Source of the DNA: Bacteroidales bacterium
Lineage (GTDB): Bacteria > Bacteroidota > Bacteroidia > Bacteroidales > UBA6680
Reading direction: 5' to 3'
Assembly: GCA_025210735.1 (NCBI GenBank)
Contig: JAOARD010000009.1
Coordinates: forward strand, 1 to 64,000
DNA length: 64,000 bases
Shown: positions 1-64,000 of the stretch, in pieces
Position numbering within the stretch: position 1 is the stretch's first letter
Layout: the number at the start of each line of letters is the position of its first letter
Position numbers and translations under genes: made by a program
Notes under the pieces: generated by a model
Told to the model about the DNA's origin: nothing
Seen by the model: the letters and a program-made list of their open reading frames with translations, nothing else
Databases searched by the model: none

Positions 1-267
1 ATAGTTAAATTTGAAACTATGAATGGAGATTCTGATGATATTTTAATTAATCCTAAAACAGAAGTATTGATATTTCAAAGCATTGGATATGGAAATTCTG
101 TTAGTGAGTTTGAACTTGATAGATTGTTTAAATATTTTGAAATGAAAACTGAAAATAATGTTAGTGCAAATATTAATTACCTTTTAAATTCAAATTGGAA
201 GTATAATGAAGTCTCTGAAACAGATTCAGAGTATATACTAATTGTCGATAAGGAGTGTTTTAATTGA
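1..267 (+). CDS. Hypothetical protein, 5' end beyond window
   Basis: The reading frame is open from the first base, so the gene probably begins upstream of the window; the first Met in the window is at 19. The visible 88 codons encode an acidic, Asn-rich soluble protein with no membrane segment. I do not recognise the family. Its last third (from about 186) reappears as a frameshifted copy at 772-903, so this gene or its tail has been duplicated locally. It is followed by lipoprotein and secreted-protein genes on the same strand. Confidence 0.55.
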   Translation: MVKFETMNGDSDDILINPKTEVLIFQSIGYGNSVSEFELDRLFKYFEMKTENNVSANINYLLNSNWKYNEVSETDSEYILIVDKECFN

Positions 268-327
268 ACTTAATAAGTTTATGATCATAAAAGCAAGTTC
301 TATCTGACAAAAAACAATAGTAAACAT

Positions 328-759
328 ATGCAAAGATTTTTTTTAATATTAACAGTTATAGTTTTGGTTTTAAACCAGTCTTGTAGAGAAGATAGTGAAG
401 ATTGTCATAGAACCATAGAGTTCAGAAATAGAACGTCGGAGAGTATATATATATCAGCTTCTTTTGATTACCCTGATACATCGTCTTTTGCAGGTATGCC
501 AAATCCGATATTAGATGCTGGTCATTCAAAGGTTCTGCCTAATAGTATTAATAGAAGTAGGCTAAGATATAGAGGATGTATTGAGTCAAAGTTTAAATAT
601 TCAATTAAATCTGATACAATGATGATTTATGTGTTTGATGCAGAAATATTAGAGAATAATAACTGGGAAGATGTAAAGTGTAACTATATGGTTATAAAAC
701 GTTATGATGTCAGTTTGCAGGATCTGATAAATAATAATTGGATAATAACACATGAGTGA
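328..759 (+). CDS. Bacteroidota lipoprotein, unknown function
   Basis: 143 residues. A hydrophobic leader ends in a lipobox (LNQSC, Cys19), so the protein is probably lipidated and held in the membrane facing the periplasm or outside. The mature part has the pattern of a lipoprotein family I recall from Bacteroides: an early IEFRN..S..IYIS strand, a PNPIL turn, a central Leu-Arg-Tyr with Cys, then DTMMIYVFDA and a C-terminal DLINNNWIITHE. It looks all-beta. The two Cys in the mature part could form a disulfide. Function unknown; the lipoprotein call is firm, the family assignment is from memory. Confidence 0.75.
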   Translation: MQRFFLILTVIVLVLNQSCREDSEDCHRTIEFRNRTSESIYISASFDYPDTSSFAGMPNPILDAGHSKVLPNSINRSRLRYRGCIESKFKYSIKSDTMMIYVFDAEILENNNWEDVKCNYMVIKRYDVSLQDLINNNWIITHE

Positions 760-771
760 ATTTTATAATTG

Positions 772-903
772 CTGGATTCAAGTTCTAACTGGAAGTATAA
801 TGAAGTTTCTGAAACAAATTCAGAGTATATACTAATTGCAGATAGGAGTGTTTTAATTGAACTTAATAGTAAATGCGAGTTGTATATAATCTTTAAAAGA
901 TAA
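772..903 (+). pseudogene. Decayed duplicate of the 3' end of the first gene
   Basis: About 95 bases here match the end of the first gene (roughly 186-276) at close to 90% by eye, including the shared coding stretch WKYNEVSET.SEYILI. Relative to copy 1, one A is missing in the run after GAT (gataaggag versus gataggag), which shifts the frame. Translation then runs on through altered residues to a stop at 901-903. No start codon or full-length frame is present, so this is a remnant, not a gene. Confidence 0.65.
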
Positions 904-913
904 ATTTAGACAT

Positions 914-1414
914 ATGAAGTATAAAAGCCTGATAGTTATATTACTGTTAATAATAACATATTCTGCACATGGTCAATACCAAGGTGTGTACGTTAATGAA
1001 TATGATAAAGATATTTTTGTTGTTATTAACAAAAACAATCTGGAGGTGAGACAAACACTGCGTTATATTGATGATGTAGAAGATGTTTTTCATCAGATAT
1101 CACTAATAGAATCTGAGTATAAGATGACCTATGATACAATCTTCTTTATAGATAATAACAGAACCTTGAGTTTTACTATAATAAATAAGGATATACTTCA
1201 GCTAAATGATAGTTTAAATAGTTTTATTGGTACTAATACAAAATTTTACTGTACCAGAAAGAGAGCTGATGATGGAAGAATACTCTATTTTGGCAAATGG
1301 AAAGATGGACAGAGAGATAGTAGTTGGCTTTTCTTTGATAAAGACCGAAGACGTTTTGTAGTGGAGTATGATAGAGGTAAAGAGGTAAGAAGGTATAATC
1401 TGGAGAAAAGATAA
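914..1414 (+). CDS. Secreted hypothetical protein with MORN-like C-terminus
   Basis: 166 residues starting with a Sec signal peptide (cleavage likely near SAHGQ, residues 18-21). The middle is beta-rich with no recognised domain. The C-terminal part (about 120-155: YFGKWKDGQRDSSWLFFDKD) follows the G.W.dG.rdg.W.yyd pattern of MORN/YwqK-type repeats. It lies between another small secreted protein and a lipoprotein gene, with gaps over 70 bases, so co-transcription is uncertain. Function unknown. Confidence 0.7.
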   Translation: MKYKSLIVILLLIITYSAHGQYQGVYVNEYDKDIFVVINKNNLEVRQTLRYIDDVEDVFHQISLIESEYKMTYDTIFFIDNNRTLSFTIINKDILQLNDSLNSFIGTNTKFYCTRKRADDGRILYFGKWKDGQRDSSWLFFDKDRRRFVVEYDRGKEVRRYNLEKR

Positions 1415-1489
1415 AGATGTATCATTGATATCTGGTCAGTTGTAATTACTGAAATTCAGAAAATAGCTGTAAGAAGAAATTATAAACGA

Positions 1490-2014
1490 ATGAAAAAGAT
1501 AATCCTATTTATCTCATTTTTTGTTCTGACATCAAACAGTTTGTTATGTCAGGATATTTATAGTGAGGTTATTGATTCTGTATTGACGGAGATTAAGGAG
1601 TTGATAATTGAAGATATGGCAAAGGATAGCATAAAGGTTTATGACAGAAACAGACCATGGCTTGGAGTGTCATATGTACTTGAGGTAGCTTTTGATGAGA
1701 AGAGAGTATCATGCATCTCGCATTATAAAAGACCAGGTATTGTCAGAGCTGGAAAATGGAAGATAAAACACAGAATAAAAGAGAATCATTTTATTCACTG
1801 TGTACTGAAAAATGGAGTAATTCCTTATAGTGACTTTGAATATCTGAGGTATAAATTCATACTTGCTCCTCTTGTTAAGGAGAATTTTGCTGATCCTCTG
1901 TATTGTGAGTATAGTTTTAAGATCATATCAGATAAACTGACTATTATTGATAAGAAGGTAGAACCGCTTGTCGATGAACAGAGTATAATAGATAAAGTTA
2001 ATTCAGATTGGTAA
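1490..2014 (+). CDS. Secreted hypothetical protein
   Basis: 174 residues. The N-terminus MKKIILFISFFVLTSNSLLC is a signal peptide; the Cys at 20 is followed by QD, so cleavage at or near it is likely, but the lipobox is imperfect. No catalytic motif is visible. The mature part alternates charged and aromatic residues and contains two HY/RPG segments. It is the last gene of the small plus-strand cluster and is followed directly by a strong hairpin terminator. Function unknown. Confidence 0.7.
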   Translation: MKKIILFISFFVLTSNSLLCQDIYSEVIDSVLTEIKELIIEDMAKDSIKVYDRNRPWLGVSYVLEVAFDEKRVSCISHYKRPGIVRAGKWKIKHRIKENHFIHCVLKNGVIPYSDFEYLRYKFILAPLVKENFADPLYCEYSFKIISDKLTIIDKKVEPLVDEQSIIDKVNSDW

Positions 2015-2038
2015 CTATATTTTATTCTGAATAATTAT

Positions 2039-2074
2039 TAATTAGGGCAGTAACTTTACTGCCCTAATTTTTTA
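2039..2074 (+). terminator. Rho-independent terminator
   Basis: ATTAGGGCAGT pairs with ACTGCCCTAAT around a short loop and is followed by a T-run (TTTTTTAT). It lies 25 bases after the stop of the secreted protein gene ending at 2014. Confidence 0.85.
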
Positions 2075-2091
2075 TCTGATAAGTATGGTAT

Positions 2092-2123
2092 AAAAAAACA
2101 GGCCACCCTATAGCAGAGTGACC
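2092..2123 (-). terminator. Terminator of the M3 peptidase gene
   Basis: On the minus strand, GGTCACTCT pairs with AGGGTGGCC (with G-U pairs) around GCTAT and is followed by TGTTTTTTTA. It lies just downstream of the peptidase stop at 2152. Confidence 0.75.
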
Positions 2124-2151
2124 CGTTTGGTCGAGATTATAATAGTTGATA

Positions 2152-4038
2152 TTAGTTTAGCTTCTCAATCTCTTTTTCAAGCTGTGCAATTAGTTTATCA
2201 AGTTGGTTGATAATTGCTAGTACAGGCTCTGGTTTTGTTAAATCAACACCTGCCTTTTTAAGCTGGTTCATAGGGTAATCGTTTCCACCAGACTTAAGTA
2301 GTGTAAGGTACTTCTCTGTAGCAGATCTACGCTCTTTCTTAGATCCTTTTGTAACCTTATCGTACAATACTGCTGATGAAGCAAAACATGTAGCGTACTG
2401 GTATACATAGAATGGAGAGTTATAGAAGTGTGGAATACGTGCCCAAAGCAGATTCTTTTTAGATGGATCTTCTACAAATACATCACCATAGTATGCATCG
2501 TTAAGATCGTCAGCAATCTTAGTCAGGCTGGCAGCAGTAACAGGACGTCCTTGCTCAGCAAGTCTGTGTGCCTGAAGCTCAAAGTCAGCAAACATTGTCT
2601 GAATATAGAATGTTCCGATAATACCCTCAATAGCTTGCTGTAGAAGTGCAATACGCTCTTTAGTATCTTTTGTATTATCAAGCATATAGTCAAGTAACAG
2701 GCGCTCATTAAAAGTAGATGCAACCTCAGCAACAAAAATAGTGTATCCGTGTGTTGCAAATGGCTGATTCTCGCTTGATAGCATTGAGTGAAGTGTATGA
2801 CCAAGCTCGTGGATTAATGTAAATGTATAATCTAATGTACCATTGTAGTTCAATAGCATATAAGGGTGAACACCATAAACGTTAATTGAGTATGCACCTG
2901 AACGCTTACCAGGAGTCTCATATACGTCTAACCATCCGTTTGCAATAGCTTTCTTCATTTTAGCAACATAATCTTTACCAAGAGGTTTTACAGCATCAAT
3001 AGCCATAAGTTTAGCCTCATCGTAAGGATACTTTTTGTCTGAATCAATTAAAGGAATTCTGCTATCGTATCCGTGGTAATCACCTTCAAGCTTAAGAAGT
3101 TTTGCTCTTAGTTTGTGGTAACGCTGTAGTGGCTTTGTGTTTGCTTTTACAGTGTTTACAAGGTTCTCATATACACCAACAGGGATATTATTACCATCAA
3201 GACTTGCCTCTAAACAAGATTTATATCCTCTTGATTGTGCGCTAGCCCAATCAGCATCAAGAATACCTTTATAGATAGATGCAATAGTGTTCTGCTTTTT
3301 TGCATATACAGGGTAGAACGCATCTGCTGCATTCTTTCTGTTCTCTCTCACTTTATCAGTTGAAAGAATACTTGAATATGTACCGTTTGTTAGGGTAACC
3401 TCTTTTCCGTCTTTAAGAGTCATTTTTGGGAACACAGCATCAGTAACTGTAAGACTGCTGTAGATAGATGATGGAGTACCAGACATTGTTCCGAAATAAG
3501 AAAGTAACTGCTCTTTATCTGCAGAGTATACTCTCTTCTGGTTACGGTACATATCCTGCATACCAAACTTGTATGGCTTAAGCTCAGGAGTAGCATCAAT
3601 CCACTTCATCATTGTTGCCTCTGGTAGTGTTAATAACTCAGGAGTAATCCATGATGTAGCAATACCAAATTTAGCAAAAGCCATCTGTACCTGCTGTAGT
3701 TTACCAAGTACCGACATATCTCTTCCGTCAACATCTTTCTGTAGCATAGGATACAGATATACCTTATATGCTATTGTACTTAGCTCGTCTTGTAGAAGAA
3801 GTCCTTTTTTAAGTGATTCTGCACTCTTTGTAAGAGTCCCTTTAAGTGCAGCAACCTCACTCATCTTCTCCTGAAGTTTTTTAAAGTCAGCTTCCCATGC
3901 ATTCCAATCTGCATAGATATCCTTAAAATTCCATTTGTATTCAGGAGCTATGTCCTTTCTCTCTTTTTGAGTAGCCTTTATGTTTGTAGCCGAAAGCAGC
4001 AAACTACCCACAATAAATAAAGTAACAATTTTTCTCAT
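2152..4038 (-). CDS. pepF: M3-family oligoendopeptidase F, exported
   Basis: 628 residues from the chosen start. A zinc metallopeptidase of family M3 that cleaves short peptides. The HExxH zinc motif is HELGHTLHS at about residues 410-418, with the supporting Glu in VAEVASTFNERLLLD downstream; an N-terminal PepF-like helical domain precedes it. I placed the start at the Met at 4038 rather than nine codons upstream (4065), because it puts a clean signal peptide (MRKIVTLFIVGSLLLSATNIKA) at the N-terminus. Classic PepF is cytosolic; this one is probably periplasmic, as often seen in Bacteroidota. It is a single gene with its own terminator. Confidence 0.93.
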   Translation of the reverse strand: MRKIVTLFIVGSLLLSATNIKATQKERKDIAPEYKWNFKDIYADWNAWEADFKKLQEKMSEVAALKGTLTKSAESLKKGLLLQDELSTIAYKVYLYPMLQKDVDGRDMSVLGKLQQVQMAFAKFGIATSWITPELLTLPEATMMKWIDATPELKPYKFGMQDMYRNQKRVYSADKEQLLSYFGTMSGTPSSIYSSLTVTDAVFPKMTLKDGKEVTLTNGTYSSILSTDKVRENRKNAADAFYPVYAKKQNTIASIYKGILDADWASAQSRGYKSCLEASLDGNNIPVGVYENLVNTVKANTKPLQRYHKLRAKLLKLEGDYHGYDSRIPLIDSDKKYPYDEAKLMAIDAVKPLGKDYVAKMKKAIANGWLDVYETPGKRSGAYSINVYGVHPYMLLNYNGTLDYTFTLIHELGHTLHSMLSSENQPFATHGYTIFVAEVASTFNERLLLDYMLDNTKDTKERIALLQQAIEGIIGTFYIQTMFADFELQAHRLAEQGRPVTAASLTKIADDLNDAYYGDVFVEDPSKKNLLWARIPHFYNSPFYVYQYATCFASSAVLYDKVTKGSKKERRSATEKYLTLLKSGGNDYPMNQLKKAGVDLTKPEPVLAIINQLDKLIAQLEKEIEKLN

Positions 4039-4095
4039 TTGTCTATTTTTAGTTTTATGACACAAAGAGTTATGTCATATGTGTATTTAATGGTT

Positions 4096-4148
4096 CTTAT
4101 AAATCTCCTTATAAGCAGAACAGCCTATAAATTTTATATAGACTGTTC
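4096..4148 (-). other. Two adjacent hairpins between aspS and pepF
   Basis: Read on the minus strand: a 12-bp stem (GAACAGTCTATA with TATAGGCTGTTC, 4118-4148, using G-U pairs valid only on this strand), then a 7-bp stem (CTTATAA with TTATAAG, 4096-4115). Neither is followed by a U-run. They may be a weak terminator of aspS or a structured leader of pepF. Confidence 0.45.
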
Positions 4149-4185
4149 GTAATTCTCTTTATTGATAAAATAAAACATTAAAGGT

Positions 4186-5946
4186 TTAATCCTCTTGTTC
4201 TACTTTTATAATATTTAGATTAAGCTCTTGTAGCTGATCGTCAGCAACCATAGATGGTGCCTCAATCATAACATCTCTTCCGGAATTGTTTTTCGGGAAT
4301 GCAATAAAATCTCTGATAGATTCTGATCCACCAAACATAGAAACAAGACGATCGAATCCGAATGCTACCCCGCCGTGTGGTGGAGCACCATATTTAAATG
4401 CATCCATAAGGAAACCAAACTGCTCTTCTGCCTCCTCATCTGAGAAGCCAAGATGTTTGAACATCTGCTTCTGTAGCTCTGTATCGTGAATTCTTATAGA
4501 TCCACCACCTATCTCTACACCGTTTATTACAAGATCATAAGCTTTTGCTCTTATCTCGCCTGGATTGGTATTGAATAACTCAATATCCTCTTCTCTTGGC
4601 GATGTAAATGGATGGTGCATTGCATGGTATCTGTTATTATCTTCATCCCATTCTAATAGAGGGAAGTCTACAACCCACATTGGAGCAAATACCTCAGGAT
4701 CTCTAAGTCCTAATTCTGTACCCATATGCAGACGCAGTTCGCAAAGAGCACTCTGAGTTTTTGCTTTGTCTCCTGCAAGAACCAATATAAGATCACCCGG
4801 CTTAGCATTTGTAGCTTCAGCCCACTTAGCAAGATCCTCTTGTGAATAGAACTTATCAACAGACGATTTAAATGTTCCGTCGGTATTATATTTAACGTAT
4901 ACTAAACCTTTAGCCCCAATCTGAGGTTTCTGAACAAACTTTGTAAGAGCATCAAGTTTTTTTCTTGTATACTCAGCACATCCTTCGGCACATATAGCAC
5001 CAACATATTCAGCTGAATCAAATACAACAAAATCTTTACCACCAACAATCTCCTTAAGCTCAACAAAACGCATTCCGAATCTGATATCAGGTTTATCAGA
5101 TCCGTAGTTCTTCATTGCATCAGCATATGTCATTTTTGGGAAATCAGCAAGCTCAACATCCTTAACTGTTTTAAACAGGTGTCTTGTCATTCCTTCAAAT
5201 GTGTTCAGAACATCATCCTGTTCAACAAACGACATTTCACAGTCTATCTGTGTAAACTCAGGCTGACGGTCTGCTCTAAGATCCTCATCTCTGAAACACT
5301 TAACAATCTGGAAATATCTGTCGCACCCTGCAATCATAAGCAACTGCTTAAACGTTTGTGGCGATTGAGGCAGTGCATAGAACTGATTAGGATTCATACG
5401 TGATGGAACAATAAAGTCACGTGCTCCTTCTGGCGTAGACTTAATAAGGTATGGAGTCTCAATCTCAAGGAAGTTCTGAGAGTCAAGATATCTGCGAACC
5501 TCTTGTGCTACACGGTGACGTAATTCAAGACCTGAACGTACAGGATTTCTTCTTATATCAAGATACCTGTATTTCATACGGATCTCGTCTCCTCCGTCTG
5601 TATTGTCCTCAATTGTAAAAGGAGGTGTATCTGATTTGCTTAGTATATCAAGCGTATCAACAACAATCTCAACGTCACCAGTAGGTATCTTTTTGTTTTT
5701 ACTTGCTCTCTCAATAACCTTACCTGATGCCTTAATAACATATTCGCGACCAAGTTCGTCGACCTTGTTTTTTAATTCCTCTGAGCTGTTCTCGTCAAAT
5801 ACCAGCTGCGAAATTCCATATCTGTCTCTTAGGTCAACAAATGTCATACCTCCAAGTTTTCTTACGCGCTGTACCCAACCGCTTAATGTAACCTCATTAT
5901 TGATGTTACTAATACGCAGCTCTCCACAATTGTGAGTTCTATACAT
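4186..5946 (-). CDS. aspS: Aspartyl-tRNA synthetase
   Basis: 586 residues, the normal length of bacterial-type AspRS. It charges tRNA-Asp with aspartate in the cytoplasm. The N-terminal OB-fold anticodon-binding domain opens with [10 protein letters not shown] and [11 protein letters not shown]. Class II motif 2 is seen as [18 protein letters not shown], motif 3 as [11 protein letters not shown], and the insertion (GAD) domain lies between. Substrate-binding GGGSIRIHD is present. Whether it also charges tRNA-Asn cannot be told without knowing if AsnRS or GatCAB exists elsewhere. The Met at 5946 fits the family start. Confidence 0.98.
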
Positions 5947-5989
5947 ATCTATATTTTAATTTATTATCTTCTGTTTAACATTTAACCCA

Positions 5990-5997
5990 CAAAAGTA
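5990..5997 (-). promoter_or_regulatory. Candidate promoter -7 box for aspS
   Basis: TACTTTTG on the minus strand fits the Bacteroidota -7 consensus TAnnTTTG, 44 bases before the aspS start. No clear TTTG element lies at the expected upstream spacing. Confidence 0.45.
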
Positions 5998-6135
5998 ATA
6001 ATAAGATTACAGAAGTAAAGTACTAAGATTAAGAAACTGTTTCTTGTTTATAAAAAAAATAATTGAATATGTTCTGGTATTAGCGTGAATAAGAAGATTA
6101 ATGTATGTCTGTTAATTTTTATCTGTACAAATTAT

Positions 6136-6143
6136 TAGTTTTG
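6136..6143 (+). promoter_or_regulatory. Candidate promoter -7 box for the deaminase gene
   Basis: TAGTTTTG matches TAnnTTTG about 30 bases before the ATG at 6174. The -33 element is not obvious. Apart from this box and the aspS box, I see nothing else in the 5947-6173 divergent gap. Confidence 0.4.
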
Positions 6144-6173
6144 TTGTAGTTAAATATGAGATATTATTAAGGT

Positions 6174-6623
6174 ATGGGATATCCGGTTTTTTCTGATGAA
6201 TATTTTATGAATGAGGCTCTTAAAGAGGCTCGTAAGGCTGCTGAGATGGGAGAGGTACCTGTTGGCGCGGTTATTGTATGTAATAATATGGTGATTGCCA
6301 GAGGGCATAACCTTACCGAACAGCTTAATGATGTTACAGCGCATGCCGAGATGCAGGTTATAACATCTGCGGCTGAAAGTTTGGGTGGTAAATATCTTAC
6401 CGGATGTACTCTGTATGTTACCCTGGAGCCATGCTTAATGTGCGGTGGGGCTCTGTATTGGTCGCAGATATCCGGAATAGTGTATGGAGCATCGGATATA
6501 AAGCGAGGATTTGACAGATTTAAGAAGGATGTTATACACCCTAAATGTGTTGTGAAAAGTGGGGTGCTGGAGAGTGAGTGTTCTGCTGTTGTTAAAGCGT
6601 TTTTTGCCGAAAAACGGAAATAG
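6174..6623 (+). CDS. tadA: TadA-like tRNA adenosine / nucleoside deaminase
   Basis: 149 residues, typical for the family. Zinc-dependent deaminase of the cytidine-deaminase fold; TadA converts A34 to inosine in tRNA-Arg(ACG). The zinc and proton-shuttle motif is HAEMQ (residues about 57-61) and the second zinc motif is PCLMCGGA (about 89-96). TLEPCLMC and KRGF near the C-terminus fit TadA rather than a guanine deaminase. It is transcribed divergently from aspS. A related nucleoside deaminase cannot be excluded, but TadA is an essential gene and this is a good match. Confidence 0.88.
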   Translation: MGYPVFSDEYFMNEALKEARKAAEMGEVPVGAVIVCNNMVIARGHNLTEQLNDVTAHAEMQVITSAAESLGGKYLTGCTLYVTLEPCLMCGGALYWSQISGIVYGASDIKRGFDRFKKDVIHPKCVVKSGVLESECSAVVKAFFAEKRK

Positions 6624-6725
6624 AAGGAGAGGAGTTAGTTATTTTTTTATTTTTTTTGGTGGTTACAAAAGTTTGCTAGGCAGGGAATTATAACAATATG
6701 AGATTGAGCTTTATAACATGTTTTT

Positions 6726-6755
6726 TTTGATAATCTGCATAAGTTTATATATTTA
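6726..6755 (+). promoter_or_regulatory. Candidate promoter of the TPR-protein gene
   Basis: TTTG at 6726-6729, an 18-base spacer, then TATATTTA at 6748-6755, close to the Bacteroidota TTTG-N19-TAnnTTTG pattern. The ATG follows at 6789, leaving a short leader. Confidence 0.5.
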
Positions 6756-6788
6756 CGCACAAAATACAAACTAAAACTGCTATAAATT

Positions 6789-7748
6789 ATGAATGTAACA
6801 AAGAGAATTTTACTATTGTTAATTACAATTACATTAACACTAGGACTAAGTGCACAAACTGTTAAAGATGCTAACCTAAAATATAATGAAGGAGCTCAGT
6901 TATTGAGTACAGATCCTGCAGGTGCTCTAAAAGCATTTGAAGAGTGTGTTAAAATGTGTGATGCAATAGGAGATGAGGCGTCGGATACGAGAGATAGAGC
7001 GGTAGCACAGATACCGGGATTACATTACAAGCAGGCAATGGGTACTTACAAAGCAAAGAAATTTGTTGATGCGATTGCTAAATTTCAAGCCACAGCTAAG
7101 GTTGCAGAGAAGTATGGAGATGATAACATAAAAAAGAAATCTTTATCTAAGGTTCCTGTAATATATCTTCAGATTGCTAACTCATATTCAAAGAAGAAAG
7201 ATTTTGATAATGCAATAGCAAACTACGATAAAGCTATTGAGATTAAGCCTGAGTATGCAAAAGCATATTTCTACAAAGGTTTAGCACAGAAGAAAAAAGG
7301 AGATACTGAAGGTATGATTGAGTCGTTTACATTGACAATTGAGAAAGATACTAAAGGTAAAACTGCTGCTAAGGCAAAGAAGATTATCGGAACACACTAT
7401 CTTAAAGCTGGAGAGAAGGCAAGAAAAGCAAAGAAATTTGCTGATGCTGTTGAGAACTATACAAAGTCTCTTGAGTATTCAAAGCCATCGGCACAGGTTT
7501 ATGGTTTAATGGCAATATCATATAAAGAGCTTAAAGAGTTTGATAAAGGTATTGAGGCTGCTATTAAAGCTGTAGAGCTAGAGAAAGGTGGAGTTGAGAA
7601 GGTTGCTAAGCATAACTTTACTCTTGCTGAGATTTACAGACTAAAAGGTGATGTTGCTAAGGCTTGTGAAACTTACAAACTTGCAGAGGTAGGTTCTGTT
7701 GCTGCAAATGCTAAATATCAGCGCGAGCAGGTACTAAAGTGCAAATAA
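6789..7748 (+). CDS. Exported TPR-repeat protein
   Basis: 319 residues. Signal peptide MNVTKRILLLLITITLTLGLSAQ, then a series of tetratricopeptide-like helix pairs. The clearest repeat is DNAIANYDKAIEIKPEYAKA followed by YFYKGLAQKKKG, with weaker repeats on each side. Lys- and Ala-rich throughout. TPR proteins are scaffolds for protein contacts; this one should work in the periplasm or on the outer membrane. It stands alone between tadA and a terminator, so its partner is not suggested by context. Confidence 0.85.
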   Translation: MNVTKRILLLLITITLTLGLSAQTVKDANLKYNEGAQLLSTDPAGALKAFEECVKMCDAIGDEASDTRDRAVAQIPGLHYKQAMGTYKAKKFVDAIAKFQATAKVAEKYGDDNIKKKSLSKVPVIYLQIANSYSKKKDFDNAIANYDKAIEIKPEYAKAYFYKGLAQKKKGDTEGMIESFTLTIEKDTKGKTAAKAKKIIGTHYLKAGEKARKAKKFADAVENYTKSLEYSKPSAQVYGLMAISYKELKEFDKGIEAAIKAVELEKGGVEKVAKHNFTLAEIYRLKGDVAKACETYKLAEVGSVAANAKYQREQVLKCK

Positions 7749-7788
7749 TATCTGTTTATTAAAAACGGGTTATAATATAACAATATTA

Positions 7789-7818
7789 AGAGTCGGCAGT
7801 TAGTCGGCTCTTTTTTTG
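7789..7818 (+). terminator. Terminator of the TPR-protein gene
   Basis: AGAGTCG pairs with CGGCTCT across an 8-base loop, followed by seven Ts. It is 40 bases after the stop codon. Confidence 0.8.
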
Positions 7819-7839
7819 TAGTTATAGTTTTAAAAATAA

Positions 7840-7866
7840 AAGGCCATTACAATTGTAATAGCCTTA
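7840..7866 (-). terminator. Terminator of thiL
   Basis: On the minus strand AAGGCTATTAC pairs with GTAATGGCCTT and is followed by TTATTTTT. It lies just downstream of the thiL stop at 7891. Confidence 0.7.
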
Positions 7867-7890
7867 GTTTATTTATAAAAAAGTATTTTA

Positions 7891-8928
7891 CTAGTTAGCG
7901 TGATTCCAGCCCTGAGCTTTTAACTCTATTGTTGTATCATCTGGAGTAACTAATACCTTCTCATCTTTGTTCTCGCACACATGTCCTATAACTGTTACAC
8001 CCGGTATATTAACAACCTTATCGTAATCTTTAATATCCACAGTAAACAACAGTTCGTAATCCTCACCTCCGTTTAGAGCTGCAACAAGAGGATCTATGTT
8101 AAACTCCTTAGCCATATCAGCGGTTTGATCATTTACAGGAATCTTCTCCATATATATATGGCATCCAGTCTCTGAGTTTTTACATATATGCATTAACTCA
8201 GAAGATAATCCATCTGATATATCTATCATTGATGTTGGAGTAATATCTGCCTTTGCAAGTTCCTCTATTATATCTTTTCTTGCTTCTGGCTTTAGTTGTC
8301 GTTCAAGAATATACTCGTATCCTCCTAACTCCGGTTGTTGATTGTACTGTTTATCATGCAGAGATTTCTCTCTCTCAAGAAGCTGTAGCCCCATATATGC
8401 TCCACCAAGGTCTCCTGTAACACAAATCAGGTTGTTTTTCTGAGCACCTGAACGTTTTACAATCTTATCCTCATTTGCAGTACCAATTGCTGTAACAGAT
8501 ATTGTAAGTCCGGTTAACGATGATGTTGTATCACCACCAATAAGATCAACATTGTAAAGGTCACAAGCCATCTTTATGCCGGAATATAACTCCTCTACAT
8601 CCTCAATAGCAAATCTTGACGATATGGCTATAGAAACAGTTATCTGTTTTGGTGTAGCATTCATTGCATATACATCAGACAGATTTACTACCACAGATTT
8701 GTAGCCCAAATGTCTTAAAGGAGTATATACAAGGTCAAAATGTATTCCTTCTGTAAGAATATCAGTTGTAACTACCATTTTTGAGTCAGACCCTATAATA
8801 GCAGCATCATCGCCAACACCCAGTATGGTTTCGCTGTTTTTAGTATTAAAATTACCGGTAATTCTATCAATTAGTCCAAATTCTCCAAGCTCAGATATAG
8901 GAGTTCTCTTGTTTTTGTTATCCGACAT
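7891..8928 (-). CDS. thiL: Thiamine-monophosphate kinase
   Basis: 345 residues from the chosen start. It phosphorylates thiamine monophosphate to thiamine pyrophosphate, the last step of cofactor synthesis, using ATP. Motifs of the PurM/ThiL fold are in order: ELGEFGLIDRI, ETILGVGDDAAI, VVTTDILTEGIHFD, LIGGDTTSS, MIDISDGLSSEL and GGEDYELLF. I chose the Met at 8928 (MSDNKNKR) because the 19 extra codons upstream to 8985 are unlike the family and lie in promoter-like AT-rich DNA. It is transcribed divergently from the SUF operon. Confidence 0.95.
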   Translation of the reverse strand: MSDNKNKRTPISELGEFGLIDRITGNFNTKNSETILGVGDDAAIIGSDSKMVVTTDILTEGIHFDLVYTPLRHLGYKSVVVNLSDVYAMNATPKQITVSIAISSRFAIEDVEELYSGIKMACDLYNVDLIGGDTTSSLTGLTISVTAIGTANEDKIVKRSGAQKNNLICVTGDLGGAYMGLQLLEREKSLHDKQYNQQPELGGYEYILERQLKPEARKDIIEELAKADITPTSMIDISDGLSSELMHICKNSETGCHIYMEKIPVNDQTADMAKEFNIDPLVAALNGGEDYELLFTVDIKDYDKVVNIPGVTVIGHVCENKDEKVLVTPDDTTIELKAQGWNHAN

Positions 8929-9025
8929 ATTAACTTCTTTATTATTAAATGTGTGTATTACTTGAGTTAGTCTAAATAAAAGCAAAACTTTTTGCCTATT
9001 CGGGGCAAATTTATTAAAAACTGTT

Positions 9026-9033
9026 TATCTTTG
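9026..9033 (+). promoter_or_regulatory. Candidate promoter -7 box of the SUF operon
   Basis: TATCTTTG is a full match to the Bacteroidota -7 consensus TAnnTTTG, about 75 bases before the sufB ATG. The expected -33 TTTG is weak. No IscR-like palindrome was recognised in the gap. Confidence 0.5.
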
Positions 9034-9107
9034 CGGCTATTTAGAACAATTCTATTTTAGTTTTGTTAGCTCAGGTAAGAGCGGGAGATAAAAAATGAGG
9101 TTGAATT

Positions 9108-10565
9108 ATGTCAAATAAAGAGAACGAACAGGAGAAGATTTTGAATGAGGTTACGGAAACCGACTATAAATATGGTTTTGTAACCGACATTGAGAATGAA
9201 TATATACCTAAAGGGCTTTCGGAAGATACGGTGAGGCTTATTTCTGCAAAGAAGAATGAGCCGGAGTGGCTGCTTGAGTTCAGGTTAAAGGCTTTTCGTC
9301 ATTTTCAGACGTTAGAGATGCCGGACTGGGCACATCTTAATATCCCGGAGATTGATCTGCAGGATGTGATTTATTATGCAGCACCAAAGAAGAAGAAAGA
9401 GCTTAAAAGTATGGATGAGGTAGATCCGGAACTTAGAGCAACATTTGAAAAATTGGGGATCCCTCTTGATGAGCAAAAACAGCTCTCAGGGGTAGCTGTT
9501 GATGCTGTAATTGATAGTGTTTCTGTAAAAACAACATTTAAAGATACTCTTGCTGAATTGGGAATAATATTCTGCTCATTTTCTGAAGCAGTTGCCGACC
9601 ATCCTGATTTGGTAAAGAAACATCTTGGTACTGTAGTACCTTATACAGATAACTATTTTGGAGCATTAAACTCAGCAGTATTTAGCGATGGGTCATTCTG
9701 CTATATTCCAAAAGGAGTAAGATGCCCAATGGAGCTATCAACATACTTCAGAATTAATGCTGCTAACACAGGGCAGTTTGAGCGTACACTAATTGTAGCC
9801 GACGAGGAGTCGTACGTAAGTTACCTGGAAGGTTGTACAGCGCCACAGCGAGATGAGAATCAGTTACACGCTGCTATAGTAGAGATTATTGCCGAGAAGG
9901 ATGCTGAGGTAAAGTACTCAACAGTACAAAACTGGTACCCTGGCGATAAAAATGGTGTTGGTGGAATATACAACTTTGTAACAAAACGTGGTATCTGTAG
10001 AGGCGATAACTCAAAGATATCGTGGACACAGGTTGAGACAGGTTCTGCTGTTACATGGAAATATCCTAGTTGTATACTAAAAGGTAATAACTCAATTGGA
10101 GAGTTCTATTCAGTTGCACTTACAAATAATCATCAGCAGGCCGATACCGGAACAAAGATGATTCATATAGGAAAGAACACAAAGAGTACAATTATTTCAA
10201 AAGGTATCTCAGCAGGTGTTAGCCAGAATTCATACAGAGGACTTGTTAAGGTTCTTAAAGGAGCTGAGAATGCACGTAACTTCTCGCAGTGTGATTCGCT
10301 TCTGTTAGGCGATAAGTGTGGTGCACATACATTCCCGTACCTTGAGGTTGATAACAGATCTGCAATTGTTGAGCACGAGGCAACAACATCAAAGATTAGC
10401 GAAGATCAGGTATTCTATTGTAACCAGAGAGGTATTAATACAGAGGATGCTATAGGACTTATAGTAAACGGGTATGCCAAAGAGGTACTAAATAAACTGC
10501 CAATGGAGTTTGCTGTTGAGGCACAGAAGCTTCTACAGATAAGTCTTGAAGGTAGTGTAGGATAA
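9108..10565 (+). CDS. sufB: Fe-S cluster assembly protein SufB
   Basis: 485 residues, normal for SufB. Part of the SufBC2D scaffold on which Fe-S clusters are built in the cytoplasm; SufB carries the cluster-building site. The family signature is the beta-helix region with [46 protein letters not shown] and the C-terminal [23 protein letters not shown] (two pieces, shared with SufD). It is the first gene of the sufBCDSE operon, with 56 bases to sufC. Confidence 0.98.
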
Positions 10566-10621
10566 CAGAGGTAATTAAAATTAGTTTAACAAGTAGGCTT
10601 TAGCCAATAAAATAAAATACA

Positions 10622-11368
10622 ATGTTAAAGATCGAAGATTTACATGCATCTATAGATGGGAAAGAGATTCTTAGAGGTATAAATTTAGAGATTAATCCGG
10701 GTGAGGTACATGCTATAATGGGACCAAATGGTTCTGGTAAAAGTACATTATCTTCAGTTATTGCCGGAAGAGATATTTATGAGGTTACACACGGAAAGAT
10801 AACCTTTGATGGCATTGATCTTCTTGAGCTTTCACCAGAGGAGCGTGCATGTGCAGGTGTTTTCCTTGGATTCCAGTATCCTATTGAGATTCCGGGAGTA
10901 AGTATGGTAAACTTTATGAAGACAGCTGTAAACGAGCATAGAAAATATAAGAATCAAGATCCTCTTTCTGCTTCAGACTTTCTTAAATTAATGAGAGAGA
11001 AGAAAGAGCTTGTTGAGATTGATTCAAAACTTACAAACAGATCAGTTAATGAGGGATTCTCAGGAGGAGAGAAGAAGAAGAATGAGATATTCCAGATGGC
11101 AATGCTTGAGCCAAAATTAGCTGTGTTAGATGAAACAGATTCAGGTCTGGATATTGATGCATTAAGAATTGTTGCAAATGGTGTTAATAAACTTAAAACA
11201 TCAGATAATGCAACTGTTGTTATTACTCACTATCAGCGTCTGCTTGATTATATTGTGCCGGACTTTGTACACGTTCTTTATAAGGGAAGAATTGTTAAAA
11301 CCGCAGGAAAAGAGTTAGCGCTTGAGCTTGAAGAGAAAGGATATGATTGGATAAAGAGAGAGTTCTAA
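10622..11368 (+). CDS. sufC: SUF system ATPase SufC
   Basis: 248 residues. ABC-type ATPase that binds SufB and SufD and drives the change in the scaffold that allows cluster assembly; it is not a transporter. Walker A is GPNGSGKST (about 35-43), the SufC-specific signature is FSGGEKKKNEIFQM, Walker B is LAVLDETDSGLDIDAL, and the switch His is in VVITHYQRLL. It lies 16 bases before sufD. Confidence 0.98.
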   Translation: MLKIEDLHASIDGKEILRGINLEINPGEVHAIMGPNGSGKSTLSSVIAGRDIYEVTHGKITFDGIDLLELSPEERACAGVFLGFQYPIEIPGVSMVNFMKTAVNEHRKYKNQDPLSASDFLKLMREKKELVEIDSKLTNRSVNEGFSGGEKKKNEIFQMAMLEPKLAVLDETDSGLDIDALRIVANGVNKLKTSDNATVVITHYQRLLDYIVPDFVHVLYKGRIVKTAGKELALELEEKGYDWIKREF

Positions 11369-11384
11369 ATTTAAAGATGATATT

Positions 11385-12740
11385 ATGAGTAACTTAGAAC
11401 ACATTAAAGAGTTTAAAGATCTCTATTTATCTAAGATTGAGGGAATAGACTCTCCGGCTTTTGTTCAGGAAATAAGAAAAAAATCTATAGAGGCATTTAC
11501 CTCTAAAGGTTTTCCTAACAGAAAGAACGAAGATTATAAATATACCGATATAGAGGCGGTATTTAATAAGAATATACACAAGGTTACAGAACCAAGAGAG
11601 ACTGAGGTTAAACTTGAAGAGATATTCAAGTGCGATGTTCCTGATTTGGATGCTAACGCAATTACCGTACTAAACGGATTCTACTATTCGCCGGATGGAG
11701 AGACGTTAAAGACTTTTGATAACGGGGTAATTGTAGGAAGCCTTGCTACAGCAATAAAGGAGCAACCGGAGATTGTTAGCAAGTACCTGAATCAGCTTTG
11801 TAAAGAAAGCAAAGAGACTTTGGTATCGCTTAACAGTGCTTTTTTACAGGACGGAATATTCCTGTATGTACCGGAAGGAGCTGTAATTGATAAGCCATTG
11901 CAGATAGTTCATCTTATGATGGATGCTACAGATATTATGGCTCAGCACCGTAACCTTTTTGTATTTGAAAAAGGTGCAGAAGGTAAGGTTGTAATATGCG
12001 ACCACTCTTTGTCGCCTGCAAACTTTATTACAAATTCGGTTACAGAGATTGTTGCTGATGAGAATTCGAATGTTGAGGTTATCAGAATGCAGAATGAGCA
12101 TAATGAATCTAAGCAGTTTACCAATACATTTGTTAAACAACGCAAAGATAGTAAGGTAGTTCTTAACACTCTTACACTTCACGGTGGTGTTGTGCGTAAC
12201 AATGTTTTTGTTGATATGGTTGACGAAAATTGTGAGAATAATACGTTTGGACTATATCTTGCCGACAGAAATCAACATGTTGATAACTTTACATATATAA
12301 ATCATGCTAAGCCTAACTGTGTGAGTAACCAGTTGTATAAAGGTATTATGGATGATGAGGCTACCGGAGCGTTTACAGGACGTATTTATGTAGCAAAGGA
12401 TGCTCAGAAAACAGAGGCATATCAGAATAATAATAATATTCTGTTAACAGATAACGCCAGAATGAGAAGTAAACCTCAGCTTGAGATTTACGCAGATGAT
12501 GTGAAGTGTAGCCACGGAGCAACATCCGGACAACTTGATGAAGATGCTCTGTTCTATATGAAAGCCAGAGGTATTGGCGACAAAGAGGCGAGAATGCTTA
12601 TGATGTTTGCTTTTGCACAGGAGATAATCTCAAAGATTAGTATTGTTCCGCTTTATGAGCGTGTACATGATCTTGTAGAGAAGAGGCTGCGCGGAGAGTT
12701 ATCAAGATGTAATAACTGTATGATGAATTGTAAAGCATAG
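11385..12740 (+). CDS. sufD: Fe-S cluster assembly protein SufD
   Basis: 451 residues. SufD pairs with SufB and is thought to help iron entry. The N-terminal helical part contains NRKNEDYKYTDIE, typical for SufD. The C-terminal beta-helix has the conserved HGATSGQLDEDALFYMKARG followed by IGDKEARMLM. The final residues CNNCMMNCKA are Cys-rich; a short Cys tail is not a usual SufD feature that I recall and could bind metal. It is followed by a terminator-like hairpin before sufS. Confidence 0.96.
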   Translation: MSNLEHIKEFKDLYLSKIEGIDSPAFVQEIRKKSIEAFTSKGFPNRKNEDYKYTDIEAVFNKNIHKVTEPRETEVKLEEIFKCDVPDLDANAITVLNGFYYSPDGETLKTFDNGVIVGSLATAIKEQPEIVSKYLNQLCKESKETLVSLNSAFLQDGIFLYVPEGAVIDKPLQIVHLMMDATDIMAQHRNLFVFEKGAEGKVVICDHSLSPANFITNSVTEIVADENSNVEVIRMQNEHNESKQFTNTFVKQRKDSKVVLNTLTLHGGVVRNNVFVDMVDENCENNTFGLYLADRNQHVDNFTYINHAKPNCVSNQLYKGIMDDEATGAFTGRIYVAKDAQKTEAYQNNNNILLTDNARMRSKPQLEIYADDVKCSHGATSGQLDEDALFYMKARGIGDKEARMLMMFAFAQEIISKISIVPLYERVHDLVEKRLRGELSRCNNCMMNCKA

Positions 12741-12747
12741 ATATTTT

Positions 12748-12780
12748 AAGGGAGTAATGTGTATTGCTCTCTTTTTGCTT
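12748..12780 (+). terminator. Terminator-like hairpin between sufD and sufS
   Basis: AAGGGAGTAA pairs with TTGCTCTCTT over ten positions (two G-U pairs), loop TGTGTA, then TTTGCTTTTT. The 64-base gap contains no clear new promoter, so this may be a leaky terminator that lowers sufSE expression relative to sufBCD. Confidence 0.5.
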
Positions 12781-12804
12781 TTTAAATAATATAACTGAAA
12801 TAAA

Positions 12805-14025
12805 GTGAGCCTGGATCTTAATAAAATACGAAAAGACTTTCCGCTTTTGTTGCAGGATGTTTATAAGAAACCACTTGTATATCTTGATAATGGTGCAACT
12901 ACTCAGAAACCACAACAGGTTATTGATGCTGAGTTAGAGATGTATAATGTTCTGAACAGTAATATACACAGAGGGGTACATTATTTAAGTAACTGCTCAA
13001 CAGATAAGTTTGAGGAGGCAAGAAGAAAGGTTAAAGAGTTTATTAATGCTTCGTCTGATAAGGAGATTGTATTTACAGCCGGAACAACAGCATCTATAAA
13101 CACTGTAGCTTTTTCACTTGGAGAATATTGCATTGAGTCTGGCGACGAGATAATATTATCTGAGATGGAGCACCACTCTAATATTGTTCCGTGGCAGATG
13201 CTGTGTGAGCGTAAAGGTGCAAAACTTAAGATTATTCCTGTACTTGATAATGGCGAACTTGATATTGATGCGTATGGTAAACTTTTGTCTGATAAAACAA
13301 AGATTGTTTCTGTAACGCATGTATCTAACACGCTTGGAACAATAAACCCTATATCAAAGATAACAGAGATGGCTCATGAGAAAGGAGCTTATGTTGTTAT
13401 TGATGGAGCCCAAGGAATTCAGCATGGTCAGTTGAATGTGAAGGATGTTGATTGTGATTTTTATGTATTCTCAGGACATAAGATTTTTGCACCTACAGGT
13501 ATTGGAGTAATGTATGGTAAAGAGGAGATACTAAACAGGATTCCTCCGTATCAGGGAGGTGGCGATATGATAGATACTGTTACCTTTGAGAAGACAACAT
13601 ATGCTGAACTTCCGTTTAAATTTGAAGCTGGTACAGCTAACTATATTGGCGCAGTAGGGCTTGGTGCAGCAATAGATTATATTGTATCATTAGGGGTTGA
13701 TGATATAGCAGAACAGGAGCAAGAACTACTTGATTATGCTACAAATAAGTTATCGTCAATAGACGGACTTAAGATATACGGTACATCAGACAATAAAGTG
13801 AGTACAATTTCATTTCTGCTTGATGGTATACATCATCTTGATACCGGAATGATTCTTGATAAATTAGGAATAGCGGTTAGAACAGGACATCACTGTACAC
13901 AACCACTTACAAAACGATTTGGTATTGATGGTACCGTACGTGCATCGTTTGCTTTTTATAATACCAAAGAGGAGGTAGATGCACTTTATGACGGATTACT
14001 AAAGGTTAAAGAGCTTTTTGGCTAA
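12805..14025 (+). CDS. sufS: SufS-type cysteine desulfurase
   Basis: 406 residues. PLP enzyme that removes sulfur from cysteine and passes it as persulfide to SufE. The PLP Lys lies in FSGHKIFAPTGIGVMYGK, the cofactor Asp/Gln in VVIDGAQGIQHG, and the active-site Cys in RTGHHCTQPL near residue 360, the placement of group II (SufS) enzymes. The start is GTG at 12805; the N-terminus LDLNKIRKDFPLL is family-like. sufE follows after 12 bases. Confidence 0.97.
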   Translation: MSLDLNKIRKDFPLLLQDVYKKPLVYLDNGATTQKPQQVIDAELEMYNVLNSNIHRGVHYLSNCSTDKFEEARRKVKEFINASSDKEIVFTAGTTASINTVAFSLGEYCIESGDEIILSEMEHHSNIVPWQMLCERKGAKLKIIPVLDNGELDIDAYGKLLSDKTKIVSVTHVSNTLGTINPISKITEMAHEKGAYVVIDGAQGIQHGQLNVKDVDCDFYVFSGHKIFAPTGIGVMYGKEEILNRIPPYQGGGDMIDTVTFEKTTYAELPFKFEAGTANYIGAVGLGAAIDYIVSLGVDDIAEQEQELLDYATNKLSSIDGLKIYGTSDNKVSTISFLLDGIHHLDTGMILDKLGIAVRTGHHCTQPLTKRFGIDGTVRASFAFYNTKEEVDALYDGLLKVKELFG

Positions 14026-14037
14026 AAAATATATAAT

Positions 14038-14463
14038 ATGACACTGAATGAGTTGCAAGATGAGATAATTGAGGAGTTTGCTATCTATGACGATTGGATG
14101 GACAGATATAATTATCTTATTGATTTAGGAAAAGATTTGGAACCAATTGACCCGAAATTTAAAACTGAAGAGTATATAATTCAGGGATGTCAGTCAAAAG
14201 TGTGGGTTAATGCAGATCTTGTTGACGGGAAGATAAAATATGGAGCAGATAGCGATGCAATAATTACAAAAGGTATAATTGCTCTTCTGATAAGAGTGCT
14301 TTCAGACAGAGAGCCATCTGAGATTGTAGATGCAGATCTGTTTTTTATTGATAAGATAGGTTTAAAAGAGAACCTGTCGCCAACCAGAGCAAACGGACTT
14401 GTAGCTATGGTAAAACAGATGAGGCTGTATGCATTAGCATATCAGGCTAAGTTGAATGGTTAA
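14038..14463 (+). CDS. sufE: Sulfur acceptor protein SufE
   Basis: 141 residues. Takes persulfide sulfur from SufS and delivers it to SufB. The acceptor Cys is in YIIQGCQSKVWV (about residue 51), and the N-terminal DDWMDRYNYLIDLGKDL is diagnostic of the family. Directly follows sufS and precedes the DUF59 gene by 11 bases. Confidence 0.97.
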   Translation: MTLNELQDEIIEEFAIYDDWMDRYNYLIDLGKDLEPIDPKFKTEEYIIQGCQSKVWVNADLVDGKIKYGADSDAIITKGIIALLIRVLSDREPSEIVDADLFFIDKIGLKENLSPTRANGLVAMVKQMRLYALAYQAKLNG

Positions 14464-14474
14464 AACTATTTGTT

Positions 14475-14792
14475 ATGGCATTAGATATTATGGAGATGGA
14501 ACGCGATATAGTACGTGTTCTTAAAATGGTAAATGATCCTGAGATACCTGTAAATGTATATGATTTAGGACTGATATATAAGGTTGATATAGCAGATGAT
14601 GCTATTGTTACAGTAGATATGACACTTACTGCACCAAACTGTCCTATGGCAGATCAGCTATTGCAGGATGTACATGATCATGTTAAGATGGTTTCGGGCG
14701 TAAAGGATGTTGTTATTAACCTTGTTTTTGATCCACCATGGGATAAGGATATGATGACAGAAGAGGCAAAACTTGAACTAGGGTTCTTGTAA
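14475..14792 (+). CDS. SufT-like DUF59 (MIP18) Fe-S assembly factor
   Basis: 105 residues, the whole being a DUF59/MIP18 domain. Proteins of this family help mature Fe-S proteins. Seen here: DPEIPVNVYDLGLIY, then TLTAPNCPMADQL with the conserved reactive Cys, then VFDPPWDKDMMTEEAK. Last gene of the SUF operon, directly followed by a strong terminator. The exact step it performs in this organism is not shown by sequence. Confidence 0.92.
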   Translation: MALDIMEMERDIVRVLKMVNDPEIPVNVYDLGLIYKVDIADDAIVTVDMTLTAPNCPMADQLLQDVHDHVKMVSGVKDVVINLVFDPPWDKDMMTEEAKLELGFL

Positions 14793-14798
14793 AAATAT

Positions 14799-14823
14799 AA
14801 AGGAGATTTAATCTCCTTTTTTT
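14799..14823 (+). terminator. Terminator of the SUF operon
   Basis: AAAGGAGAT pairs with ATCTCCTTT around TTA and is followed by TTTTT. It lies 7 bases after the last stop codon of the operon. Confidence 0.88.
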
Positions 14824-14829
14824 AATTCC

Positions 14830-14860
14830 TTGAAAATAAAGCAATAAATGAGTATCTTTT
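14830..14860 (+). promoter_or_regulatory. Candidate promoter of the DUF6146-like gene
   Basis: TTG at 14830-14832, a 20-base spacer, then TATCTTTT at 14853-14860; near the TTTG/TAnnTTTG pattern. The start codon is at 14902. Confidence 0.45.
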
Positions 14861-14901
14861 AGGTTGATATGTATATTGTATTTAATTAAAACCTGATAGA
14901 T

Positions 14902-15309
14902 ATGAGATGTTTTGTGAGAATAATGCTGATAGTTGCAGCTCTTTTTATCTGTGGTGGTGTATCTGTTTTAGGTCAGGATACTGATTCAAAAAAACAGGAT
15001 AAGGAGATAAAGATAGAGAAAAAAACAGAGTATGAATTAATAGTAATTGATCCTGGTTTTGAAGCCTGGTATAGTGTAAGAAATGTAAAGGCAAAGCATA
15101 AGAGTGAAGCTTATTACAAGAACTGGAACCACCGTTATGCAATAGAGTGGAACAGACTTTACAGAAATGGTGCAAGGAATATTGACAGTGATATTGATTA
15201 CGATGTTAATGCCGATTACGGTTTTGAATTAAACCATAAACTGTATTACTATTTCCTGTTTTGGGAAGAGACTAACGGAAAGAAACTTATTAAAAGAGGT
15301 GTTAGATAG
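14902..15309 (+). CDS. Exported DUF6146-like protein
   Basis: 135 residues. Signal peptide over residues 1-24 (ending near VLGQ). A charged linker is followed by the block YELIVIDPGFEAW, an EAYYKNWNHRYAIEWN segment and a C-terminal VNADYGFELNHKLYYYF. I recall this order from DUF6146 proteins of Flavobacteriia and Bacteroidales; the family assignment is from memory. Monocistronic, between two terminators. Function unknown. Confidence 0.75.
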   Translation: MRCFVRIMLIVAALFICGGVSVLGQDTDSKKQDKEIKIEKKTEYELIVIDPGFEAWYSVRNVKAKHKSEAYYKNWNHRYAIEWNRLYRNGARNIDSDIDYDVNADYGFELNHKLYYYFLFWEETNGKKLIKRGVR

Positions 15310-15337
15310 ATAAAAGAGACCATCTGGTCTCTTTTAT
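15310..15337. terminator. Shared bidirectional terminator
   Basis: A perfect 12-bp stem (ATAAAAGAGACC with GGTCTCTTTTAT) around ATCT sits between two convergent stop codons at 15309 and 15350. A/T-runs on both sides allow use from both strands. Confidence 0.85.
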
Positions 15338-15349
15338 TATATAGATTAA

Positions 15350-16051
15350 CTATTTACTGCTCCACAAAACTATACCAATTCTGGCGCCCAGTGCAAGAGA
15401 AAGGTTTCCTGATACTCCCTGATTTTTATAGCCGTTGCTTAAACTTGAGAATATACCTGAGTAATCGTCTTCTGCTTTGTTTACAATATTTGTATACTCA
15501 GTATTTCGTACTCTGTAACCTATTCCTCCATAAATATCAAAGGTAATTATATTGGCAATTGTTGCTTTAAACCCACCTTTAATATGAAATCCATACTTCT
15601 TCATCTCAACATTAGCAAAATCAAAAGAGTATGTTTTATCCTCATCGTAGTCAAAGAACTCATCGTTTTTTAACTTATTCTTCATATTTATATAGAATAA
15701 TTCAGGACCAAAGTAGAAGCCTACATAATTGTTAATATTCAAATACTTCTTAAATTCTGGTCTTATTTCTAACAGAGAGTAGTTATTACCAACAGAGTTA
15801 TTATCAATATTTTCGCGGTTAATATCAGAACTGCCGTATCCTATATCAATAGATACAGCTCGTTTACTTTTCATGATAAATTCTAAACCAGCTCTGTATC
15901 TTGGGTTAGAGTCAAACGAACTCAAAGGCATTACTGATATCTGCAAAGAGTTTCTGATGTCATATTTTTTATTACTATCCTGTGCATTTAATTCTGGTAC
16001 ACACAGGTGTACAGCAATAGCAATAACTATAAAAGCAAATGTTTTCTTCAT
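15350..16051 (-). CDS. Outer-membrane beta-barrel protein
   Basis: 233 residues. Signal peptide to about ELNAQ (residue 24). The mature part has alternating polar/aromatic strands and Gly turns of a small 8-10 strand barrel, for example YRAGLEFIMKSKRAVSIDIG and the closing NLSLALGARIGIVLW. The penultimate strand-like end followed by SSK is less typical than a terminal Phe. No partner gene; function unknown. It is transcribed away from the ECF sigma gene. Confidence 0.8.
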   Translation of the reverse strand: MKKTFAFIVIAIAVHLCVPELNAQDSNKKYDIRNSLQISVMPLSSFDSNPRYRAGLEFIMKSKRAVSIDIGYGSSDINRENIDNNSVGNNYSLLEIRPEFKKYLNINNYVGFYFGPELFYINMKNKLKNDEFFDYDEDKTYSFDFANVEMKKYGFHIKGGFKATIANIITFDIYGGIGYRVRNTEYTNIVNKAEDDYSGIFSSLSNGYKNQGVSGNLSLALGARIGIVLWSSK

Positions 16052-16286
16052 AGTTTCTGAGTTTTACTGTTATTCAAGTTATGGTTTTTCCTAAAACCTG
16101 AATAACATATTAGTTCCTATTATAATACTTGTCGTTTAAAGCAATGTTGCGGTTCAAATATAAAACTATTGTTGTTGATTTTGGTAATAAACTATGATTA
16201 AATGTTATGTGTCTGTCTAAAACTCCATAACATTACCTTAAGCTAATCAAAATTCACACTACTCTTTTAAATCAATTAGGAATAGG

Positions 16287-16294
16287 TATATTTG
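16287..16294 (+). promoter_or_regulatory. -7 box directly before the ECF sigma gene
   Basis: TATATTTG fully matches TAnnTTTG but ends only four bases before the GTG start at 16299. If used, the transcript would begin at or near the start codon and be leaderless or nearly so. Confidence 0.4.
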
Positions 16295-16298
16295 TGAT

Positions 16299-16859
16299 GT
16301 GAAGAGTTATAGTTTAGATGAAATAAAGAGAGGTGATAAATCGTCTTTTAAAAGGTTGTTTACAGAACTGTATGATCCTTTAGTAAGATTTGTAACACTG
16401 TATGTAGGGTGTTCATTAACTGCTGAGGAATTGGTTCAGGATTTCTTTGTAAATCTTTGGGAGAAGCGAATGTCTCTGAATATAAAATCGTCGTTGCGAT
16501 CTTATATTTTTACCTCTGTACGTAATAGAGCTCTAAACTATAAACGCGATAATAAATCCGGCCAACACTCAGATGATATTTTAGACAATATTGAGGATGA
16601 AATATGGGCTGATGTAAGTGAGTTTGAGAACGAGAAGATTGACGAATTGAAAGAGAAGGTAAGAAGTGCTATAGAAGATTTACCTGATAAATGTCGTGAA
16701 GTTTTCTTGTTGGGTAAAGAGAATGGTCTTACATATGCTGAAATATCTGCTGAGTTGTCAATCTCAAAAAAAACTGTAGAGAATCAGATGGGGATAGCAT
16801 TAAAGAAACTTAAAGAGAATCTTTCGCCAATACTGTTTCTTATGGCTGTTATGTTCTGA
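16299..16859 (+). CDS. FecI-like ECF RNA polymerase sigma factor
   Basis: 186 residues. Extracytoplasmic-function sigma factor. Region 2 is seen as FKRLFTELYDPLVRFVTLYV with the VQDFFVNLWEKR segment, and region 4 as LPDKCREVFLLGKENGLTYA followed by EISAELSISKKTVENQM, the helix-turn-helix for -35 recognition. The start is GTG; the out-of-frame ATG two bases earlier stops at once. A downstream FecR-type regulator and TonB receptor show that it is probably switched on by a substrate bound at the receptor. The hydrophobic last residues (LFLMAVMF) are common in Bacteroidota FecI proteins. Confidence 0.95.
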   Translation: MKSYSLDEIKRGDKSSFKRLFTELYDPLVRFVTLYVGCSLTAEELVQDFFVNLWEKRMSLNIKSSLRSYIFTSVRNRALNYKRDNKSGQHSDDILDNIEDEIWADVSEFENEKIDELKEKVRSAIEDLPDKCREVFLLGKENGLTYAEISAELSISKKTVENQMGIALKKLKENLSPILFLMAVMF

Positions 16860-17202
16860 TAATATCAGGCTTTTGGAGTATACACACTGTTGATTGCAGT
16901 CATTAGTAGTAACCAATAAATGAATATAACTACTCTTTTTTGATTAAAAATTTTATCATACCTACTTCTTATATTAATATCAATAAAAAAAATATTATTT
17001 TTACAGTCTTGATTATCTGTTGTTTAATTAAGGATTAAAAATATTTCCCAAAAAAGTAAAATTTGTTTTGGGGGTTTTGCACATGCTATGTGTCTTATAT
17101 GTGAAAAGACAAGTTTTAGCTTCCGGAATAATAAAATATTGTTGTAATAGTATCTGTGTTAACAGATGCTCTGTTTTTAACGATTTTGATTATAGAGGAG
17201 AT
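16860..17202 (+). promoter_or_regulatory. Intergenic region with candidate ECF-type promoter
   Basis: 343 bases, AT-rich. At 17046-17073 an inverted repeat (TCCCAAAA with TTTTGGGG) leads into a GGGGGTTTTG block, followed about 20 bases later by TGTCTTAT at 17089-17096. G-run plus GTCTTA spacing is what I recall upstream of FecI-controlled FecR/TonB operons in Bacteroidota, so the sigma factor encoded just upstream may act here. This is inference from pattern only. Confidence 0.35.
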
Positions 17203-17448
17203 ATGGAAATAGATAATCCTACAGAATTGGTTGAAAGGTATTTTTGTAGTCGTCTCTCATATGATGAGTGCAGTACCTTGATAGATTGGGTAAAGGCTTC
17301 TGATGATAATCGTAAGCTTTTCCTTAGATTGAGAAGACGTTTTGCGATAAAAAAGAGAATACAGATGGTTAAGGCTATTTTCTTACCAGATTCTGGTACA
17401 ACTCATGATTCTCTTGATTACTCTAAACGTGTTGAAAAGATTGCTTAA
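17203..17448 (+). CDS. Free-standing FecR N-terminal (anti-sigma) domain
   Basis: 81 residues from the ATG at 17203, which follows an AGAGGAG sequence. It aligns over its length with the first 80 residues of the full FecR gene next door: both have a Pro, L+.RY, a LS.(D)E segment, L..WV..SDDNR++F..+R+ and a final SKRV. The periplasmic half and membrane segment are absent. That part of FecR binds the sigma factor, so this could be a soluble anti- or pro-sigma peptide, or a gene remnant. The 45 upstream codons in frame (from 17068) are Cys-rich and promoter-like and I left them out. Confidence 0.6.
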   Translation: MEIDNPTELVERYFCSRLSYDECSTLIDWVKASDDNRKLFLRLRRRFAIKKRIQMVKAIFLPDSGTTHDSLDYSKRVEKIA

Positions 17449-17538
17449 TATAGTGCACAGTCATCAAACTTGTTATGTATTAAGCTTACTGGAATTTAAT
17501 TTTTTGTTGTTTTGATACATAATGAATACATAAAAGCC

Positions 17539-18549
17539 ATGAAGAAACGATCTGATATACCAGAAGATCTTATTGTGAGGTATATGGGAGATGATCTTTC
17601 TGACGAGGAGAGAGAGAGTCTTGTTTTGTGGGTTAGTGAGAGTGATGACAACAGAAGAATATTTAAGGAGTTCAGAAAAGTTTGGATACTTAAATGTTTT
17701 GCTGATGAAGATTTTGACAGCGAGAAGGCATGGGAAAATGTCAGCAAACGTGTTGGCAGAAGAAAGGTAAAGGATAAGAAACTTTTTATTAGTTGGATGT
17801 CGGTGGCTGCATCGGTAATTGTACTTATTGCTTTATGGTTTGTAATGCCAGATAGTAATGTGCAGAGTGGCGATGTTAGAGTAAAAGTACTGGCAGGAGA
17901 ATTTCCTGAAAAAGTGATATTGCCAGATAGTACAGTTGTGTGGGTAAATAGTGATTCGGAACTTATATATCCGGTTGCTTTTGCTGAGAATGAACGTTCT
18001 GTAACATTTAATGGAGAAGGTTATTTTGAGGTAACAAAGAACAAGCAGAAACCATTTGTTATATATTCAGATAATACAATAACCAAAGTGTTGGGAACAT
18101 CATTTAATCTTAATACACGAGTATCTGAGCATAAGTCTGAGCTTGTGGTTATCACAGGTAAAGTAAAGTTTGAGAACAGAATTACAGAGGCTTCAGTTGA
18201 GTTAGAGGCTGATGATAAAGGAATTGTTGATGTTGAAGAGAATACAGAAGTAGTAGAGACTACTACTCCTGCAAAAACCAAGATAGATAATTACAACGTA
18301 ATAGCATGGAAGACAAAAGAGTTTGAGTTTGACGAAACCAGACTTGATGATATATTGAGAGAGATTGAAAAGGTATATCATATTGAAATAGAAGTTGAAG
18401 ACGAAGAGCTTTTGAGTGTGAGAGTGACAACATCGTTTAGTGCGCTTACAGCTGAAGATATTCTGGAGGTGTTATCAGATACAATAGGATTTGATTACAT
18501 ATTGGACGATGAGGGGACGTATATTATTGAGGGAGTAGTTAATGAGTAA
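17539..18549 (+). CDS. FecR-family anti-sigma regulator
   Basis: 336 residues. Inner-membrane regulator that passes a signal from the TonB receptor to the ECF sigma factor. N-terminal cytoplasmic domain (about 1-80), one membrane helix (SWMSVAASVIVLIALWFVM), then the periplasmic FecR domain with FPEKVILPDSTVVWVNSDS, VTFNGEGYFEVTKN, KPFVIY and TKVLGTSFNLN, and a C-terminal DUF4974-like part (LTAEDILEVLSDTIGFDYIL). I use the ATG at 17539; a TTG nine codons earlier is less likely. It overlaps the receptor gene by 8 bases, so the two are translationally coupled. Confidence 0.95.
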   Translation: MKKRSDIPEDLIVRYMGDDLSDEERESLVLWVSESDDNRRIFKEFRKVWILKCFADEDFDSEKAWENVSKRVGRRKVKDKKLFISWMSVAASVIVLIALWFVMPDSNVQSGDVRVKVLAGEFPEKVILPDSTVVWVNSDSELIYPVAFAENERSVTFNGEGYFEVTKNKQKPFVIYSDNTITKVLGTSFNLNTRVSEHKSELVVITGKVKFENRITEASVELEADDKGIVDVEENTEVVETTTPAKTKIDNYNVIAWKTKEFEFDETRLDDILREIEKVYHIEIEVEDEELLSVRVTTSFSALTAEDILEVLSDTIGFDYILDDEGTYIIEGVVNE

Positions 18550-21175
18550 AAATTCTACTATTGTTTTTCTGATATTACTTATGCATTTTCAACTCTTATG
18601 GGCCGATCCGCCTGTAAGAGAGAGGTATAATGTGAATATTGTAAATAAAACAATAAAAGAGGCCTTTATAGAAGTTAAAAGAGTAACAGGCTATTCCTTT
18701 TCATACCGCACAGAGATAATTAACCCAAAAACAAAGGTTACAATTGTTGGCAATAAGTTAACAATAAGAAAGATTGTATCTGAATTGTTGAAAGATCAGA
18801 ATGTACTTTTTTCAATTCGAAGAAACGTAATAATAATAAAAGGGCGGAAGAAGAAAGTGAAAAAGAAGTTTACTATAAGTGGTATGATTCAGGAAGATGG
18901 TAGTTCTGAGTCGTTGATTGGAGCATCGGTGTATGTTTCAGACAGCGATATTGGAACAACTTCAAACAATTATGGCTTCTATTCACTTTCATTACCTGCT
19001 GGTAAGTATATAATTGTATCGTCATACTCAGGGTGCTATATCAGAAAGGATACCATAGAGCTTAATAATGATATCAGAAAGGATATTAATCTGAAAGTTG
19101 TAGTACACAAAAGGAGTGAACAGAAGGAGTTGACTAGTAATAGAGATGTTAAAGAATTACCACTGAGTATGACGGCCTTACCAGTAAAGGAAATTGAGTT
19201 AATGCCATCGTTATTAGGCGAGGTAGATGTGCTAGAGAGCCTGAGAATGTTACCTGGTATTCAGGGTAGGGGCGATATACGTAATGATTTTAACGTTAGG
19301 GGAGGTGCGATAGACGAGAATCTGATTCTGCTAGATGATGCTCCTATATATAATCCTTCGCACGTGTTAGGTTTTTTCTCAATGTTTAACTCCGATGCAA
19401 TAAAAGATATAAAAGTATATAAAGGTGGTATTCCGGCGCAGTACGGAAGTAGAACATCCTCGGTAGTAGATATACGTATGAATGATGGTAACATGAAAAA
19501 ATACGAAGGGCATGCCTCATTAGGGACTCTTGCATCAAAGGTATCTTTTCAGGGACCGGTTAAAAAAGATGTAGCATCTTTTATGATATCGGGTCGTTAT
19601 TCATATGCAGGATTTTCGGCAGATAATGCTGTTACCATATTAAATGGTTTGGGAATGAAATCGGGTGAGATATCGCAATATAAGAAAGGAAATGAGGTTA
19701 ACTTCTACGATATTAACCTTAAACTGAATTATAAATATAATGACAACAATAGATTTTATATTTCAGGTTATGCCGGAAAGGATAATTTCTATTATATGCT
19801 GTCTACAGATAAGAACCGAATAAGTTGGGGAAATTATACTGCAACATTAAGGTGGAATCATATTTATACAGACAGATTGTTCTCTAATACAACGGCATCG
19901 TTAAGTAAATACGGATATTCGTATTCTGTTATTGATGGTGTAAGAGATTATAAATGGAGTTCGTCGTTAAGAGAGTTTAATGTAAAAACTGATTACGATT
20001 TCTTTATAAATTCAAATAGTAGTGTAAAGTTTGGATTAGGTATTACAGGTAATTTTATTTCACCTGGAGAACTTAAGCCAGAATCGTCAACATCAGTTAC
20101 ATCTTCATTCTCATTGGGCGATAAATCGTCATACGAACCATTTGTATACCTTAGTCATACGTATAATGTAGGAACAGGATTTTCATTAGAATATGGTTTG
20201 CGTTATTCTGCCAATATAAATACATCAGGTGGAATTGTTTACTCATATACTGACGAATATAAAACGCAAATTTCAAGTGTAAGATATAATAAAAAGGGAA
20301 GCATTAATACATTTTATCATGGTTTGGAACCACGATTGAATGTGACTTATAGGATAAACAACACTCAATCCCTGAAGGCATCATATACCCGAACCAGACA
20401 ATATCTACGTCTTCTTTCCTCTTCGGGTATAGGGATGCCCATTGATGTTTGGTATCCTGTAGATGATTACATAAAACCTCAAATAACCGATCTTATAACG
20501 TTCGGTTATTTCAGAGGTTTTAAAGAGAATAAATGGGAAGCATCTTTAGAGTTCTATTATAAGGATATGAACAATCAGATAGCGTACAAGGATAACTCTA
20601 ATCTGTTTCTTAATAAATATATTGAGAGAGAATTACGTATAGGAAATGGCTGGTCATATGGAGCAGAGCTACTTGTAAAGAAAAACAGTGGCGATCTGTC
20701 AGGGTGGTTTGCTTATACGTTATCTAAATCTGAGAATCAGATAAATGGTATAAATTCCGGAAAGGCATTTCCATCAAGGTTTGATAAGAGACATAATCTC
20801 TCGTTATATACAAATTATAACTTCTCTGATAGAATATCTATAGGTTGTAACTTTGTATATTCTACAGGTAGCGCTATTACTGCACCGCAAGGTAGTTTCA
20901 GTTATGATGGAATTCTGGTTAATCGTTATACTGAGAGAAATTCATACCGACTACCGGATTATCATCGTTTAGATTTATCTGTTAAATGTAAAGGAAAAGA
21001 TTTTAAACGTTTTCAGACAGAGTGGGTGTTTGCGCTTTATAATGTCTATAACAGAAAGAATGCATATAGCATTCATAATAAGAGACCATCATCTGGTTAT
21101 GTTAATAATCAGATGTATATGATATATTTATCAGGAATTATTCCGTCAGTAACGTTTCGTATGAAGTTTAAATAG
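18542..21175 (+). CDS. TonB-dependent outer-membrane receptor with STN domain
   Basis: 877 residues. Signal peptide to about WADPP, then an STN domain (about 25-100: IVNKTIKEAFIEVKRVTGYS) that contacts FecR, a carboxypeptidase-regulatory-like domain (about 110-200), a plug domain (DVLESLRMLPGIQGRGDIRN, then NVRGGAIDENLILLDDAPIY) and a 22-strand barrel ending in Phe-Lys (VTFRMKFK). It imports a substrate across the outer membrane using TonB energy and signals through FecR to the sigma factor. A DUF4249 gene follows instead of susD, so a glycan-type SusC role is less likely; the substrate is unknown. Confidence 0.95.
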   Translation: MSKNSTIVFLILLMHFQLLWADPPVRERYNVNIVNKTIKEAFIEVKRVTGYSFSYRTEIINPKTKVTIVGNKLTIRKIVSELLKDQNVLFSIRRNVIIIKGRKKKVKKKFTISGMIQEDGSSESLIGASVYVSDSDIGTTSNNYGFYSLSLPAGKYIIVSSYSGCYIRKDTIELNNDIRKDINLKVVVHKRSEQKELTSNRDVKELPLSMTALPVKEIELMPSLLGEVDVLESLRMLPGIQGRGDIRNDFNVRGGAIDENLILLDDAPIYNPSHVLGFFSMFNSDAIKDIKVYKGGIPAQYGSRTSSVVDIRMNDGNMKKYEGHASLGTLASKVSFQGPVKKDVASFMISGRYSYAGFSADNAVTILNGLGMKSGEISQYKKGNEVNFYDINLKLNYKYNDNNRFYISGYAGKDNFYYMLSTDKNRISWGNYTATLRWNHIYTDRLFSNTTASLSKYGYSYSVIDGVRDYKWSSSLREFNVKTDYDFFINSNSSVKFGLGITGNFISPGELKPESSTSVTSSFSLGDKSSYEPFVYLSHTYNVGTGFSLEYGLRYSANINTSGGIVYSYTDEYKTQISSVRYNKKGSINTFYHGLEPRLNVTYRINNTQSLKASYTRTRQYLRLLSSSGIGMPIDVWYPVDDYIKPQITDLITFGYFRGFKENKWEASLEFYYKDMNNQIAYKDNSNLFLNKYIERELRIGNGWSYGAELLVKKNSGDLSGWFAYTLSKSENQINGINSGKAFPSRFDKRHNLSLYTNYNFSDRISIGCNFVYSTGSAITAPQGSFSYDGILVNRYTERNSYRLPDYHRLDLSVKCKGKDFKRFQTEWVFALYNVYNRKNAYSIHNKRPSSGYVNNQMYMIYLSGIIPSVTFRMKFK

Positions 21176-21179
21176 AGTG

Positions 21180-22079
21180 ATGTATAGTTATTCAGGACAT
21201 ATAATAAGGTTTATTGCTGTATCAGTTATGCTGTTTGTATCATTTGCATGTACCAAGGTGTACGATATAAAAGCAGATTCGGCTAAACCTCTCCTGGTTG
21301 TTGAGGCTGAAGTGAATAACTTTCAACCACCATATTATGTCAGACTAACACAGAGTGTAGACTGGAAAGTGCGAACCGGGGATTCAAACTCATCTGATAA
21401 TAATGATATTGCAATGTCTGTAACTACGGCAAGAGTTATTATATCTGATAACATAAGTATTGTAGATACTCTTGAGTATATTGGTTACAGAGAGGATAAG
21501 AATAGTTACGGGTGGTATGTAACTAATAAGATATATGGTGAAGAGGGCGTTACCTATAACCTAAAGATAGAATATGAAGGAAATGAGTATACGTCAACAT
21601 CAACTATACCGTATTCTGTACAAGCTGATTCTGTTGGATTTATAACCAGAAAGTATGGTGAAGAGAAAATTAGGGTAGATATTCCACGATTGTATTTTAA
21701 GGAACCTGCATATACAAAAAATTACTATTTGATGTACTATACAGTTAATGGACATAAGGGATCAGCTAATATGTTGCCGTATACAATTGCAGATGATATG
21801 TATCTGAATGCATATGTAAACGGAATAGAGATTGATAATGGACAAAAATATGTAAATAAAGAAAATTATATGCCGATTGATGAGGGAGCGTATGTAATGG
21901 TATATCTGGAGTCTATAAACAGAGAGACCTATATTTTTTATAAAGGAATAATCGATCAATTTAATGCAGATGGCGGGGGCTTTTCTTCAATCCCTGCCAC
22001 ACCTCCCTCTAATATTAGTAATGGAGCACTTGGGTTGTTTAAAACACCTGCAATTAGTGTAATTACTAAGAAACGTTAG
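21180..22079 (+). CDS. DUF4249-family lipoprotein
   Basis: 299 residues from the ATG at 21180 (a GTG at 21177 is the alternative, with no change in family content). Signal peptide with lipobox VSFAC, then KPLLVVEAEVNNFQPPYYVR followed by LTQSV, typical of DUF4249. The middle has the usual EGVTYNLKIEYEGNEYTSTS strand pair. DUF4249 proteins pair with STN-type TonB receptors in Bacteroidota and probably sit on the outer membrane next to the receptor; their biochemical role is not known. It starts 4 bases after the receptor stop. Confidence 0.88.
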   Translation: MYSYSGHIIRFIAVSVMLFVSFACTKVYDIKADSAKPLLVVEAEVNNFQPPYYVRLTQSVDWKVRTGDSNSSDNNDIAMSVTTARVIISDNISIVDTLEYIGYREDKNSYGWYVTNKIYGEEGVTYNLKIEYEGNEYTSTSTIPYSVQADSVGFITRKYGEEKIRVDIPRLYFKEPAYTKNYYLMYYTVNGHKGSANMLPYTIADDMYLNAYVNGIEIDNGQKYVNKENYMPIDEGAYVMVYLESINRETYIFYKGIIDQFNADGGGFSSIPATPPSNISNGALGLFKTPAISVITKKR

Positions 22080-22112
22080 AATGGAGATCGGCGCTTGTTG
22101 TTTAGTTAGTAA

Positions 22113-22262
22113 TCCGGGATTATCTGTCCCGGATGTACTAGAATGGTTTAAGAGTTGTGTGGTTTATGTTTAAATAAATGTAGGAGTATCGTCTGCTTTG
22201 TCAGACGTACTCCTTACTATGTGACTAAGTTATTAAGAAGAAAGTTGTGTGGTTTTTGTTTA
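22113..22262 (+). repeat. Two hairpins each followed by a near-identical 20-mer
   Basis: Hairpin A: TCCGGGA/TCCCGGA at 22113-22133. Hairpin B: GGAGTA(t)CGTCTG/CAGACGTACTCC at about 22182-22212. After each, at 22153-22172 and 22243-22262, comes agttgtgtggtttatgttta or its one-base variant. The unit is too regular for chance but matches no element I know; it may be a duplicated terminator or small RNA piece. Confidence 0.45.
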
Positions 22263-22266
22263 TAAT

Positions 22267-22306
22267 AGAAGGGGGATAAAAGCTTATTAAGCTTTTCCCC
22301 TTCTGC
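22267..22306 (-). terminator. Terminator of the hsp20 gene
   Basis: On the minus strand AGAAGGGG-AAAAGCTT pairs with AAGCTTTTATCCCCCTTCT (three-base bulge) just after the hsp20 stop at 22311. The U-run is poor (ATTATAAAC), so efficiency is uncertain. Confidence 0.55.
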
Positions 22307-22310
22307 TTTA

Positions 22311-22751
22311 TTACCCTACTGTAATGTCAATTTTCTGATTCCTCTTTTCGTCTTTATTCTTAGGAATAACAACCGATAGAATACCATCTGTATAGTTTGC
22401 TGAAATTTCTTCTCTCTTTATCTCATTTTCAGGTAATGTAAAAGATCTGCTAAATTTAGAGTAATGAAATTCACGCCTTGAATAAGCCTTGTTCTTTACC
22501 TCTTTCTTCTCTTCTCCTTCAGAAGATATTGTTAGGTTATTCTCCGTAAGATCAATTTTAAAATCTTCTTTTTTTAGTCCCGGTGCTGCAATCTCAATAC
22601 TATAATCGTCTTTGTTGTTTAGTATGTTTACAGCTGGTTCTGTGCACTCTTTTCTCTCTGAGTGATTCCAATCCATTAATTCTCTGTTGAAAAAAGTATC
22701 AAATATTGATGATCCTGGGAAATGTCTGTCAGTTAATTTTACAAGTGTCAT
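22311..22751 (-). CDS. Hsp20 / alpha-crystallin small heat-shock protein
   Basis: 146 residues. ATP-independent chaperone that holds unfolding proteins. Seen: the linker DYSIEIAAPGLKKEDFKIDL, strand NNLTISSEGE, YSRREFHYSKFSRSFTLPE and the closing YTDGILSVVIPK with the C-terminal I-D-I tail. The start is the ATG at 22751; it has a GGAGG seven bases upstream, one of few clear Shine-Dalgarno sequences in this window. A further upstream TTG frame is unlikely. Monocistronic. Confidence 0.96.
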   Translation of the reverse strand: MTLVKLTDRHFPGSSIFDTFFNRELMDWNHSERKECTEPAVNILNNKDDYSIEIAAPGLKKEDFKIDLTENNLTISSEGEEKKEVKNKAYSRREFHYSKFSRSFTLPENEIKREEISANYTDGILSVVIPKNKDEKRNQKIDITVG

Positions 22752-22988
22752 TTTAATATCCTCCAAAAAAATAGTTCGTAATTATGTTATTAATTTTAAT
22801 CGCGATTCTGATAGGATATTTTCAAATAACTTGCCAAAAAGTATTGGTTTTGGAATTGAATTAGGTTAATAGTTTGGTATACAGATTCTAATGTGTTTTT
22901 TGCCATTGTTTGTACTAGTGACAATATGTCTTGATTGCGTGATTTGTTGATGCCAATATGGCATTGCAAGGAGTGTTGTTATGATTTA

Positions 22989-23459
22989 TTAATCCGTTTC
23001 TGATATCTTTTTGAATAGTTCAGCAATTCTTTTTGCTTTAGTTTCTTCTGTTTTTGCAGAGTAAATCCAATCTATTATAGATCTCTTTTCAGATTCTGAA
23101 AGATTCTTAAATTTATTGTAAAGATTTTTATCTTCGTACTCAAAGCACTCAATTAGTTCTGCGGGAATATCAATAGGAGTATTATCCTCGTAGATAGTTA
23201 TTTTAACTGTATCTCCTGCTTGTTTACCTATTTTATTACGTACATATTTGTTAACAGACAAGAATAATTTATCGTTACCCATAGGCATCAGTTTCTGTCT
23301 GTTTATAGGATGTTTATCTATAAAGCCGCTTACTGTAACCCAGCCAAATAGATTCTGTTTATTTTGAGATATTTCAGGAATCTCTGCATAGGTCCAACCT
23401 CCTTTGCCAGGAAATTTTTTTAATATATAGTATTTATCAACAACTATCTTTTTGCACAT
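22989..23459 (-). CDS. YdeI/OmdA-like DUF1905 protein
   Basis: 156 residues. The first 95 residues form a DUF1905 beta-barrel-like domain (GGWTYAEIPE, FGWVTVSGFIDKHPI, LMPMGNDKLFLSVNKYVRN, GDTVKITIYED). The C-terminal 60 residues are a helical OmdA/YdeI segment with SESEKRSIIDWIYSAKTEET and AKRI. Related proteins are annotated as bacteriocin-protection or YdeI proteins, but the biochemical role is unclear. No signal peptide. It follows a terminator of the upstream operon, so it has its own promoter or depends on readthrough. Confidence 0.82.
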   Translation of the reverse strand: MCKKIVVDKYYILKKFPGKGGWTYAEIPEISQNKQNLFGWVTVSGFIDKHPINRQKLMPMGNDKLFLSVNKYVRNKIGKQAGDTVKITIYEDNTPIDIPAELIECFEYEDKNLYNKFKNLSESEKRSIIDWIYSAKTEETKAKRIAELFKKISETD

Positions 23460-23492
23460 ATCTTTTTAATTGCCAATTTAAATATACAAAAA

Positions 23493-23519
23493 AGCCGGAT
23501 AGAGTATTTCTATCCGGCT
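23493..23519 (-). terminator. Terminator of the five-gene exported-protein operon
   Basis: On the minus strand AGCCGGATAG pairs perfectly with CTATCCGGCT around AAATACT and is followed by TTTTTTG. It ends the operon whose last gene stops at 23537. Confidence 0.88.
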
Positions 23520-23536
23520 CAGTGTTTATAAGTATG

Positions 23537-24814
23537 TTACCAATTTACTTCGTAAGGATATTTGTATATATTGTATATTTTAGATGCTGATACTCCCGGT
23601 TTGCTGTATATTAGTTTTCCGTTAAGTACCATATCTCCTCCCGCATATTTTAACAATTCAGCTTTTTCATCAAGCGGAACAGTAATATCAACAAAATGAG
23701 TACCTTTTTCATCTATAGTGATTTTCAGATTCTTCCACTCTAAAGTAGGAACACCTTCTACTTCAAGAGATAATCCTTTTATTAGAACAGGATCTATACC
23801 CTTAGAACCTACAATACATGATATTACCAGCGAATCTTTTGTACTGGTTGTACTTATTTTAACCCTTCCGGATAAGAATAACTGAGATTCATCAGTTGTC
23901 TGTCCAAGATAAAAATCTGTCTTATTCCATTTGTTATTTATGAGATAGTTTACGGATAATTTATTCTCATCATCTTCATAACACTCTTCAGTGTCGTACT
24001 TAATTTTCCAGCCGTATTTAGTTTTTGTTTTTGATATGATTTTTGAACAAGAGAACTTGATCTTCGGACTTTTTCTGTATGCAATATTTCTGCCATCAAG
24101 TAAAAGACCAATCTCTATATAGTTTTTGTCCATATTTAATGTTGCAATCTCAAACGATGATAAAACATTTCTATACTTCTCAATAGTTAAAATAACCTTG
24201 TCTTTATCAAGATCTTCAACAATATTTTTTAGTTTGTTTAGTTCAGCAAGATATCCTGAAGCCTCTTCTACACTCTCAAAAGAGTTTACCATACCCGCAA
24301 TCTCATCAATTCTGTCTCTTATGGCTTTCTCTTTCTCTTTATACTCCTCAACTAATCGGTTCATCTCTAAACGCGAGAACGGATAAAGTATGTGGTAGTA
24401 ATACTTTTCATCTTTTGTTCTTTTGTTTCTTACCTTTTCCCAGTAGTAGTCTTCAGCTTTGCTAAGCGATATACCACTTAAAAAGCCAACCTTTCCGGTC
24501 TTTGTTTTTGTCTGAGATTCAAACGATGATAATACACTCATAACCTTGCCATCAGTTGTTTCTGAGAGATTATGTATTGTGTTTGATTTTATATTCTGTG
24601 CAACAGAATTAACAATCTGTTCTCTTACATTGTTTAGGGCAACAGCTTTTGCCTGATCAATAGTAGATCCAGATCCGGTTGCAATAAGAAAATCTTCTTT
24701 AACGCTATTAACCCATTTAGGCTTTTTACCACTTTTCTCAATTACTTTAAACTGAGCTAAAAGCGGATAGCTAATGAGCAGAGTAAGTAGTATAAATGTA
24801 AATTTACGTATCAT
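23537..24814 (-). CDS. Exported LPP20-like protein
   Basis: 425 residues. Signal peptide MIRKFTFILLTLLISYPLLAQ, then an LPP20/FlgT-N-like domain (about 30-140): KPKWVNSV, ATGSGSTIDQAKAVALNNVR, and YYYHILYPFSR. A helical segment (about 150-200) is coiled-coil-like, and the C-terminal 200 residues are beta-rich. Last gene of a five-gene minus-strand operon of exported proteins. LPP20-like domains occur in surface lipoproteins and envelope complexes; the function here is unknown. Confidence 0.75.
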   Translation of the reverse strand: MIRKFTFILLTLLISYPLLAQFKVIEKSGKKPKWVNSVKEDFLIATGSGSTIDQAKAVALNNVREQIVNSVAQNIKSNTIHNLSETTDGKVMSVLSSFESQTKTKTGKVGFLSGISLSKAEDYYWEKVRNKRTKDEKYYYHILYPFSRLEMNRLVEEYKEKEKAIRDRIDEIAGMVNSFESVEEASGYLAELNKLKNIVEDLDKDKVILTIEKYRNVLSSFEIATLNMDKNYIEIGLLLDGRNIAYRKSPKIKFSCSKIISKTKTKYGWKIKYDTEECYEDDENKLSVNYLINNKWNKTDFYLGQTTDESQLFLSGRVKISTTSTKDSLVISCIVGSKGIDPVLIKGLSLEVEGVPTLEWKNLKITIDEKGTHFVDITVPLDEKAELLKYAGGDMVLNGKLIYSKPGVSASKIYNIYKYPYEVNW

Positions 24815-24832
24815 GGTTGGTTAGTTTTAGTG

Positions 24833-25786
24833 TTATTCATATACCCAGTTGAACGACTCATCGTTGTTCTCTAGTTCTTCCAGATACTTCATTCTAAGCT
24901 GTTCTTTTGTTCTTTCCTGTTGTTTAATTCTATCGTCAGCAGATTTAATCTCCATCATTTTTAGATTATCTTCCTTTTCACGATCACTAATAACTTCAGC
25001 TCTTATTTTATCCATAAGTTTTGATGCTTCAGGATAACATACAGCATCCGGGCTTATCTGTTTTAAAAGATTAACAGCACCATCTGTATCGCCTTTAGCC
25101 CAGCTGTTTTTTGCTTTGTTCAGGTTCTCTTTTGACGATTTATCTGTGTATTGCTGAAATATATCTATTGAAATATCATTTGCTCTGTCGTAACACAATT
25201 TGCAGGTATTAGGAACATTACTTAGAATAAACAGCGACTCCTCAAATTTACCCATTGAGGCAAGTGTTCTTGACTTAGTTATAATATCGTCGCAATTTGT
25301 ATTGTAATACTCAATAATCTTCTCTTTTGATGTCTTAATAAATTTCTTAAACTTTCCGGCTCTTGGGTTTATACTGCTGAATATTTTTGTGTATGCAGCG
25401 CTTTCCGTTTTTCCAATACCTTTTACAGATGTTGATATCTCCTTAAAAATTGTTCTGTTTGATGCATCAATAATAATAAAGCTAACTTCAGCATTAATAA
25501 CATGCATCACCGGCGCTGTTGATGTTACATTTTTATCAATTATTGCAACACGCGGAACCATCATAAAACATCCTCTTGATGCATCTGTAGACAGACCATT
25601 TAGTGATATCATCTTCTGCATTCTCATTTTAAGAACATTTGCAGCTCTGTTGCTAATATCTAATTTTGCAGGAACAACTGGTTTTATCGCAATCCTTTCA
25701 ATATCATTCATCTTACCCAGATTATTCTGACCTGCGGATATAAGATACATTAGTAACAGAACGGATATAATTATTGACTTTTTCAT
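24833..25786 (-). CDS. Exported hypothetical protein with TPR-like C-terminal half
   Basis: 317 residues. Signal peptide to about ISAGQ. The first half (about 25-150) is alpha/beta with NDIERIAIKPVVPA and a VINAEVSFIIIDASNRTIF stretch, reminiscent of CsgG/TolB-N-like folds but not a firm match. Then helix pairs with CDDIITKSRTLASMGKFEES and AKNSWAKGDTDGAVNLLKQI, TPR-like. A charged coiled-coil tail ends in WVYE. It lies 18 bases before the LPP20-like gene. Function unknown. Confidence 0.7.
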   Translation of the reverse strand: MKKSIIISVLLLMYLISAGQNNLGKMNDIERIAIKPVVPAKLDISNRAANVLKMRMQKMISLNGLSTDASRGCFMMVPRVAIIDKNVTSTAPVMHVINAEVSFIIIDASNRTIFKEISTSVKGIGKTESAAYTKIFSSINPRAGKFKKFIKTSKEKIIEYYNTNCDDIITKSRTLASMGKFEESLFILSNVPNTCKLCYDRANDISIDIFQQYTDKSSKENLNKAKNSWAKGDTDGAVNLLKQISPDAVCYPEASKLMDKIRAEVISDREKEDNLKMMEIKSADDRIKQQERTKEQLRMKYLEELENNDESFNWVYE

Positions 25787-25806
25787 TTCTATCTTATTTT
25801 GGTTAT

Positions 25807-25845
25807 CATATTGTTCCGATATATTATTTGTATCGGAACAATATG
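25807..25845. other. Perfect 15-bp inverted repeat between two operon genes
   Basis: CATATTGTTCCGATA and TATCGGAACAATATG form a perfect stem around a 9-base loop, in the 84-base gap of an otherwise closely spaced operon. No U-run follows on the minus strand, so it is not a standard terminator. It may be an mRNA-stabilising or processing hairpin, or a binding site for a dimeric regulator. Confidence 0.55.
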
Positions 25846-25870
25846 TTAAAATATTACTATAACGCAGTTA

Positions 25871-26839
25871 TTATTTCTCACCTAGTATTAGCCAGGCTTC
25901 ACCTAATCCGCGTTGATATATTTTAGCCTCTATATTAAATGGCGCCGATCTCAGATACTTTCTAAGATCTCTTGCAAATGCTCTTGTATCTATAGCTCTT
26001 TGTCTGCCTCTTACCTCTTTATACAGAGGGATTCTAACCTGATCAAACTTCATTACACTTGCAGTTGCACTAGCGGTATTAAATCTTCCGCTTTTTGTGT
26101 TGTCTGCCATCCAATCCTCAATAGCAAAACCAAGCTCAACCATCTCACCATTAATGTCAAACTCTTCTTCAAGGTCAACACCTGTACCTTCAAAAACTCT
26201 TACAACAAGTTTTACCTCACGTCCTTGCTCAAACAGGTTATCAAAGTATGATTGTAAACGACCATTAAAGTTATCCATATGGCTAAGTACAGCCTCTTCA
26301 AGAAGTATCTCCGGCGACGCAGCACTTGAAGGTTTTCCTGCTCCGGCAGCACCCGCTATCTGCTTGCTTGTATATGCATCAAGTCCTTTAAGATTGAACG
26401 AAATATATTTCTCAGGTCCTTGTCTTACTATCTTAAAATCAAGATCCATAATGATATCAGCTTTAGCTGTTCTCTTTAGCATATCAATCGGATTCTCATT
26501 AATCATTGATCCGGCTTTAGATGTCATAACAGATAGCTCAGCTTCTTCTTGTGAAAGATTCTTTAACTCCTGTTCAAGATCTTTTAACGGAAAACCTCTG
26601 TCTGCCATTAAAGCTCCCAGCTTTGTTATCACAAGTCTAAGATCGCTGTTGTTTTGTAGTGCCTTCTTATAATCAGGAAACACCTCTTTTTTTCCGTTTA
26701 CATCAAACTCTTGTGTATAAGAGTTTGTAATGCAGAAATTGTCGCTCGGAACAATCATTATTGTTGGCTTTTTAGCCTGTCCGTTTGTCGTGGCAACAAA
26801 TATTGTTGCAATTAAAAGAGTATATAATATTTTTTTCAT
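25871..26839 (-). CDS. Exported DUF6175-family protein
   Basis: 322 residues. Signal peptide MKKILYTLLIATIFVATTNG. The mature protein has the order I recall for DUF6175 of Bacteroidales: KPTIMIVPSDNFC, QEFDVNGKKEVFPDYKKALQ, LGALMADRGFPLKDLEQELK, MLKRTAKADIIMDLDFKIV, FNLKGLDAYTSKQIAGA, LLEEAVLSHMDNFNGRLQSY and a C-terminal GLGEAWLILGEK. Predicted periplasmic; function unknown. Third gene of the operon. Confidence 0.85.
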   Translation of the reverse strand: MKKILYTLLIATIFVATTNGQAKKPTIMIVPSDNFCITNSYTQEFDVNGKKEVFPDYKKALQNNSDLRLVITKLGALMADRGFPLKDLEQELKNLSQEEAELSVMTSKAGSMINENPIDMLKRTAKADIIMDLDFKIVRQGPEKYISFNLKGLDAYTSKQIAGAAGAGKPSSAASPEILLEEAVLSHMDNFNGRLQSYFDNLFEQGREVKLVVRVFEGTGVDLEEEFDINGEMVELGFAIEDWMADNTKSGRFNTASATASVMKFDQVRIPLYKEVRGRQRAIDTRAFARDLRKYLRSAPFNIEAKIYQRGLGEAWLILGEK

Positions 26840-26861
26840 AATCTAATTAATGTTAAAATTT

Positions 26862-27380
26862 TTAGAAACCGGAGTCAAGTCTTTTAGCAATTCCTTTTTC
26901 TTCAAGATATTTTCTTAAAGCATCGTATCGTACAGCTACTGATACAGCTACTTTATACATTCTCTTCATTTTTATTCTATCCTTTCCTCCTGGTGCACCA
27001 TCGGTTGATACAGTTACAAAGTCAAGATATTTACCTCCTGTACTAAAAAACTCATTAAAGAAATCGGCATGCACTTTGTCTGCATCTGTACTCTTTACAA
27101 TTGCAGGTGTTGCTGCTGCTCCACCTCCCGGATTAAAGCCTCTGAATATAGCTGCTGCAACAGCGTTTCTTTTTGCTGCATATGCTGCTTTGTGAGGTTT
27201 TTTTCCGTATCCCCAAACTTTTATGAGTTTTGTTCCGTCAACTCCAACTCCAAGAGTAATAACCTCGTAGTTATAGCTACTGTTGTAGAGTATTTTTCTC
27301 TCCTTTCTGTTCTGCGCAAACAGACTCATTGCAAGCGCAGTCAGAATAATTACTGTAGTTGTCAGGAATGTTTTTTTCAT
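26862..27380 (-). CDS. Exported LPP20-like small protein
   Basis: 172 residues. Signal peptide to about SLFAQ. The core has YEVITLGVGVDGTKLIKVWG followed by KKPHKAAYAAKRNAVAAAIF, the alanine-rich helix after a conserved strand that marks LPP20/FlgT-N-type domains. A Gly/Ala-rich loop and a C-terminal MYKVAVSVAVRYDALRKYLE strand-helix follow. It lies 22 bases before the DUF6175 gene. Function unknown; likely a partner of the other exported proteins here. Confidence 0.72.
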   Translation of the reverse strand: MKKTFLTTTVIILTALAMSLFAQNRKERKILYNSSYNYEVITLGVGVDGTKLIKVWGYGKKPHKAAYAAKRNAVAAAIFRGFNPGGGAAATPAIVKSTDADKVHADFFNEFFSTGGKYLDFVTVSTDGAPGGKDRIKMKRMYKVAVSVAVRYDALRKYLEEKGIAKRLDSGF

Positions 27381-27455
27381 GTGTTATCGTTTTATCTTAT
27401 TTAATTCTTTTATTAATGATTGTACAGTATTGTTTATCAATTTAATAATAATTAT

Positions 27456-29111
27456 TTAGAGTAGTATCCTTAAACCACCTCCAAAACTCATGCCACTTCT
27501 GTCTTTAAAGAACTCATCCCATTTAACGCTGGTCTTTGTATCTTTAATATTCATATCATTTGTCATATAGTAATTAACAAACCCAACCAACTGTACTTTA
27601 TGTGTTACATTTATTAATAAAGAACTACCACCTTTAATAAACCATGTACGTAAACTGTTGTCTTCAAGCGTATATTCATCTTTAAACATTATATCCAGAT
27701 CGTCCTGATCAATTGAGGTGTATTCCATTCCGTATGCAGCTTCAATAATTAACTCAAAGTTTCTGAAGAAGTGGAACCCTTTACCTATACCTGCATCGAA
27801 TCTGTAGAAACCAAGTGTTTTATTTATGTTATGATTATTTCTGGTGATATCATACTTCTGAAAGTCAAGTCCTCCTGCTACATGTAAATATAGTGATGGG
27901 ATACCTGTAACGCCTCCTAATAGTGTAGCACCTTTAATGTATGCTCCTCCAATTTCGCCACTCTCATAAGCAAATGTAAAGTTTATGCCTGCATCATTCT
28001 TCTGCTCAATAAGCATACCTTCTTCTATTTTACCTCCTGCAATCTGGTAGAATGTAGACGGATCTGTTTTTCCGCTTGTAACACTGTAGTTATTAGATAT
28101 TTTACTACCTGCTCTAATTACACCCTTTCTTACAGGCTCGCTATCATTTAACTTTTCGTTCCATACGTACTCGTATACAAAGTATCTCTGATCGGTTCTT
28201 AATCCCTCTTTTCTTCCAATCTTTGCAGTAAGAGGATTTCTTCCGTATATCTTTGTTTTAACCCTTAAGTCGTCAAGCATATTTTCCAGATCAAATATTG
28301 TATTATTATATCCTTCTTGAAGAAGCTCAATGAATAATTGATCGTAACTCTTTTGTGCACCCAATCTGTATTTTGATGATTGTGTAGAGCTTAATGAATA
28401 AGTGAAATGACTAATTTTTTTTACAGGGAATTTCATATTGTCATAGTTATTTCTCTTTTGGCTTTTTACCTCCTCTGAGTCATCACTGTAAATCCAATTA
28501 TTGTATAGTTCCGATTTTATCTCATCGTTAAAGTCAATCTTATATACATATGCTGTAATATTAGCCTTCCATCCTTTAGAATCATTTTTTTCTGAAGGAG
28601 TAACTTTTCTGATATTTGAGATATCAAAAACAACAATATAACTCATATCAATAAGTCTGTTTCCGAAATCTTCAAGAGCAGCACTTCCTCGTTTTGTAGT
28701 ATTTGCAGATATTAATGCCTGATCTGTAGCATTAAATACTCCACGTTTATGTATAACTTCTTGATTAAGTGTTCCGTCACTTTGTCTGTTATACCACATT
28801 GATATTATCTCTCTTGATATACCTTTTTCAACAATATCGTTAAGTATTATTGTCTGATTCTGACCATACGACATACTATTTCTGTAAGCTATATTTAATC
28901 CCTGATCAGGAAAATTATTGTCGTAGAATTTGTTTGTTTTAGAGATCTTACCAAAAAACTTATTAACCATATTGCCGTGAGCTCCGGAATTGTTTTTTAG
29001 ATAAAACCAGGAGAAGGAACTCCTGTTGTAATCGTCGCTTAATGTGCTTTGGGCAAGCATACTTGTTGACAAAATTGTTGCTATTACTACTGTTGAGATT
29101 AGCTTTTTCAT
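27456..29111 (-). CDS. Exported protein with C-terminal barrel-like region
   Basis: 551 residues, first gene of the five-gene operon. Signal peptide to about TSMLAQ. The N-terminal third contains a NDIVEKGISREIISMWYN segment and MSYIVVFDISNI, again loosely CsgG-like. The C-terminal 170 residues alternate hydrophobic and polar residues with Gly turns (FRNFELIIEAAYGMEYTS, then WFIKGGSSLLINVTHK) and end in GGLRILL, as for an outer-membrane barrel. It may anchor the set in the outer membrane. Family not recognised. Confidence 0.72.
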   Translation of the reverse strand: MKKLISTVVIATILSTSMLAQSTLSDDYNRSSFSWFYLKNNSGAHGNMVNKFFGKISKTNKFYDNNFPDQGLNIAYRNSMSYGQNQTIILNDIVEKGISREIISMWYNRQSDGTLNQEVIHKRGVFNATDQALISANTTKRGSAALEDFGNRLIDMSYIVVFDISNIRKVTPSEKNDSKGWKANITAYVYKIDFNDEIKSELYNNWIYSDDSEEVKSQKRNNYDNMKFPVKKISHFTYSLSSTQSSKYRLGAQKSYDQLFIELLQEGYNNTIFDLENMLDDLRVKTKIYGRNPLTAKIGRKEGLRTDQRYFVYEYVWNEKLNDSEPVRKGVIRAGSKISNNYSVTSGKTDPSTFYQIAGGKIEEGMLIEQKNDAGINFTFAYESGEIGGAYIKGATLLGGVTGIPSLYLHVAGGLDFQKYDITRNNHNINKTLGFYRFDAGIGKGFHFFRNFELIIEAAYGMEYTSIDQDDLDIMFKDEYTLEDNSLRTWFIKGGSSLLINVTHKVQLVGFVNYYMTNDMNIKDTKTSVKWDEFFKDRSGMSFGGGLRILL

Positions 29112-29310
29112 ACGTTATAAAATTTAATGCTTTCTTTTATTTGTTCTAGTCTGCTTTTTGGGGCAGAGTAATTTATTTGCGAGAAGTTTGTTAACAATTT
29201 TCGTACCTAACTGCTAAGGTATAATGTAAAAAAGCAATATTTCACACATAAAATATCAAGGTTTAAGTTATGAAATTATTGGTCAGATAACGAATATTAG
29301 GATAAAAAAA

Positions 29311-29335
29311 AGCCTCAAATATCTAATTTGAGGCT
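29311..29335 (-). terminator. Terminator of the alkaline phosphatase gene
   Basis: On the minus strand AGCCTCAAAT pairs perfectly with ATTTGAGGCT and is followed by TTTTTTTATCC. It lies just after the stop at 29347. Confidence 0.88.
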
Positions 29336-29346
29336 CTGTATTATTG

Positions 29347-30777
29347 TTACCATTTGCTTACTCTTCGTAAGATATTTGGGATATCTATATTATCCTTTAC
29401 ATTTATAAACTCTTTGCTTCCGCGACCAATAACATACAGAGGGACTCTGACTCCTGTGTGTGATCCGGTACCCCAGCCAATACCTATTTTTGTACTAAAA
29501 ATCTTTCCTACGCTTGTTACAACAGGATTATTGCTACCATATAGTACATCTGATCTGAAACGTGCTATAGCAGTTGAATCCTCTTTAAAGAACGCAAAGT
29601 ATGCACGTTTAAGAAGATTAATATCTTTAGTGTTTAATCTTAGTTCTTTAACACTGTTTATTCCAAAGTTGGTCTCTATACTACTTATTAATGTCTCAAA
29701 TGTAGCTTCTTCTTCCTTAAGTTTGTTAACCTCAATCTCGAATTCATCAAGAGACATCTTCTGTTTATCTGCAAAATTTATTCTTGTTTCGTAATGAAGA
29801 TTACTGTTTCCTAACGACATTCCTCCTGTTTCGTGATCTGCTGTTACAATAATAAGAGTCTCTTTTGGGTGTTTATTGTAGAATTCAATAGCCTTTTTTA
29901 CAGCATCGTCAAAATCAATAATCTCCTGTAGCATAGTTCCAAAATCATTAGAGTGACATGCCCAGTCAATTTTTCCTCCTTCAACCATAATAAAGAAACC
30001 CTTCTTATTATCAAGCACCTCAATAGCTTTCTCGGTATAATCTGCAATATCAAGATGAGTAGAATCTCTGTCTATAGCGTAATATAGCGATCCTTCATTC
30101 TGTATATGGTTACTTAGAGCCAATACCTTTCCACTACTGTTTGATATAGCTTTAAGTTCCTTGGCATTTCTTGTAATTGAGAAATTGTTTTTTTCGGCAA
30201 AGTAGTATAAGCTGGTATCTGTTTCAGTTTTTCCTTTAGGGTAAACAAAGTCGCCACCCGCAAAGAAATCTAAATTTGATTTTGTAAGATCTCGTCCTAT
30301 TGCATAATACATTCTTCTTGATTGCTGATGTGCATAGAATGCAGCAGGTGTGGCATGGTCTATACTTACAGATGTAATTATACCAACCCTCTTTTTATTA
30401 TCTTTTGCATTCTGAGCAACAGAAATTAACGGAGCTGTATGATTTGCATTCATACCAATTGTATTAATAGATGTTTTGTGTCCGCTGGCAAGAGCTGTTC
30501 CTGCAGCTGCCGATCCTGTAATAACTCTGTTATCGGCAAATGTTGTTACAGTTGTACGTACCGGGAAGTTTGTAAAACTTAGTGGTGATATTCCTATTTT
30601 ATCATTCTTTAGTGCAAGATAGGTTTCGGTTGCAGTAACCTGCGATATTCCCATTCCATCGCCAATAAAATAGAATATATATTTAGGAGCTTTACCTTTT
30701 GCCTGAAGTTTATTGCTGTCTGATAAAACAGAAAATATTAACAGCGCAGCTGTTAAAAGAGTATAATACCTTTTCAT
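29347..30777 (-). CDS. phoA: Alkaline phosphatase, exported
   Basis: 476 residues. Releases phosphate from organic phosphomonoesters in the periplasm. Signal peptide over about 1-26. Metal and catalytic motifs in order: IFYFIGDGMGISQ (first Zn/Mg Asp), VITGSAAAGTALASGHKT with the nucleophile Ser, EGGKIDWACHSND, TADHETGGMSLG and GSHTGVRVPLYVIG. It lies behind the ExbB/ExbD operon; its upstream 150 bases and its leader codons are duplicated in front of the chimeric exbD gene (see 30987-31532). Confidence 0.95.
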   Translation of the reverse strand: MKRYYTLLTAALLIFSVLSDSNKLQAKGKAPKYIFYFIGDGMGISQVTATETYLALKNDKIGISPLSFTNFPVRTTVTTFADNRVITGSAAAGTALASGHKTSINTIGMNANHTAPLISVAQNAKDNKKRVGIITSVSIDHATPAAFYAHQQSRRMYYAIGRDLTKSNLDFFAGGDFVYPKGKTETDTSLYYFAEKNNFSITRNAKELKAISNSSGKVLALSNHIQNEGSLYYAIDRDSTHLDIADYTEKAIEVLDNKKGFFIMVEGGKIDWACHSNDFGTMLQEIIDFDDAVKKAIEFYNKHPKETLIIVTADHETGGMSLGNSNLHYETRINFADKQKMSLDEFEIEVNKLKEEEATFETLISSIETNFGINSVKELRLNTKDINLLKRAYFAFFKEDSTAIARFRSDVLYGSNNPVVTSVGKIFSTKIGIGWGTGSHTGVRVPLYVIGRGSKEFINVKDNIDIPNILRRVSKW

Positions 30778-30780
30778 TTT

Positions 30781-30933
30781 TAGTATCTGTTAATTATTAC
30801 GAATGCTAAGTTAATAAAACAAAGAGTCTTTAGTTAATGTTTAATGATAACTGTATCTTAATTTAAGGTATAAATAATAAAAAAGGCCGACCAAATGGTC
30901 AGCCTTTCTGAAGTATAATAACATGATTAGTTA
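30781..30933. repeat. Repeat copy 1, upstream of phoA
   Basis: Matches 31537-31690 at roughly 85% by eye, including a fully shared aaacaaagagtctttagtta and the same terminator hairpin. Together with the exbD copies it marks a tandem duplication. Confidence 0.8.
30883..30906 (-). terminator. Terminator copy after the chimeric exbD gene
   Basis: On the minus strand AAGGCTGACC pairs with GGTCGGCCTT (one G-U) around ATTT and is followed by TTTTTTATT. It is a copy of the hairpin at 31640-31664. Confidence 0.8.
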
Positions 30934-30972
30934 TCAAAGTACACTGGGTGCTTTTATCGTTGAGTTGTTAAT
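30934..30972 (-). pseudogene. Remnant of a second exbD 3' end
   Basis: Read on the minus strand, 13 codons give INNSTIKAPSVL-stop, matching the end of the ExbD at 31688 (INYSARKVPSVLR-stop). This is the leftover of an exbD copy that was otherwise deleted after the duplication. Confidence 0.7.
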
Positions 30973-30986
30973 AAGTCCTGACACAA

Positions 30987-31532
30987 TTAATCTAAACTTA
31001 TTTCTGTCGGCTCAGCCTCCGATACAGCATTTGGAAGATACTTCTTAATTGCTTTCTGCTTATCTTCATCTAAGCTTTTATATGGGGTTCCAAATTTTCT
31101 AATTGCCTCCTCGTTTCTAAGTTCCTTAACGGCACGTGCAATCTCATTCTGTACTTTAATGTACATTCTGTATGAGCTCCCACGATCGTTTACAAATGAT
31201 ATAACTCCTTTAGATATTGTTGTAAGTCCGTAATAAGGAATTTCAATTTCTTTTCTTTCAGGAAGATTGGGATCGTTATTAGGATTCAAAAAGAACTCTT
31301 TAACCTTATCTTTTAGGTTAGTAAGTTCTGCTTCTCTTCCTTCAATGTGTAATTGATCTTTGCTATTAACAAATACCTCAAGGATATTACGCTGATTAAT
31401 TTGCTTGGCTGGCTTATCTTCAGTTGGAGGAGGTGAAATTCTCGAAATACCGCTATCAACATCCAATGTAGTTGTTACAATGAATATGATAATTGTAAGC
31501 AAAGCTGCCAAAATAATATAAAACCTTTTCAT
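30987..31532 (-). CDS. Chimeric ExbD paralog with phosphatase-type leader
   Basis: 181 residues. From TTTLDVDSGISR on it is a close paralog of the ExbD at 32170 (shared KVKEFFLNPNNDP, MYIKVQNEIARAV, RNEEAIRKFG, KKYLPNAVSEAEP). Its first 12-18 residues (MKRFYIILAALL) instead match the alkaline phosphatase leader (MKRYYTLLTAALL), as does the DNA in front. The chimera keeps a membrane helix but has lost the cytoplasmic N-terminus and the membrane Asp of ExbD (ADIAF in the paralog), which is needed for proton flow. It is therefore probably an anchored periplasmic ExbD domain without motor function. The intact frame argues that it is not yet a plain pseudogene. Confidence 0.8.
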   Translation of the reverse strand: MKRFYIILAALLTIIIFIVTTTLDVDSGISRISPPPTEDKPAKQINQRNILEVFVNSKDQLHIEGREAELTNLKDKVKEFFLNPNNDPNLPERKEIEIPYYGLTTISKGVISFVNDRGSSYRMYIKVQNEIARAVKELRNEEAIRKFGTPYKSLDEDKQKAIKKYLPNAVSEAEPTEISLD

Positions 31533-31536
31533 TCTT

Positions 31537-31690
31537 AGTATCTGTTAATTATTTTGACCACTAAATTAATGAAACAAAGAGTCTTTAGTTAAAGGTTTAA
31601 TGATAACTATATCTTAAAATAAGGTATAAATAATAAAAAAAGGCCGACCAAAATGATCAGCCTTTCTGAAGTATAATAACTAATTTGTTA
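31537..31690. repeat. Repeat copy 2, upstream of the chimeric exbD
   Basis: Counterpart of 30781-30933. It covers the leader region, the terminator hairpin and the end of the exbD gene at 31688. Confidence 0.8.
31640..31664 (-). terminator. Terminator of the ExbB/ExbD operon
   Basis: On the minus strand AAGGCTGATCA pairs with TGGTCGGCCTT (G-U included), followed by TTTTTTATTA. It sits about 25 bases after the exbD stop at 31688. Confidence 0.8.
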
Positions 31691-32167
31691 TCTAAGTACA
31701 CTAGGAACTTTTCTAGCTGAGTAGTTAATCTTAAGAGCACTTGCTTTACGCAGAGCTTGTTTAATATCAACCACAATTCCCATCTTTACCTTTTCGTCGG
31801 CTTTAATAGAGGTAGTCATAAATGGTCTGTCAGACTCGTCCATTGACTCACGCTCAGCTGCAATAAAGTCTCTGATATCTTCAACCTTTGCATATGAATC
31901 GTTAAGCTGGATACGTGGCTCAGTACCAAAAATTGCCTGGTTCTTAGCCCCTAAAGGAGCACCAACATATATATAACTAACAAGAGATTTTTTCTCTAGT
32001 TTCTTTACCTCAGTAGCACCCGGAGCAGTTACTTTTACAAGTAATGTACTCTCTTTCATAGTTGTACTAACCATAAAGAAGAACAGAAGCATGTAAATAA
32101 TATCCGGTAACGAAGAGGTAGATATAGCAGGTACTCCACCTGACTTTTTCTTCTTAAATCTTGACAT
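31688..32167 (-). CDS. exbD: ExbD/TolR-family biopolymer transport protein
   Basis: 159 residues. Part of the proton-driven motor that energises TonB. The cytoplasmic start MSRFKKKKSGGVPAISTSS leads into one membrane helix, LPDIIYMLLFFFMVSTTM, with the conserved proton-carrying Asp (residue about 22). The periplasmic part contains VKVTAPGATEVKK and ends in RKVPSVLR. It starts 2 bases after the stop of the other exbD gene, so the two are coupled. Its 3' end is echoed by the remnant at 30934. Confidence 0.93.
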   Translation of the reverse strand: MSRFKKKKSGGVPAISTSSLPDIIYMLLFFFMVSTTMKESTLLVKVTAPGATEVKKLEKKSLVSYIYVGAPLGAKNQAIFGTEPRIQLNDSYAKVEDIRDFIAAERESMDESDRPFMTTSIKADEKVKMGIVVDIKQALRKASALKINYSARKVPSVLR

Positions 32168-32169
32168 AA

Positions 32170-32748
32170 TTAATCTTCTTTAATTTCTTCCGGCTCAGCT
32201 TCCGATACAGCGTTAGGCAGATATTTCTTAATAGCCTTCTTCTTATCTTCATCTAAGCTTTCATATGGTTTTCCAAACTTTCTTATTGCCTCCTCGTTTC
32301 TCAGCTCATTAACGGCACGTGCAATCTCATTCTGTACTTTAATGTACATTCCGTATGAGGTTCCACGGTCGTTCATAAGTGATATAACACCTTTAGATAC
32401 TGTTGTTGAGCCATAATATTCAATCTCAGCATCTCTTCTCTCAGGAAGATCTGGATCGTTATTAGGATTCAGAAAGAACTCTTTAACTTTATCTTTGAGC
32501 TCTGACAAATCAGCACGACGACCTTCCAAAGAAAGATTATCGTTTCTGTTAACAAGTACCTCAAGGATATTACGCTCATGAATTTGCTGATCAGGTGACT
32601 TCTCTGTATCATCCTCAGCCGGAGGCGGCAAAACTCTCGAAATACCGCTATCAACATCCATTGTAGTTGTCACAAGAAAGAAGATAAGAAGCATAAATGC
32701 AATATCTGCTTGCGACGAGGAGTTGACTTCTGGAACTGGTCTTGGCAT
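32170..32748 (-). CDS. exbD: ExbD/TolR-family biopolymer transport protein
   Basis: 192 residues. Cytoplasmic MPRPVPEVNSSSQ, then one helix with the conserved Asp (ADIAFMLLIFFLVTTTMD), then a periplasmic domain of about 160 residues, longer than usual because of an extra helical tail (RNEEAIRKFGKPYESLDEDK, KKAIKKYLPN). This tail is shared with the chimeric paralog at 30987. Two ExbD types next to one ExbB is common in Bacteroidota. Gap to the preceding membrane-protein gene is 55 bases. Confidence 0.93.
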   Translation of the reverse strand: MPRPVPEVNSSSQADIAFMLLIFFLVTTTMDVDSGISRVLPPPAEDDTEKSPDQQIHERNILEVLVNRNDNLSLEGRRADLSELKDKVKEFFLNPNNDPDLPERRDAEIEYYGSTTVSKGVISLMNDRGTSYGMYIKVQNEIARAVNELRNEEAIRKFGKPYESLDEDKKKAIKKYLPNAVSEAEPEEIKED

Positions 32749-32803
32749 AATATCTTAATATTTTATCAACAGAGGTTACCAGAGCAACCCCTGTGTGTTA
32801 TGT

Positions 32804-33223
32804 TTACTTAAAACTCTTTGAAATCTCTGAGAAAAGAACTGCAACAACAGCTAATCCCAAAAGCAAATATGTTAGGATAATACTGCTACCTGCGAACTTC
32901 TGTACCTCAGGAGTATTTGCAACATTATCGCTACCCACACCTGTAAAAGGAGTGTTGTCTGCTAATGCATAAGAGATAAATACTAATACACCAAGTCCTA
33001 TTACAGCAATTAGTATGTTCTTAAGACCCTTTGGATTTGTGAACAGCTGAAGCAAAGGAAAACCAATTGCAAAAACTGTTGATACGCCTAGTAGAGCGTA
33101 ACTCCAAACGATCAAAGCCTCCTCTGTAAGTGTTTCAGTACCTCTATACAACACTAAAAGTAGTACAGAAATTACCATCAACGCCCACAGAGTAAACGTG
33201 GTTATTTTTGATAACTTTAACAT
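32804..33223 (-). CDS. Small membrane protein in the exbB-exbD operon
   Basis: 139 residues with four hydrophobic segments: ITTFTLWALMVISVLLLVLY, the ALIVWSYALLGVSTVFAIGF stretch, LIAVIGLGVLVFISYALA and IILTYLLLGLAVVAVLFS. No catalytic residues. It lies between exbB and exbD in the operon, 8 bases after exbB; I recall similar small proteins at this place in other Bacteroidota. It may be an accessory part of the TonB motor. Function unknown. Confidence 0.8.
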   Translation of the reverse strand: MLKLSKITTFTLWALMVISVLLLVLYRGTETLTEEALIVWSYALLGVSTVFAIGFPLLQLFTNPKGLKNILIAVIGLGVLVFISYALADNTPFTGVGSDNVANTPEVQKFAGSSIILTYLLLGLAVVAVLFSEISKSFK

Positions 33224-33231
33224 AAATCAAA

Positions 33232-34083
33232 TTATTTTTTTAGGTTGTATTTTACTAGAATGTCGATCATAGAGATTGATGCATCTTCCATTGTATTTAC
33301 TAAACCATCAATCTTAGATACAAGATAGTTATAGAATACCTGAAGAATCATTGCAACAACAAGACCAGACACAGTAGTAATAAGGGCTACTTTAATACCA
33401 GCAGCAACAAGTGAAGCAGAAATGTCACCAGCAGCCTCGATATCAGCAAACGCCTTGATCATACCAATTACTGTACCCATGAAACCTAACATAGGAGCAA
33501 GAGAGATAAATAAACTTACCCAAGAAAGGTTTTTCTCTAGAAGACCAGTCTGTACACTACCGTAAGCAATAATAGACTTCTCTACTACGTCAATACCTTC
33601 ATCGTACTTCATAAGACTCTGATAGAAGATAGAAGCTACAGGACCTCTTGTGTTACGACAAACCTCTTTAGCAGCCTCAATTCCACCCTCGTTAAGAGCA
33701 GCCTCAACTTTGTTAAGAAGCTTTGTTGTGTTAGTAGTTGCAAAGTTCAAGTATAAGATTCTTTCGATTGCAATAGCAAGACCAAGGATCAATGCTAGAA
33801 GTACGAAAGTCATAAACTCAGGACCACCATCAATAAATAATTTTTTTACTTGCTTGTGGAAGCTTTGCTCACCTGCTGCTGGCTCATCTGCTGCGTTGTC
33901 TTCGCTTGCAGGAACTTCTGTTGGAGTAGTTTCTGCTTTTTCAACTACAGTTGAATCATTGCTTTCAGTTTGAGCAACCTCCTCGTTTGTAACGTTTGCG
34001 TCGTCAGTCTGAGCAAATGCTACGTTTGATGCACTTAGAGTGAACATCCCAATAACCGCTATTAATGCAAATAACTTCTTCAT
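33232..34083 (-). CDS. exbB: ExbB/TolQ/MotA-family proton channel protein
   Basis: 283 residues. Forms the ring of the proton channel with ExbD. Unusual N-terminus: a signal-like segment ending in VAFAQ, then about 55 acidic residues (TDDAN to GEQSF) exposed to the periplasm, before the first channel helix (FMTFVLLALILGLAIAIERI). The MotA/TolQ core has LSWVSLFISLAPMLGFMGTV, IGMIKAF, then VALITTVSGLVVAMILQVFY. It is the first gene of the operon and has a good promoter upstream. Confidence 0.95.
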   Translation of the reverse strand: MKKLFALIAVIGMFTLSASNVAFAQTDDANVTNEEVAQTESNDSTVVEKAETTPTEVPASEDNAADEPAAGEQSFHKQVKKLFIDGGPEFMTFVLLALILGLAIAIERILYLNFATTNTTKLLNKVEAALNEGGIEAAKEVCRNTRGPVASIFYQSLMKYDEGIDVVEKSIIAYGSVQTGLLEKNLSWVSLFISLAPMLGFMGTVIGMIKAFADIEAAGDISASLVAAGIKVALITTVSGLVVAMILQVFYNYLVSKIDGLVNTMEDASISMIDILVKYNLKK

Positions 34084-34160
34084 GGTTTGTTTTTAGTTTA
34101 ATTATTAAATCTGTATTTGTTTATATTCAATTAATTTCTGCTTTGTTTATATGTATATGG

Positions 34161-34191
34161 CAAATTTATTTTATGATTTTTTATATCAATA
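34161..34191 (-). promoter_or_regulatory. Candidate promoter of the exbB operon
   Basis: On the minus strand TATTG, 18 bases, then TAAATTTG, followed by CC. It is close to the Bacteroidota consensus and about 80 bases before the exbB start. I see nothing else in the 34084-34337 gap. Confidence 0.55.
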
Positions 34192-34337
34192 ACACGCTAA
34201 AACATTTGTTTTTATTGCCAAATACGCATCTTTAACGGGGCACAAAATACAAAAAAAATATTAAAATCTAGTTCTTGTATTTACAAATTGCCACTATTAA
34301 TCAAATTTATAGGTGTGTATAACAAAATTTATACCGA

Positions 34338-35372
34338 TTATTTTGTCAACTCTCCGCGAAGCGGAACTTCAAACAGTTCTTTCACCTTTTCAACATCTGA
34401 ATGTTCGCCTAACAGGTACATTAATTTTGTTAAAGCTGCTTCAGCAGTCATGTCGTATCCTGATATTACACCAGCCTTTTTTAACAGAATACCAGTATCA
34501 TACTGCTCCATATTTACACTACCCGCATTACATTGCGATACATTAGCTATTACCAGACCTTTGTTAACAGCTTCTTCTATTTTTGCAATAAACCAATCTG
34601 ATGTAGGAGCATTTCCAGAACCATATGTCTCAATAATAATTGCCTTAAGATCCGGTATGTTTATCAAAGCGTCTATATGATCAGAAGAGATTCCCGGAAA
34701 TATTTTCAGGAACGCTACTCTGTTATCCATCGCTGTTTTTATGGCAAACTCATTTCTAAATTCGTCTGAGTGTATATATTGTTTCTTATATTTAATATGT
34801 ATACCAGACTCTGCTAACGGAGGATAGTTCTCTGATGTAAATGCATTAAAATGCTCTGCATTATGTTTAGTAGTTCTGTTCCCTCTGAAAAGTTGACTCT
34901 CAAAGTATACACTTACCTCCGGAACCATTGGTTTACCATTGACATCGGATGCAGCAGCAATCTCAATTGCCGATATCAGATTCTCTTTACCATCGGTGCG
35001 GAGTGTACCAATAGGTAGTTGCGATCCGGTAAACACTACCGGTTTAGTAAGGTTCTGTAACATAAAGCTGAGAGCTGAAGCTGAATACGACATTGTATCT
35101 GTACCATGCAGAATGACAAACCCATCGTAATCTTTGTAGTTATCGCTTATTAAGTTAGCAAGTTTAACCCAGAATTCAGGCTGAAGATTTGAGGAGTCGA
35201 TAAGCGGATCAAACGATATTGTATCTAATTTGAATCCAAATTTCTTTAGTTCAGGAACCTCTTCCTGAATTTTCTCAAAATTGAATGGTGCCAATGAACC
35301 TGTGGCCGGATTTTTCATCATGCCAATTGTTCCGCCTGTGTAAATAATTAATAGCGATGTATCCTGCTTCAT
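34338..35372 (-). CDS. ansA: Type I L-asparaginase
   Basis: 344 residues. Hydrolyses asparagine to aspartate and ammonia. The first catalytic Thr is in YTGGTIGM (about residue 14), the second in VILHGTDTMSYSASALSFML (about 88-92). No signal peptide, as for cytosolic type I enzymes. PVVFTGSQLPIG, then RTDGKENLISAIEIA, fit this family. Last gene of a five-gene minus-strand operon; it starts 12 bases after tatD. Confidence 0.93.
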   Translation of the reverse strand: MKQDTSLLIIYTGGTIGMMKNPATGSLAPFNFEKIQEEVPELKKFGFKLDTISFDPLIDSSNLQPEFWVKLANLISDNYKDYDGFVILHGTDTMSYSASALSFMLQNLTKPVVFTGSQLPIGTLRTDGKENLISAIEIAAASDVNGKPMVPEVSVYFESQLFRGNRTTKHNAEHFNAFTSENYPPLAESGIHIKYKKQYIHSDEFRNEFAIKTAMDNRVAFLKIFPGISSDHIDALINIPDLKAIIIETYGSGNAPTSDWFIAKIEEAVNKGLVIANVSQCNAGSVNMEQYDTGILLKKAGVISGYDMTAEAALTKLMYLLGEHSDVEKVKELFEVPLRGELTK

Positions 35373-35384
35373 ACCCTTTATATT

Positions 35385-36152
35385 TTATATGTTGAACAGC
35401 CTTTCTGCATTCTCAGTTGTTATTCGTGCAACATCTTCAATGCTTATACCCTTTATATCGGCTAGTTTGTTTCCTACATTAATAACATAGCTACTCTCGT
35501 TTCTTTTTCCTCTGTACGGAGTAGGGGCCAAATATGGCGAATCTGTTTCTAAAAGAATATGTTTTATATCAACTTGCTCTGCAATTTTATCTAAACCTGA
35601 GTTTTTAAAGGTAAGAATTCCATTAAAACCTATCATAAATCCCATATCAATAGCTTTGTTGGCATCCTCTAAGGTTCCTGTAAAGCTGTGAAAAACACCT
35701 GTTATACCTGAATCTCTGTAGTTCTCAAGCACCTCAAATATCTCGGCAAAACTTTCGCGTGCGTGTATTACAACAGGCAGATTGTATTCTAAAGCCAGAT
35801 CTAGTTGTGTTGCAAAGGCTTGTTGTTGTTCTTTTAAAAATGTCTTGTCCCAATACAGATCAATTCCAATTTCACCAATAGCTATATATTTCTCTGATTT
35901 TAGTTCGCTTTTAACTAAATCTAGTTCAGATGTGAAATTATTATCAACACTGGTTGGGTGCAAACCAATCATTGGATAGCAATTATCCGGAAAGAGCTTT
36001 ACTGTCTCTTTCAGATCATCAATTGATTTTGAATCTATATTTGGTAGTAGTAATTTGTAAACACCGCTATCTATAGCTCTTTTTATTACATCTTCTCTAT
36101 CATCTTTAAACTGTTCAAGAAAAAGATGTGTATGTGTATCAATCCAGTTCAT
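35385..36152 (-). CDS. TatD-family metal-dependent hydrolase
   Basis: 255 residues. TIM-barrel metallo-hydrolase; family members show DNase activity. Metal ligands: DTHTHLF (HxH), IGEIGIDLYWD (Glu), PVVIHARES (His), GVFHSFTG (His) and LLETDSPYLAP (Asp). The segment LLETDSPYLAPTPYRGKRNE is diagnostic of the YcfH branch. Cytosolic. It lies 41 bases after dprA. Confidence 0.95.
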   Translation of the reverse strand: MNWIDTHTHLFLEQFKDDREDVIKRAIDSGVYKLLLPNIDSKSIDDLKETVKLFPDNCYPMIGLHPTSVDNNFTSELDLVKSELKSEKYIAIGEIGIDLYWDKTFLKEQQQAFATQLDLALEYNLPVVIHARESFAEIFEVLENYRDSGITGVFHSFTGTLEDANKAIDMGFMIGFNGILTFKNSGLDKIAEQVDIKHILLETDSPYLAPTPYRGKRNESSYVINVGNKLADIKGISIEDVARITTENAERLFNI

Positions 36153-36193
36153 AACCTGTTTCTAATTTTGATGCAAACATACTAAAAACAGAA

Positions 36194-37303
36194 TTAAAGA
36201 AGTCCGTAATATTTACCGGGCGATGATTTTACCAGACCTTTGCACTCAAGATTTAGTAATGATAGAGATAATTTTCCGCTTGTCATTCCGGCAATTGAAC
36301 ATAGTTGATCAAAGTGTATAGAGTTGTGTTCTTTTAAGATATCAACAACTATTTTCTCATCACCTTCCAGTTCAGCAAACAAACCAATCTGTTTCTGTAC
36401 GGGTAATCTGCCCGCAGACCAGTTCATATTTTCTGCTATATCTTTTGCACAATCTATTAGTCCGGCCCTGTTTGTCTTAATAAGATTATTACAACCCACA
36501 GATTGTGGCTGGTTAACAGGTCCCGGAATAGCAAAGACATCTCGATTGTATGAAATTGCAAGATCAGCAGTTATAAGAGATCCTCCCTTTTCGGCAGATT
36601 CAATTACAATAAGACAATCAGATAATCCGGCAATTATGCGGTTACGTTTTACAAAGTTTGACGGATCTCTGAGTGTTCCCGGAAGAAACTCTGTAAGAAT
36701 ACCACCATACTCAACCATCTGCTTTGCTACATTACGATGTGTTGCAGGGTATATGATATCCATACCATGACCTAATACACCTATGGTTTGCAAGCCTTTT
36801 TTCAGAGCCTCTTTGTGTGCAATAATATCTATTCCATAAGCAAGACCGCTAATAATAACAGGGTTGATATTAAGCTCTGTAAATTGCTCAATCAGTTGTG
36901 AACATACATATGCTCCGTATTTGCTTGCTTTACGGGTACCCACAATTGCAACATGTTTTGTGCTATCAAGATTACAAACGCCTTTGTAGAATAGTACTAG
37001 CGGGTAGTCAGAGCAATTTAAAAGTCGTTTTGGATAATTATTGTGATAGTAGGGGAGGATATTAATATTGTTCTTAGTGTAGAACTCTATTGCTTTTTCT
37101 GCCTGTATCAGAGTATCTTCTCTTTTAGATATTATTTTTTCGGCAATTAGTCTTGTAAAACCAAACTCTGTAAGCTGTTTTACTTTTGCTGTAAAGAGAA
37201 TAGAGATATCATTAATATTGTTGATAACATTATGAGCACTTTTAATACCTATACCTGGAAGCATAGACAGAGCTATGATATTTCTAATATCTGTATCAGC
37301 CAT
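36194..37303 (-). CDS. dprA: DNA-processing protein DprA
   Basis: 369 residues. Loads RecA on incoming single-stranded DNA during natural transformation. N-terminal SAM-like helix-hairpin region (ALSMLPGIGIKSAHNVI), a Rossmann-type DprA core with KHVAIVGTRKASKYGAYVCS, SGLAYGIDIIAHKEALKKG, LGHGMDIIYPATH and NRIIAGLSDCLIVIESAEKG, and a C-terminal winged-helix (DML1-like) ending in SPGKYYGLL. Most bacteria have dprA, so it does not by itself prove competence. Confidence 0.96.
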   Translation of the reverse strand: MADTDIRNIIALSMLPGIGIKSAHNVINNINDISILFTAKVKQLTEFGFTRLIAEKIISKREDTLIQAEKAIEFYTKNNINILPYYHNNYPKRLLNCSDYPLVLFYKGVCNLDSTKHVAIVGTRKASKYGAYVCSQLIEQFTELNINPVIISGLAYGIDIIAHKEALKKGLQTIGVLGHGMDIIYPATHRNVAKQMVEYGGILTEFLPGTLRDPSNFVKRNRIIAGLSDCLIVIESAEKGGSLITADLAISYNRDVFAIPGPVNQPQSVGCNNLIKTNRAGLIDCAKDIAENMNWSAGRLPVQKQIGLFAELEGDEKIVVDILKEHNSIHFDQLCSIAGMTSGKLSLSLLNLECKGLVKSSPGKYYGLL

Positions 37304-37338
37304 TTTTATATTTAAGGTACTAAAAATGGCTGACTATA

Positions 37339-37806
37339 TTATGATATTTTATCCAACGATTTTTTTAATATGTCTTGTTGCTCTTTGCTTAATGATGTTA
37401 TAGACACCTCTGGATATTTTGCTTTATTACCACCCATATTTCTGTAAAGTGTAATATAGGTTCTCAAACCTCTTTTATCTATACTGTAACCTCCAAACTG
37501 ATTAAAATCCATCTCTATAGCATTCTTGCTATCGTTGAATGGACGTATAGAGTAGTATCTGAAAACAACTCTTTTTTCAGAATCGGAGAAGTATATATAG
37601 TTAAGGTCAAGATAGAAATGGTATGCTATTAAAACCATATATACCATGATTGTTACTATAGACCAAAAAACATCTGATAAACCAAGTATGCCCTCACTAA
37701 AGTAGTCTGATGAAAGCAGAAAAGCGAATATAGAGACAGCGATTACTGCTCCAATAAACTCTTTGAATCTGTATCTGATAACTCGTCTCTTATTTTCCAG
37801 TATCAT
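37339..37806 (-). CDS. Small membrane protein of unknown function
   Basis: 155 residues. Two membrane helices near the N-terminus (FIGAVIAVSIFAFLLSSDYF and VFWSIVTIMVYMVLIAYHFY), then a soluble part with a KRVVFRYYSIRPFND strand pattern like a PH-domain (bPH2) fold. It overlaps the end of the proline dehydrogenase gene by 17 bases, which implies coupled translation. Function unknown. Confidence 0.75.
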   Translation of the reverse strand: MILENKRRVIRYRFKEFIGAVIAVSIFAFLLSSDYFSEGILGLSDVFWSIVTIMVYMVLIAYHFYLDLNYIYFSDSEKRVVFRYYSIRPFNDSKNAIEMDFNQFGGYSIDKRGLRTYITLYRNMGGNKAKYPEVSITSLSKEQQDILKKSLDKIS

Positions 37807-38965
37807 TTTTACGTCGTTTAATTTCTCTCAAAATTAAACTTAATTCTCGACCTGTTTGTCCTTTAACCGAAGTATTTTCAGTTGCACGACGTAAAAGATA
37901 TGGCATTACGTCGTTTACAGGACCGTACGGAAGGTATTTTGCAACATTGTATCCGGCATCGGCAATATTAAAGCTGATATTATCACTCATGCCATATAGT
38001 TGAGAGAACCACACCCTTTCATCGGTTGGCTTTATACCTGCTTTATCCATTAAATCAATCAACAGCATACAGCTATCTTCATTATGAGTACCATTAAATA
38101 TCGATATACGATCTATGTTGTTCATACTATATTCTAACCCGCTGTTGTAGTTATTATCTGTAGCAGGTTTGTCTGGCTGTATTGGCGAAGGATATCCATA
38201 TTTCTCAGCTCTTTCTCTCTCTTTCTCCATATAGGCTCCTCTAACAAACTTTGCACCCACAAAGAATCCCATCTCAACACTTTTCTTATGTAGTTCCTGC
38301 AGGTACTCTAACCTTCCTGTACGGTACATCTGAAGTGTATTGTAAACAATTGCTCTATCTCTATTATATTTAGCCATCATTCTCTCTGTGACCTCATCAA
38401 TTGCATTCTGAAACCAGCTATCTTCAGCATCAATAAGAATTGGTTTGTTGTTGTTATATGCGGTTGAGCAGAGTTTATCAATTCTCTCTTCAAATTTGTT
38501 AAACTCCTTTAACTCCTCTTCAGTAAGGTCTTTGTTAAGGCTTCTCTTTTCAAGGACATATGACTTTGTTAGTGCTGTAGGTTTAAACACAGCAAACGGA
38601 ATGTTTTTATTACCACCAGCAAACTCAACAGCTCTTAATGTCTCTTTAAAAGCTCTCTCTATCTCTTTGTCTGTCTCCTTACCCTCAACAGAGAAATCGA
38701 GAATACTTTTAACATTGTATTTTGCAAGGGTATCAATAGCATTTATACTATCCTCAAGCGTTTCGCCACCAACAAAATGTTTGTATATAAAAGGTTTTAC
38801 AGCCCACTTAATTGGAATATGTAGCTTTAAAGCAATGTTTACAAGAGCAGATCCTACTGTAACAAATACAGGATATTTAAGACTGTTAAACAGAAAGTGA
38901 GCTCTTTTTAATTCTGAATCGGATTTGTATCTGAATGCTTTTTGAGTGTTGTCAAGTGAAATCAT
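37790..38965 (-). CDS. Proline dehydrogenase
   Basis: 391 residues. FAD enzyme that oxidises proline to pyrroline-5-carboxylate. The TIM-barrel signature is seen in KYNVKSILDFSVEGKETDKE, ILIDAEDSWFQNAIDEV, FVGAKFVRGAYMEKERERAE (with the FAD-contact Arg) and the C-terminal YLPYGPVNDVMPYLLRRATE followed by NTS. Single-function enzyme without the aldehyde dehydrogenase half. First gene of the operon with dprA, tatD and asparaginase. No signal peptide. Confidence 0.95.
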   Translation of the reverse strand: MISLDNTQKAFRYKSDSELKRAHFLFNSLKYPVFVTVGSALVNIALKLHIPIKWAVKPFIYKHFVGGETLEDSINAIDTLAKYNVKSILDFSVEGKETDKEIERAFKETLRAVEFAGGNKNIPFAVFKPTALTKSYVLEKRSLNKDLTEEELKEFNKFEERIDKLCSTAYNNNKPILIDAEDSWFQNAIDEVTERMMAKYNRDRAIVYNTLQMYRTGRLEYLQELHKKSVEMGFFVGAKFVRGAYMEKERERAEKYGYPSPIQPDKPATDNNYNSGLEYSMNNIDRISIFNGTHNEDSCMLLIDLMDKAGIKPTDERVWFSQLYGMSDNISFNIADAGYNVAKYLPYGPVNDVMPYLLRRATENTSVKGQTGRELSLILREIKRRKNDTGK

Positions 38966-39173
38966 AAGTCAGGTTTAAATTTAATAGTTTTGGTATTACA
39001 TTGATATATCAGCCGGATGAATGCTATAGTTGATAAACCAACTTAACATGCTATAACAACAAAATTTGTAAAGGGTTCAGGGATTAAATTAAAAATGAAG
39101 AAACAGGTTCTTGGGTGTATGAAAATTCTCTGCCCATGCTTTTGTTTCCTGAAGTTAGTTTTAAACAGTTTTT

Positions 39174-39181
39174 TATCTTTG
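39174..39181 (+). promoter_or_regulatory. -7 box directly before queG
   Basis: TATCTTTG fully matches the Bacteroidota -7 consensus but ends just five bases before the ATG at 39187. Use of this box would give a leaderless or nearly leaderless mRNA. Confidence 0.4.
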
Positions 39182-39186
39182 TATAT

Positions 39187-40122
39187 ATGAATAGTGCAGA
39201 AGGTAGTATAGAAGATATAATAAAACAAAAAGCTGTAGAGCTGGGTTTTGATGCTTGCGGAATATCAGTTGCAACTGAATTAAAAGAGTATAGTGCTGGT
39301 TTAAAACAGTGGCTTGATAATGGATATAATGCAGGTATGGACTATATGGCTAATAATTTTGACAAACGTCTTTCTCCTGAACTTCTGAATTCGGGAACAA
39401 AATCTGTTATATCAGTTCTGCTAAACTACTATCCAGAAAACAGACAGCCGGATGATACATACCATATAGCAAAGTATGCTTATGGAAAGGACTATCATAA
39501 TGTAATAAAGGCTAAACTGCATAAACTGGCGGCTGATATTAATGAGATAACACAAATTAATTATAGAGCGTTTGTTGATAGTGCTCCGGTATTGGAAAGA
39601 CAGTGGGCTGTTAAATCTGGTTTAGGTTGGATTGGTAAACACTCACTGTTAATAAACAAGGAGATGGGTTCATTCTTTTTTATAGGAGAGTTGCTTGTTG
39701 ATATAGATCTTAAACCGGATGAGAAGAGTGTTAATAACTATTGTGGTAACTGCACAAAATGTATTGATGCATGTCCTACAGGAGCAATAGTTAGTAGTGG
39801 TGTTATAGATGCCGGACTGTGTTTGAGTTATAACACTATTGAGAACCGCGAAGATATTGACGAGAATATTGTTACTAATATTAATGACAGGGTTTTTGGT
39901 TGCGATATATGTCAGGATGTTTGCCCATGGAACCGAAAAGTAAAACCTCATAATGTGTTGGAATTTAATCCTCATGATAATCTGTTAAGCTTTACAAAGC
40001 ATGACTGGAGCAGTATGGATAAATCAACATTTAATGAAATTTTCAGAAAATCTGCTGTTAAGCGTGCCGGATATGATAAGTTTATGAGAACCATAAAACA
40101 GGTAGAGGATAGCCCGTCGTAA
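39187..40122 (+). CDS. queG: Epoxyqueuosine reductase
   Basis: 311 residues. Reduces epoxyqueuosine to queuosine in tRNA, using cobalamin and two 4Fe-4S clusters. Seen: SAPVLERQWAVKSGLGWIGK, the cluster motif CGNCTKCIDACPTGAI and the second motif CDICQDVCPWNRK. I start at the Met at 39187 (MNSAEGS); the 24 upstream codons in frame overlap a promoter box. Single gene between the proline dehydrogenase operon (divergent) and lepA. Confidence 0.95.
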   Translation: MNSAEGSIEDIIKQKAVELGFDACGISVATELKEYSAGLKQWLDNGYNAGMDYMANNFDKRLSPELLNSGTKSVISVLLNYYPENRQPDDTYHIAKYAYGKDYHNVIKAKLHKLAADINEITQINYRAFVDSAPVLERQWAVKSGLGWIGKHSLLINKEMGSFFFIGELLVDIDLKPDEKSVNNYCGNCTKCIDACPTGAIVSSGVIDAGLCLSYNTIENREDIDENIVTNINDRVFGCDICQDVCPWNRKVKPHNVLEFNPHDNLLSFTKHDWSSMDKSTFNEIFRKSAVKRAGYDKFMRTIKQVEDSPS

Positions 40123-40153
40123 CAAGGTAATACCATTTTACATCAAAAAGTTA

Positions 40154-40184
40154 TATGGAAATCCAAACTATTTGGATATTTTTG
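40154..40184 (+). promoter_or_regulatory. Candidate promoter of lepA
   Basis: TATTTTTG at 40177-40184 is a full match to TAnnTTTG, about 58 bases before the lepA ATG; a weak ATGG lies 19 bases upstream. Confidence 0.5.
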
Positions 40185-40241
40185 TGCGCTATTTACAGTA
40201 TATTTATAATACTAGATAATTACGATTATAACAGACAATAG

Positions 40242-42029
40242 ATGGAACATATAAGAAACTTTTGCATTATAGCCCATATTGACCACGGAAAAAGTACACT
40301 AGCCGACAGACTATTAGAGCATACAGAAACTGTTAGTGAGAGAGAGTTACAGGCACAGGTACTTGACGATATGGATCTTGAGCGTGAACGTGGAATTACC
40401 ATTAAGTCGCATGCAATACAGATGGACTATAAATACGAAGGTAAGGATTATGTGCTTAACCTTATTGACACCCCGGGACACGTTGATTTCTCTTATGAGG
40501 TGTCAAGATCTATTGCCGCGTGCGAGGGAGCATTACTAATTGTTGATGCAACACAAGGTATTCAGGCACAAACAATATCAAACCTTTATCTTGCTATAGA
40601 AAACGACCTTGAAATTATTCCGGTGATGAACAAGATGGATCTTGACAACGCTATGCCGGATGAGGTAGAGGAGCAGATTATAGAACTAATTGGATGCGAA
40701 AGAGAAGATATCATAAGAGCCAGCGGAAAAACCGGAATGGGTGTTGATGATATTTTACACGATATAATTACAAAGGTACCTGCACCAAAAGGTGAGCCGG
40801 AAGCACCACTCCAGGCTTTAATCTTTGACTCGGTATTTAACTCGTTTAGAGGAATTATTGCATACTTTAAAATACTTAGCGGAGAGATTAAGAAGGGCGA
40901 TATGGTTAAGTTTGTTAACACCGGCAAGAAGTATGATGCTGATGAGATTGGTGTTCTTAGACTAAATCAGGAGCCACGTAAGGTTCTTAAAACAGGAGAT
41001 GTTGGATATATAATATCTGGTATTAAAACTGCTAAAGAGGTTAAGGTTGGTGATACAATAACACATGTTGACAGACCTTGTGAGAATGCTATTGAAGGAT
41101 TTGAGGAGGTTAAGCCAATGGTATTTGCCGGAGTATATCCTGTTGATACTGATGACTACGAGGAGTTGAGATATGCAATGGAGAAACTTCAGCTTAATGA
41201 TGCTTCTCTTACATATGAGCCGGAATCGTCTGCTGCATTAGGATTTGGTTTCCGTTGTGGATTCCTTGGTTTGTTGCATATGGAGATTATTCAGGAGCGT
41301 CTTGACAGAGAATTTGATATGGCAGTTATTACTACTACACCAAACGTTGTGTACAATGTGTATACAAAAAAAGGAGAGGTGTTTGAAGTGTATAATCCAT
41401 CAGGTTTGCCAGAAGAGAAGCATATTGATTATATAGAAGAACCGATGATCAGAGCGCAGGTTATTACAAAGTCTGACTATATAGGGCAGATAATGACACT
41501 GTGTCTTGAGAAGCGAGGAGAGATGACTAACCAGACATATTTGTCGAGCGATAGGGTTGAGCTTACATTTAATATGCCACTGGGTGAGGTTGTATTTGAT
41601 TTCTATGATAAACTTAAGAGTATATCTAAAGGATATGCATCTTTTGATTATGTTCAGACAGATTACAGAAGGTCTAAACTTATAAAGCTTGATATTCTGT
41701 TGAATGGTGAGAAGGTAGATGCTTTATCGTCGCTTATTCACTTTGATAATGCTTATAGTTTCGGAAAACGAATATGTGAGAAACTTAAAGAACTTATACC
41801 ACGTCAGCAGTTTGATATTGCAATTCAGGCAGCTATAGGTGCAAAGATTGTTTCAAGATCTACAGTTAAAGCAGTGCGTAAAGATGTTACAGCAAAATGT
41901 TATGGTGGTGATATCACACGTAAGCGTAAACTATTAGAGAAGCAGAAAAAAGGTAAGAAACGTATGAAGCAGGTTGGTAATGTACAGGTACCACAGAAAG
42001 CATTTCTTGCTGTACTTAAACTCGATTAA
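40242..42029 (+). CDS. lepA: Elongation factor 4
   Basis: 595 residues, the standard length. Ribosome-binding GTPase that back-translocates or helps initiation under stress. G1 AHIDHGKST, switch region [15 protein letters not shown]3 DTPGHVDF, G4 NKMD; then the EF-G-like domains and the LepA-only C-terminal domain with [19 protein letters not shown] and a basic tail ([19 protein letters not shown]). Followed by a terminator. Confidence 0.98.
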
Positions 42030-42053
42030 TAAGAGACAAGTTATATACAGAAG

Positions 42054-42081
42054 CCTCGCAACACAATTGCGAGGTTTTTTT
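42054..42081 (+). terminator. Terminator of lepA
   Basis: CCTCGCAA pairs with TTGCGAGG around CACAA, followed by seven Ts. Confidence 0.88.
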
Positions 42082-42262
42082 ATGCTATATGTTTTACCAA
42101 ATCTTATATTGCACCAGATTGTTAATATTCAGTTGAGGTGCAATTTGAGTTGTTGTATAACCGGATTATGGTATAATATATATTATCTTGAATATTGAAA
42201 TCTGTTGCTAATATATGGGGCAGATTAATTGTTATATTCGTACAATAAACAATATAAATATC

Positions 42263-43045
42263 ATGGGAATCTACAACAGATATATGCTTTACAGGATGAA
42301 CTATCTTACTGATTTTGGCGGAATTTACAGACGCTACAAAAGAGAGCAGGGGAGGTGGGATTCTCATCTGAATAATACAAAGCAGTTTATAATTGATAGC
42401 GCTAAGGATAAAAACGGAACCATTGTTGTTTTAGGTAGTGGTTGGTTGCTTGATTTTCCTGTTAACCAGATAATTAATCAATTTAACAGAGTTGTACTTT
42501 ACGATATAAAACATCCTGCACATGTTAAAAAGCTGGCAGCAAAACATAGTAATCTGGAGCTTGTATGTGCAGATATTACCGGAGGGATGTTAGAGAGATG
42601 TTTTAAACTAAAACAGTCTCAACTGAAATCAGACCTGTTTAATATAGTTTCGTATCTGTCGTCATCAAAATTTACTATTGATTATCATGCTGATTATGTT
42701 GTATCATTAAATATTCTTAATCAGTTAGATATATTATTGATAGATTACCTGAAGCAGAAAGGATTGAAGTCTGATGGTCAGTTATTAAAACTGCGAAAGA
42801 TGATTCAGGAGAAACACCTTGAATTTTTGTCGGGATATAACCATGCTGTTATTACTGATGTTGAGGAGGAGTGGCGCTCTGAGGATGATGAATTTTTAGG
42901 TGTTAAACCAACACTGTATGCGGATGTGTCAGCATATAAAGAGCAAAAAAAATGGCCATGGAATTTTGACTCTTCCATGACCTATTATGATGATAAAAAG
43001 GTTATACTAAATGTAACCGCTTTTAATGGTTTTGCTACTCCTTAA
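42263..43045 (+). CDS. Hypothetical protein with Rossmann-like nucleotide-binding core
   Basis: 260 residues from the Met at 42263 (an alternative start lies at 42215). The segment GTIVVLGSGWLLDFPVNQII followed by VVLYDIKHPAHVKKL looks like the first two strands of a class I methyltransferase fold, with a Gly-rich loop and an acidic end of strand 2; LVCADITGG could be strand 3. The rest is helical. I recall similar unnamed proteins in Bacteroidota. Substrate and activity are unknown. Its end overlaps the convergent GH16-like gene by 11 bases. Confidence 0.7.
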   Translation: MGIYNRYMLYRMNYLTDFGGIYRRYKREQGRWDSHLNNTKQFIIDSAKDKNGTIVVLGSGWLLDFPVNQIINQFNRVVLYDIKHPAHVKKLAAKHSNLELVCADITGGMLERCFKLKQSQLKSDLFNIVSYLSSSKFTIDYHADYVVSLNILNQLDILLIDYLKQKGLKSDGQLLKLRKMIQEKHLEFLSGYNHAVITDVEEEWRSEDDEFLGVKPTLYADVSAYKEQKKWPWNFDSSMTYYDDKKVILNVTAFNGFATP

Positions 43046-44474
43046 GATTATAACATCTAACCCAGTCAACCTCCATAGTTACCGGTAATACAGATCCGTT
43101 TATATCTGTATTAATACCAGAGCTAAGAGCTATATACATCTCTTCATCAGGAATATTTGTTGTAATCTCTTTAATAACAACATCGTTAATATACCATATT
43201 AGCTTCTGTGGAGTCCACTCAAGGGTATAGATATAAAAATCGTTTGCAAATTTACCTGCTTTCTTTTTGGCAATATTCTTCAGCATTTTCTCACCATCTT
43301 TGGTAAGAACCCCCATCTCAACATGTCCTTTTACGGTGTTCATGATGTTTATATGAGGATACGATTTGTTTGAAAGCATCCAGAAAGCATTTGTAATAGC
43401 CTTAGGATTGTTAATCTTTATCTTAGCCTCAAATTTTCCGTATTTCTGACGGAAAGTACTTCCGGTGTTAACAATACCAGATGAGTATTTAAAGCTCTTT
43501 GTTATGAAACCAAGTTTCGGATCCCAGATTTTCCCCTGGCAGTTATCTGATTTTGTTACAATCTTAAGATTTCCGTTTGTTACAGATACGTTTTCATCCT
43601 TGTAACAGTGCTGATCTCCGTATACAGAGTAGTTGTCGTTAAGAATTGTTTCGCCCCAGAAATGTCTGGTAATCCATTTGTCTGTATCTAGTTTTGTATT
43701 GTTAAAGTCATCCTCAAAAATCAGATTCCAGTTCTCAACTAAATTAAAGTTATTCTTCTCTTTTAGTTTAAGATGGCTAATAATTCTTTCAGATCTTTTT
43801 AATCCGTTTAGCTCCTCAACAAGTTTAAACTCATCAGAATTGATATATCTCTTCTTTTTGTTACCCTCCATAAGAGCTTTAAAATTCAGGAATCCCTCTG
43901 AATGAACAAACTCCTCAAGCTCTTTAAACTCTTTTAGAAGATCGCTTTTAGATATCTCTCTGTATGAGCTGTAATCGTCAGAATCTCTTGCCTCAAGATA
44001 CTTTTTAAAATCTTTGTCATTTGCAATAACATCAAACTCAAGTTTAACCTGATATTCAGGTGAATTCTTAAAATTACCGTTACTGCTTTTTGTAATAAAC
44101 TCTTTTGAATCAACAATTTTCCAAAGTTCCTGATACTTTTCTGCTTTCCCAGAAGCCTCTATCTCGTCAATTAACTTAGGAAGTCCTGAAGCCTCATAGT
44201 TGTAATATAGAGTTATTCGCTTATCCTTTTTTAACTCTTTGTATCTGGATAGTTTATGACTCTCTTCAGTGTCAGAAAAACTTTTATTCTCTATCTCGTG
44301 TTTACGCTGTTTAAACTCATCAGACTTTACGTAACTATCAATTTCGTAGTAACGTGCCAGTTCGTCAGAATCTTTAAACTCTATGAATTCCTTGTACGAT
44401 TGTTCAAGGTTTCTTTTTTGCTTCTCAACTTTGTAGGTTGAAGGGATCTTAAAAAACAGATTAAAGAGGCTCAT
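43035..44474 (-). CDS. GH16-like protein lacking catalytic residues
   Basis: 479 residues from the ATG at 44474. No signal peptide, so predicted cytosolic. Residues 20-240 are charged helical repeats with a recurring (S/D)(D/S)EF+..++.l++ pattern. Residues 246-479 have the GH16 (laminarinase/kappa-carrageenase-like) jelly-roll layout: NLIFEDDFNN, KLDTDKW, then YGKFEAKIKI and AFWML, and IYTLEWTPQKLIWYINDVVI, ending in MEVDWVRCY. The usual catalytic E-I-D-I-x-E is here H-I-N-I-M-N (374-379), so all three acidic residues are gone. It is likely a binding or structural protein, not a hydrolase. Confidence 0.85.
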   Translation of the reverse strand: MSLFNLFFKIPSTYKVEKQKRNLEQSYKEFIEFKDSDELARYYEIDSYVKSDEFKQRKHEIENKSFSDTEESHKLSRYKELKKDKRITLYYNYEASGLPKLIDEIEASGKAEKYQELWKIVDSKEFITKSSNGNFKNSPEYQVKLEFDVIANDKDFKKYLEARDSDDYSSYREISKSDLLKEFKELEEFVHSEGFLNFKALMEGNKKKRYINSDEFKLVEELNGLKRSERIISHLKLKEKNNFNLVENWNLIFEDDFNNTKLDTDKWITRHFWGETILNDNYSVYGDQHCYKDENVSVTNGNLKIVTKSDNCQGKIWDPKLGFITKSFKYSSGIVNTGSTFRQKYGKFEAKIKINNPKAITNAFWMLSNKSYPHINIMNTVKGHVEMGVLTKDGEKMLKNIAKKKAGKFANDFYIYTLEWTPQKLIWYINDVVIKEITTNIPDEEMYIALSSGINTDINGSVLPVTMEVDWVRCYNLKE

Positions 44475-44634
44475 ACGCAATATCAACTGATTTGTAAAAA
44501 ATAATTCATAAACAATTAATCATACAACTATTTGTAATTCACAGAACTATAAATATGGCATTGTGTAGGATTAACAACCGTAATTTTACCATAAAAATCT
44601 TAGAATAACAAATAGGATATCAAATCACGGACAA

Positions 44635-45330
44635 TTATGGTACAACCAATTTGAATCCTTTTCCGTGAATATTAATTATTTCAATCTGCGGATCTTCTTT
44701 TAAATATTTTCGCAGCTTTGTTATATATACATCCATACTTCTGGCATTAAAATAGCTATCCTCTTGCCAGATGTTTTCCAGAGCATAGTTTCTTTCAAGT
44801 AGCCCGTTCATATTTATACAGAGAAGTCTTAATAATTCAGACTCTTTGGTTGTAAGTTTTTGAGTTTTTTCATCAATTGTTATTACCTGTTTCTTTACAT
44901 CAAAATTGTATCTTCCAATCTCAAAAAACTCAACATCCTCGTTATTATTTCCTGTTTTAACACGACGCATTATAGCATCTACTCTTAACAGAAGCTCCTC
45001 CATACTAAAAGGCTTTGTCATATAGTCGTCTGCACCAATAAGGAATCCTTCTATAATATCTTCTTTTAACGATTTTGCTGTTAAAAAGATAATTGGAGTA
45101 GACTTGTCTGTAGCACGGATTCGCTTAGCCAGCGTAAATCCATCCTCTTTTGGCATCATAACATCAAAAATGCAGATATCGAATGTCGATTTCTTGAATG
45201 CGTTGTATGCTGCAACACCATCTTTTACGTGCTCAACATCCAATCCTTTTGCTTTTAGATACTCAAAAAGCAACATTCCAAGACTTTCGTCATCTTCGGC
45301 TAATAGTACTCTTAAATTTTTTATACTCAT
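44635..45330 (-). CDS. rprY: OmpR-family response regulator, RprY-like
   Basis: 231 residues. Receiver domain with acid pocket LLAEDDES, phospho-acceptor Asp in CIFDVMMPKEDGF (about residue 54) and Lys in MTKPFS. C-terminal OmpR-type winged helix with KLTTKESELLRLLCINMNGL and SMDVYITKLRKYL. The sequence agrees well with RprY of Bacteroides as I recall it. Follows the histidine kinase gene by 5 bases, so the pair is co-transcribed. Confidence 0.93.
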   Translation of the reverse strand: MSIKNLRVLLAEDDESLGMLLFEYLKAKGLDVEHVKDGVAAYNAFKKSTFDICIFDVMMPKEDGFTLAKRIRATDKSTPIIFLTAKSLKEDIIEGFLIGADDYMTKPFSMEELLLRVDAIMRRVKTGNNNEDVEFFEIGRYNFDVKKQVITIDEKTQKLTTKESELLRLLCINMNGLLERNYALENIWQEDSYFNARSMDVYITKLRKYLKEDPQIEIINIHGKGFKLVVP

Positions 45331-45335
45331 GGTTA

Positions 45336-46904
45336 TTAATTTTTCAAACGGAACGGGAAAAATAGCTCAAAAGATGTGCCACGGTTTATCTCACTTTCAA
45401 CATTAATTGCCCCTTTGTGAAAATCAACCATTTTCTTTACATAACTTAACCCCAGACCAAATCCCTTTACATCGTGTCTGTTACCTGTAGAAACTCTGTA
45501 AAATTGATCGAATATGCGTTTCAGATCATCTCTTTTTATACCAATACCGTTATCTTTAATAGTAATAAATATACCTTCTTTATTGTTACGAGTGCTCAGT
45601 TCAATAACGGGTTTTTCTTTAGAATATTTCACTGCATTATCTAAAAGATTAGATATAATATTCGTAAAGTGAACCTCATCTAAGTTAACAATTGTTTCTT
45701 TAGCATTCAAGTTTACTTTTAGTTCACCATCTGCTTTCTCAATTATTAATTGTGTATTTCTAACAACATTGTTAATAATATTGTTTACATCAACATCTTT
45801 ACGCTTAAGTTTTATCTCTCCTTTATCAAAAACAGCCATCTGCAGAACCTTTTCAACCTGAAATCCGAGACGTTTACTCTCTTTGTTTATAATATCGCCT
45901 ATGCTTGAGTAGTTTTTAGCTTCGTCTGGTATAGATTTATCGCTGAGCATTTGCGATGCTAATGAGATTGTAGCAATTGGCGTTTTTAGTTCATGGGTCA
46001 TATTATTAACAAAATCGTTCTTTATTTCAGATAGTTTCTTCTGTCTGAAAATTATTCGCAAAGTGTAATAGAATGTTGATATTATAATTATTGTGAGCAC
46101 AATACTTGCTGTTAACAGAGGCCATAGCGAGTTTAACAGAAAACTGCTTCTTGACGGAAACGACAGATGTAGATAACTTGGTTTAGACAGAATATCATTT
46201 GGGAATAATCTGATACTGTATTCATTATCGTGATTATAGTTGTCAGGATCAATCGTTTTAAAAATATCCTCACCCTTATTGTTAAAAACACGATATACAA
46301 AGCCTGTATTTATTCCATTTAGCAAAAGCCTGCTTCTTATTATTGAATCAAGATAAGGCTTACTTATTCTATCCTCTATATCAACCTCAACTCTTATAAG
46401 TTTATTTACTACCTGTTCTACCATAATGGTTTTGTTTGATAACTTTTTTGATACAGGTAGCAGATCGTTGAATATTCTTTTACCTCCATCTCGTTTATCA
46501 TTGCTAAAGCCATGTATACTATTATTTAGGGTGATAGTATCAACACCCAGATATGCACTTAAACGAGGAATCTTTAATGAGTCAAGATCTTTAAGTTTAA
46601 AGAAACGTTGTTTGTATTGTTTGGTCTTAATTACGTTGCCTCCCTTCTCAAGTGTAATTGATTGTGTACCCATAAAATCGTATGAGTTAGTTGTTACAGG
46701 GCCAATATGATCCATAGAGTGTTTCAAAATCTCCTGATGCTCTATAACCTCATTTACTTCATGCAGGGCATTATGAACATCTTTGTCAAATTGTAACTTC
46801 TTAACACCAAACGATTGGTTTATCCATAAAGATTGAAACAGAATCAGAATTATTGATGCTGCACTTATCAGAAATACAACAAATTGTAGTACCTTATTAT
46901 TCAT
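45336..46904 (-). CDS. rprX: Sensor histidine kinase, RprX-like
   Basis: 522 residues. Two membrane helices (about 7-27 and 265-290) enclose a periplasmic sensor domain of some 235 residues. The cytoplasmic part has the H-box NNMTHELKTPIATISLASQM with the phospho-His, N-box ISNLLDNAVKYS, G1 ITIKDNGIGIKRDD and G2 GFGLGLSYVKKMVD. No HAMP domain is obvious. It phosphorylates the response regulator encoded just downstream; the signal is unknown. Confidence 0.93.
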   Translation of the reverse strand: MNNKVLQFVVFLISAASIILILFQSLWINQSFGVKKLQFDKDVHNALHEVNEVIEHQEILKHSMDHIGPVTTNSYDFMGTQSITLEKGGNVIKTKQYKQRFFKLKDLDSLKIPRLSAYLGVDTITLNNSIHGFSNDKRDGGKRIFNDLLPVSKKLSNKTIMVEQVVNKLIRVEVDIEDRISKPYLDSIIRSRLLLNGINTGFVYRVFNNKGEDIFKTIDPDNYNHDNEYSIRLFPNDILSKPSYLHLSFPSRSSFLLNSLWPLLTASIVLTIIIISTFYYTLRIIFRQKKLSEIKNDFVNNMTHELKTPIATISLASQMLSDKSIPDEAKNYSSIGDIINKESKRLGFQVEKVLQMAVFDKGEIKLKRKDVDVNNIINNVVRNTQLIIEKADGELKVNLNAKETIVNLDEVHFTNIISNLLDNAVKYSKEKPVIELSTRNNKEGIFITIKDNGIGIKRDDLKRIFDQFYRVSTGNRHDVKGFGLGLSYVKKMVDFHKGAINVESEINRGTSFELFFPFRLKN

Positions 46905-46986
46905 CGTGTATATATCCTCCGTATCTCTGCTATTGTTAATTAATTATGAGAAGTAAAAACCTCACTAAACAACAGATGTTATAGTA

Positions 46987-46994
46987 CAAATTTA
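46987..46994 (-). promoter_or_regulatory. Candidate -7 box of the rprXY operon
   Basis: TAAATTTG on the minus strand, about 83 bases before the kinase start. A clear -33 is missing. The leader contains a GGAGG 13-17 bases before the ATG. Confidence 0.4.
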
Positions 46995-47068
46995 AGCCAC
47001 TTATTCAATAATTGTTAAGGGTTAACATACTTTAACTTTCATTAAATGTGCTTAACTGTAATTAGCAA

Positions 47069-47181
47069 TACTTTTACATCAAAGCAAAATAATAAAAGTA
47101 AAAAAAAGAAATTGTGTTTTTTTCATAGTTAATTTAGGGTAAGTAAAGAACTAAGAGTTGTCGGGAGGCAACTCTTTTTTT
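47069..47181 (+). ncRNA. Possible small RNA ending in an orphan terminator
   Basis: TACTTTTA at 47069-47076 resembles a -7 box, and 47053-47181 ends in a strong intrinsic terminator on the plus strand although no plus-strand gene lies nearby; both flanking genes run on the minus strand. A transcript of about 100 bases, A-rich in front and with a 10-bp hairpin at its end, would result. No known RNA family was recognised. Confidence 0.35.
47153..47181 (+). terminator. Orphan plus-strand terminator with GGGA tetraloop
   Basis: AAGAGTTGTC pairs with GGCAACTCTT (one G-U) around GGGA, followed by a T-run. On the minus strand no U-run follows, so it is directional. Confidence 0.75.
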
Positions 47182-47195
47182 GTATAACTGCCTTA

Positions 47196-47615
47196 TTAAC
47201 ACTCTGTGTTAATAATCTCAGGTATCTCTTCAGGAATATCTTCTGCTGATATCTCTGCCGATAATCTTATACCTTTAATATCTTTGAATCTGGGAATAGT
47301 GCTGTTAATATTGTAATCTGAGCTGTTAATAGCAATAATATGTGTAAAGTGCTTTAGTTTTGGAATAGCAGTTTTACCATTAATATTATTCTCAAATATG
47401 TATATCATAGAGTTGTTATCGTTACTTACCGATATCAGTTTGTTGATATCTGACAGTGCATTTGATACCATTAGTTCAGAGTGATCTATATGCAGATCCC
47501 AACCAAACAGTTTATTACATTGCCAGGCAAGTTTATACATTGTACAATCAGCAATTAAGCCAATATACTTAATATTGGTTGTAATGCTGTTTAATTTGTA
47601 TACTGTCTGTTTCAA
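47196..47615 (-). CDS. IPExxxVDY-family protein
   Basis: 139 residues. Small cytosolic protein. The N-terminal block ADCTMYKLAWQCNKLFGWDL matches the family's DYRLAW..N..L pattern, with an IPKLKHFTHIIAI segment in place of the IPE...DY motif. The gene lies directly after rnc in the acpP-fabF-rnc cluster, the usual site of this family (often with pyk next). The match is divergent; the location supports it. Function unknown. Confidence 0.68.
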   Translation of the reverse strand: MKQTVYKLNSITTNIKYIGLIADCTMYKLAWQCNKLFGWDLHIDHSELMVSNALSDINKLISVSNDNNSMIYIFENNINGKTAIPKLKHFTHIIAINSSDYNINSTIPRFKDIKGIRLSAEISAEDIPEEIPEIINTEC

Positions 47616-47640
47616 GATATAGTTATATCTCTACAATATA

Positions 47641-48387
47641 TTAAATATTTTTTTCGGGAAAAACCTCCGGGAATATATTCTTGGCAGCATCTTGTTCTGC
47701 CTCTTTCTTTGAGTTTCCGGATCCGTTAACTTTAAAATCTGAGTTAAAGTACAGATATGATACAAATACGGTTCTTTTTGTCTTAATATCGGTTGATTCA
47801 AATGTATCAAAAACAACCTTTGTTTTAACCTTTTGTCCCCACTCAATAAGTCGGCTCTTAAAATCAGATTCTGTAAGCAATAACTTTCTTAAATTAATAA
47901 AGTTATGCATTATTCGTTTGGTGAACCATCTGTAGGTATAGTTATATCCATGATCAAGGAATATTGCACCAACTAATGCCTCAAAAGCATTTCCGTACAG
48001 ATTCTTTTTTGTCTTATTATGATTTGTTTGCGACATCACAAACTTATCAATATTAAGATCGCATGCCAGTTGGTTAAGACTGTCGCGACTCACAATTTTA
48101 GATCGTACTTTAGATAGAAAACCTTCTTGTTGATCGGGAAACTTCTCATAAAGATATTCACCAATAACAGCATCAAGAATTGCATCGCCTAAAAATTCTA
48201 GGCGTTCGTTATTAGATGAAGAACCTTTACGTTGTTGTTGCGAGGCCGACTTATGGGTAAGTGCAGACCTGTAAACAGACATCTTGTAAGGAGTGACGCC
48301 TATTGATTTTTTTAAAAACAAATAAAACTCCTTTTCTTTTACGAAAAGAAGTTTTATTTTATGCTGTAAGTATTTAATTACTTTCAA
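47641..48387 (-). CDS. rnc: Ribonuclease III
   Basis: 248 residues. Cuts double-stranded RNA in rRNA and mRNA processing. Signature NERLEFLGDAILDAVIGEYL with the metal-binding Glu/Asp, second catalytic site NAFEALVGAIFLDHGY, then a double-stranded RNA-binding domain (about 170-245) ending in NSKKEAEQDAAKNIFPEVF. It begins 2 bases after the fabF stop, so it is coupled to it. Confidence 0.97.
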   Translation of the reverse strand: MKVIKYLQHKIKLLFVKEKEFYLFLKKSIGVTPYKMSVYRSALTHKSASQQQRKGSSSNNERLEFLGDAILDAVIGEYLYEKFPDQQEGFLSKVRSKIVSRDSLNQLACDLNIDKFVMSQTNHNKTKKNLYGNAFEALVGAIFLDHGYNYTYRWFTKRIMHNFINLRKLLLTESDFKSRLIEWGQKVKTKVVFDTFESTDIKTKRTVFVSYLYFNSDFKVNGSGNSKKEAEQDAAKNIFPEVFPEKNI

Positions 48388-48389
48388 CT

Positions 48390-49643
48390 TTACTCAGCGA
48401 ATTTTTTGAAAATAACTGAAGCATTATGACCACCAAAGCCAAATGTATTACTTAAACCCGCACGTACTTCACGCTCTTGAGCTTTGTGTAAAGTAAGATT
48501 GAATTTTTCGTCGATATTTGGATCTGGATTCTTGTGGTTAGCCGTTGGAGGCACCACGTCATTTTTTACAGAAAGAATAACTGCTAATGCTTCAATTGCA
48601 CCTGCAGCTCCTAAAAGGTGACCGGTCATAGATTTTGTTGAACTTACATTCATTTCGTATGCATGATCTCCAAAAACTCCCTTAATACCTTTCAGCTCAG
48701 CAATATCGCCAAGAGGAGTAGCTGTACCGTGAACATTAATATAGTCGATATCTTCTGGTTTAAGCTCAGCATCTTCTAATGCATTTCTCATCACATTCAT
48801 TGCTCCCAATCCTTCTGGATGTGGTGCAGTAAGGTGATGAGCATCAGCAGACATTCCGCCACCAGCCATCTCAGCATATATTGTAGCTCCACGCTTTACA
48901 GCATGCTCATATTCTTCCAAGATAATTGCTCCGGCTCCTTCGCCCATTACAAATCCATCTCTGGATGCGTCAAACGGACGCGAAGCAGTTTTATATTCGT
49001 CGTTGTTTGTAGATAGTGCACGCATAGCGTTAAATCCACCAACACCAGCCTGTGTAACTGAGGCCTCAGAACCACCAACAACAAATGCGTTAGCTTTTCC
49101 TAAACGAATATAATTAAATGCATCAATCAAAGCATTCGTTGATGACGCGCAAGCAGAAACAGTTCCGAAGTTAGGTCCGCGGAAACCATATTTCATTGAA
49201 ATATGTCCAGCAGCAATATCCGAAATCATTTTTGGAATAAAGAAAGGAGAGAAACGAGGTGTCCCATCTCCTGAAACAAAAGATCTAACCTCCTCCATAA
49301 AAGTTCCAATACCACCGATTCCGGATGCCCAAACAACTCCTGTTCTGTCAAGATCTAACGATTCAAAATCAAAATTAGCATCTTCAACTGCCTCTTTGGC
49401 AGCAACAATAGCGAATTGAGCATAAAGATCCAATGTCTTTGCCTCTTTTCTGTCGAAGTGATCTTTCGAATCGAAATTCTTAACCTCGCACGCAAATTTG
49501 GTTTTAAACTTTGAAGCATCGAAATGTGATATCATATCACATCCTGATTCACCTTTAACGAGATTTTCCCAAAATGATTTTGCGTCATTCCCTAAAGGTG
49601 TAATTGCTCCAATTCCTGTAACTACTACTCGTTTTAACTCCAT
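48390..49643 (-). CDS. fabF: Beta-ketoacyl-ACP synthase II
   Basis: 417 residues. Elongates fatty acids by condensing malonyl-ACP with acyl-ACP. Catalytic triad: Cys in VSACASSTNALIDA, His in INVHGTATPLGD, His in STKSMTGHLLGAAGAIEA. Start MELKRVVVTGIGAITPLGN is typical. It follows acpP by 46 bases, the classic acpP-fabF order. Confidence 0.98.
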   Translation of the reverse strand: MELKRVVVTGIGAITPLGNDAKSFWENLVKGESGCDMISHFDASKFKTKFACEVKNFDSKDHFDRKEAKTLDLYAQFAIVAAKEAVEDANFDFESLDLDRTGVVWASGIGGIGTFMEEVRSFVSGDGTPRFSPFFIPKMISDIAAGHISMKYGFRGPNFGTVSACASSTNALIDAFNYIRLGKANAFVVGGSEASVTQAGVGGFNAMRALSTNNDEYKTASRPFDASRDGFVMGEGAGAIILEEYEHAVKRGATIYAEMAGGGMSADAHHLTAPHPEGLGAMNVMRNALEDAELKPEDIDYINVHGTATPLGDIAELKGIKGVFGDHAYEMNVSSTKSMTGHLLGAAGAIEALAVILSVKNDVVPPTANHKNPDPNIDEKFNLTLHKAQEREVRAGLSNTFGFGGHNASVIFKKFAE

Positions 49644-49689
49644 TATAGTGTAATGTGAGGTTTTCGAAATTATTTTTTCTTATTGAAAA

Positions 49690-49926
49690 TTACTTCGCGT
49701 TCTCTTCAATATATTTAACTGCATCAGCAACAGTTCCAATGTTCTCAGCTTGATCGTCTGGAATACTGATGTTGAACTCTTTTTCAAACTCCATGATTAG
49801 CTCAACAGTGTCTAGTGAATCAGCACCTAGATCGTTAGTGAAGCTAGCTTCTGAAGTAACTTCGTTCTCATCAACTCCTAATTTGTCAACAATGATTCCT
49901 TTAACTCTTGTTGAAATATCAGACAT
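49690..49926 (-). CDS. acpP: Acyl carrier protein
   Basis: 78 residues. Carries growing fatty acids on a 4'-phosphopantetheine attached to the Ser of [15 protein letters not shown] (about residue 37). Acidic, four-helix ACP fold, normal length. First gene of the acpP-fabF-rnc-IPExxxVDY operon, with a good promoter upstream. Confidence 0.98.
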
Positions 49927-49962
49927 AACTTAAAATTTTAATTAGTACTAAAATTAACTCTG

Positions 49963-49993
49963 CAAAGAAATACATTACTTCCTTAAAAACAAA
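49963..49993 (-). promoter_or_regulatory. Promoter of the acpP operon
   Basis: On the minus strand TTTG (49990-49993), 19 bases, then TTTCTTTG (49963-49970), followed by C. Spacing is exactly as in the Bacteroidota consensus; the ATG is 37 bases further. Confidence 0.6.
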
Positions 49994-50112
49994 GAAAAAA
50001 TGATTTCCCGACTGCAAAAATAATTTTTTTTACTCTTTATACCTGTTTTATGATCATTTTTTTGGTTTTTTATCCATTTTTGTATTACAAACATATTTAC
50101 AATATACACAAA

Positions 50113-50727
50113 ATGAAGAAAATAGCACTATTTGCTTCCGGGTCAGGAACCAATGTTGAGAATATTATGTCGTACTTTGTCAGTAGTAAGGATATATCTG
50201 TAAACTGTGTACTGACCAATAACCCAGATGCTTATGTTGTAGAGAGAGCTGCGCAATGGGGTGTTGATTGCGTTATTTTTGATAGAGAAGATTTCTATAA
50301 ATCAGAGAAAGTTCTTGATTTTCTTCTCGACAGAGAGATAGAATTTATTGTTTTGGCAGGTTTTTTATGGCTTGTTCCCGAGTATCTTATTGATAAGTTT
50401 GAAAACAGTATTATAAACATTCATCCGGCTCTTTTGCCAAAATATGGCGGTAAGGGAATGTACGGAATGAATGTGCACAGAGCTGTAAAAGAGAATGGGG
50501 ATAAAAAAACTGGTATTACAATTCATTATGTAAATAAGGAGTATGATAAAGGAGCTGTAATTTTGCAGAAAGAGGTAGAAATAGAGAGCAGCTACACACC
50601 CGAAGATATTGCAGCTGCTATACATACGTTAGAGTACAGATTCTTCCCCCGTACTATAGAGAGAGTTCTTCTGCCTGAATTATTTCCTGAAGATGATTCC
50701 GATTTGGACGAAGAATCAGATTCATGA
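50113..50727 (+). CDS. purN: Phosphoribosylglycinamide formyltransferase
   Basis: 204 residues. Transfers a formyl group from 10-formyl-THF to GAR in purine synthesis. Start MKKIALFASGSGTNVENIM (GAR-binding Gly loop), FIVLAGFLWLVPEYLID, active-site NIHPALLPKYGGKGMYG, catalytic Asp/His in GITIHYVNKEYDKGAVI. I use the ATG at 50113; 21 upstream codons in frame are hydrophobic and not family-like. It is divergent from acpP and overlaps the convergent peptidase gene by 6 bases. Confidence 0.96.
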   Translation: MKKIALFASGSGTNVENIMSYFVSSKDISVNCVLTNNPDAYVVERAAQWGVDCVIFDREDFYKSEKVLDFLLDREIEFIVLAGFLWLVPEYLIDKFENSIINIHPALLPKYGGKGMYGMNVHRAVKENGDKKTGITIHYVNKEYDKGAVILQKEVEIESSYTPEDIAAAIHTLEYRFFPRTIERVLLPELFPEDDSDLDEESDS

Positions 50728-51987
50728 TAATGATCCTGATACCGCTTCGTTTAACTCCGTAAGTATCTTTTTCTTTTCAACATTAAACGCTTCCTGATAA
50801 GTCTCTTTAATAGGTTTAACAGGAGGCGCTTTTACTTTAAGAGGATCAATAGCTTTTCCTGATTTGAATATTCTGAAGTCAAGATGCGGGCCTGTGGCAT
50901 AACCTGTTGCACCAACATATCCTATTATCTGACCCTGTTTTACTCGTTGCCCTAATTTTAATCCTTTTGCAAATCGTGAGAAGTGATTATACTGTGTGAT
51001 ATATACGCTATTGTGTTTTATCTTAACGTAGTATCCGGCAGATTTGCTATATCTTTTTGTAATTATCTTTCCGTCGCCAATGCTGTATACAGGTGTACCT
51101 GTTGGAGCAGCATAATCCACACCACTGTGCGGACGATATATTTTAAGAACAGGATGGAAACGGCGACGCGAGAATTTTGAACTTACGCGCGAGAATTTAA
51201 GTGGAGCTTTAAGAAAAGCTTTTCTAAGACTATTACCCTTTTCGTCCCAGAAACTTTCTGTACTATCCTGCTCAAAATTAATTGCAAAATGTTTCTCGCC
51301 ATTATGCTCAAATACTGCACCGTATACTTTACTAACACCTATTGATGTACTATCGGCAAACTCTTCGTCGTAAATAACCGTGAATTTGTCGCCTTTTTGC
51401 AGACCAAAGAAATCTATTGTCCAGGCATATATATCAGATAACTCTCCGGCAACAACAGGATTAATATTATTATGTACCATAGCATTCCATAAAGACGATT
51501 CTATCTTACCAGATCGTTTTTGGCGTTCAGTATGTATAGGTTTACTATATAATTTAACATTTACAGAATCCAGATTATATATCAGAAAATCTATTTTTGA
51601 GTGGTTATAAACAAGATATCTTGCAGAGTCTTTACTATCAAAGTAAAGTTTGTATTTTGCTCCGGCTTTAATCTTTCTCAGATCAAATATTTCACTTGTA
51701 CTGTTTATAAGATTGTTTACCTGATTGTTTTCGAGGTTTGTTTTTTTATGAAGTATATAGGCAAGATTCTGACCCCATTTAATCTTTTTTGTCTCTATCC
51801 TGAATGAGTCTGCAACAGGCATTGGGCTATAAGGTTTCTCTATTATATTTTTTGATATCTCAAGTGTATCGGTTGTTGTAATTTTAATTTTGTGCTCTTC
51901 AGATATACCTCTGTCTATAAAGTACCAAACTGCTAAACCTAAACACACTATCCCAATAAAAATGCCCGCGATTTTTTTTACACTCAT
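50722..51987 (-). CDS. M23-family murein endopeptidase, membrane-anchored
   Basis: 421 residues. One N-terminal membrane anchor (KIAGIFIGIVCLGLAVWYFI), a long periplasmic part with a LysM/OapA-like segment (WGQNLAYILHKKTNLENN), then the M23 zinc domain: YRPHSGVDYAAPTGTPVYSI supplies His and Asp ligands, HNSVYITQYNHFSRF the catalytic region, and GPHLDFRIF the last His. The second His of the usual HxH is Asp here, as I recall also for other Bacteroidota members. It probably cuts peptidoglycan cross-links. Confidence 0.9.
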   Translation of the reverse strand: MSVKKIAGIFIGIVCLGLAVWYFIDRGISEEHKIKITTTDTLEISKNIIEKPYSPMPVADSFRIETKKIKWGQNLAYILHKKTNLENNQVNNLINSTSEIFDLRKIKAGAKYKLYFDSKDSARYLVYNHSKIDFLIYNLDSVNVKLYSKPIHTERQKRSGKIESSLWNAMVHNNINPVVAGELSDIYAWTIDFFGLQKGDKFTVIYDEEFADSTSIGVSKVYGAVFEHNGEKHFAINFEQDSTESFWDEKGNSLRKAFLKAPLKFSRVSSKFSRRRFHPVLKIYRPHSGVDYAAPTGTPVYSIGDGKIITKRYSKSAGYYVKIKHNSVYITQYNHFSRFAKGLKLGQRVKQGQIIGYVGATGYATGPHLDFRIFKSGKAIDPLKVKAPPVKPIKETYQEAFNVEKKKILTELNEAVSGSLS

Positions 51988-52086
51988 CTGCCTGTTCTCC
52001 TTTGTTTTATCCTGTTAATAAAAATGTAGATAACAAAACTAAGAAAAATTGTATATAAAATCCAGTTACAGTATGTAAGAAAACAG

Positions 52087-52134
52087 AAGAACCCCTTGTC
52101 TTTGTTAATATGTAATCAAAAACAAGGGGTTCTT
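52087..52134 (-). terminator. Long hairpin after the yitT-like gene
   Basis: AAGAACCCCTTGT and ACAAGGGGTTCTT form a perfect 13-bp stem with a 22-base loop, downstream of the stop at 52187. The sequence after it on the minus strand is U-rich (TCTGTTTTCTT). Confidence 0.65.
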
Positions 52135-52186
52135 AATATCTTTATTAAAGATTTATCCGGATAAAAAGATAGCGGATAATTATATG

Positions 52187-53068
52187 TTATTTACGACCAA
52201 TTGAGTCAAAACCTTTTCCGTAAACACCCATTACACTGCTAACAGACATAAATGCATTTGGATCTTCATCTTTAACAATTCTGTACAGATGACTCGACTC
52301 TGATTTACGGATCATTACCATAAGTATTGTCTGGTGTGCCTGACTATGCCAACCTTTTCCGTTAATAATAGTAATACCGCGTTGTGCCTCTTCTGCAATA
52401 CGTTTGGCTATAGCCTCATGTTTATCTGAGAATATAAATATCTGTAACGACTGACTAACACCCGATATTACCAAATCAACGGCGTATGCGGTTACTGCCA
52501 TTACAACATATCCGTATACAATCAGCTCAAAACGCTCAACAATCTCTAAATCGTTCCATACAAAAAACGATGATGATATTATAATAAGGTCGATATACAT
52601 TATTAATCTTCCCGGGCTGATATTTCTGTACTTATTTATCATAAGTGCAATAACATCGGTACCTCCGGTACTTCCTCCCTGACTAAAGGTGATACCTACA
52701 CCAACACCGCCCATTACACCACCAATAATAGCAGCCATGAACTTCTCTTTTACAACCGGAACAGTAATAAACTGTTCAAACAACCAGAAAAACAGCGACG
52801 ACATTGCAATAGCGTATATCGTTTTTATGCCAAATCCTTTACCAAGAACTTTAAGAGCAATAAGCAAAAGTCCGAAGTTTATTACAAAGTAACTGGCGGC
52901 AACAGGTATTGCCTGATTGGTGGCAAAATATATAATTGCACCAATACCACTAACTCCACCTCCGGCAATACCCGAAGGGATAAGAAAAGAGGACCATCCT
53001 AATGTAAAGATGAACAAACCCAATGTAATTATTGAGTACTCCTTAATTGTTTTAGCCAAGTTATTCAT
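52187..53068 (-). CDS. YitT-family membrane protein
   Basis: 293 residues. Five to six membrane helices (for example YSIITLGLFIFTLGWSSFLI, then VAASYFVINFGLLLIALKVL and MAAIIGGVMGGVGVGITF), with the family motif FSQGGSTGGTDVIALMINKY. The cytosolic C-terminal DUF2179 domain (about 225-290) contains GITIINGKGWHSQAHQTILM. Some relatives are described as possible amino-acid or queuosine-precursor related transporters, but the substrate is not known. Monocistronic. Confidence 0.93.
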   Translation of the reverse strand: MNNLAKTIKEYSIITLGLFIFTLGWSSFLIPSGIAGGGVSGIGAIIYFATNQAIPVAASYFVINFGLLLIALKVLGKGFGIKTIYAIAMSSLFFWLFEQFITVPVVKEKFMAAIIGGVMGGVGVGITFSQGGSTGGTDVIALMINKYRNISPGRLIMYIDLIIISSSFFVWNDLEIVERFELIVYGYVVMAVTAYAVDLVISGVSQSLQIFIFSDKHEAIAKRIAEEAQRGITIINGKGWHSQAHQTILMVMIRKSESSHLYRIVKDEDPNAFMSVSSVMGVYGKGFDSIGRK

Positions 53069-53225
53069 TACCGAATAATTAAAAAATGTAAACTATTATT
53101 TATTAAATAAGTTAAGAAACAGATTAATACCTGTATAACAATCCACCATTTAATGATGTTATTCAAAAATCATATATAAATAGTATCCGGGGTTAACAGA
53201 CTTTTAAAATGTTTCTGGAAAAATA

Positions 53226-53253
53226 AAAGGCCGCCTCTTTTCGGGCGGCCTTT
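53226..53253 (-). terminator. Terminator of leuS
   Basis: On the minus strand AAAGGCCGCC pairs with GGCGGCCTTT around CGAAAAGA and is followed by TATTTTTCC. It lies 23 bases after the leuS stop. Confidence 0.88.
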
Positions 53254-53275
53254 GTTAATATTATTGTTATATCTC

Positions 53276-56062
53276 TTATAATACTATATTAACAATTCTG
53301 CCCGGTACAACAATTACCTTTTTAGGGGTTTTACCGTCGAGCCATTTCTCAGAACGTTCATCATTCAGCACCATGTTTTCTACATCTTTGGGCTTCATAT
53401 CTGCCGGAGCTTCAATTTTGAACCTCATTTTTCCATTAAACGATACCGGATAAAGCACACTATTCTCTACAAGTACGCTCTCATCTACCTCAGGGAACGT
53501 GGCAGTTACTACACTGGTCTTGTTACCTAACAGATGCCATAACTCCTCGGCAATATGCGGTGCATAAGGCGATAATATTATAGCAAGTTCGTTCAGGATA
53601 GCACGTTTGTTGCACTTTAACTTACCAAGCTCATTAACACAAATCATAAACGTACTTACCGATGTGTTAAATGAGAAGTTCTCAATATCCTCTTTTGCTT
53701 TCTTTATTGTTTTGTGCAGAACCTTAAGTTCATCTTTTGTAGGAGCCTCATCAGAGATATTCAGATTGTTGTCGTTGTCATGATAAAGTTTCCACAGCTT
53801 TCTGAAGAACTTAAACACACCATCAATACCATTAGTATCCCATGGTTTACTCTGCTCTAATGGCCCAAGGAACATCTCGTACATTCTTAATGTGTCAGCA
53901 CCATACTGATCTACAATATCGTCAGGGTTAACAACATTAAACATACTCTTACTCATCTTCTCAATAGCCCATCCACAGTGATATTTACCATCATCTTCAA
54001 GTATAAACTCTGCATCAGCGTACTCTGGCATCCAGTTTTTGAAAGCCTCTACATCAAGAACATCGTTCTTAACAATATTTACATCAACATGAATATTTGT
54101 AACCTCGTAATCGTTTTTAAGATTAAGCGAAACAAACTTATTTGTTCCTTTAACCCTGTAAACAAAGTTAGAGCGTCCCTGAATCATACCCTGGTTTATA
54201 AGTTTCTTGAATGGCTCATCAAGAACAACCTCACCAAGATCAAACAACACCTTATTCCAGAAACGTGAATATATTAAGTGACCAGTTGCATGCTCGGTAC
54301 CTCCTATATAAAGGTCAACATTCTCCCAGTACTCATTAGCCTCTTTACCAACAAGAGCATCGCTGTTTTTAGGATCCATATAACGCAGGTAATATGCACT
54401 TGATCCTGCAAATCCCGGCATTGTTGATAACTCATACGGATGCCCATCTTCTGTACACCAGTTCTCAGCACGTCCTAATGGTGGCTGACCATCTTCTGTA
54501 GGAAGATATTTGTCAATCTCCGGTAATTGAAGTGGCAATTTATCCATATCAACAGGATAAGGCATACCATCCTTAAAGTATATCGGGAATGGCTCTCCCC
54601 AATATCTTTGGCGACTAAATATAGCATCGCGCAGACGGTAGTTTATCTTTCTTGTACCAATACCTTTTGTCTCAATCTCGCTTATAATCTTATCTATAGC
54701 ATCCTTAACATCTAATCCATTAAGAATATCAGAGTTAATACACTTACCCTCTTTTGAGTCGTAGCTATCTTCCCATGTTGCAGGATCAGACTCTCCATGC
54801 TCAGGGTTAACAATAACCTGTGTAATTGGCAGGTTGAAGTGACGTGCAAAAGCAAAGTCTCTGCTATCGTGTGCAGGAACAGCCATTACAGCACCAGTAC
54901 CATATCCGGAAAGAACATACTCACTAACCCAAACAGGAATTGCTTCGCCTGTAAACGGATGTACTGCATATGAACCAGTAAACACACCAGTAATGCGTTT
55001 TACCTCAGTCATACGCTCACGCTCAGTACGTTTTTTTGTATCTTCAACATAAGCTTCTACAGCCTCACGCTGCTCTGCTGTTGTAATCTGAGCAACATAG
55101 TCGCTCTCAGGTGCAAGAACCATAAAGCTTACACCATATATAGTATCCGGACGTGTTGTAAACACCTCCAGTTTAACATCGCTCTCTTTAATATCAAAAG
55201 TAACCTCAGCACCTTGCGATTTTCCAATCCAGTTACGCTGAATCTCCTTAATAGCATCACTCCACTCAAGTTTCTCAAGATCGCTTAACAATCTCTCAGC
55301 ATATGCCGAAACACGTAACGACCACTGACGCATCTTCTTCTGCTCAACCGGGTGACCACCACGTACAGACAATCCCTCTTTTACCTCATCGTTGGCAAGT
55401 ACAGTACCCAGTGCAGGACACCAGTTAACCATTGTGTCGGCAAGATAAGCCAGACGGTAGTTCAACAAAATCTCCTGTTGTTTCTTCTCCTCATATCCGT
55501 TCCAGTCAGCAGCAGTAAACTGAAGAGTTTCAGAACAAGCAACATCTATATTTGCTGTTCCGTTTGCCTCAAACTCCTTAACAAGAACCTCTATATTCTC
55601 AGCCTTCTGAGTTTTGTTATTAAAGTATGCATTAAACATACTTATAAATGCAGCCTGAGTCCACTTGTAGTAGTCAGGATCGCATGTTCTTATCTCTCTG
55701 TCCCAATCAAAAGAGAAACCTATTTTATCAAGCTGCTCTCTGTATCGGTTAAGATTTGTTTCTGTTGTAATTGCAGGGTGTTGTCCTGTCTGAATAGCAT
55801 ACTGCTCAGCAGGCAAACCATATGCATCGTAACCCATTGGGTGCAATACGTTGTACCCGCATAAACGCTTATAACGAGAGTAAATGTCAGAAGCTATGTA
55901 TCCCAGTGGATGACCAACATGTAGTCCTGCTCCTGAAGGATACGGGAACATATCTAATACATAAAATTTTGGTTTCGATTTATCAACATCAACCTTATAG
56001 ATATTGTTATCGGCCCAATATTTCTGCCATTTCTTCTCTGTCTCTTTAAAATTATAATCCAT
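53276..56062 (-). CDS. leuS: Leucyl-tRNA synthetase
   Basis: 928 residues, bacterial type. Charges tRNA-Leu. Class I HIGH motif in [17 protein letters not shown] (about 37-53), KMSKS in [14 protein letters not shown]. The CP1 editing domain has [18 protein letters not shown] and [17 protein letters not shown], with the Asp that anchors misacylated substrates. A C-terminal anticodon-binding domain ends in [14 protein letters not shown]. Monocistronic. Confidence 0.98.
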
Positions 56063-56393
56063 TATAGTAAGGGTTACTTTGTTACATTATTAAGAAACCG
56101 CAAAATTAAGAAAGATTGACAATTATCTGCTTTTTATATCTATAAAAATGCAGAGATAATTGCACTTTTCTTTCAGACCTCTTTATATAGCTACATGTTA
56201 TAAATTGCGATATTTTAAAAACATCAAGTTATATACATTCACTCCGTGTATTAATACCTATACGTATAAAATGGTAGTTTCCTACCTTAAATATCCTCAG
56301 AATAGTTAGAATCTTTATCGGGTATTTTATTAATGCAATGCTTTACAAATTAGATAATAAGTGAATTTATAAACCCATTAAAACCTTATACAC
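56063..56393. promoter_or_regulatory. Intergenic region between leuS and the pseudo-receiver gene
   Basis: 331 bases without a gene. It holds TAATTTTG on the minus strand (56101-56108), a fair -7 box for leuS. Further in lie an imperfect inverted repeat (56120-56162: CAATTATCT...GC with GCAGAGATAATTG), the palindrome TATACGTATA (56259-56268) and a small GGTAG-TTTC-CTACC hairpin (56273-56286). The last two are placed where a regulator of the 56394 gene could bind. No clear promoter for that gene was found. Confidence 0.4.
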
Positions 56394-57071
56394 ATGAATA
56401 GCTTTTCTTTTTCGATAGTTGATAATGATGTTTTAATTGCTGAGTTACTAAATTACTATTGCGAAAATAGTAAACAGTTGAATCTGTTAAATAGTTTTAC
56501 CGATGGTAACCTGTTTATTGATTACTTGAAATCGGGAACAGAAGTACCTGATGTTGTAATAATAGAGCTTAAGCTGACAACAATAAAAGTTGTAGACCTT
56601 ATTGCGTTTCTGCAGAATGAGTATCCAAATGTAAAGATAATAGTAATGACCTCTGTATATAAACCGGAATTTATAGGTTCATTATTCAGAGCAGGAGTTA
56701 ATGCCTTTATATCAAAGAGCATATCGGTAACATATCTTATTGATATTCTTAAGGAGGTGAATGAGAAAGGATTTTACTTTACAGAAGAGCAGTTAGATAT
56801 CATGAAGAACCAGATATCATCTAAGGTTCCAAAACCAATTGTGAACGATAACGAGAAACTTACCGATAGAGAAATTGAGGTTCTTGATCTTATTTGTAAA
56901 CAGTATACAACAAACGATATTGCCGAGAGACTATTTATAACAAAAAGAACAGTTGAAGGACACCGGAGCAACCTTCTGCTGAAAAGTTGTACAAAAAATA
57001 CTGTGGGGCTTGTTATCTGGGCAATGCAGAACAGTATCCTTGATTTTAATAAGTACGAGGTCTTTTATTGA
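56394..57071 (+). CDS. LuxR/NarL-type regulator with Glu at the phospho-acceptor site
   Basis: 225 residues. N-terminal receiver-like domain: acid pocket SIVDND (residues 7-12), then VPDVVIIELKL, where Glu58 stands at the position of the phosphorylated Asp in NarL-type proteins (PDxxLLDxxMP). The Thr/Ser (MTS, 85-87) and Lys108 (FISKS) are kept. The C-terminal helix-turn-helix (about 155-212) has LTDREIEVLDLICKQYTTND and ITKRTVEGHRSNLL. Glu there can mimic phosphorylation, so it may be constantly active or respond otherwise. No kinase gene is adjacent. It precedes the tail-collar locus by 20 bases to the next gene and likely controls it. Confidence 0.88.
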   Translation: MNSFSFSIVDNDVLIAELLNYYCENSKQLNLLNSFTDGNLFIDYLKSGTEVPDVVIIELKLTTIKVVDLIAFLQNEYPNVKIIVMTSVYKPEFIGSLFRAGVNAFISKSISVTYLIDILKEVNEKGFYFTEEQLDIMKNQISSKVPKPIVNDNEKLTDREIEVLDLICKQYTTNDIAERLFITKRTVEGHRSNLLLKSCTKNTVGLVIWAMQNSILDFNKYEVFY

Positions 57072-57091
57072 TTATTAATCTAAAAATATAA

Positions 57092-57661
57092 ATGAATATG
57101 ACTATTGATGAGCTTTATAAAGTGATGAAACATAAAGGGTACAAATGCTTTGATAACAAAATTAATATTGTTGGAGTAAGAAGTAAGAACTTAGTATCTA
57201 ACTCTTTTGACGACAAAATTGTAGTTGTAGATACAAACAAAAAGTTATATGAATATCCCGCAACAACAGATCCGGGAAAGTATTGGCTTAATAACCCAAT
57301 GAATGTTAGAGGAACAGCAATACTTGTTCCCGGACAATATACAGATGCATTTAAGCTGGGTATGCACAGAAACAGATACAAAGCGTTGGTGCAACATAAA
57401 ACTGTACAGGTATGGCGCGATAATAACAGAGATAATATTCTGGATACAGGAGGGCGCAAATACACAGGAATGTTTGGAATAAACATACATCGCAGTAATC
57501 CTGTAAACAGATCTATACTTGTTGATAAGTGGTCTGCCGGATGTCAGGTATTTCAGAAAGCTGCCGATTTTAAAGAGTTTATATCAATGTGTGAGAAATC
57601 TGGTCAGCAAGAGTTTACATATACATTGCTGGATGAATCTGACTTTAATACTACCACCTGA
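57092..57661 (+). CDS. L,D-transpeptidase-like SAGC protein
   Basis: 189 residues, no signal peptide. The core holds VQHKTVQVWRDNNRDNILD (possible DxNxD metal loop at 110-118), GMFGINIHRSNP with His133, and VDKWSAGCQVF with Cys151. A His followed about 18 residues later by S-x-G-C is the catalytic layout of YkuD-type L,D-transpeptidases, but the HGT part is missing, so this is a distant relative or a similar peptidoglycan-acting fold. I recall comparable proteins in phage-tail-like or surface-structure gene clusters. It may process cell wall for the structure encoded downstream. Confidence 0.65.
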   Translation: MNMTIDELYKVMKHKGYKCFDNKINIVGVRSKNLVSNSFDDKIVVVDTNKKLYEYPATTDPGKYWLNNPMNVRGTAILVPGQYTDAFKLGMHRNRYKALVQHKTVQVWRDNNRDNILDTGGRKYTGMFGINIHRSNPVNRSILVDKWSAGCQVFQKAADFKEFISMCEKSGQQEFTYTLLDESDFNTTT

Positions 57662-57686
57662 ATAGTATAAACAGGTGATAACCACC

Positions 57687-57717
57687 TTATATAAAATCTA
57701 GGACTAACGTAAATTTG
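57687..57717 (+). promoter_or_regulatory. Candidate promoter of the 208-residue protein gene
   Basis: TTAT (57687-57690), 19 bases, then TAAATTTG (57710-57717), followed by C. The ATG is at 57813, leaving a leader of about 88 bases. It makes the next gene the start of its own transcript. Confidence 0.5.
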
Positions 57718-57812
57718 CTATTGTAATATAAAGAATAAGGGCGCCAAATATTATAGGGTGGAATCCGAAAAACCTTTAAAACAGAGTAGGAGAAAAATAA
57801 TATTATAACATT

Positions 57813-58439
57813 ATGAAATCGGATATCAAATTAAATTTCATTAATGAATCAAACGATCAGAATAATTCGAACATTGTTTTCTTTCAGAAGAATGTATCTA
57901 CAGATTTTGATGAACTGGCAGTAGCATGGAAAGTAATCAAGAACTGTGCTACAGGATGGCACCATGAGTTTACATTCCCTATGGGTATGCGTATTAGTGC
58001 AGAAGATTCTTGGGGGAATGAGATAATTACACCAATTCCTGCACATAATGGTCAGTTATTCCATGTTTTTCAGGATCCTTCTGGCGATCAGCTTGGGTTT
58101 TATGGACCGGGACCATCAAGAAAAGAGGTTCAGTTACGTAACGATCTTATAAAAGGTGCAATTTGTGCCAACATTTACAAAGATGGTAAATTGCTTGCCA
58201 GAAAAACAGGTGTGTCTCCTGAGCAGAAAGCTGTATTCCAATTTAAACCAACACTTTGGGTAGGTGTTGTTTCTCAGATTGAAGAGGGAGAGGTAATGAA
58301 CTCTGCAATTATATCAGATATAAATACTGAGCTTGGTTTGCTTGGTGTAGAATCTGCCGATATTGTAATGACAGGTGGTGGAACTGGTCCGGGTGCAACA
58401 AAGTTTCAGTTCTCTCTTGAGAATATCAAATATGTGTAA
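57813..58439 (+). CDS. Hypothetical protein, candidate major structural component
   Basis: 208 residues, no signal peptide, no membrane helix. Aromatic-rich N-terminal half (NCATGWHHEFTFPMGMRISA, FYGPGPSRKEVQLRNDLIKG) and a C-terminal half with QKAVFQFKPTLWVGVVSQIE, a GEVMNSAIISDINTELGLLG block and MTGGGTGPGATKFQF. I recall similar sequences, sometimes mislabelled LigA, but no function. Its own promoter and the GC-rich hairpin directly after it suggest higher expression than its neighbours, as for a main subunit; this is inference. Confidence 0.7.
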   Translation: MKSDIKLNFINESNDQNNSNIVFFQKNVSTDFDELAVAWKVIKNCATGWHHEFTFPMGMRISAEDSWGNEIITPIPAHNGQLFHVFQDPSGDQLGFYGPGPSRKEVQLRNDLIKGAICANIYKDGKLLARKTGVSPEQKAVFQFKPTLWVGVVSQIEEGEVMNSAIISDINTELGLLGVESADIVMTGGGTGPGATKFQFSLENIKYV

Positions 58440-58446
58440 CACATAT

Positions 58447-58470
58447 TACAGGGAGGTGCTCCTCCCTGTA
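58447..58470 (+). terminator. GC-rich hairpin after the 208-residue protein gene
   Basis: TACAGGGAGG pairs perfectly with CCTCCCTGTA around TGCT, 8 bases after the stop. The U-run after it is weak (TCTCTT), so it is probably a partial terminator that also protects the upstream mRNA. Confidence 0.6.
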
Positions 58471-58532
58471 TCTCTTACAAATTATTTATTAATAACTAAC
58501 TATCTGTAACACCATATATAAACAGGAAAATT

Positions 58533-58934
58533 ATGCATAATACTGAGATAAGACTACTGAATATACCCGATAGCGATAATGAGGATGTAATATTTACATT
58601 CAAATTTAACATAGATAATACAGCAAAAATACCTGATGTAACATTCAACCTGATACTTAACCATGATCTTAGAACCGGTACAGAAGAGTCGCCTCCACGT
58701 AGCGATAACAACTTTGTATATACTTTAGGAAAAGAGGGGTTGTGCAGACTTTATCATGTAACCGACGAAGGATACTTTGTTAAGGGCAGTGTAAAACTTG
58801 TTCAATTAGGTGATGGTGTCGGACAGTTTTGTGATGATCGATATAACTTTTTGTTAGATATTGATTATGGAATAAAAGGAAACACCCCATATAAAATGGA
58901 GGGGCTATTTGCTCTTATAGATCCAGGAGTGTGA
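58533..58934 (+). CDS. Hypothetical protein of the tail-collar locus
   Basis: 133 residues, no signal peptide, acidic. Strand-rich pattern (EDVIFTFKFNIDNTAKIPD, VTFNLILNHDLRT, YFVKGSVKLVQLGDG, YNFLLDIDYGIKGNTPYKME) that fits a small beta-sandwich. Family not recognised. The start of the 942-residue protein has a comparable DKKFAFTFDISIVKYQKAVV stretch, so the two may share a fold; this is a weak visual match. Likely part of the same structure. Confidence 0.65.
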   Translation: MHNTEIRLLNIPDSDNEDVIFTFKFNIDNTAKIPDVTFNLILNHDLRTGTEESPPRSDNNFVYTLGKEGLCRLYHVTDEGYFVKGSVKLVQLGDGVGQFCDDRYNFLLDIDYGIKGNTPYKMEGLFALIDPGV

Positions 58935-59023
58935 TATGTGTAAGATACTATATGTTTGTTTGAACCTAGAGCATTTATATAACTATAAAATTTAATCACT
59001 ACACCTTTATCTTATTATAAACT

Positions 59024-61852
59024 ATGGATGATAGTATACAATATAATTATGCCGATAATTGGGAGACGGATGATAAAAAGTTTGCTTTCACCTTTGATAT
59101 ATCAATAGTAAAATATCAGAAGGCAGTGGTTGAGGTTACACTTAACTATCTAAAACTATCGTACATAAAAAAGCTTTTAATTGATAAGGAGAAACTTGTT
59201 GCCGGAACAGATAATACACTTAAAATCAAAAATAGCTTTCAGGAATATACAATTGAGGGTGATATAAAAGCGTATTTTGAAGATAAAGACGGAGTAAATC
59301 ACTTTGTTGTTTTTGGTGAGTTATATTTTGGCGATCCTGATGACAGATCTCATTTTATAGGTCCAATGTCTGTAAAACAGATAGGTAAATCAAATATCTC
59401 TGATATATCAGTAAATGATAATCAGCATGATATTATTTACGAAGAGAATAATATTATAAAGAGAGGTAGTTCATATGATATGCTATTCCCTTATATTAAT
59501 CTATATCACTGGCCTGAGATAAAAAACCGAATACTTAAGTTATCGTTTGTAATATATGAACCAATATCGTTAAGTCCACCTGTAAACATGTTCTATAATA
59601 AACTATTACAGTACAAACAGAGTGACGATTATTGTGCTATGATTAATGAATCAATCTCATTTATTGAAGGGAGCGAATTATACCATAATGTCTTTATAAA
59701 ATCAAAGGATCATCTCAGATGCCATATACCTGAGTTTGTATCATTTGTTAATACAATAAGAATGTCAGGAGAGTATAGTGGTGTAATGTTGCAGTTTAAT
59801 AACAAATTTAATCTTACAGTAGAAGAGGTGTATGCAATATTAAAGAGCTCTGAATATATTGATCAGAAAGAGAGTCTATGGAGTTCTTATTTTGCCACCA
59901 TTATTATACCCGGATATAGTAGTGATATTATAGAGTTTTTGACCAATGCTCTGATTGCCTGTAATATGTTTGAACACATATTTCTTAATATTGGTGTAGA
60001 TAAACGGCAATCTGAGTTTACAACAGAACAGATATATATGATGATAAATGCTACAATAATGTTACCATCAGATCTGTTTCCGTTACCTGAACCAATAACC
60101 TCACCACCGGCAGAACAACCAAATAATACAGAGGTTTTTGCATTAGGTAATCTGCATCAGGTAAAACAGAAGTTGAAGAGGTATATACCCGGAGATATAT
60201 CAGATATAGTATCGGTAATGCCGGGTGAGAGACGCAAAGGTACCAAACGTGAACAGAGCAAACATAGTTTAACATCTTCTGATAAAGTAACTGATAGTAA
60301 TAGTATTTCAGATTACATAAACAATAGTAATGGTGCAATATCTGGTGAGATTATAAATGTACTTGCACATAGTCAGGATGTTTATACATACAACAATCTG
60401 AATACAACCTACGGACCTCCAACCAATCTTAAGATAAATGGTAACTATAATGTTGAGAGAAAAGTTATTGATCCATCAAAAAACAGTAACTCGGCATTTG
60501 CGCAGAGAGTAATACACAGTGCAGTATCAAATATAGCCAGATATGTTAATAAGGAACGGATTGTAAGGTCTGAAAGTGAATATGAGGAATTTTTTGAGAG
60601 TATTGTTGATAACAGTAACAACAGCGAACCTGTAAATGGAGTATACTACTGGCTTAATAAGTTATACAGCGCAAAATTAATAAGTTGCGGATACAGGCTG
60701 ATGCTGAAAATAACTGTTAATAATCCTGCAAAAGAGTTTATAGAGCAGGAACATAAACTTAAAAACCTGAATCTTAATAAACCGGTATCGCCAGAAGAGT
60801 TATTTGGCATAAAGCAGTTTACAGATATTACAAGAGATAACTATATAGCTGCTTGTACATGTTACAATGTAACAGATATAGATTTGCCTCCTGATGAGTA
60901 CAAAACAGTATCTGTAACATTATGCTCAAATCAGAGTAAAACAGTTTCTCTGCCCGACGGGTATAACGCTCATGTGGCAAATATTGCATGTATAAACGGA
61001 GGTAACACTTCAGTATCGCATATTGATGTGGCTGTTGGTTCAGAAAAAGTAAGTGTTGATATTGCAGGCAGCAGTAATGTACAGTGCAAACTTAACAACG
61101 AGGATAATAGCGTTGTAATATCGGCAGTGAGCCACTCAGATTATCTGTCGCCACCCGTTAAACCATCAGTAATAATGATTAATGTAGTTATAACATGTTT
61201 ATGTAATGACACTACACTAAACAGATGGCGCGAGAAGGTGTACAAAACTATAACACAACACTACAAACAAGTTGTAGAGCAATATTATACAAGTATATAT
61301 TCAGACAGCTACAGAAACTCTTATTACAAAAAGGCAGTGAATAATTTGTTGAGTGGTTTAGGAGTAAATACTCTGGCCGGATATGCTCGTTGTAACAATA
61401 TTGTTGAAACAGATTTATCATACTACAACACATCAAATGTAAACAGGTTTGGACTGGTAAGTTTTCTGAATTGTGCATTAGAGTGGAGTGAATTAAACTA
61501 CACAATAAAAGATAGTGGTAATACACCGTTTATTAAAGCCGAAACAGATGTGTTTAATGAATATTATCCTGTTGTGTTTACAGCCTTTCTACAGGCAAGT
61601 AAGATAGAGATTGTTGTTCCGGTACAACCTCAATTTAACCACTCAATACTATACTATCTTAAAACAGGATTAATATGGTCAGCAAAAGACAAATTGGTTC
61701 CGGCATTTAAAAATCAGGCATCGCTTATTTACGAAATTAAGAGAAGTACAGAACGGGAGATAATTGTAGGCGAAGAGATTGTTATTGATACCTGGGAATT
61801 TGAGATTCCAACCTCATTACAGATACTAAAAAAAGAGAGTAATTTATTCTAA
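59024..61852 (+). CDS. Large multidomain protein of the tail-collar locus
   Basis: 942 residues, no signal peptide. Residues 1-130 are a beta-rich domain; 200-350 are helical. At 387-410 lies YIPGDISDIVSVMPGERRKG, then a charged TKREQSKH and a Ser/Asn-rich linker (415-490). At 540-565 follows GVYYWLNKLYSAKLISCGYR and LML. I recall both blocks, in this order, from large unnamed proteins (YIPGE.S.IENV, then YWV.K.Y...V.NYGKRLM) encoded beside phage-tail-like genes. The C-terminal 240 residues are helical. Likely a scaffold, baseplate or long surface protein. Family not confirmed. Confidence 0.7.
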   Translation: MDDSIQYNYADNWETDDKKFAFTFDISIVKYQKAVVEVTLNYLKLSYIKKLLIDKEKLVAGTDNTLKIKNSFQEYTIEGDIKAYFEDKDGVNHFVVFGELYFGDPDDRSHFIGPMSVKQIGKSNISDISVNDNQHDIIYEENNIIKRGSSYDMLFPYINLYHWPEIKNRILKLSFVIYEPISLSPPVNMFYNKLLQYKQSDDYCAMINESISFIEGSELYHNVFIKSKDHLRCHIPEFVSFVNTIRMSGEYSGVMLQFNNKFNLTVEEVYAILKSSEYIDQKESLWSSYFATIIIPGYSSDIIEFLTNALIACNMFEHIFLNIGVDKRQSEFTTEQIYMMINATIMLPSDLFPLPEPITSPPAEQPNNTEVFALGNLHQVKQKLKRYIPGDISDIVSVMPGERRKGTKREQSKHSLTSSDKVTDSNSISDYINNSNGAISGEIINVLAHSQDVYTYNNLNTTYGPPTNLKINGNYNVERKVIDPSKNSNSAFAQRVIHSAVSNIARYVNKERIVRSESEYEEFFESIVDNSNNSEPVNGVYYWLNKLYSAKLISCGYRLMLKITVNNPAKEFIEQEHKLKNLNLNKPVSPEELFGIKQFTDITRDNYIAACTCYNVTDIDLPPDEYKTVSVTLCSNQSKTVSLPDGYNAHVANIACINGGNTSVSHIDVAVGSEKVSVDIAGSSNVQCKLNNEDNSVVISAVSHSDYLSPPVKPSVIMINVVITCLCNDTTLNRWREKVYKTITQHYKQVVEQYYTSIYSDSYRNSYYKKAVNNLLSGLGVNTLAGYARCNNIVETDLSYYNTSNVNRFGLVSFLNCALEWSELNYTIKDSGNTPFIKAETDVFNEYYPVVFTAFLQASKIEIVVPVQPQFNHSILYYLKTGLIWSAKDKLVPAFKNQASLIYEIKRSTEREIIVGEEIVIDTWEFEIPTSLQILKKESNLF

Positions 61853-61865
61853 ACAGATATAACAA

Positions 61866-62411
61866 ATGTTTTACCATAATACAATAAACGGATCAGCACC
61901 ACCTGTTGGTTCCATAACGGCCTATGCCGGAAGAATTGATGACAGCTGTCCGGACGAGAACTTTAATACCACTCCTATAGAGGCTTGGGGATGGATTGTT
62001 TGTGACGGACGAAAGCTTAATGTGATAGACTATCCTGAACTATTTGCAGTTTTGGGTTATCTCTATGGCGGAAGCGATGGCGAGTTTAACATACCTGATC
62101 TTAGAGGAATGTTCCTGCGCGGAATAGGAACAGATGAGGCAAGCACAGAGAGTAGAGAAAAAGCCCCTGGGGGTAAAGATAACCAAATAGGTTCTGTGCA
62201 ACAGTGTGCTATGCAAAAGCATAAACACCAATACAAGAAACCTGTTGGTGTAATGCCCGGTAAAAGCGGATCTGCATTTGCATCAACTCAGGACGATCTT
62301 ACCTCTGATCCCACAGACAACTTAAAGAGTGTTCCCGGAAAAATAAAAGTCAGCGATTATGAGACCAGACCTGTTAATATGTTTGTAAACTACATAATAA
62401 AGTATCAATAG
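61866..62411 (+). CDS. Phage tail-collar domain protein
   Basis: 181 residues. The N-terminal half has the tail-collar domain: PPVGSITAYAG, EAWGWIVCDGRKLNVIDYPE, LFAVLGYLYGGS and FNIPDLRGMFLRGIG. The rest (about 95-181) is a Gly/Lys/His-rich tip region with QKHKHQYKKPVG and the closing VSDYETRPVNMFVNYIIKYQ, as in short tail fibres and microcystin-dependent-like proteins. It starts 13 bases after the 942-residue gene, so the two are coupled. No phage capsid or terminase genes are visible. Confidence 0.9.
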   Translation: MFYHNTINGSAPPVGSITAYAGRIDDSCPDENFNTTPIEAWGWIVCDGRKLNVIDYPELFAVLGYLYGGSDGEFNIPDLRGMFLRGIGTDEASTESREKAPGGKDNQIGSVQQCAMQKHKHQYKKPVGVMPGKSGSAFASTQDDLTSDPTDNLKSVPGKIKVSDYETRPVNMFVNYIIKYQ

Positions 62412-62470
62412 GTTATTGCACTCTGATTAACAAAAACTGATTTGTAAACAACTAACAATTAATACCGAAT

Positions 62471-63961
62471 ATGTCAGCTATAAAACTGAAAAACATCTTT
62501 AAAAAGAGAGATTCTGAAAATAATAACGCAAAGCCCATTTATACTCATAAACCTATGGTAAGTTGTATAATGCCAACACATAACAGACCTGATTTTCTGG
62601 CTCAGGCGATTCTGTATTTTAACAGACAAGATTACCCTGATAAAGAGCTTATTATTGTGTTTAACAATATAGAGGATCTTCCTCCGGGCTATCAGGCATA
62701 TGATAACATAAAACTTGTACAGTCTGCAAATAGCTACTCAATTGGCGAAAAGAGAAACATTGCCTGTAACCTTGCCGATGGCGATATAATTGTACAATGG
62801 GATGATGACGATTGGTATGCTGCCGACAGAATATCTAAGCAGGTTAAACCAATTATAGATGGAGAGTGTGATATAACGGCACTATACAATACCCTGTTTT
62901 TTGTTCCAGGTAAAAAAACATTCTGGCACTGTACACCAGATCTGTTTGCCCACATGTGTTCGCATGGTGTTCTTGGCGGAACATTGGCATACAGAAAAGA
63001 TCTGTTGTCTGAAACATGCAGATATCCTGATACATCGTTAAGAGAGGATGCAGAACTGCTTGAGAATATGATAAACCGTGGGGCTCGTCTGTTAAAAATA
63101 GATGGCTATAATATGTTTGTCTATGTAAGACACAATATGAACAGCTGGCAATTCAAATCAGGTAAATTCCTTAAACCAAACCACTGGAGCAAGGCTGATA
63201 CCCCAGACTATATAATACCTGATATAGAGTTTTACACAGACATTTATGAAAACTCTGTAGATGACGAGATTGAGGAACATGCAGATAATCAGATAAAGGT
63301 AAGTTGCATAATGCCAACTGCAAACCGACGACAATTTGTATCAAGAGCCATAAAGAGTTTTATAAATCAGAGTTATAAAAACAGAGAGCTTTTTATTATT
63401 GATGATGGAGAGGAGTCTGTAGCTGATATTATTCCGGTTAATGACAATAGGATAAAATATATGCGACTCACAAGAAAACTTACTATTGGGAAAAAACGTA
63501 ACCTTGCCTGCGATAAATCTGATGGAGATATAATTATTCACTGGGACGATGACGACTGGTACTCATCAGACTGGATAGAATTTCAGGTAAATAGTCTGTT
63601 AACAACAAATGCTGATGTAACAGGTCTCAGTAATCCGTACTTCTATCAGCCCGATACAGATAAATCGTGGCAATATATATATCCTGATCAGGATATGCCA
63701 TGGGTTCACGGAGCAACATTGTGTTATACCAGACAGCTCTGGAAACGAAACCCCTTTCCGGAGATGAATATTGGTGAAGATGTACGTTTCTTGTGGAGCA
63801 CATGTCCCAAAAAAATTGTACCACATACCCGTACTAACCACTATATAGGTCTTATTCATAAAGACAATACATCGCCAAAGCACGTAACAGACAGACGATG
63901 GAACAGTATTGATACAGCTATAATAATTAACAACACAGGAGTTGATGTTAGTAAGCTGTAG
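62471..63961 (+). CDS. Double glycosyltransferase family 2 protein
   Basis: 496 residues with two GT-A domains in tandem. Domain 1 (about 29-225): VSCIMPTHNRPDFLAQAI, then EKRNIACNLADGDIIVQWDD with the DDDD at 111-114. Domain 2 (about 276-480): VSCIMPTANRRQFVSRAI, then KKRNLACDKSDGDIIIHWDD with DDDD at 359-362. The nucleotide-binding Asp pair is kept in domain 2 (IIDDGEE) but is Asn-Asn in domain 1 (VFNNIED), so domain 1 may bind donor differently or not at all. Cytosolic, no membrane anchor. It probably glycosylates a product of the preceding genes or builds a surface glycan. Confidence 0.9.
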   Translation: MSAIKLKNIFKKRDSENNNAKPIYTHKPMVSCIMPTHNRPDFLAQAILYFNRQDYPDKELIIVFNNIEDLPPGYQAYDNIKLVQSANSYSIGEKRNIACNLADGDIIVQWDDDDWYAADRISKQVKPIIDGECDITALYNTLFFVPGKKTFWHCTPDLFAHMCSHGVLGGTLAYRKDLLSETCRYPDTSLREDAELLENMINRGARLLKIDGYNMFVYVRHNMNSWQFKSGKFLKPNHWSKADTPDYIIPDIEFYTDIYENSVDDEIEEHADNQIKVSCIMPTANRRQFVSRAIKSFINQSYKNRELFIIDDGEESVADIIPVNDNRIKYMRLTRKLTIGKKRNLACDKSDGDIIIHWDDDDWYSSDWIEFQVNSLLTTNADVTGLSNPYFYQPDTDKSWQYIYPDQDMPWVHGATLCYTRQLWKRNPFPEMNIGEDVRFLWSTCPKKIVPHTRTNHYIGLIHKDNTSPKHVTDRRWNSIDTAIIINNTGVDVSKL

Positions 63962-63971
63962 GTATTATATA

Positions 63972-64000
63972 ATGCCAGAAATAATGCATAAACCAATTTT
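63972..64000 (+). CDS. Start of a further gene, cut by the window edge
   Basis: ATG at 63972, 10 bases after the glycosyltransferase stop, opens a frame that runs to the end of the window (MPEIMHKPI). The spacing suggests the operon continues. No family can be assigned from nine codons. Confidence 0.5.

Follow-up and report, generated by a model that had tools for sequence, protein, structure and literature searches.

A non-exported GH16-fold protein family of Bacteroidales with lost catalytic acids and a helical repeat array

The gene studied here lies on the minus strand of the window, i.e. the whole 64,000-nucleotide stretch of Bacteroidales DNA that was analysed. It encodes a GH16-type jelly-roll preceded by a helical repeat region, and comparison with its orthologs supports the view that the protein has given up glycan cleavage and is retained for some other role within the cell. 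This view is based on the absence of an export signal, the loss of the catalytic Glu throughout the family, a remodelled cleft, a variable number of helical units and strong purifying selection. The features of the gene are the following:

43035..44474, minus strand: whole gene, 479 aa, made up of a leader, helical repeats and a predicted GH16-fold pseudoenzyme domain (open reading frame, Pfam, AlphaFold2 model, dN/dS)
44439..44474, minus strand: leader, residues 1-12, hydrophobic-basic, MSLFNLFFKIPS, low confidence in the model
43755..44438, minus strand: helical array, residues 13-240, short Ser/Thr-capped helices in units of ~70-72 residues
43038..43733, minus strand: GH16 beta jelly-roll, residues 248-479 (Pfam, fold match to ZgLamC)
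43488..43544, minus strand: hairpin, residues 311-329, with Trp317, Gly322 and Phe323 invariant or near-invariant in the family
43338..43355, minus strand: HINIMN, the former catalytic strand, residues 374-379 (EIDIME in active GH16)

The gene runs from an ATG at 44474 to a stop codon at 43035-43037. The frame is closed by another stop 15 codons upstream of the ATG, which limits the open frame to 494 aa, and Met1 is invariant across the aligned orthologs, so that a wrong start or a missed signal peptide is excluded. No signal peptide or transmembrane stretch was found in any family member, all 19-residue stretches having a mean hydropathy of at most 1.25. The closed frame, the invariant Met1 and the low hydropathy thus leave no room for a signal peptide or a membrane-spanning segment.

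The sole convincing Pfam match of the protein is PF00722 (GH16), at residues 292-451 (5.9e-13; score 49.1 bits, cut-off 22), and all 69 aligned members match it too. An AlphaFold2 model built on the alignment of 69 orthologs has a mean pLDDT of 92.9; residues 1-7 are of low confidence, residues 13-240 form helices and residues 248-479 a beta jelly-roll, which matches the laminarinase ZgLamC with Z 27.1 and an rmsd of 1.7 Å over 205 residues. The original prediction, made from the window alone, had described a seemingly cytosolic protein, the lack of a signal peptide, a helical repeat region of ~240 residues ahead of a jelly-roll with the GH16 layout, and the replacement of the three catalytic acids (HINIMN instead of EIDIME); these sequence features all hold for the window protein, its place in the cytosol being probable, and structure prediction, which had been proposed as a check, places the jelly-roll at 248-479 in a model whose overall confidence is high. 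This gene is the only GH16 gene found in its genome.

The closest known relatives of the domain are the GH16 laminarinases (ZgLamC, 4crq; Thermotoga, 3azx), which share the jelly-roll over its whole extent (Z 25-27) and give the best profile matches. The window family differs from them by the lack of the catalytic Glu, of the first platform Trp, of the Trp loop and of an export signal, as well as by the helical array in front. The best single-sequence match in the PDB is kappa-carrageenase (GH16; 1dyp, 5ocq), a likeness by sequence alignment that extends through the Trp hairpin at ~311-329; unlike the window protein, it is a catalytic carrageenase. This hairpin is missing from most of the ordinary GH16 compared, and it is a related insert that aligns in kappa-carrageenase. 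Nine residues are near-invariant and specific to the family in the alignment (W273, Y282, W317, G322, F323, R342, Q343, K351 and P373), and six of them (W273, Y282, W317, F323, R342 and Q343) suggest that a conserved surface or core of a new kind may have formed.

The former catalytic strand of the window protein, H-I-N-I-M-N at residues 374-379, aligns with the E-x-D-x-x-E of laminarinases, and the hydrolase motif E-x-D-x(x)-E with its nucleophile and acid/base Glu is absent from it. The catalytic columns were scored over 118 members, 104 after the removal of near-copies. None of the 104 has the acid/base Glu, which is Lys/Arg in 94 (90%); the nucleophile column holds His/Gln in 87% and Glu in 13 of the 104, and in the middle column most members have Asp, the window protein Asn. 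The family pattern is therefore H/Q/E - D - K/R, and both catalytic residues are intact in no ortholog, a finding that the original prediction had named as one that would speak against it if reversed. Among ordinary GH16 controls, the nucleophile and the middle acid are present in 23/23 and the acid/base at the aligned column in 22/23, with both catalytic Glu retained in 22/23. For comparison, about 1% of the GH16 outside GH16_3 and GH16_4 lack one or both catalytic residues, against 0.7% in GH16_3 and 9% in GH16_4 (PMC6827312). Judging from these columns, the whole family is marked by the loss of its catalytic acids, which is more than chance. The specific His/Asn/Asn combination, for which a check in the orthologs had been proposed, did not prove general: it is restricted to the window's genus, to L039, which groups with the window in the tree (support 91), and to L101 on a separate branch, and in this sampling it is a local variant, a further step beyond the family-wide loss. 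Two apparently intact members (L017 and L028) turned out to be ordinary GH16 that have signal-like N-termini and lack the helical part, and they were taken out of the set. A salt-bridge swap involving positions 376 and 379, in which D pairs with K/R and N with N/S/T/H, is not claimed, the p of 3e-5 obtained by a simple count at 70% dereplication, which ignores kinship, rising to 0.25 when the tree is allowed for.

The helical array has a repeat period of 69-75 residues by autocorrelation, and its units correspond to residues 35-101, 108-173 and 176-246 of the window protein. According to a unit profile, each protein has 2 to 10 units, in most cases 3-4, and their number tracks protein length (r 0.93), which ranges from 393 to 900 residues. 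Except in genes truncated at contig ends, every match to a profile of the region lies in a frame with a GH16 domain as well. No Pfam family matches the helical region, TPR, HEAT and spectrin-type repeats included, nor does any PDB sequence up to E 1. Modelled alone (pLDDT 92), the helical part has a best Foldseek E of 0.72 and VIA Z of at most 7.1; none of these fold matches is significant, which does not by itself establish a novel fold. The array thus constitutes a repeat family without a Pfam entry.

Several scenarios may explain these observations. The one we prefer, at about an even chance, is that the protein is a cytosol-side pseudoenzyme made from an old enzyme and serving as a scaffold or adaptor. 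The jelly-roll, no longer cutting sugar, would serve as a folded binding head, the helical array would be a spacer or rod whose length varies by whole units between species, and the hydrophobic-basic leader may act as a tether, either to the inner membrane or to some partner. It is the layout, a folded head on a rod of unit-wise length, which suggests a scaffold or adaptor; this role, the membrane contact and a partner other than beta-glucan in the old cleft are what we infer. The original prediction had placed the protein far from a secreted glycanase, which is well supported by the lack of an export signal or transmembrane stretch, the loss of the acids in all orthologs and the conservation of the helical repeats; its suggestion of an action in structure gives the best fit to the data, as an interpretation. 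A bolder and rather speculative proposal is that these are new intracellular GH16 pseudoenzymes of Bacteroidales, in which the retired glycanase fold caps a variable-length rod in an undescribed cytoplasmic scaffold or membrane-associated filament. Non-catalytic GH16 are already known, and what differs here is the non-exported bacterial setting, the family-wide loss and the helical array. A bacterial, non-exported GH16 whose whole family has lost catalysis under constraint would be a clean case of the reuse of a glycanase fold. On the strength of their domain match, annotations probably list the members as GH16 glycosidases, in which case the sugar-degrading capacity of their hosts would be misstated.

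The main rival to the scaffold is a cytosolic lectin, in which the dead cleft would bind an internally made glycan (for example a nascent surface polysaccharide on its lipid carrier) and the array would cluster it. Precedents exist in insects, whose beta-glucan recognition proteins or GNBPs (non-catalytic GH16_4) bind beta-glucan with a GH16 fold that has lost its catalytic residues and bears an N-terminal addition (PMC6827312, PMC6403176). The window protein shares the loss of the catalytic Glu with them, but it is bacterial and non-exported, the loss extends to its whole family, and its N-terminal part, instead of a carbohydrate-recognition domain, is made of all-helical repeats without a Pfam or PDB sequence match. 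The cleft itself gives mixed signals. Two platform Trp (238 and 242 in ZgLamA) have been described as general to GH16, the negative subsites involving a further Trp264 and polar residues (PMC4606783). In the family alignment, the second platform Trp (column 365) and the core are kept; this Trp would favour a lectin, and the Lys/Arg that most members have at the acid/base position would suit an acidic glycan. Yet the family lacks the first platform Trp (column 361), the Trp-Pro loop that precedes the catalytic strand in laminarinases is deleted, and the cleft His at 390 and the sugar-subsite Asn at 285 are mostly not kept. The canonical beta-glucan cleft is thus largely dismantled, the binding of an internal glycan being possible. 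The case of Rv0315 from Mycobacterium tuberculosis also argues against sugar binding: this bacterial GH16 fold without glucanase activity, which lacks the -2/-3 subsite residues, failed to bind laminarin (PMC4606783). Unlike the window protein, Rv0315 retains both Glu and carries a signal peptide, and no helical repeats have been described in it. Moreover, no polysaccharide gene is found among conserved neighbours, and a link with glycogen was rejected: a branching-enzyme match at E 0.001 occurs in 212/247 genomes of the order, with and without the family, and is therefore without predictive value, and at this threshold there is none in the window's genus (G000, G001, G002). With one platform Trp and the Trp loop gone and the branching enzyme undetected in this genus, the internal glycan ligand of the original prediction has lost ground, and we regard the lectin as possible but doubtful.

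In another scenario, non-classical export would bring the protein out of the cell, where it would work at the surface or in the matrix. An extracellular place is the usual one for GH16 domains, and the leader keeps its hydrophobic and basic character across the family: its length up to a conserved Thr has a median of 14 residues family-wide, it is rich in Leu, Phe and Lys, and acidic residues make up ~1% of it against about one fifth of the helical part. Across the family, the leader shows no increase in hydrophobic moment. This composition may be consistent with contact with a membrane or a partner, and is taken as a lead only. Since all members are devoid of a signal peptide and of a transmembrane stretch, and the upstream stop closes the frame in the window, such an exit seems improbable compared with the cytosol-side scaffold.

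It is still less probable that the protein is an enzyme whose catalytic residues have been relocated, for instance to an acid at column 369 or to the basic residue at 379. An acid near the cleft at column 369 is present in ~86% of the members, and the Lys/Arg at 379 in 90%; because of this new acid, some unusual chemistry may be possible in the relatives. Nevertheless, the window protein has Asn 369, His 374, Asn 376 and Asn 379 and so keeps none of the candidate residues, and most other columns conserved as Asp/Glu in the family are acidic in ordinary GH16 too. The other outcome that would have weakened the original prediction, different acids taking over the active site, was thus not observed in the form of any invariant new acid on the catalytic strand.

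Finally, the loss of the catalytic residues might reflect the decay of a former glucanase gene without function, a reading which is contradicted by purifying selection on both domains (dN 0.044, dS 0.91 and dN/dS 0.05 against a 92%-identical ortholog) and by open frames across dozens of genera, and which we consider next to inconceivable; such a ratio rather implies that the protein is maintained.

In a set of 41 genomes, made up of that of the window and 40 relatives, 13 hold a clear family member. When the Bacteroidales are sampled evenly (294 genomes, threshold E 1e-15), 79 genomes match at this threshold or better, nearly all with a single gene. In a sample of the phylum (392 genomes), the only family-level match is the window's own genome, and the other nine matches (E 1e-21 to 1e-22) cover the GH16 part only and have intact acids, as ordinary GH16 do. 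Named hosts include Marinilabilia, Thermophagus, Anaerophaga, Carboxylicivirga, Marinifilum, Breznakibacter and Perlabentimonas. A branch with support 100 separates the family from the ordinary GH16 in a tree built from 76 domains of the former and 21 of the latter. According to these data the family is monophyletic and single-copy in about a quarter of the sampled Bacteroidales genomes. Two typical members come from records labelled Candidatus Atribacteria (L057) and Chlorobiota (L061), probably mis-binned or mislabelled MAG contigs. No published description of the family was found in a partial literature search. A phage or defence origin was rejected, with no relative in viral contigs and nothing that counts in PHROGs or PADLOC.

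The gene has no conserved neighbour across clades and no neighbour names a pathway; a conserved operon partner was rejected, as neighbours differ between clades, and the order rprX-rprY-[gene]-lepA is kept only in some near relatives. Upstream, at 44635-46904 on the minus strand, lies a two-component pair close to RprY/RprX (361 bits with the RprY model, whose cut-off is 370). The convergent neighbour at 42215-43045 on the plus strand (276 aa), which overlaps the gene end by 11 bases and adjoins the gene in near relatives only, has a very weak methyltransferase-like match (PF08242, E 0.14). In four near relatives (L077, L084, L091 and L092), a small protein of ~126 aa is encoded directly before the gene.
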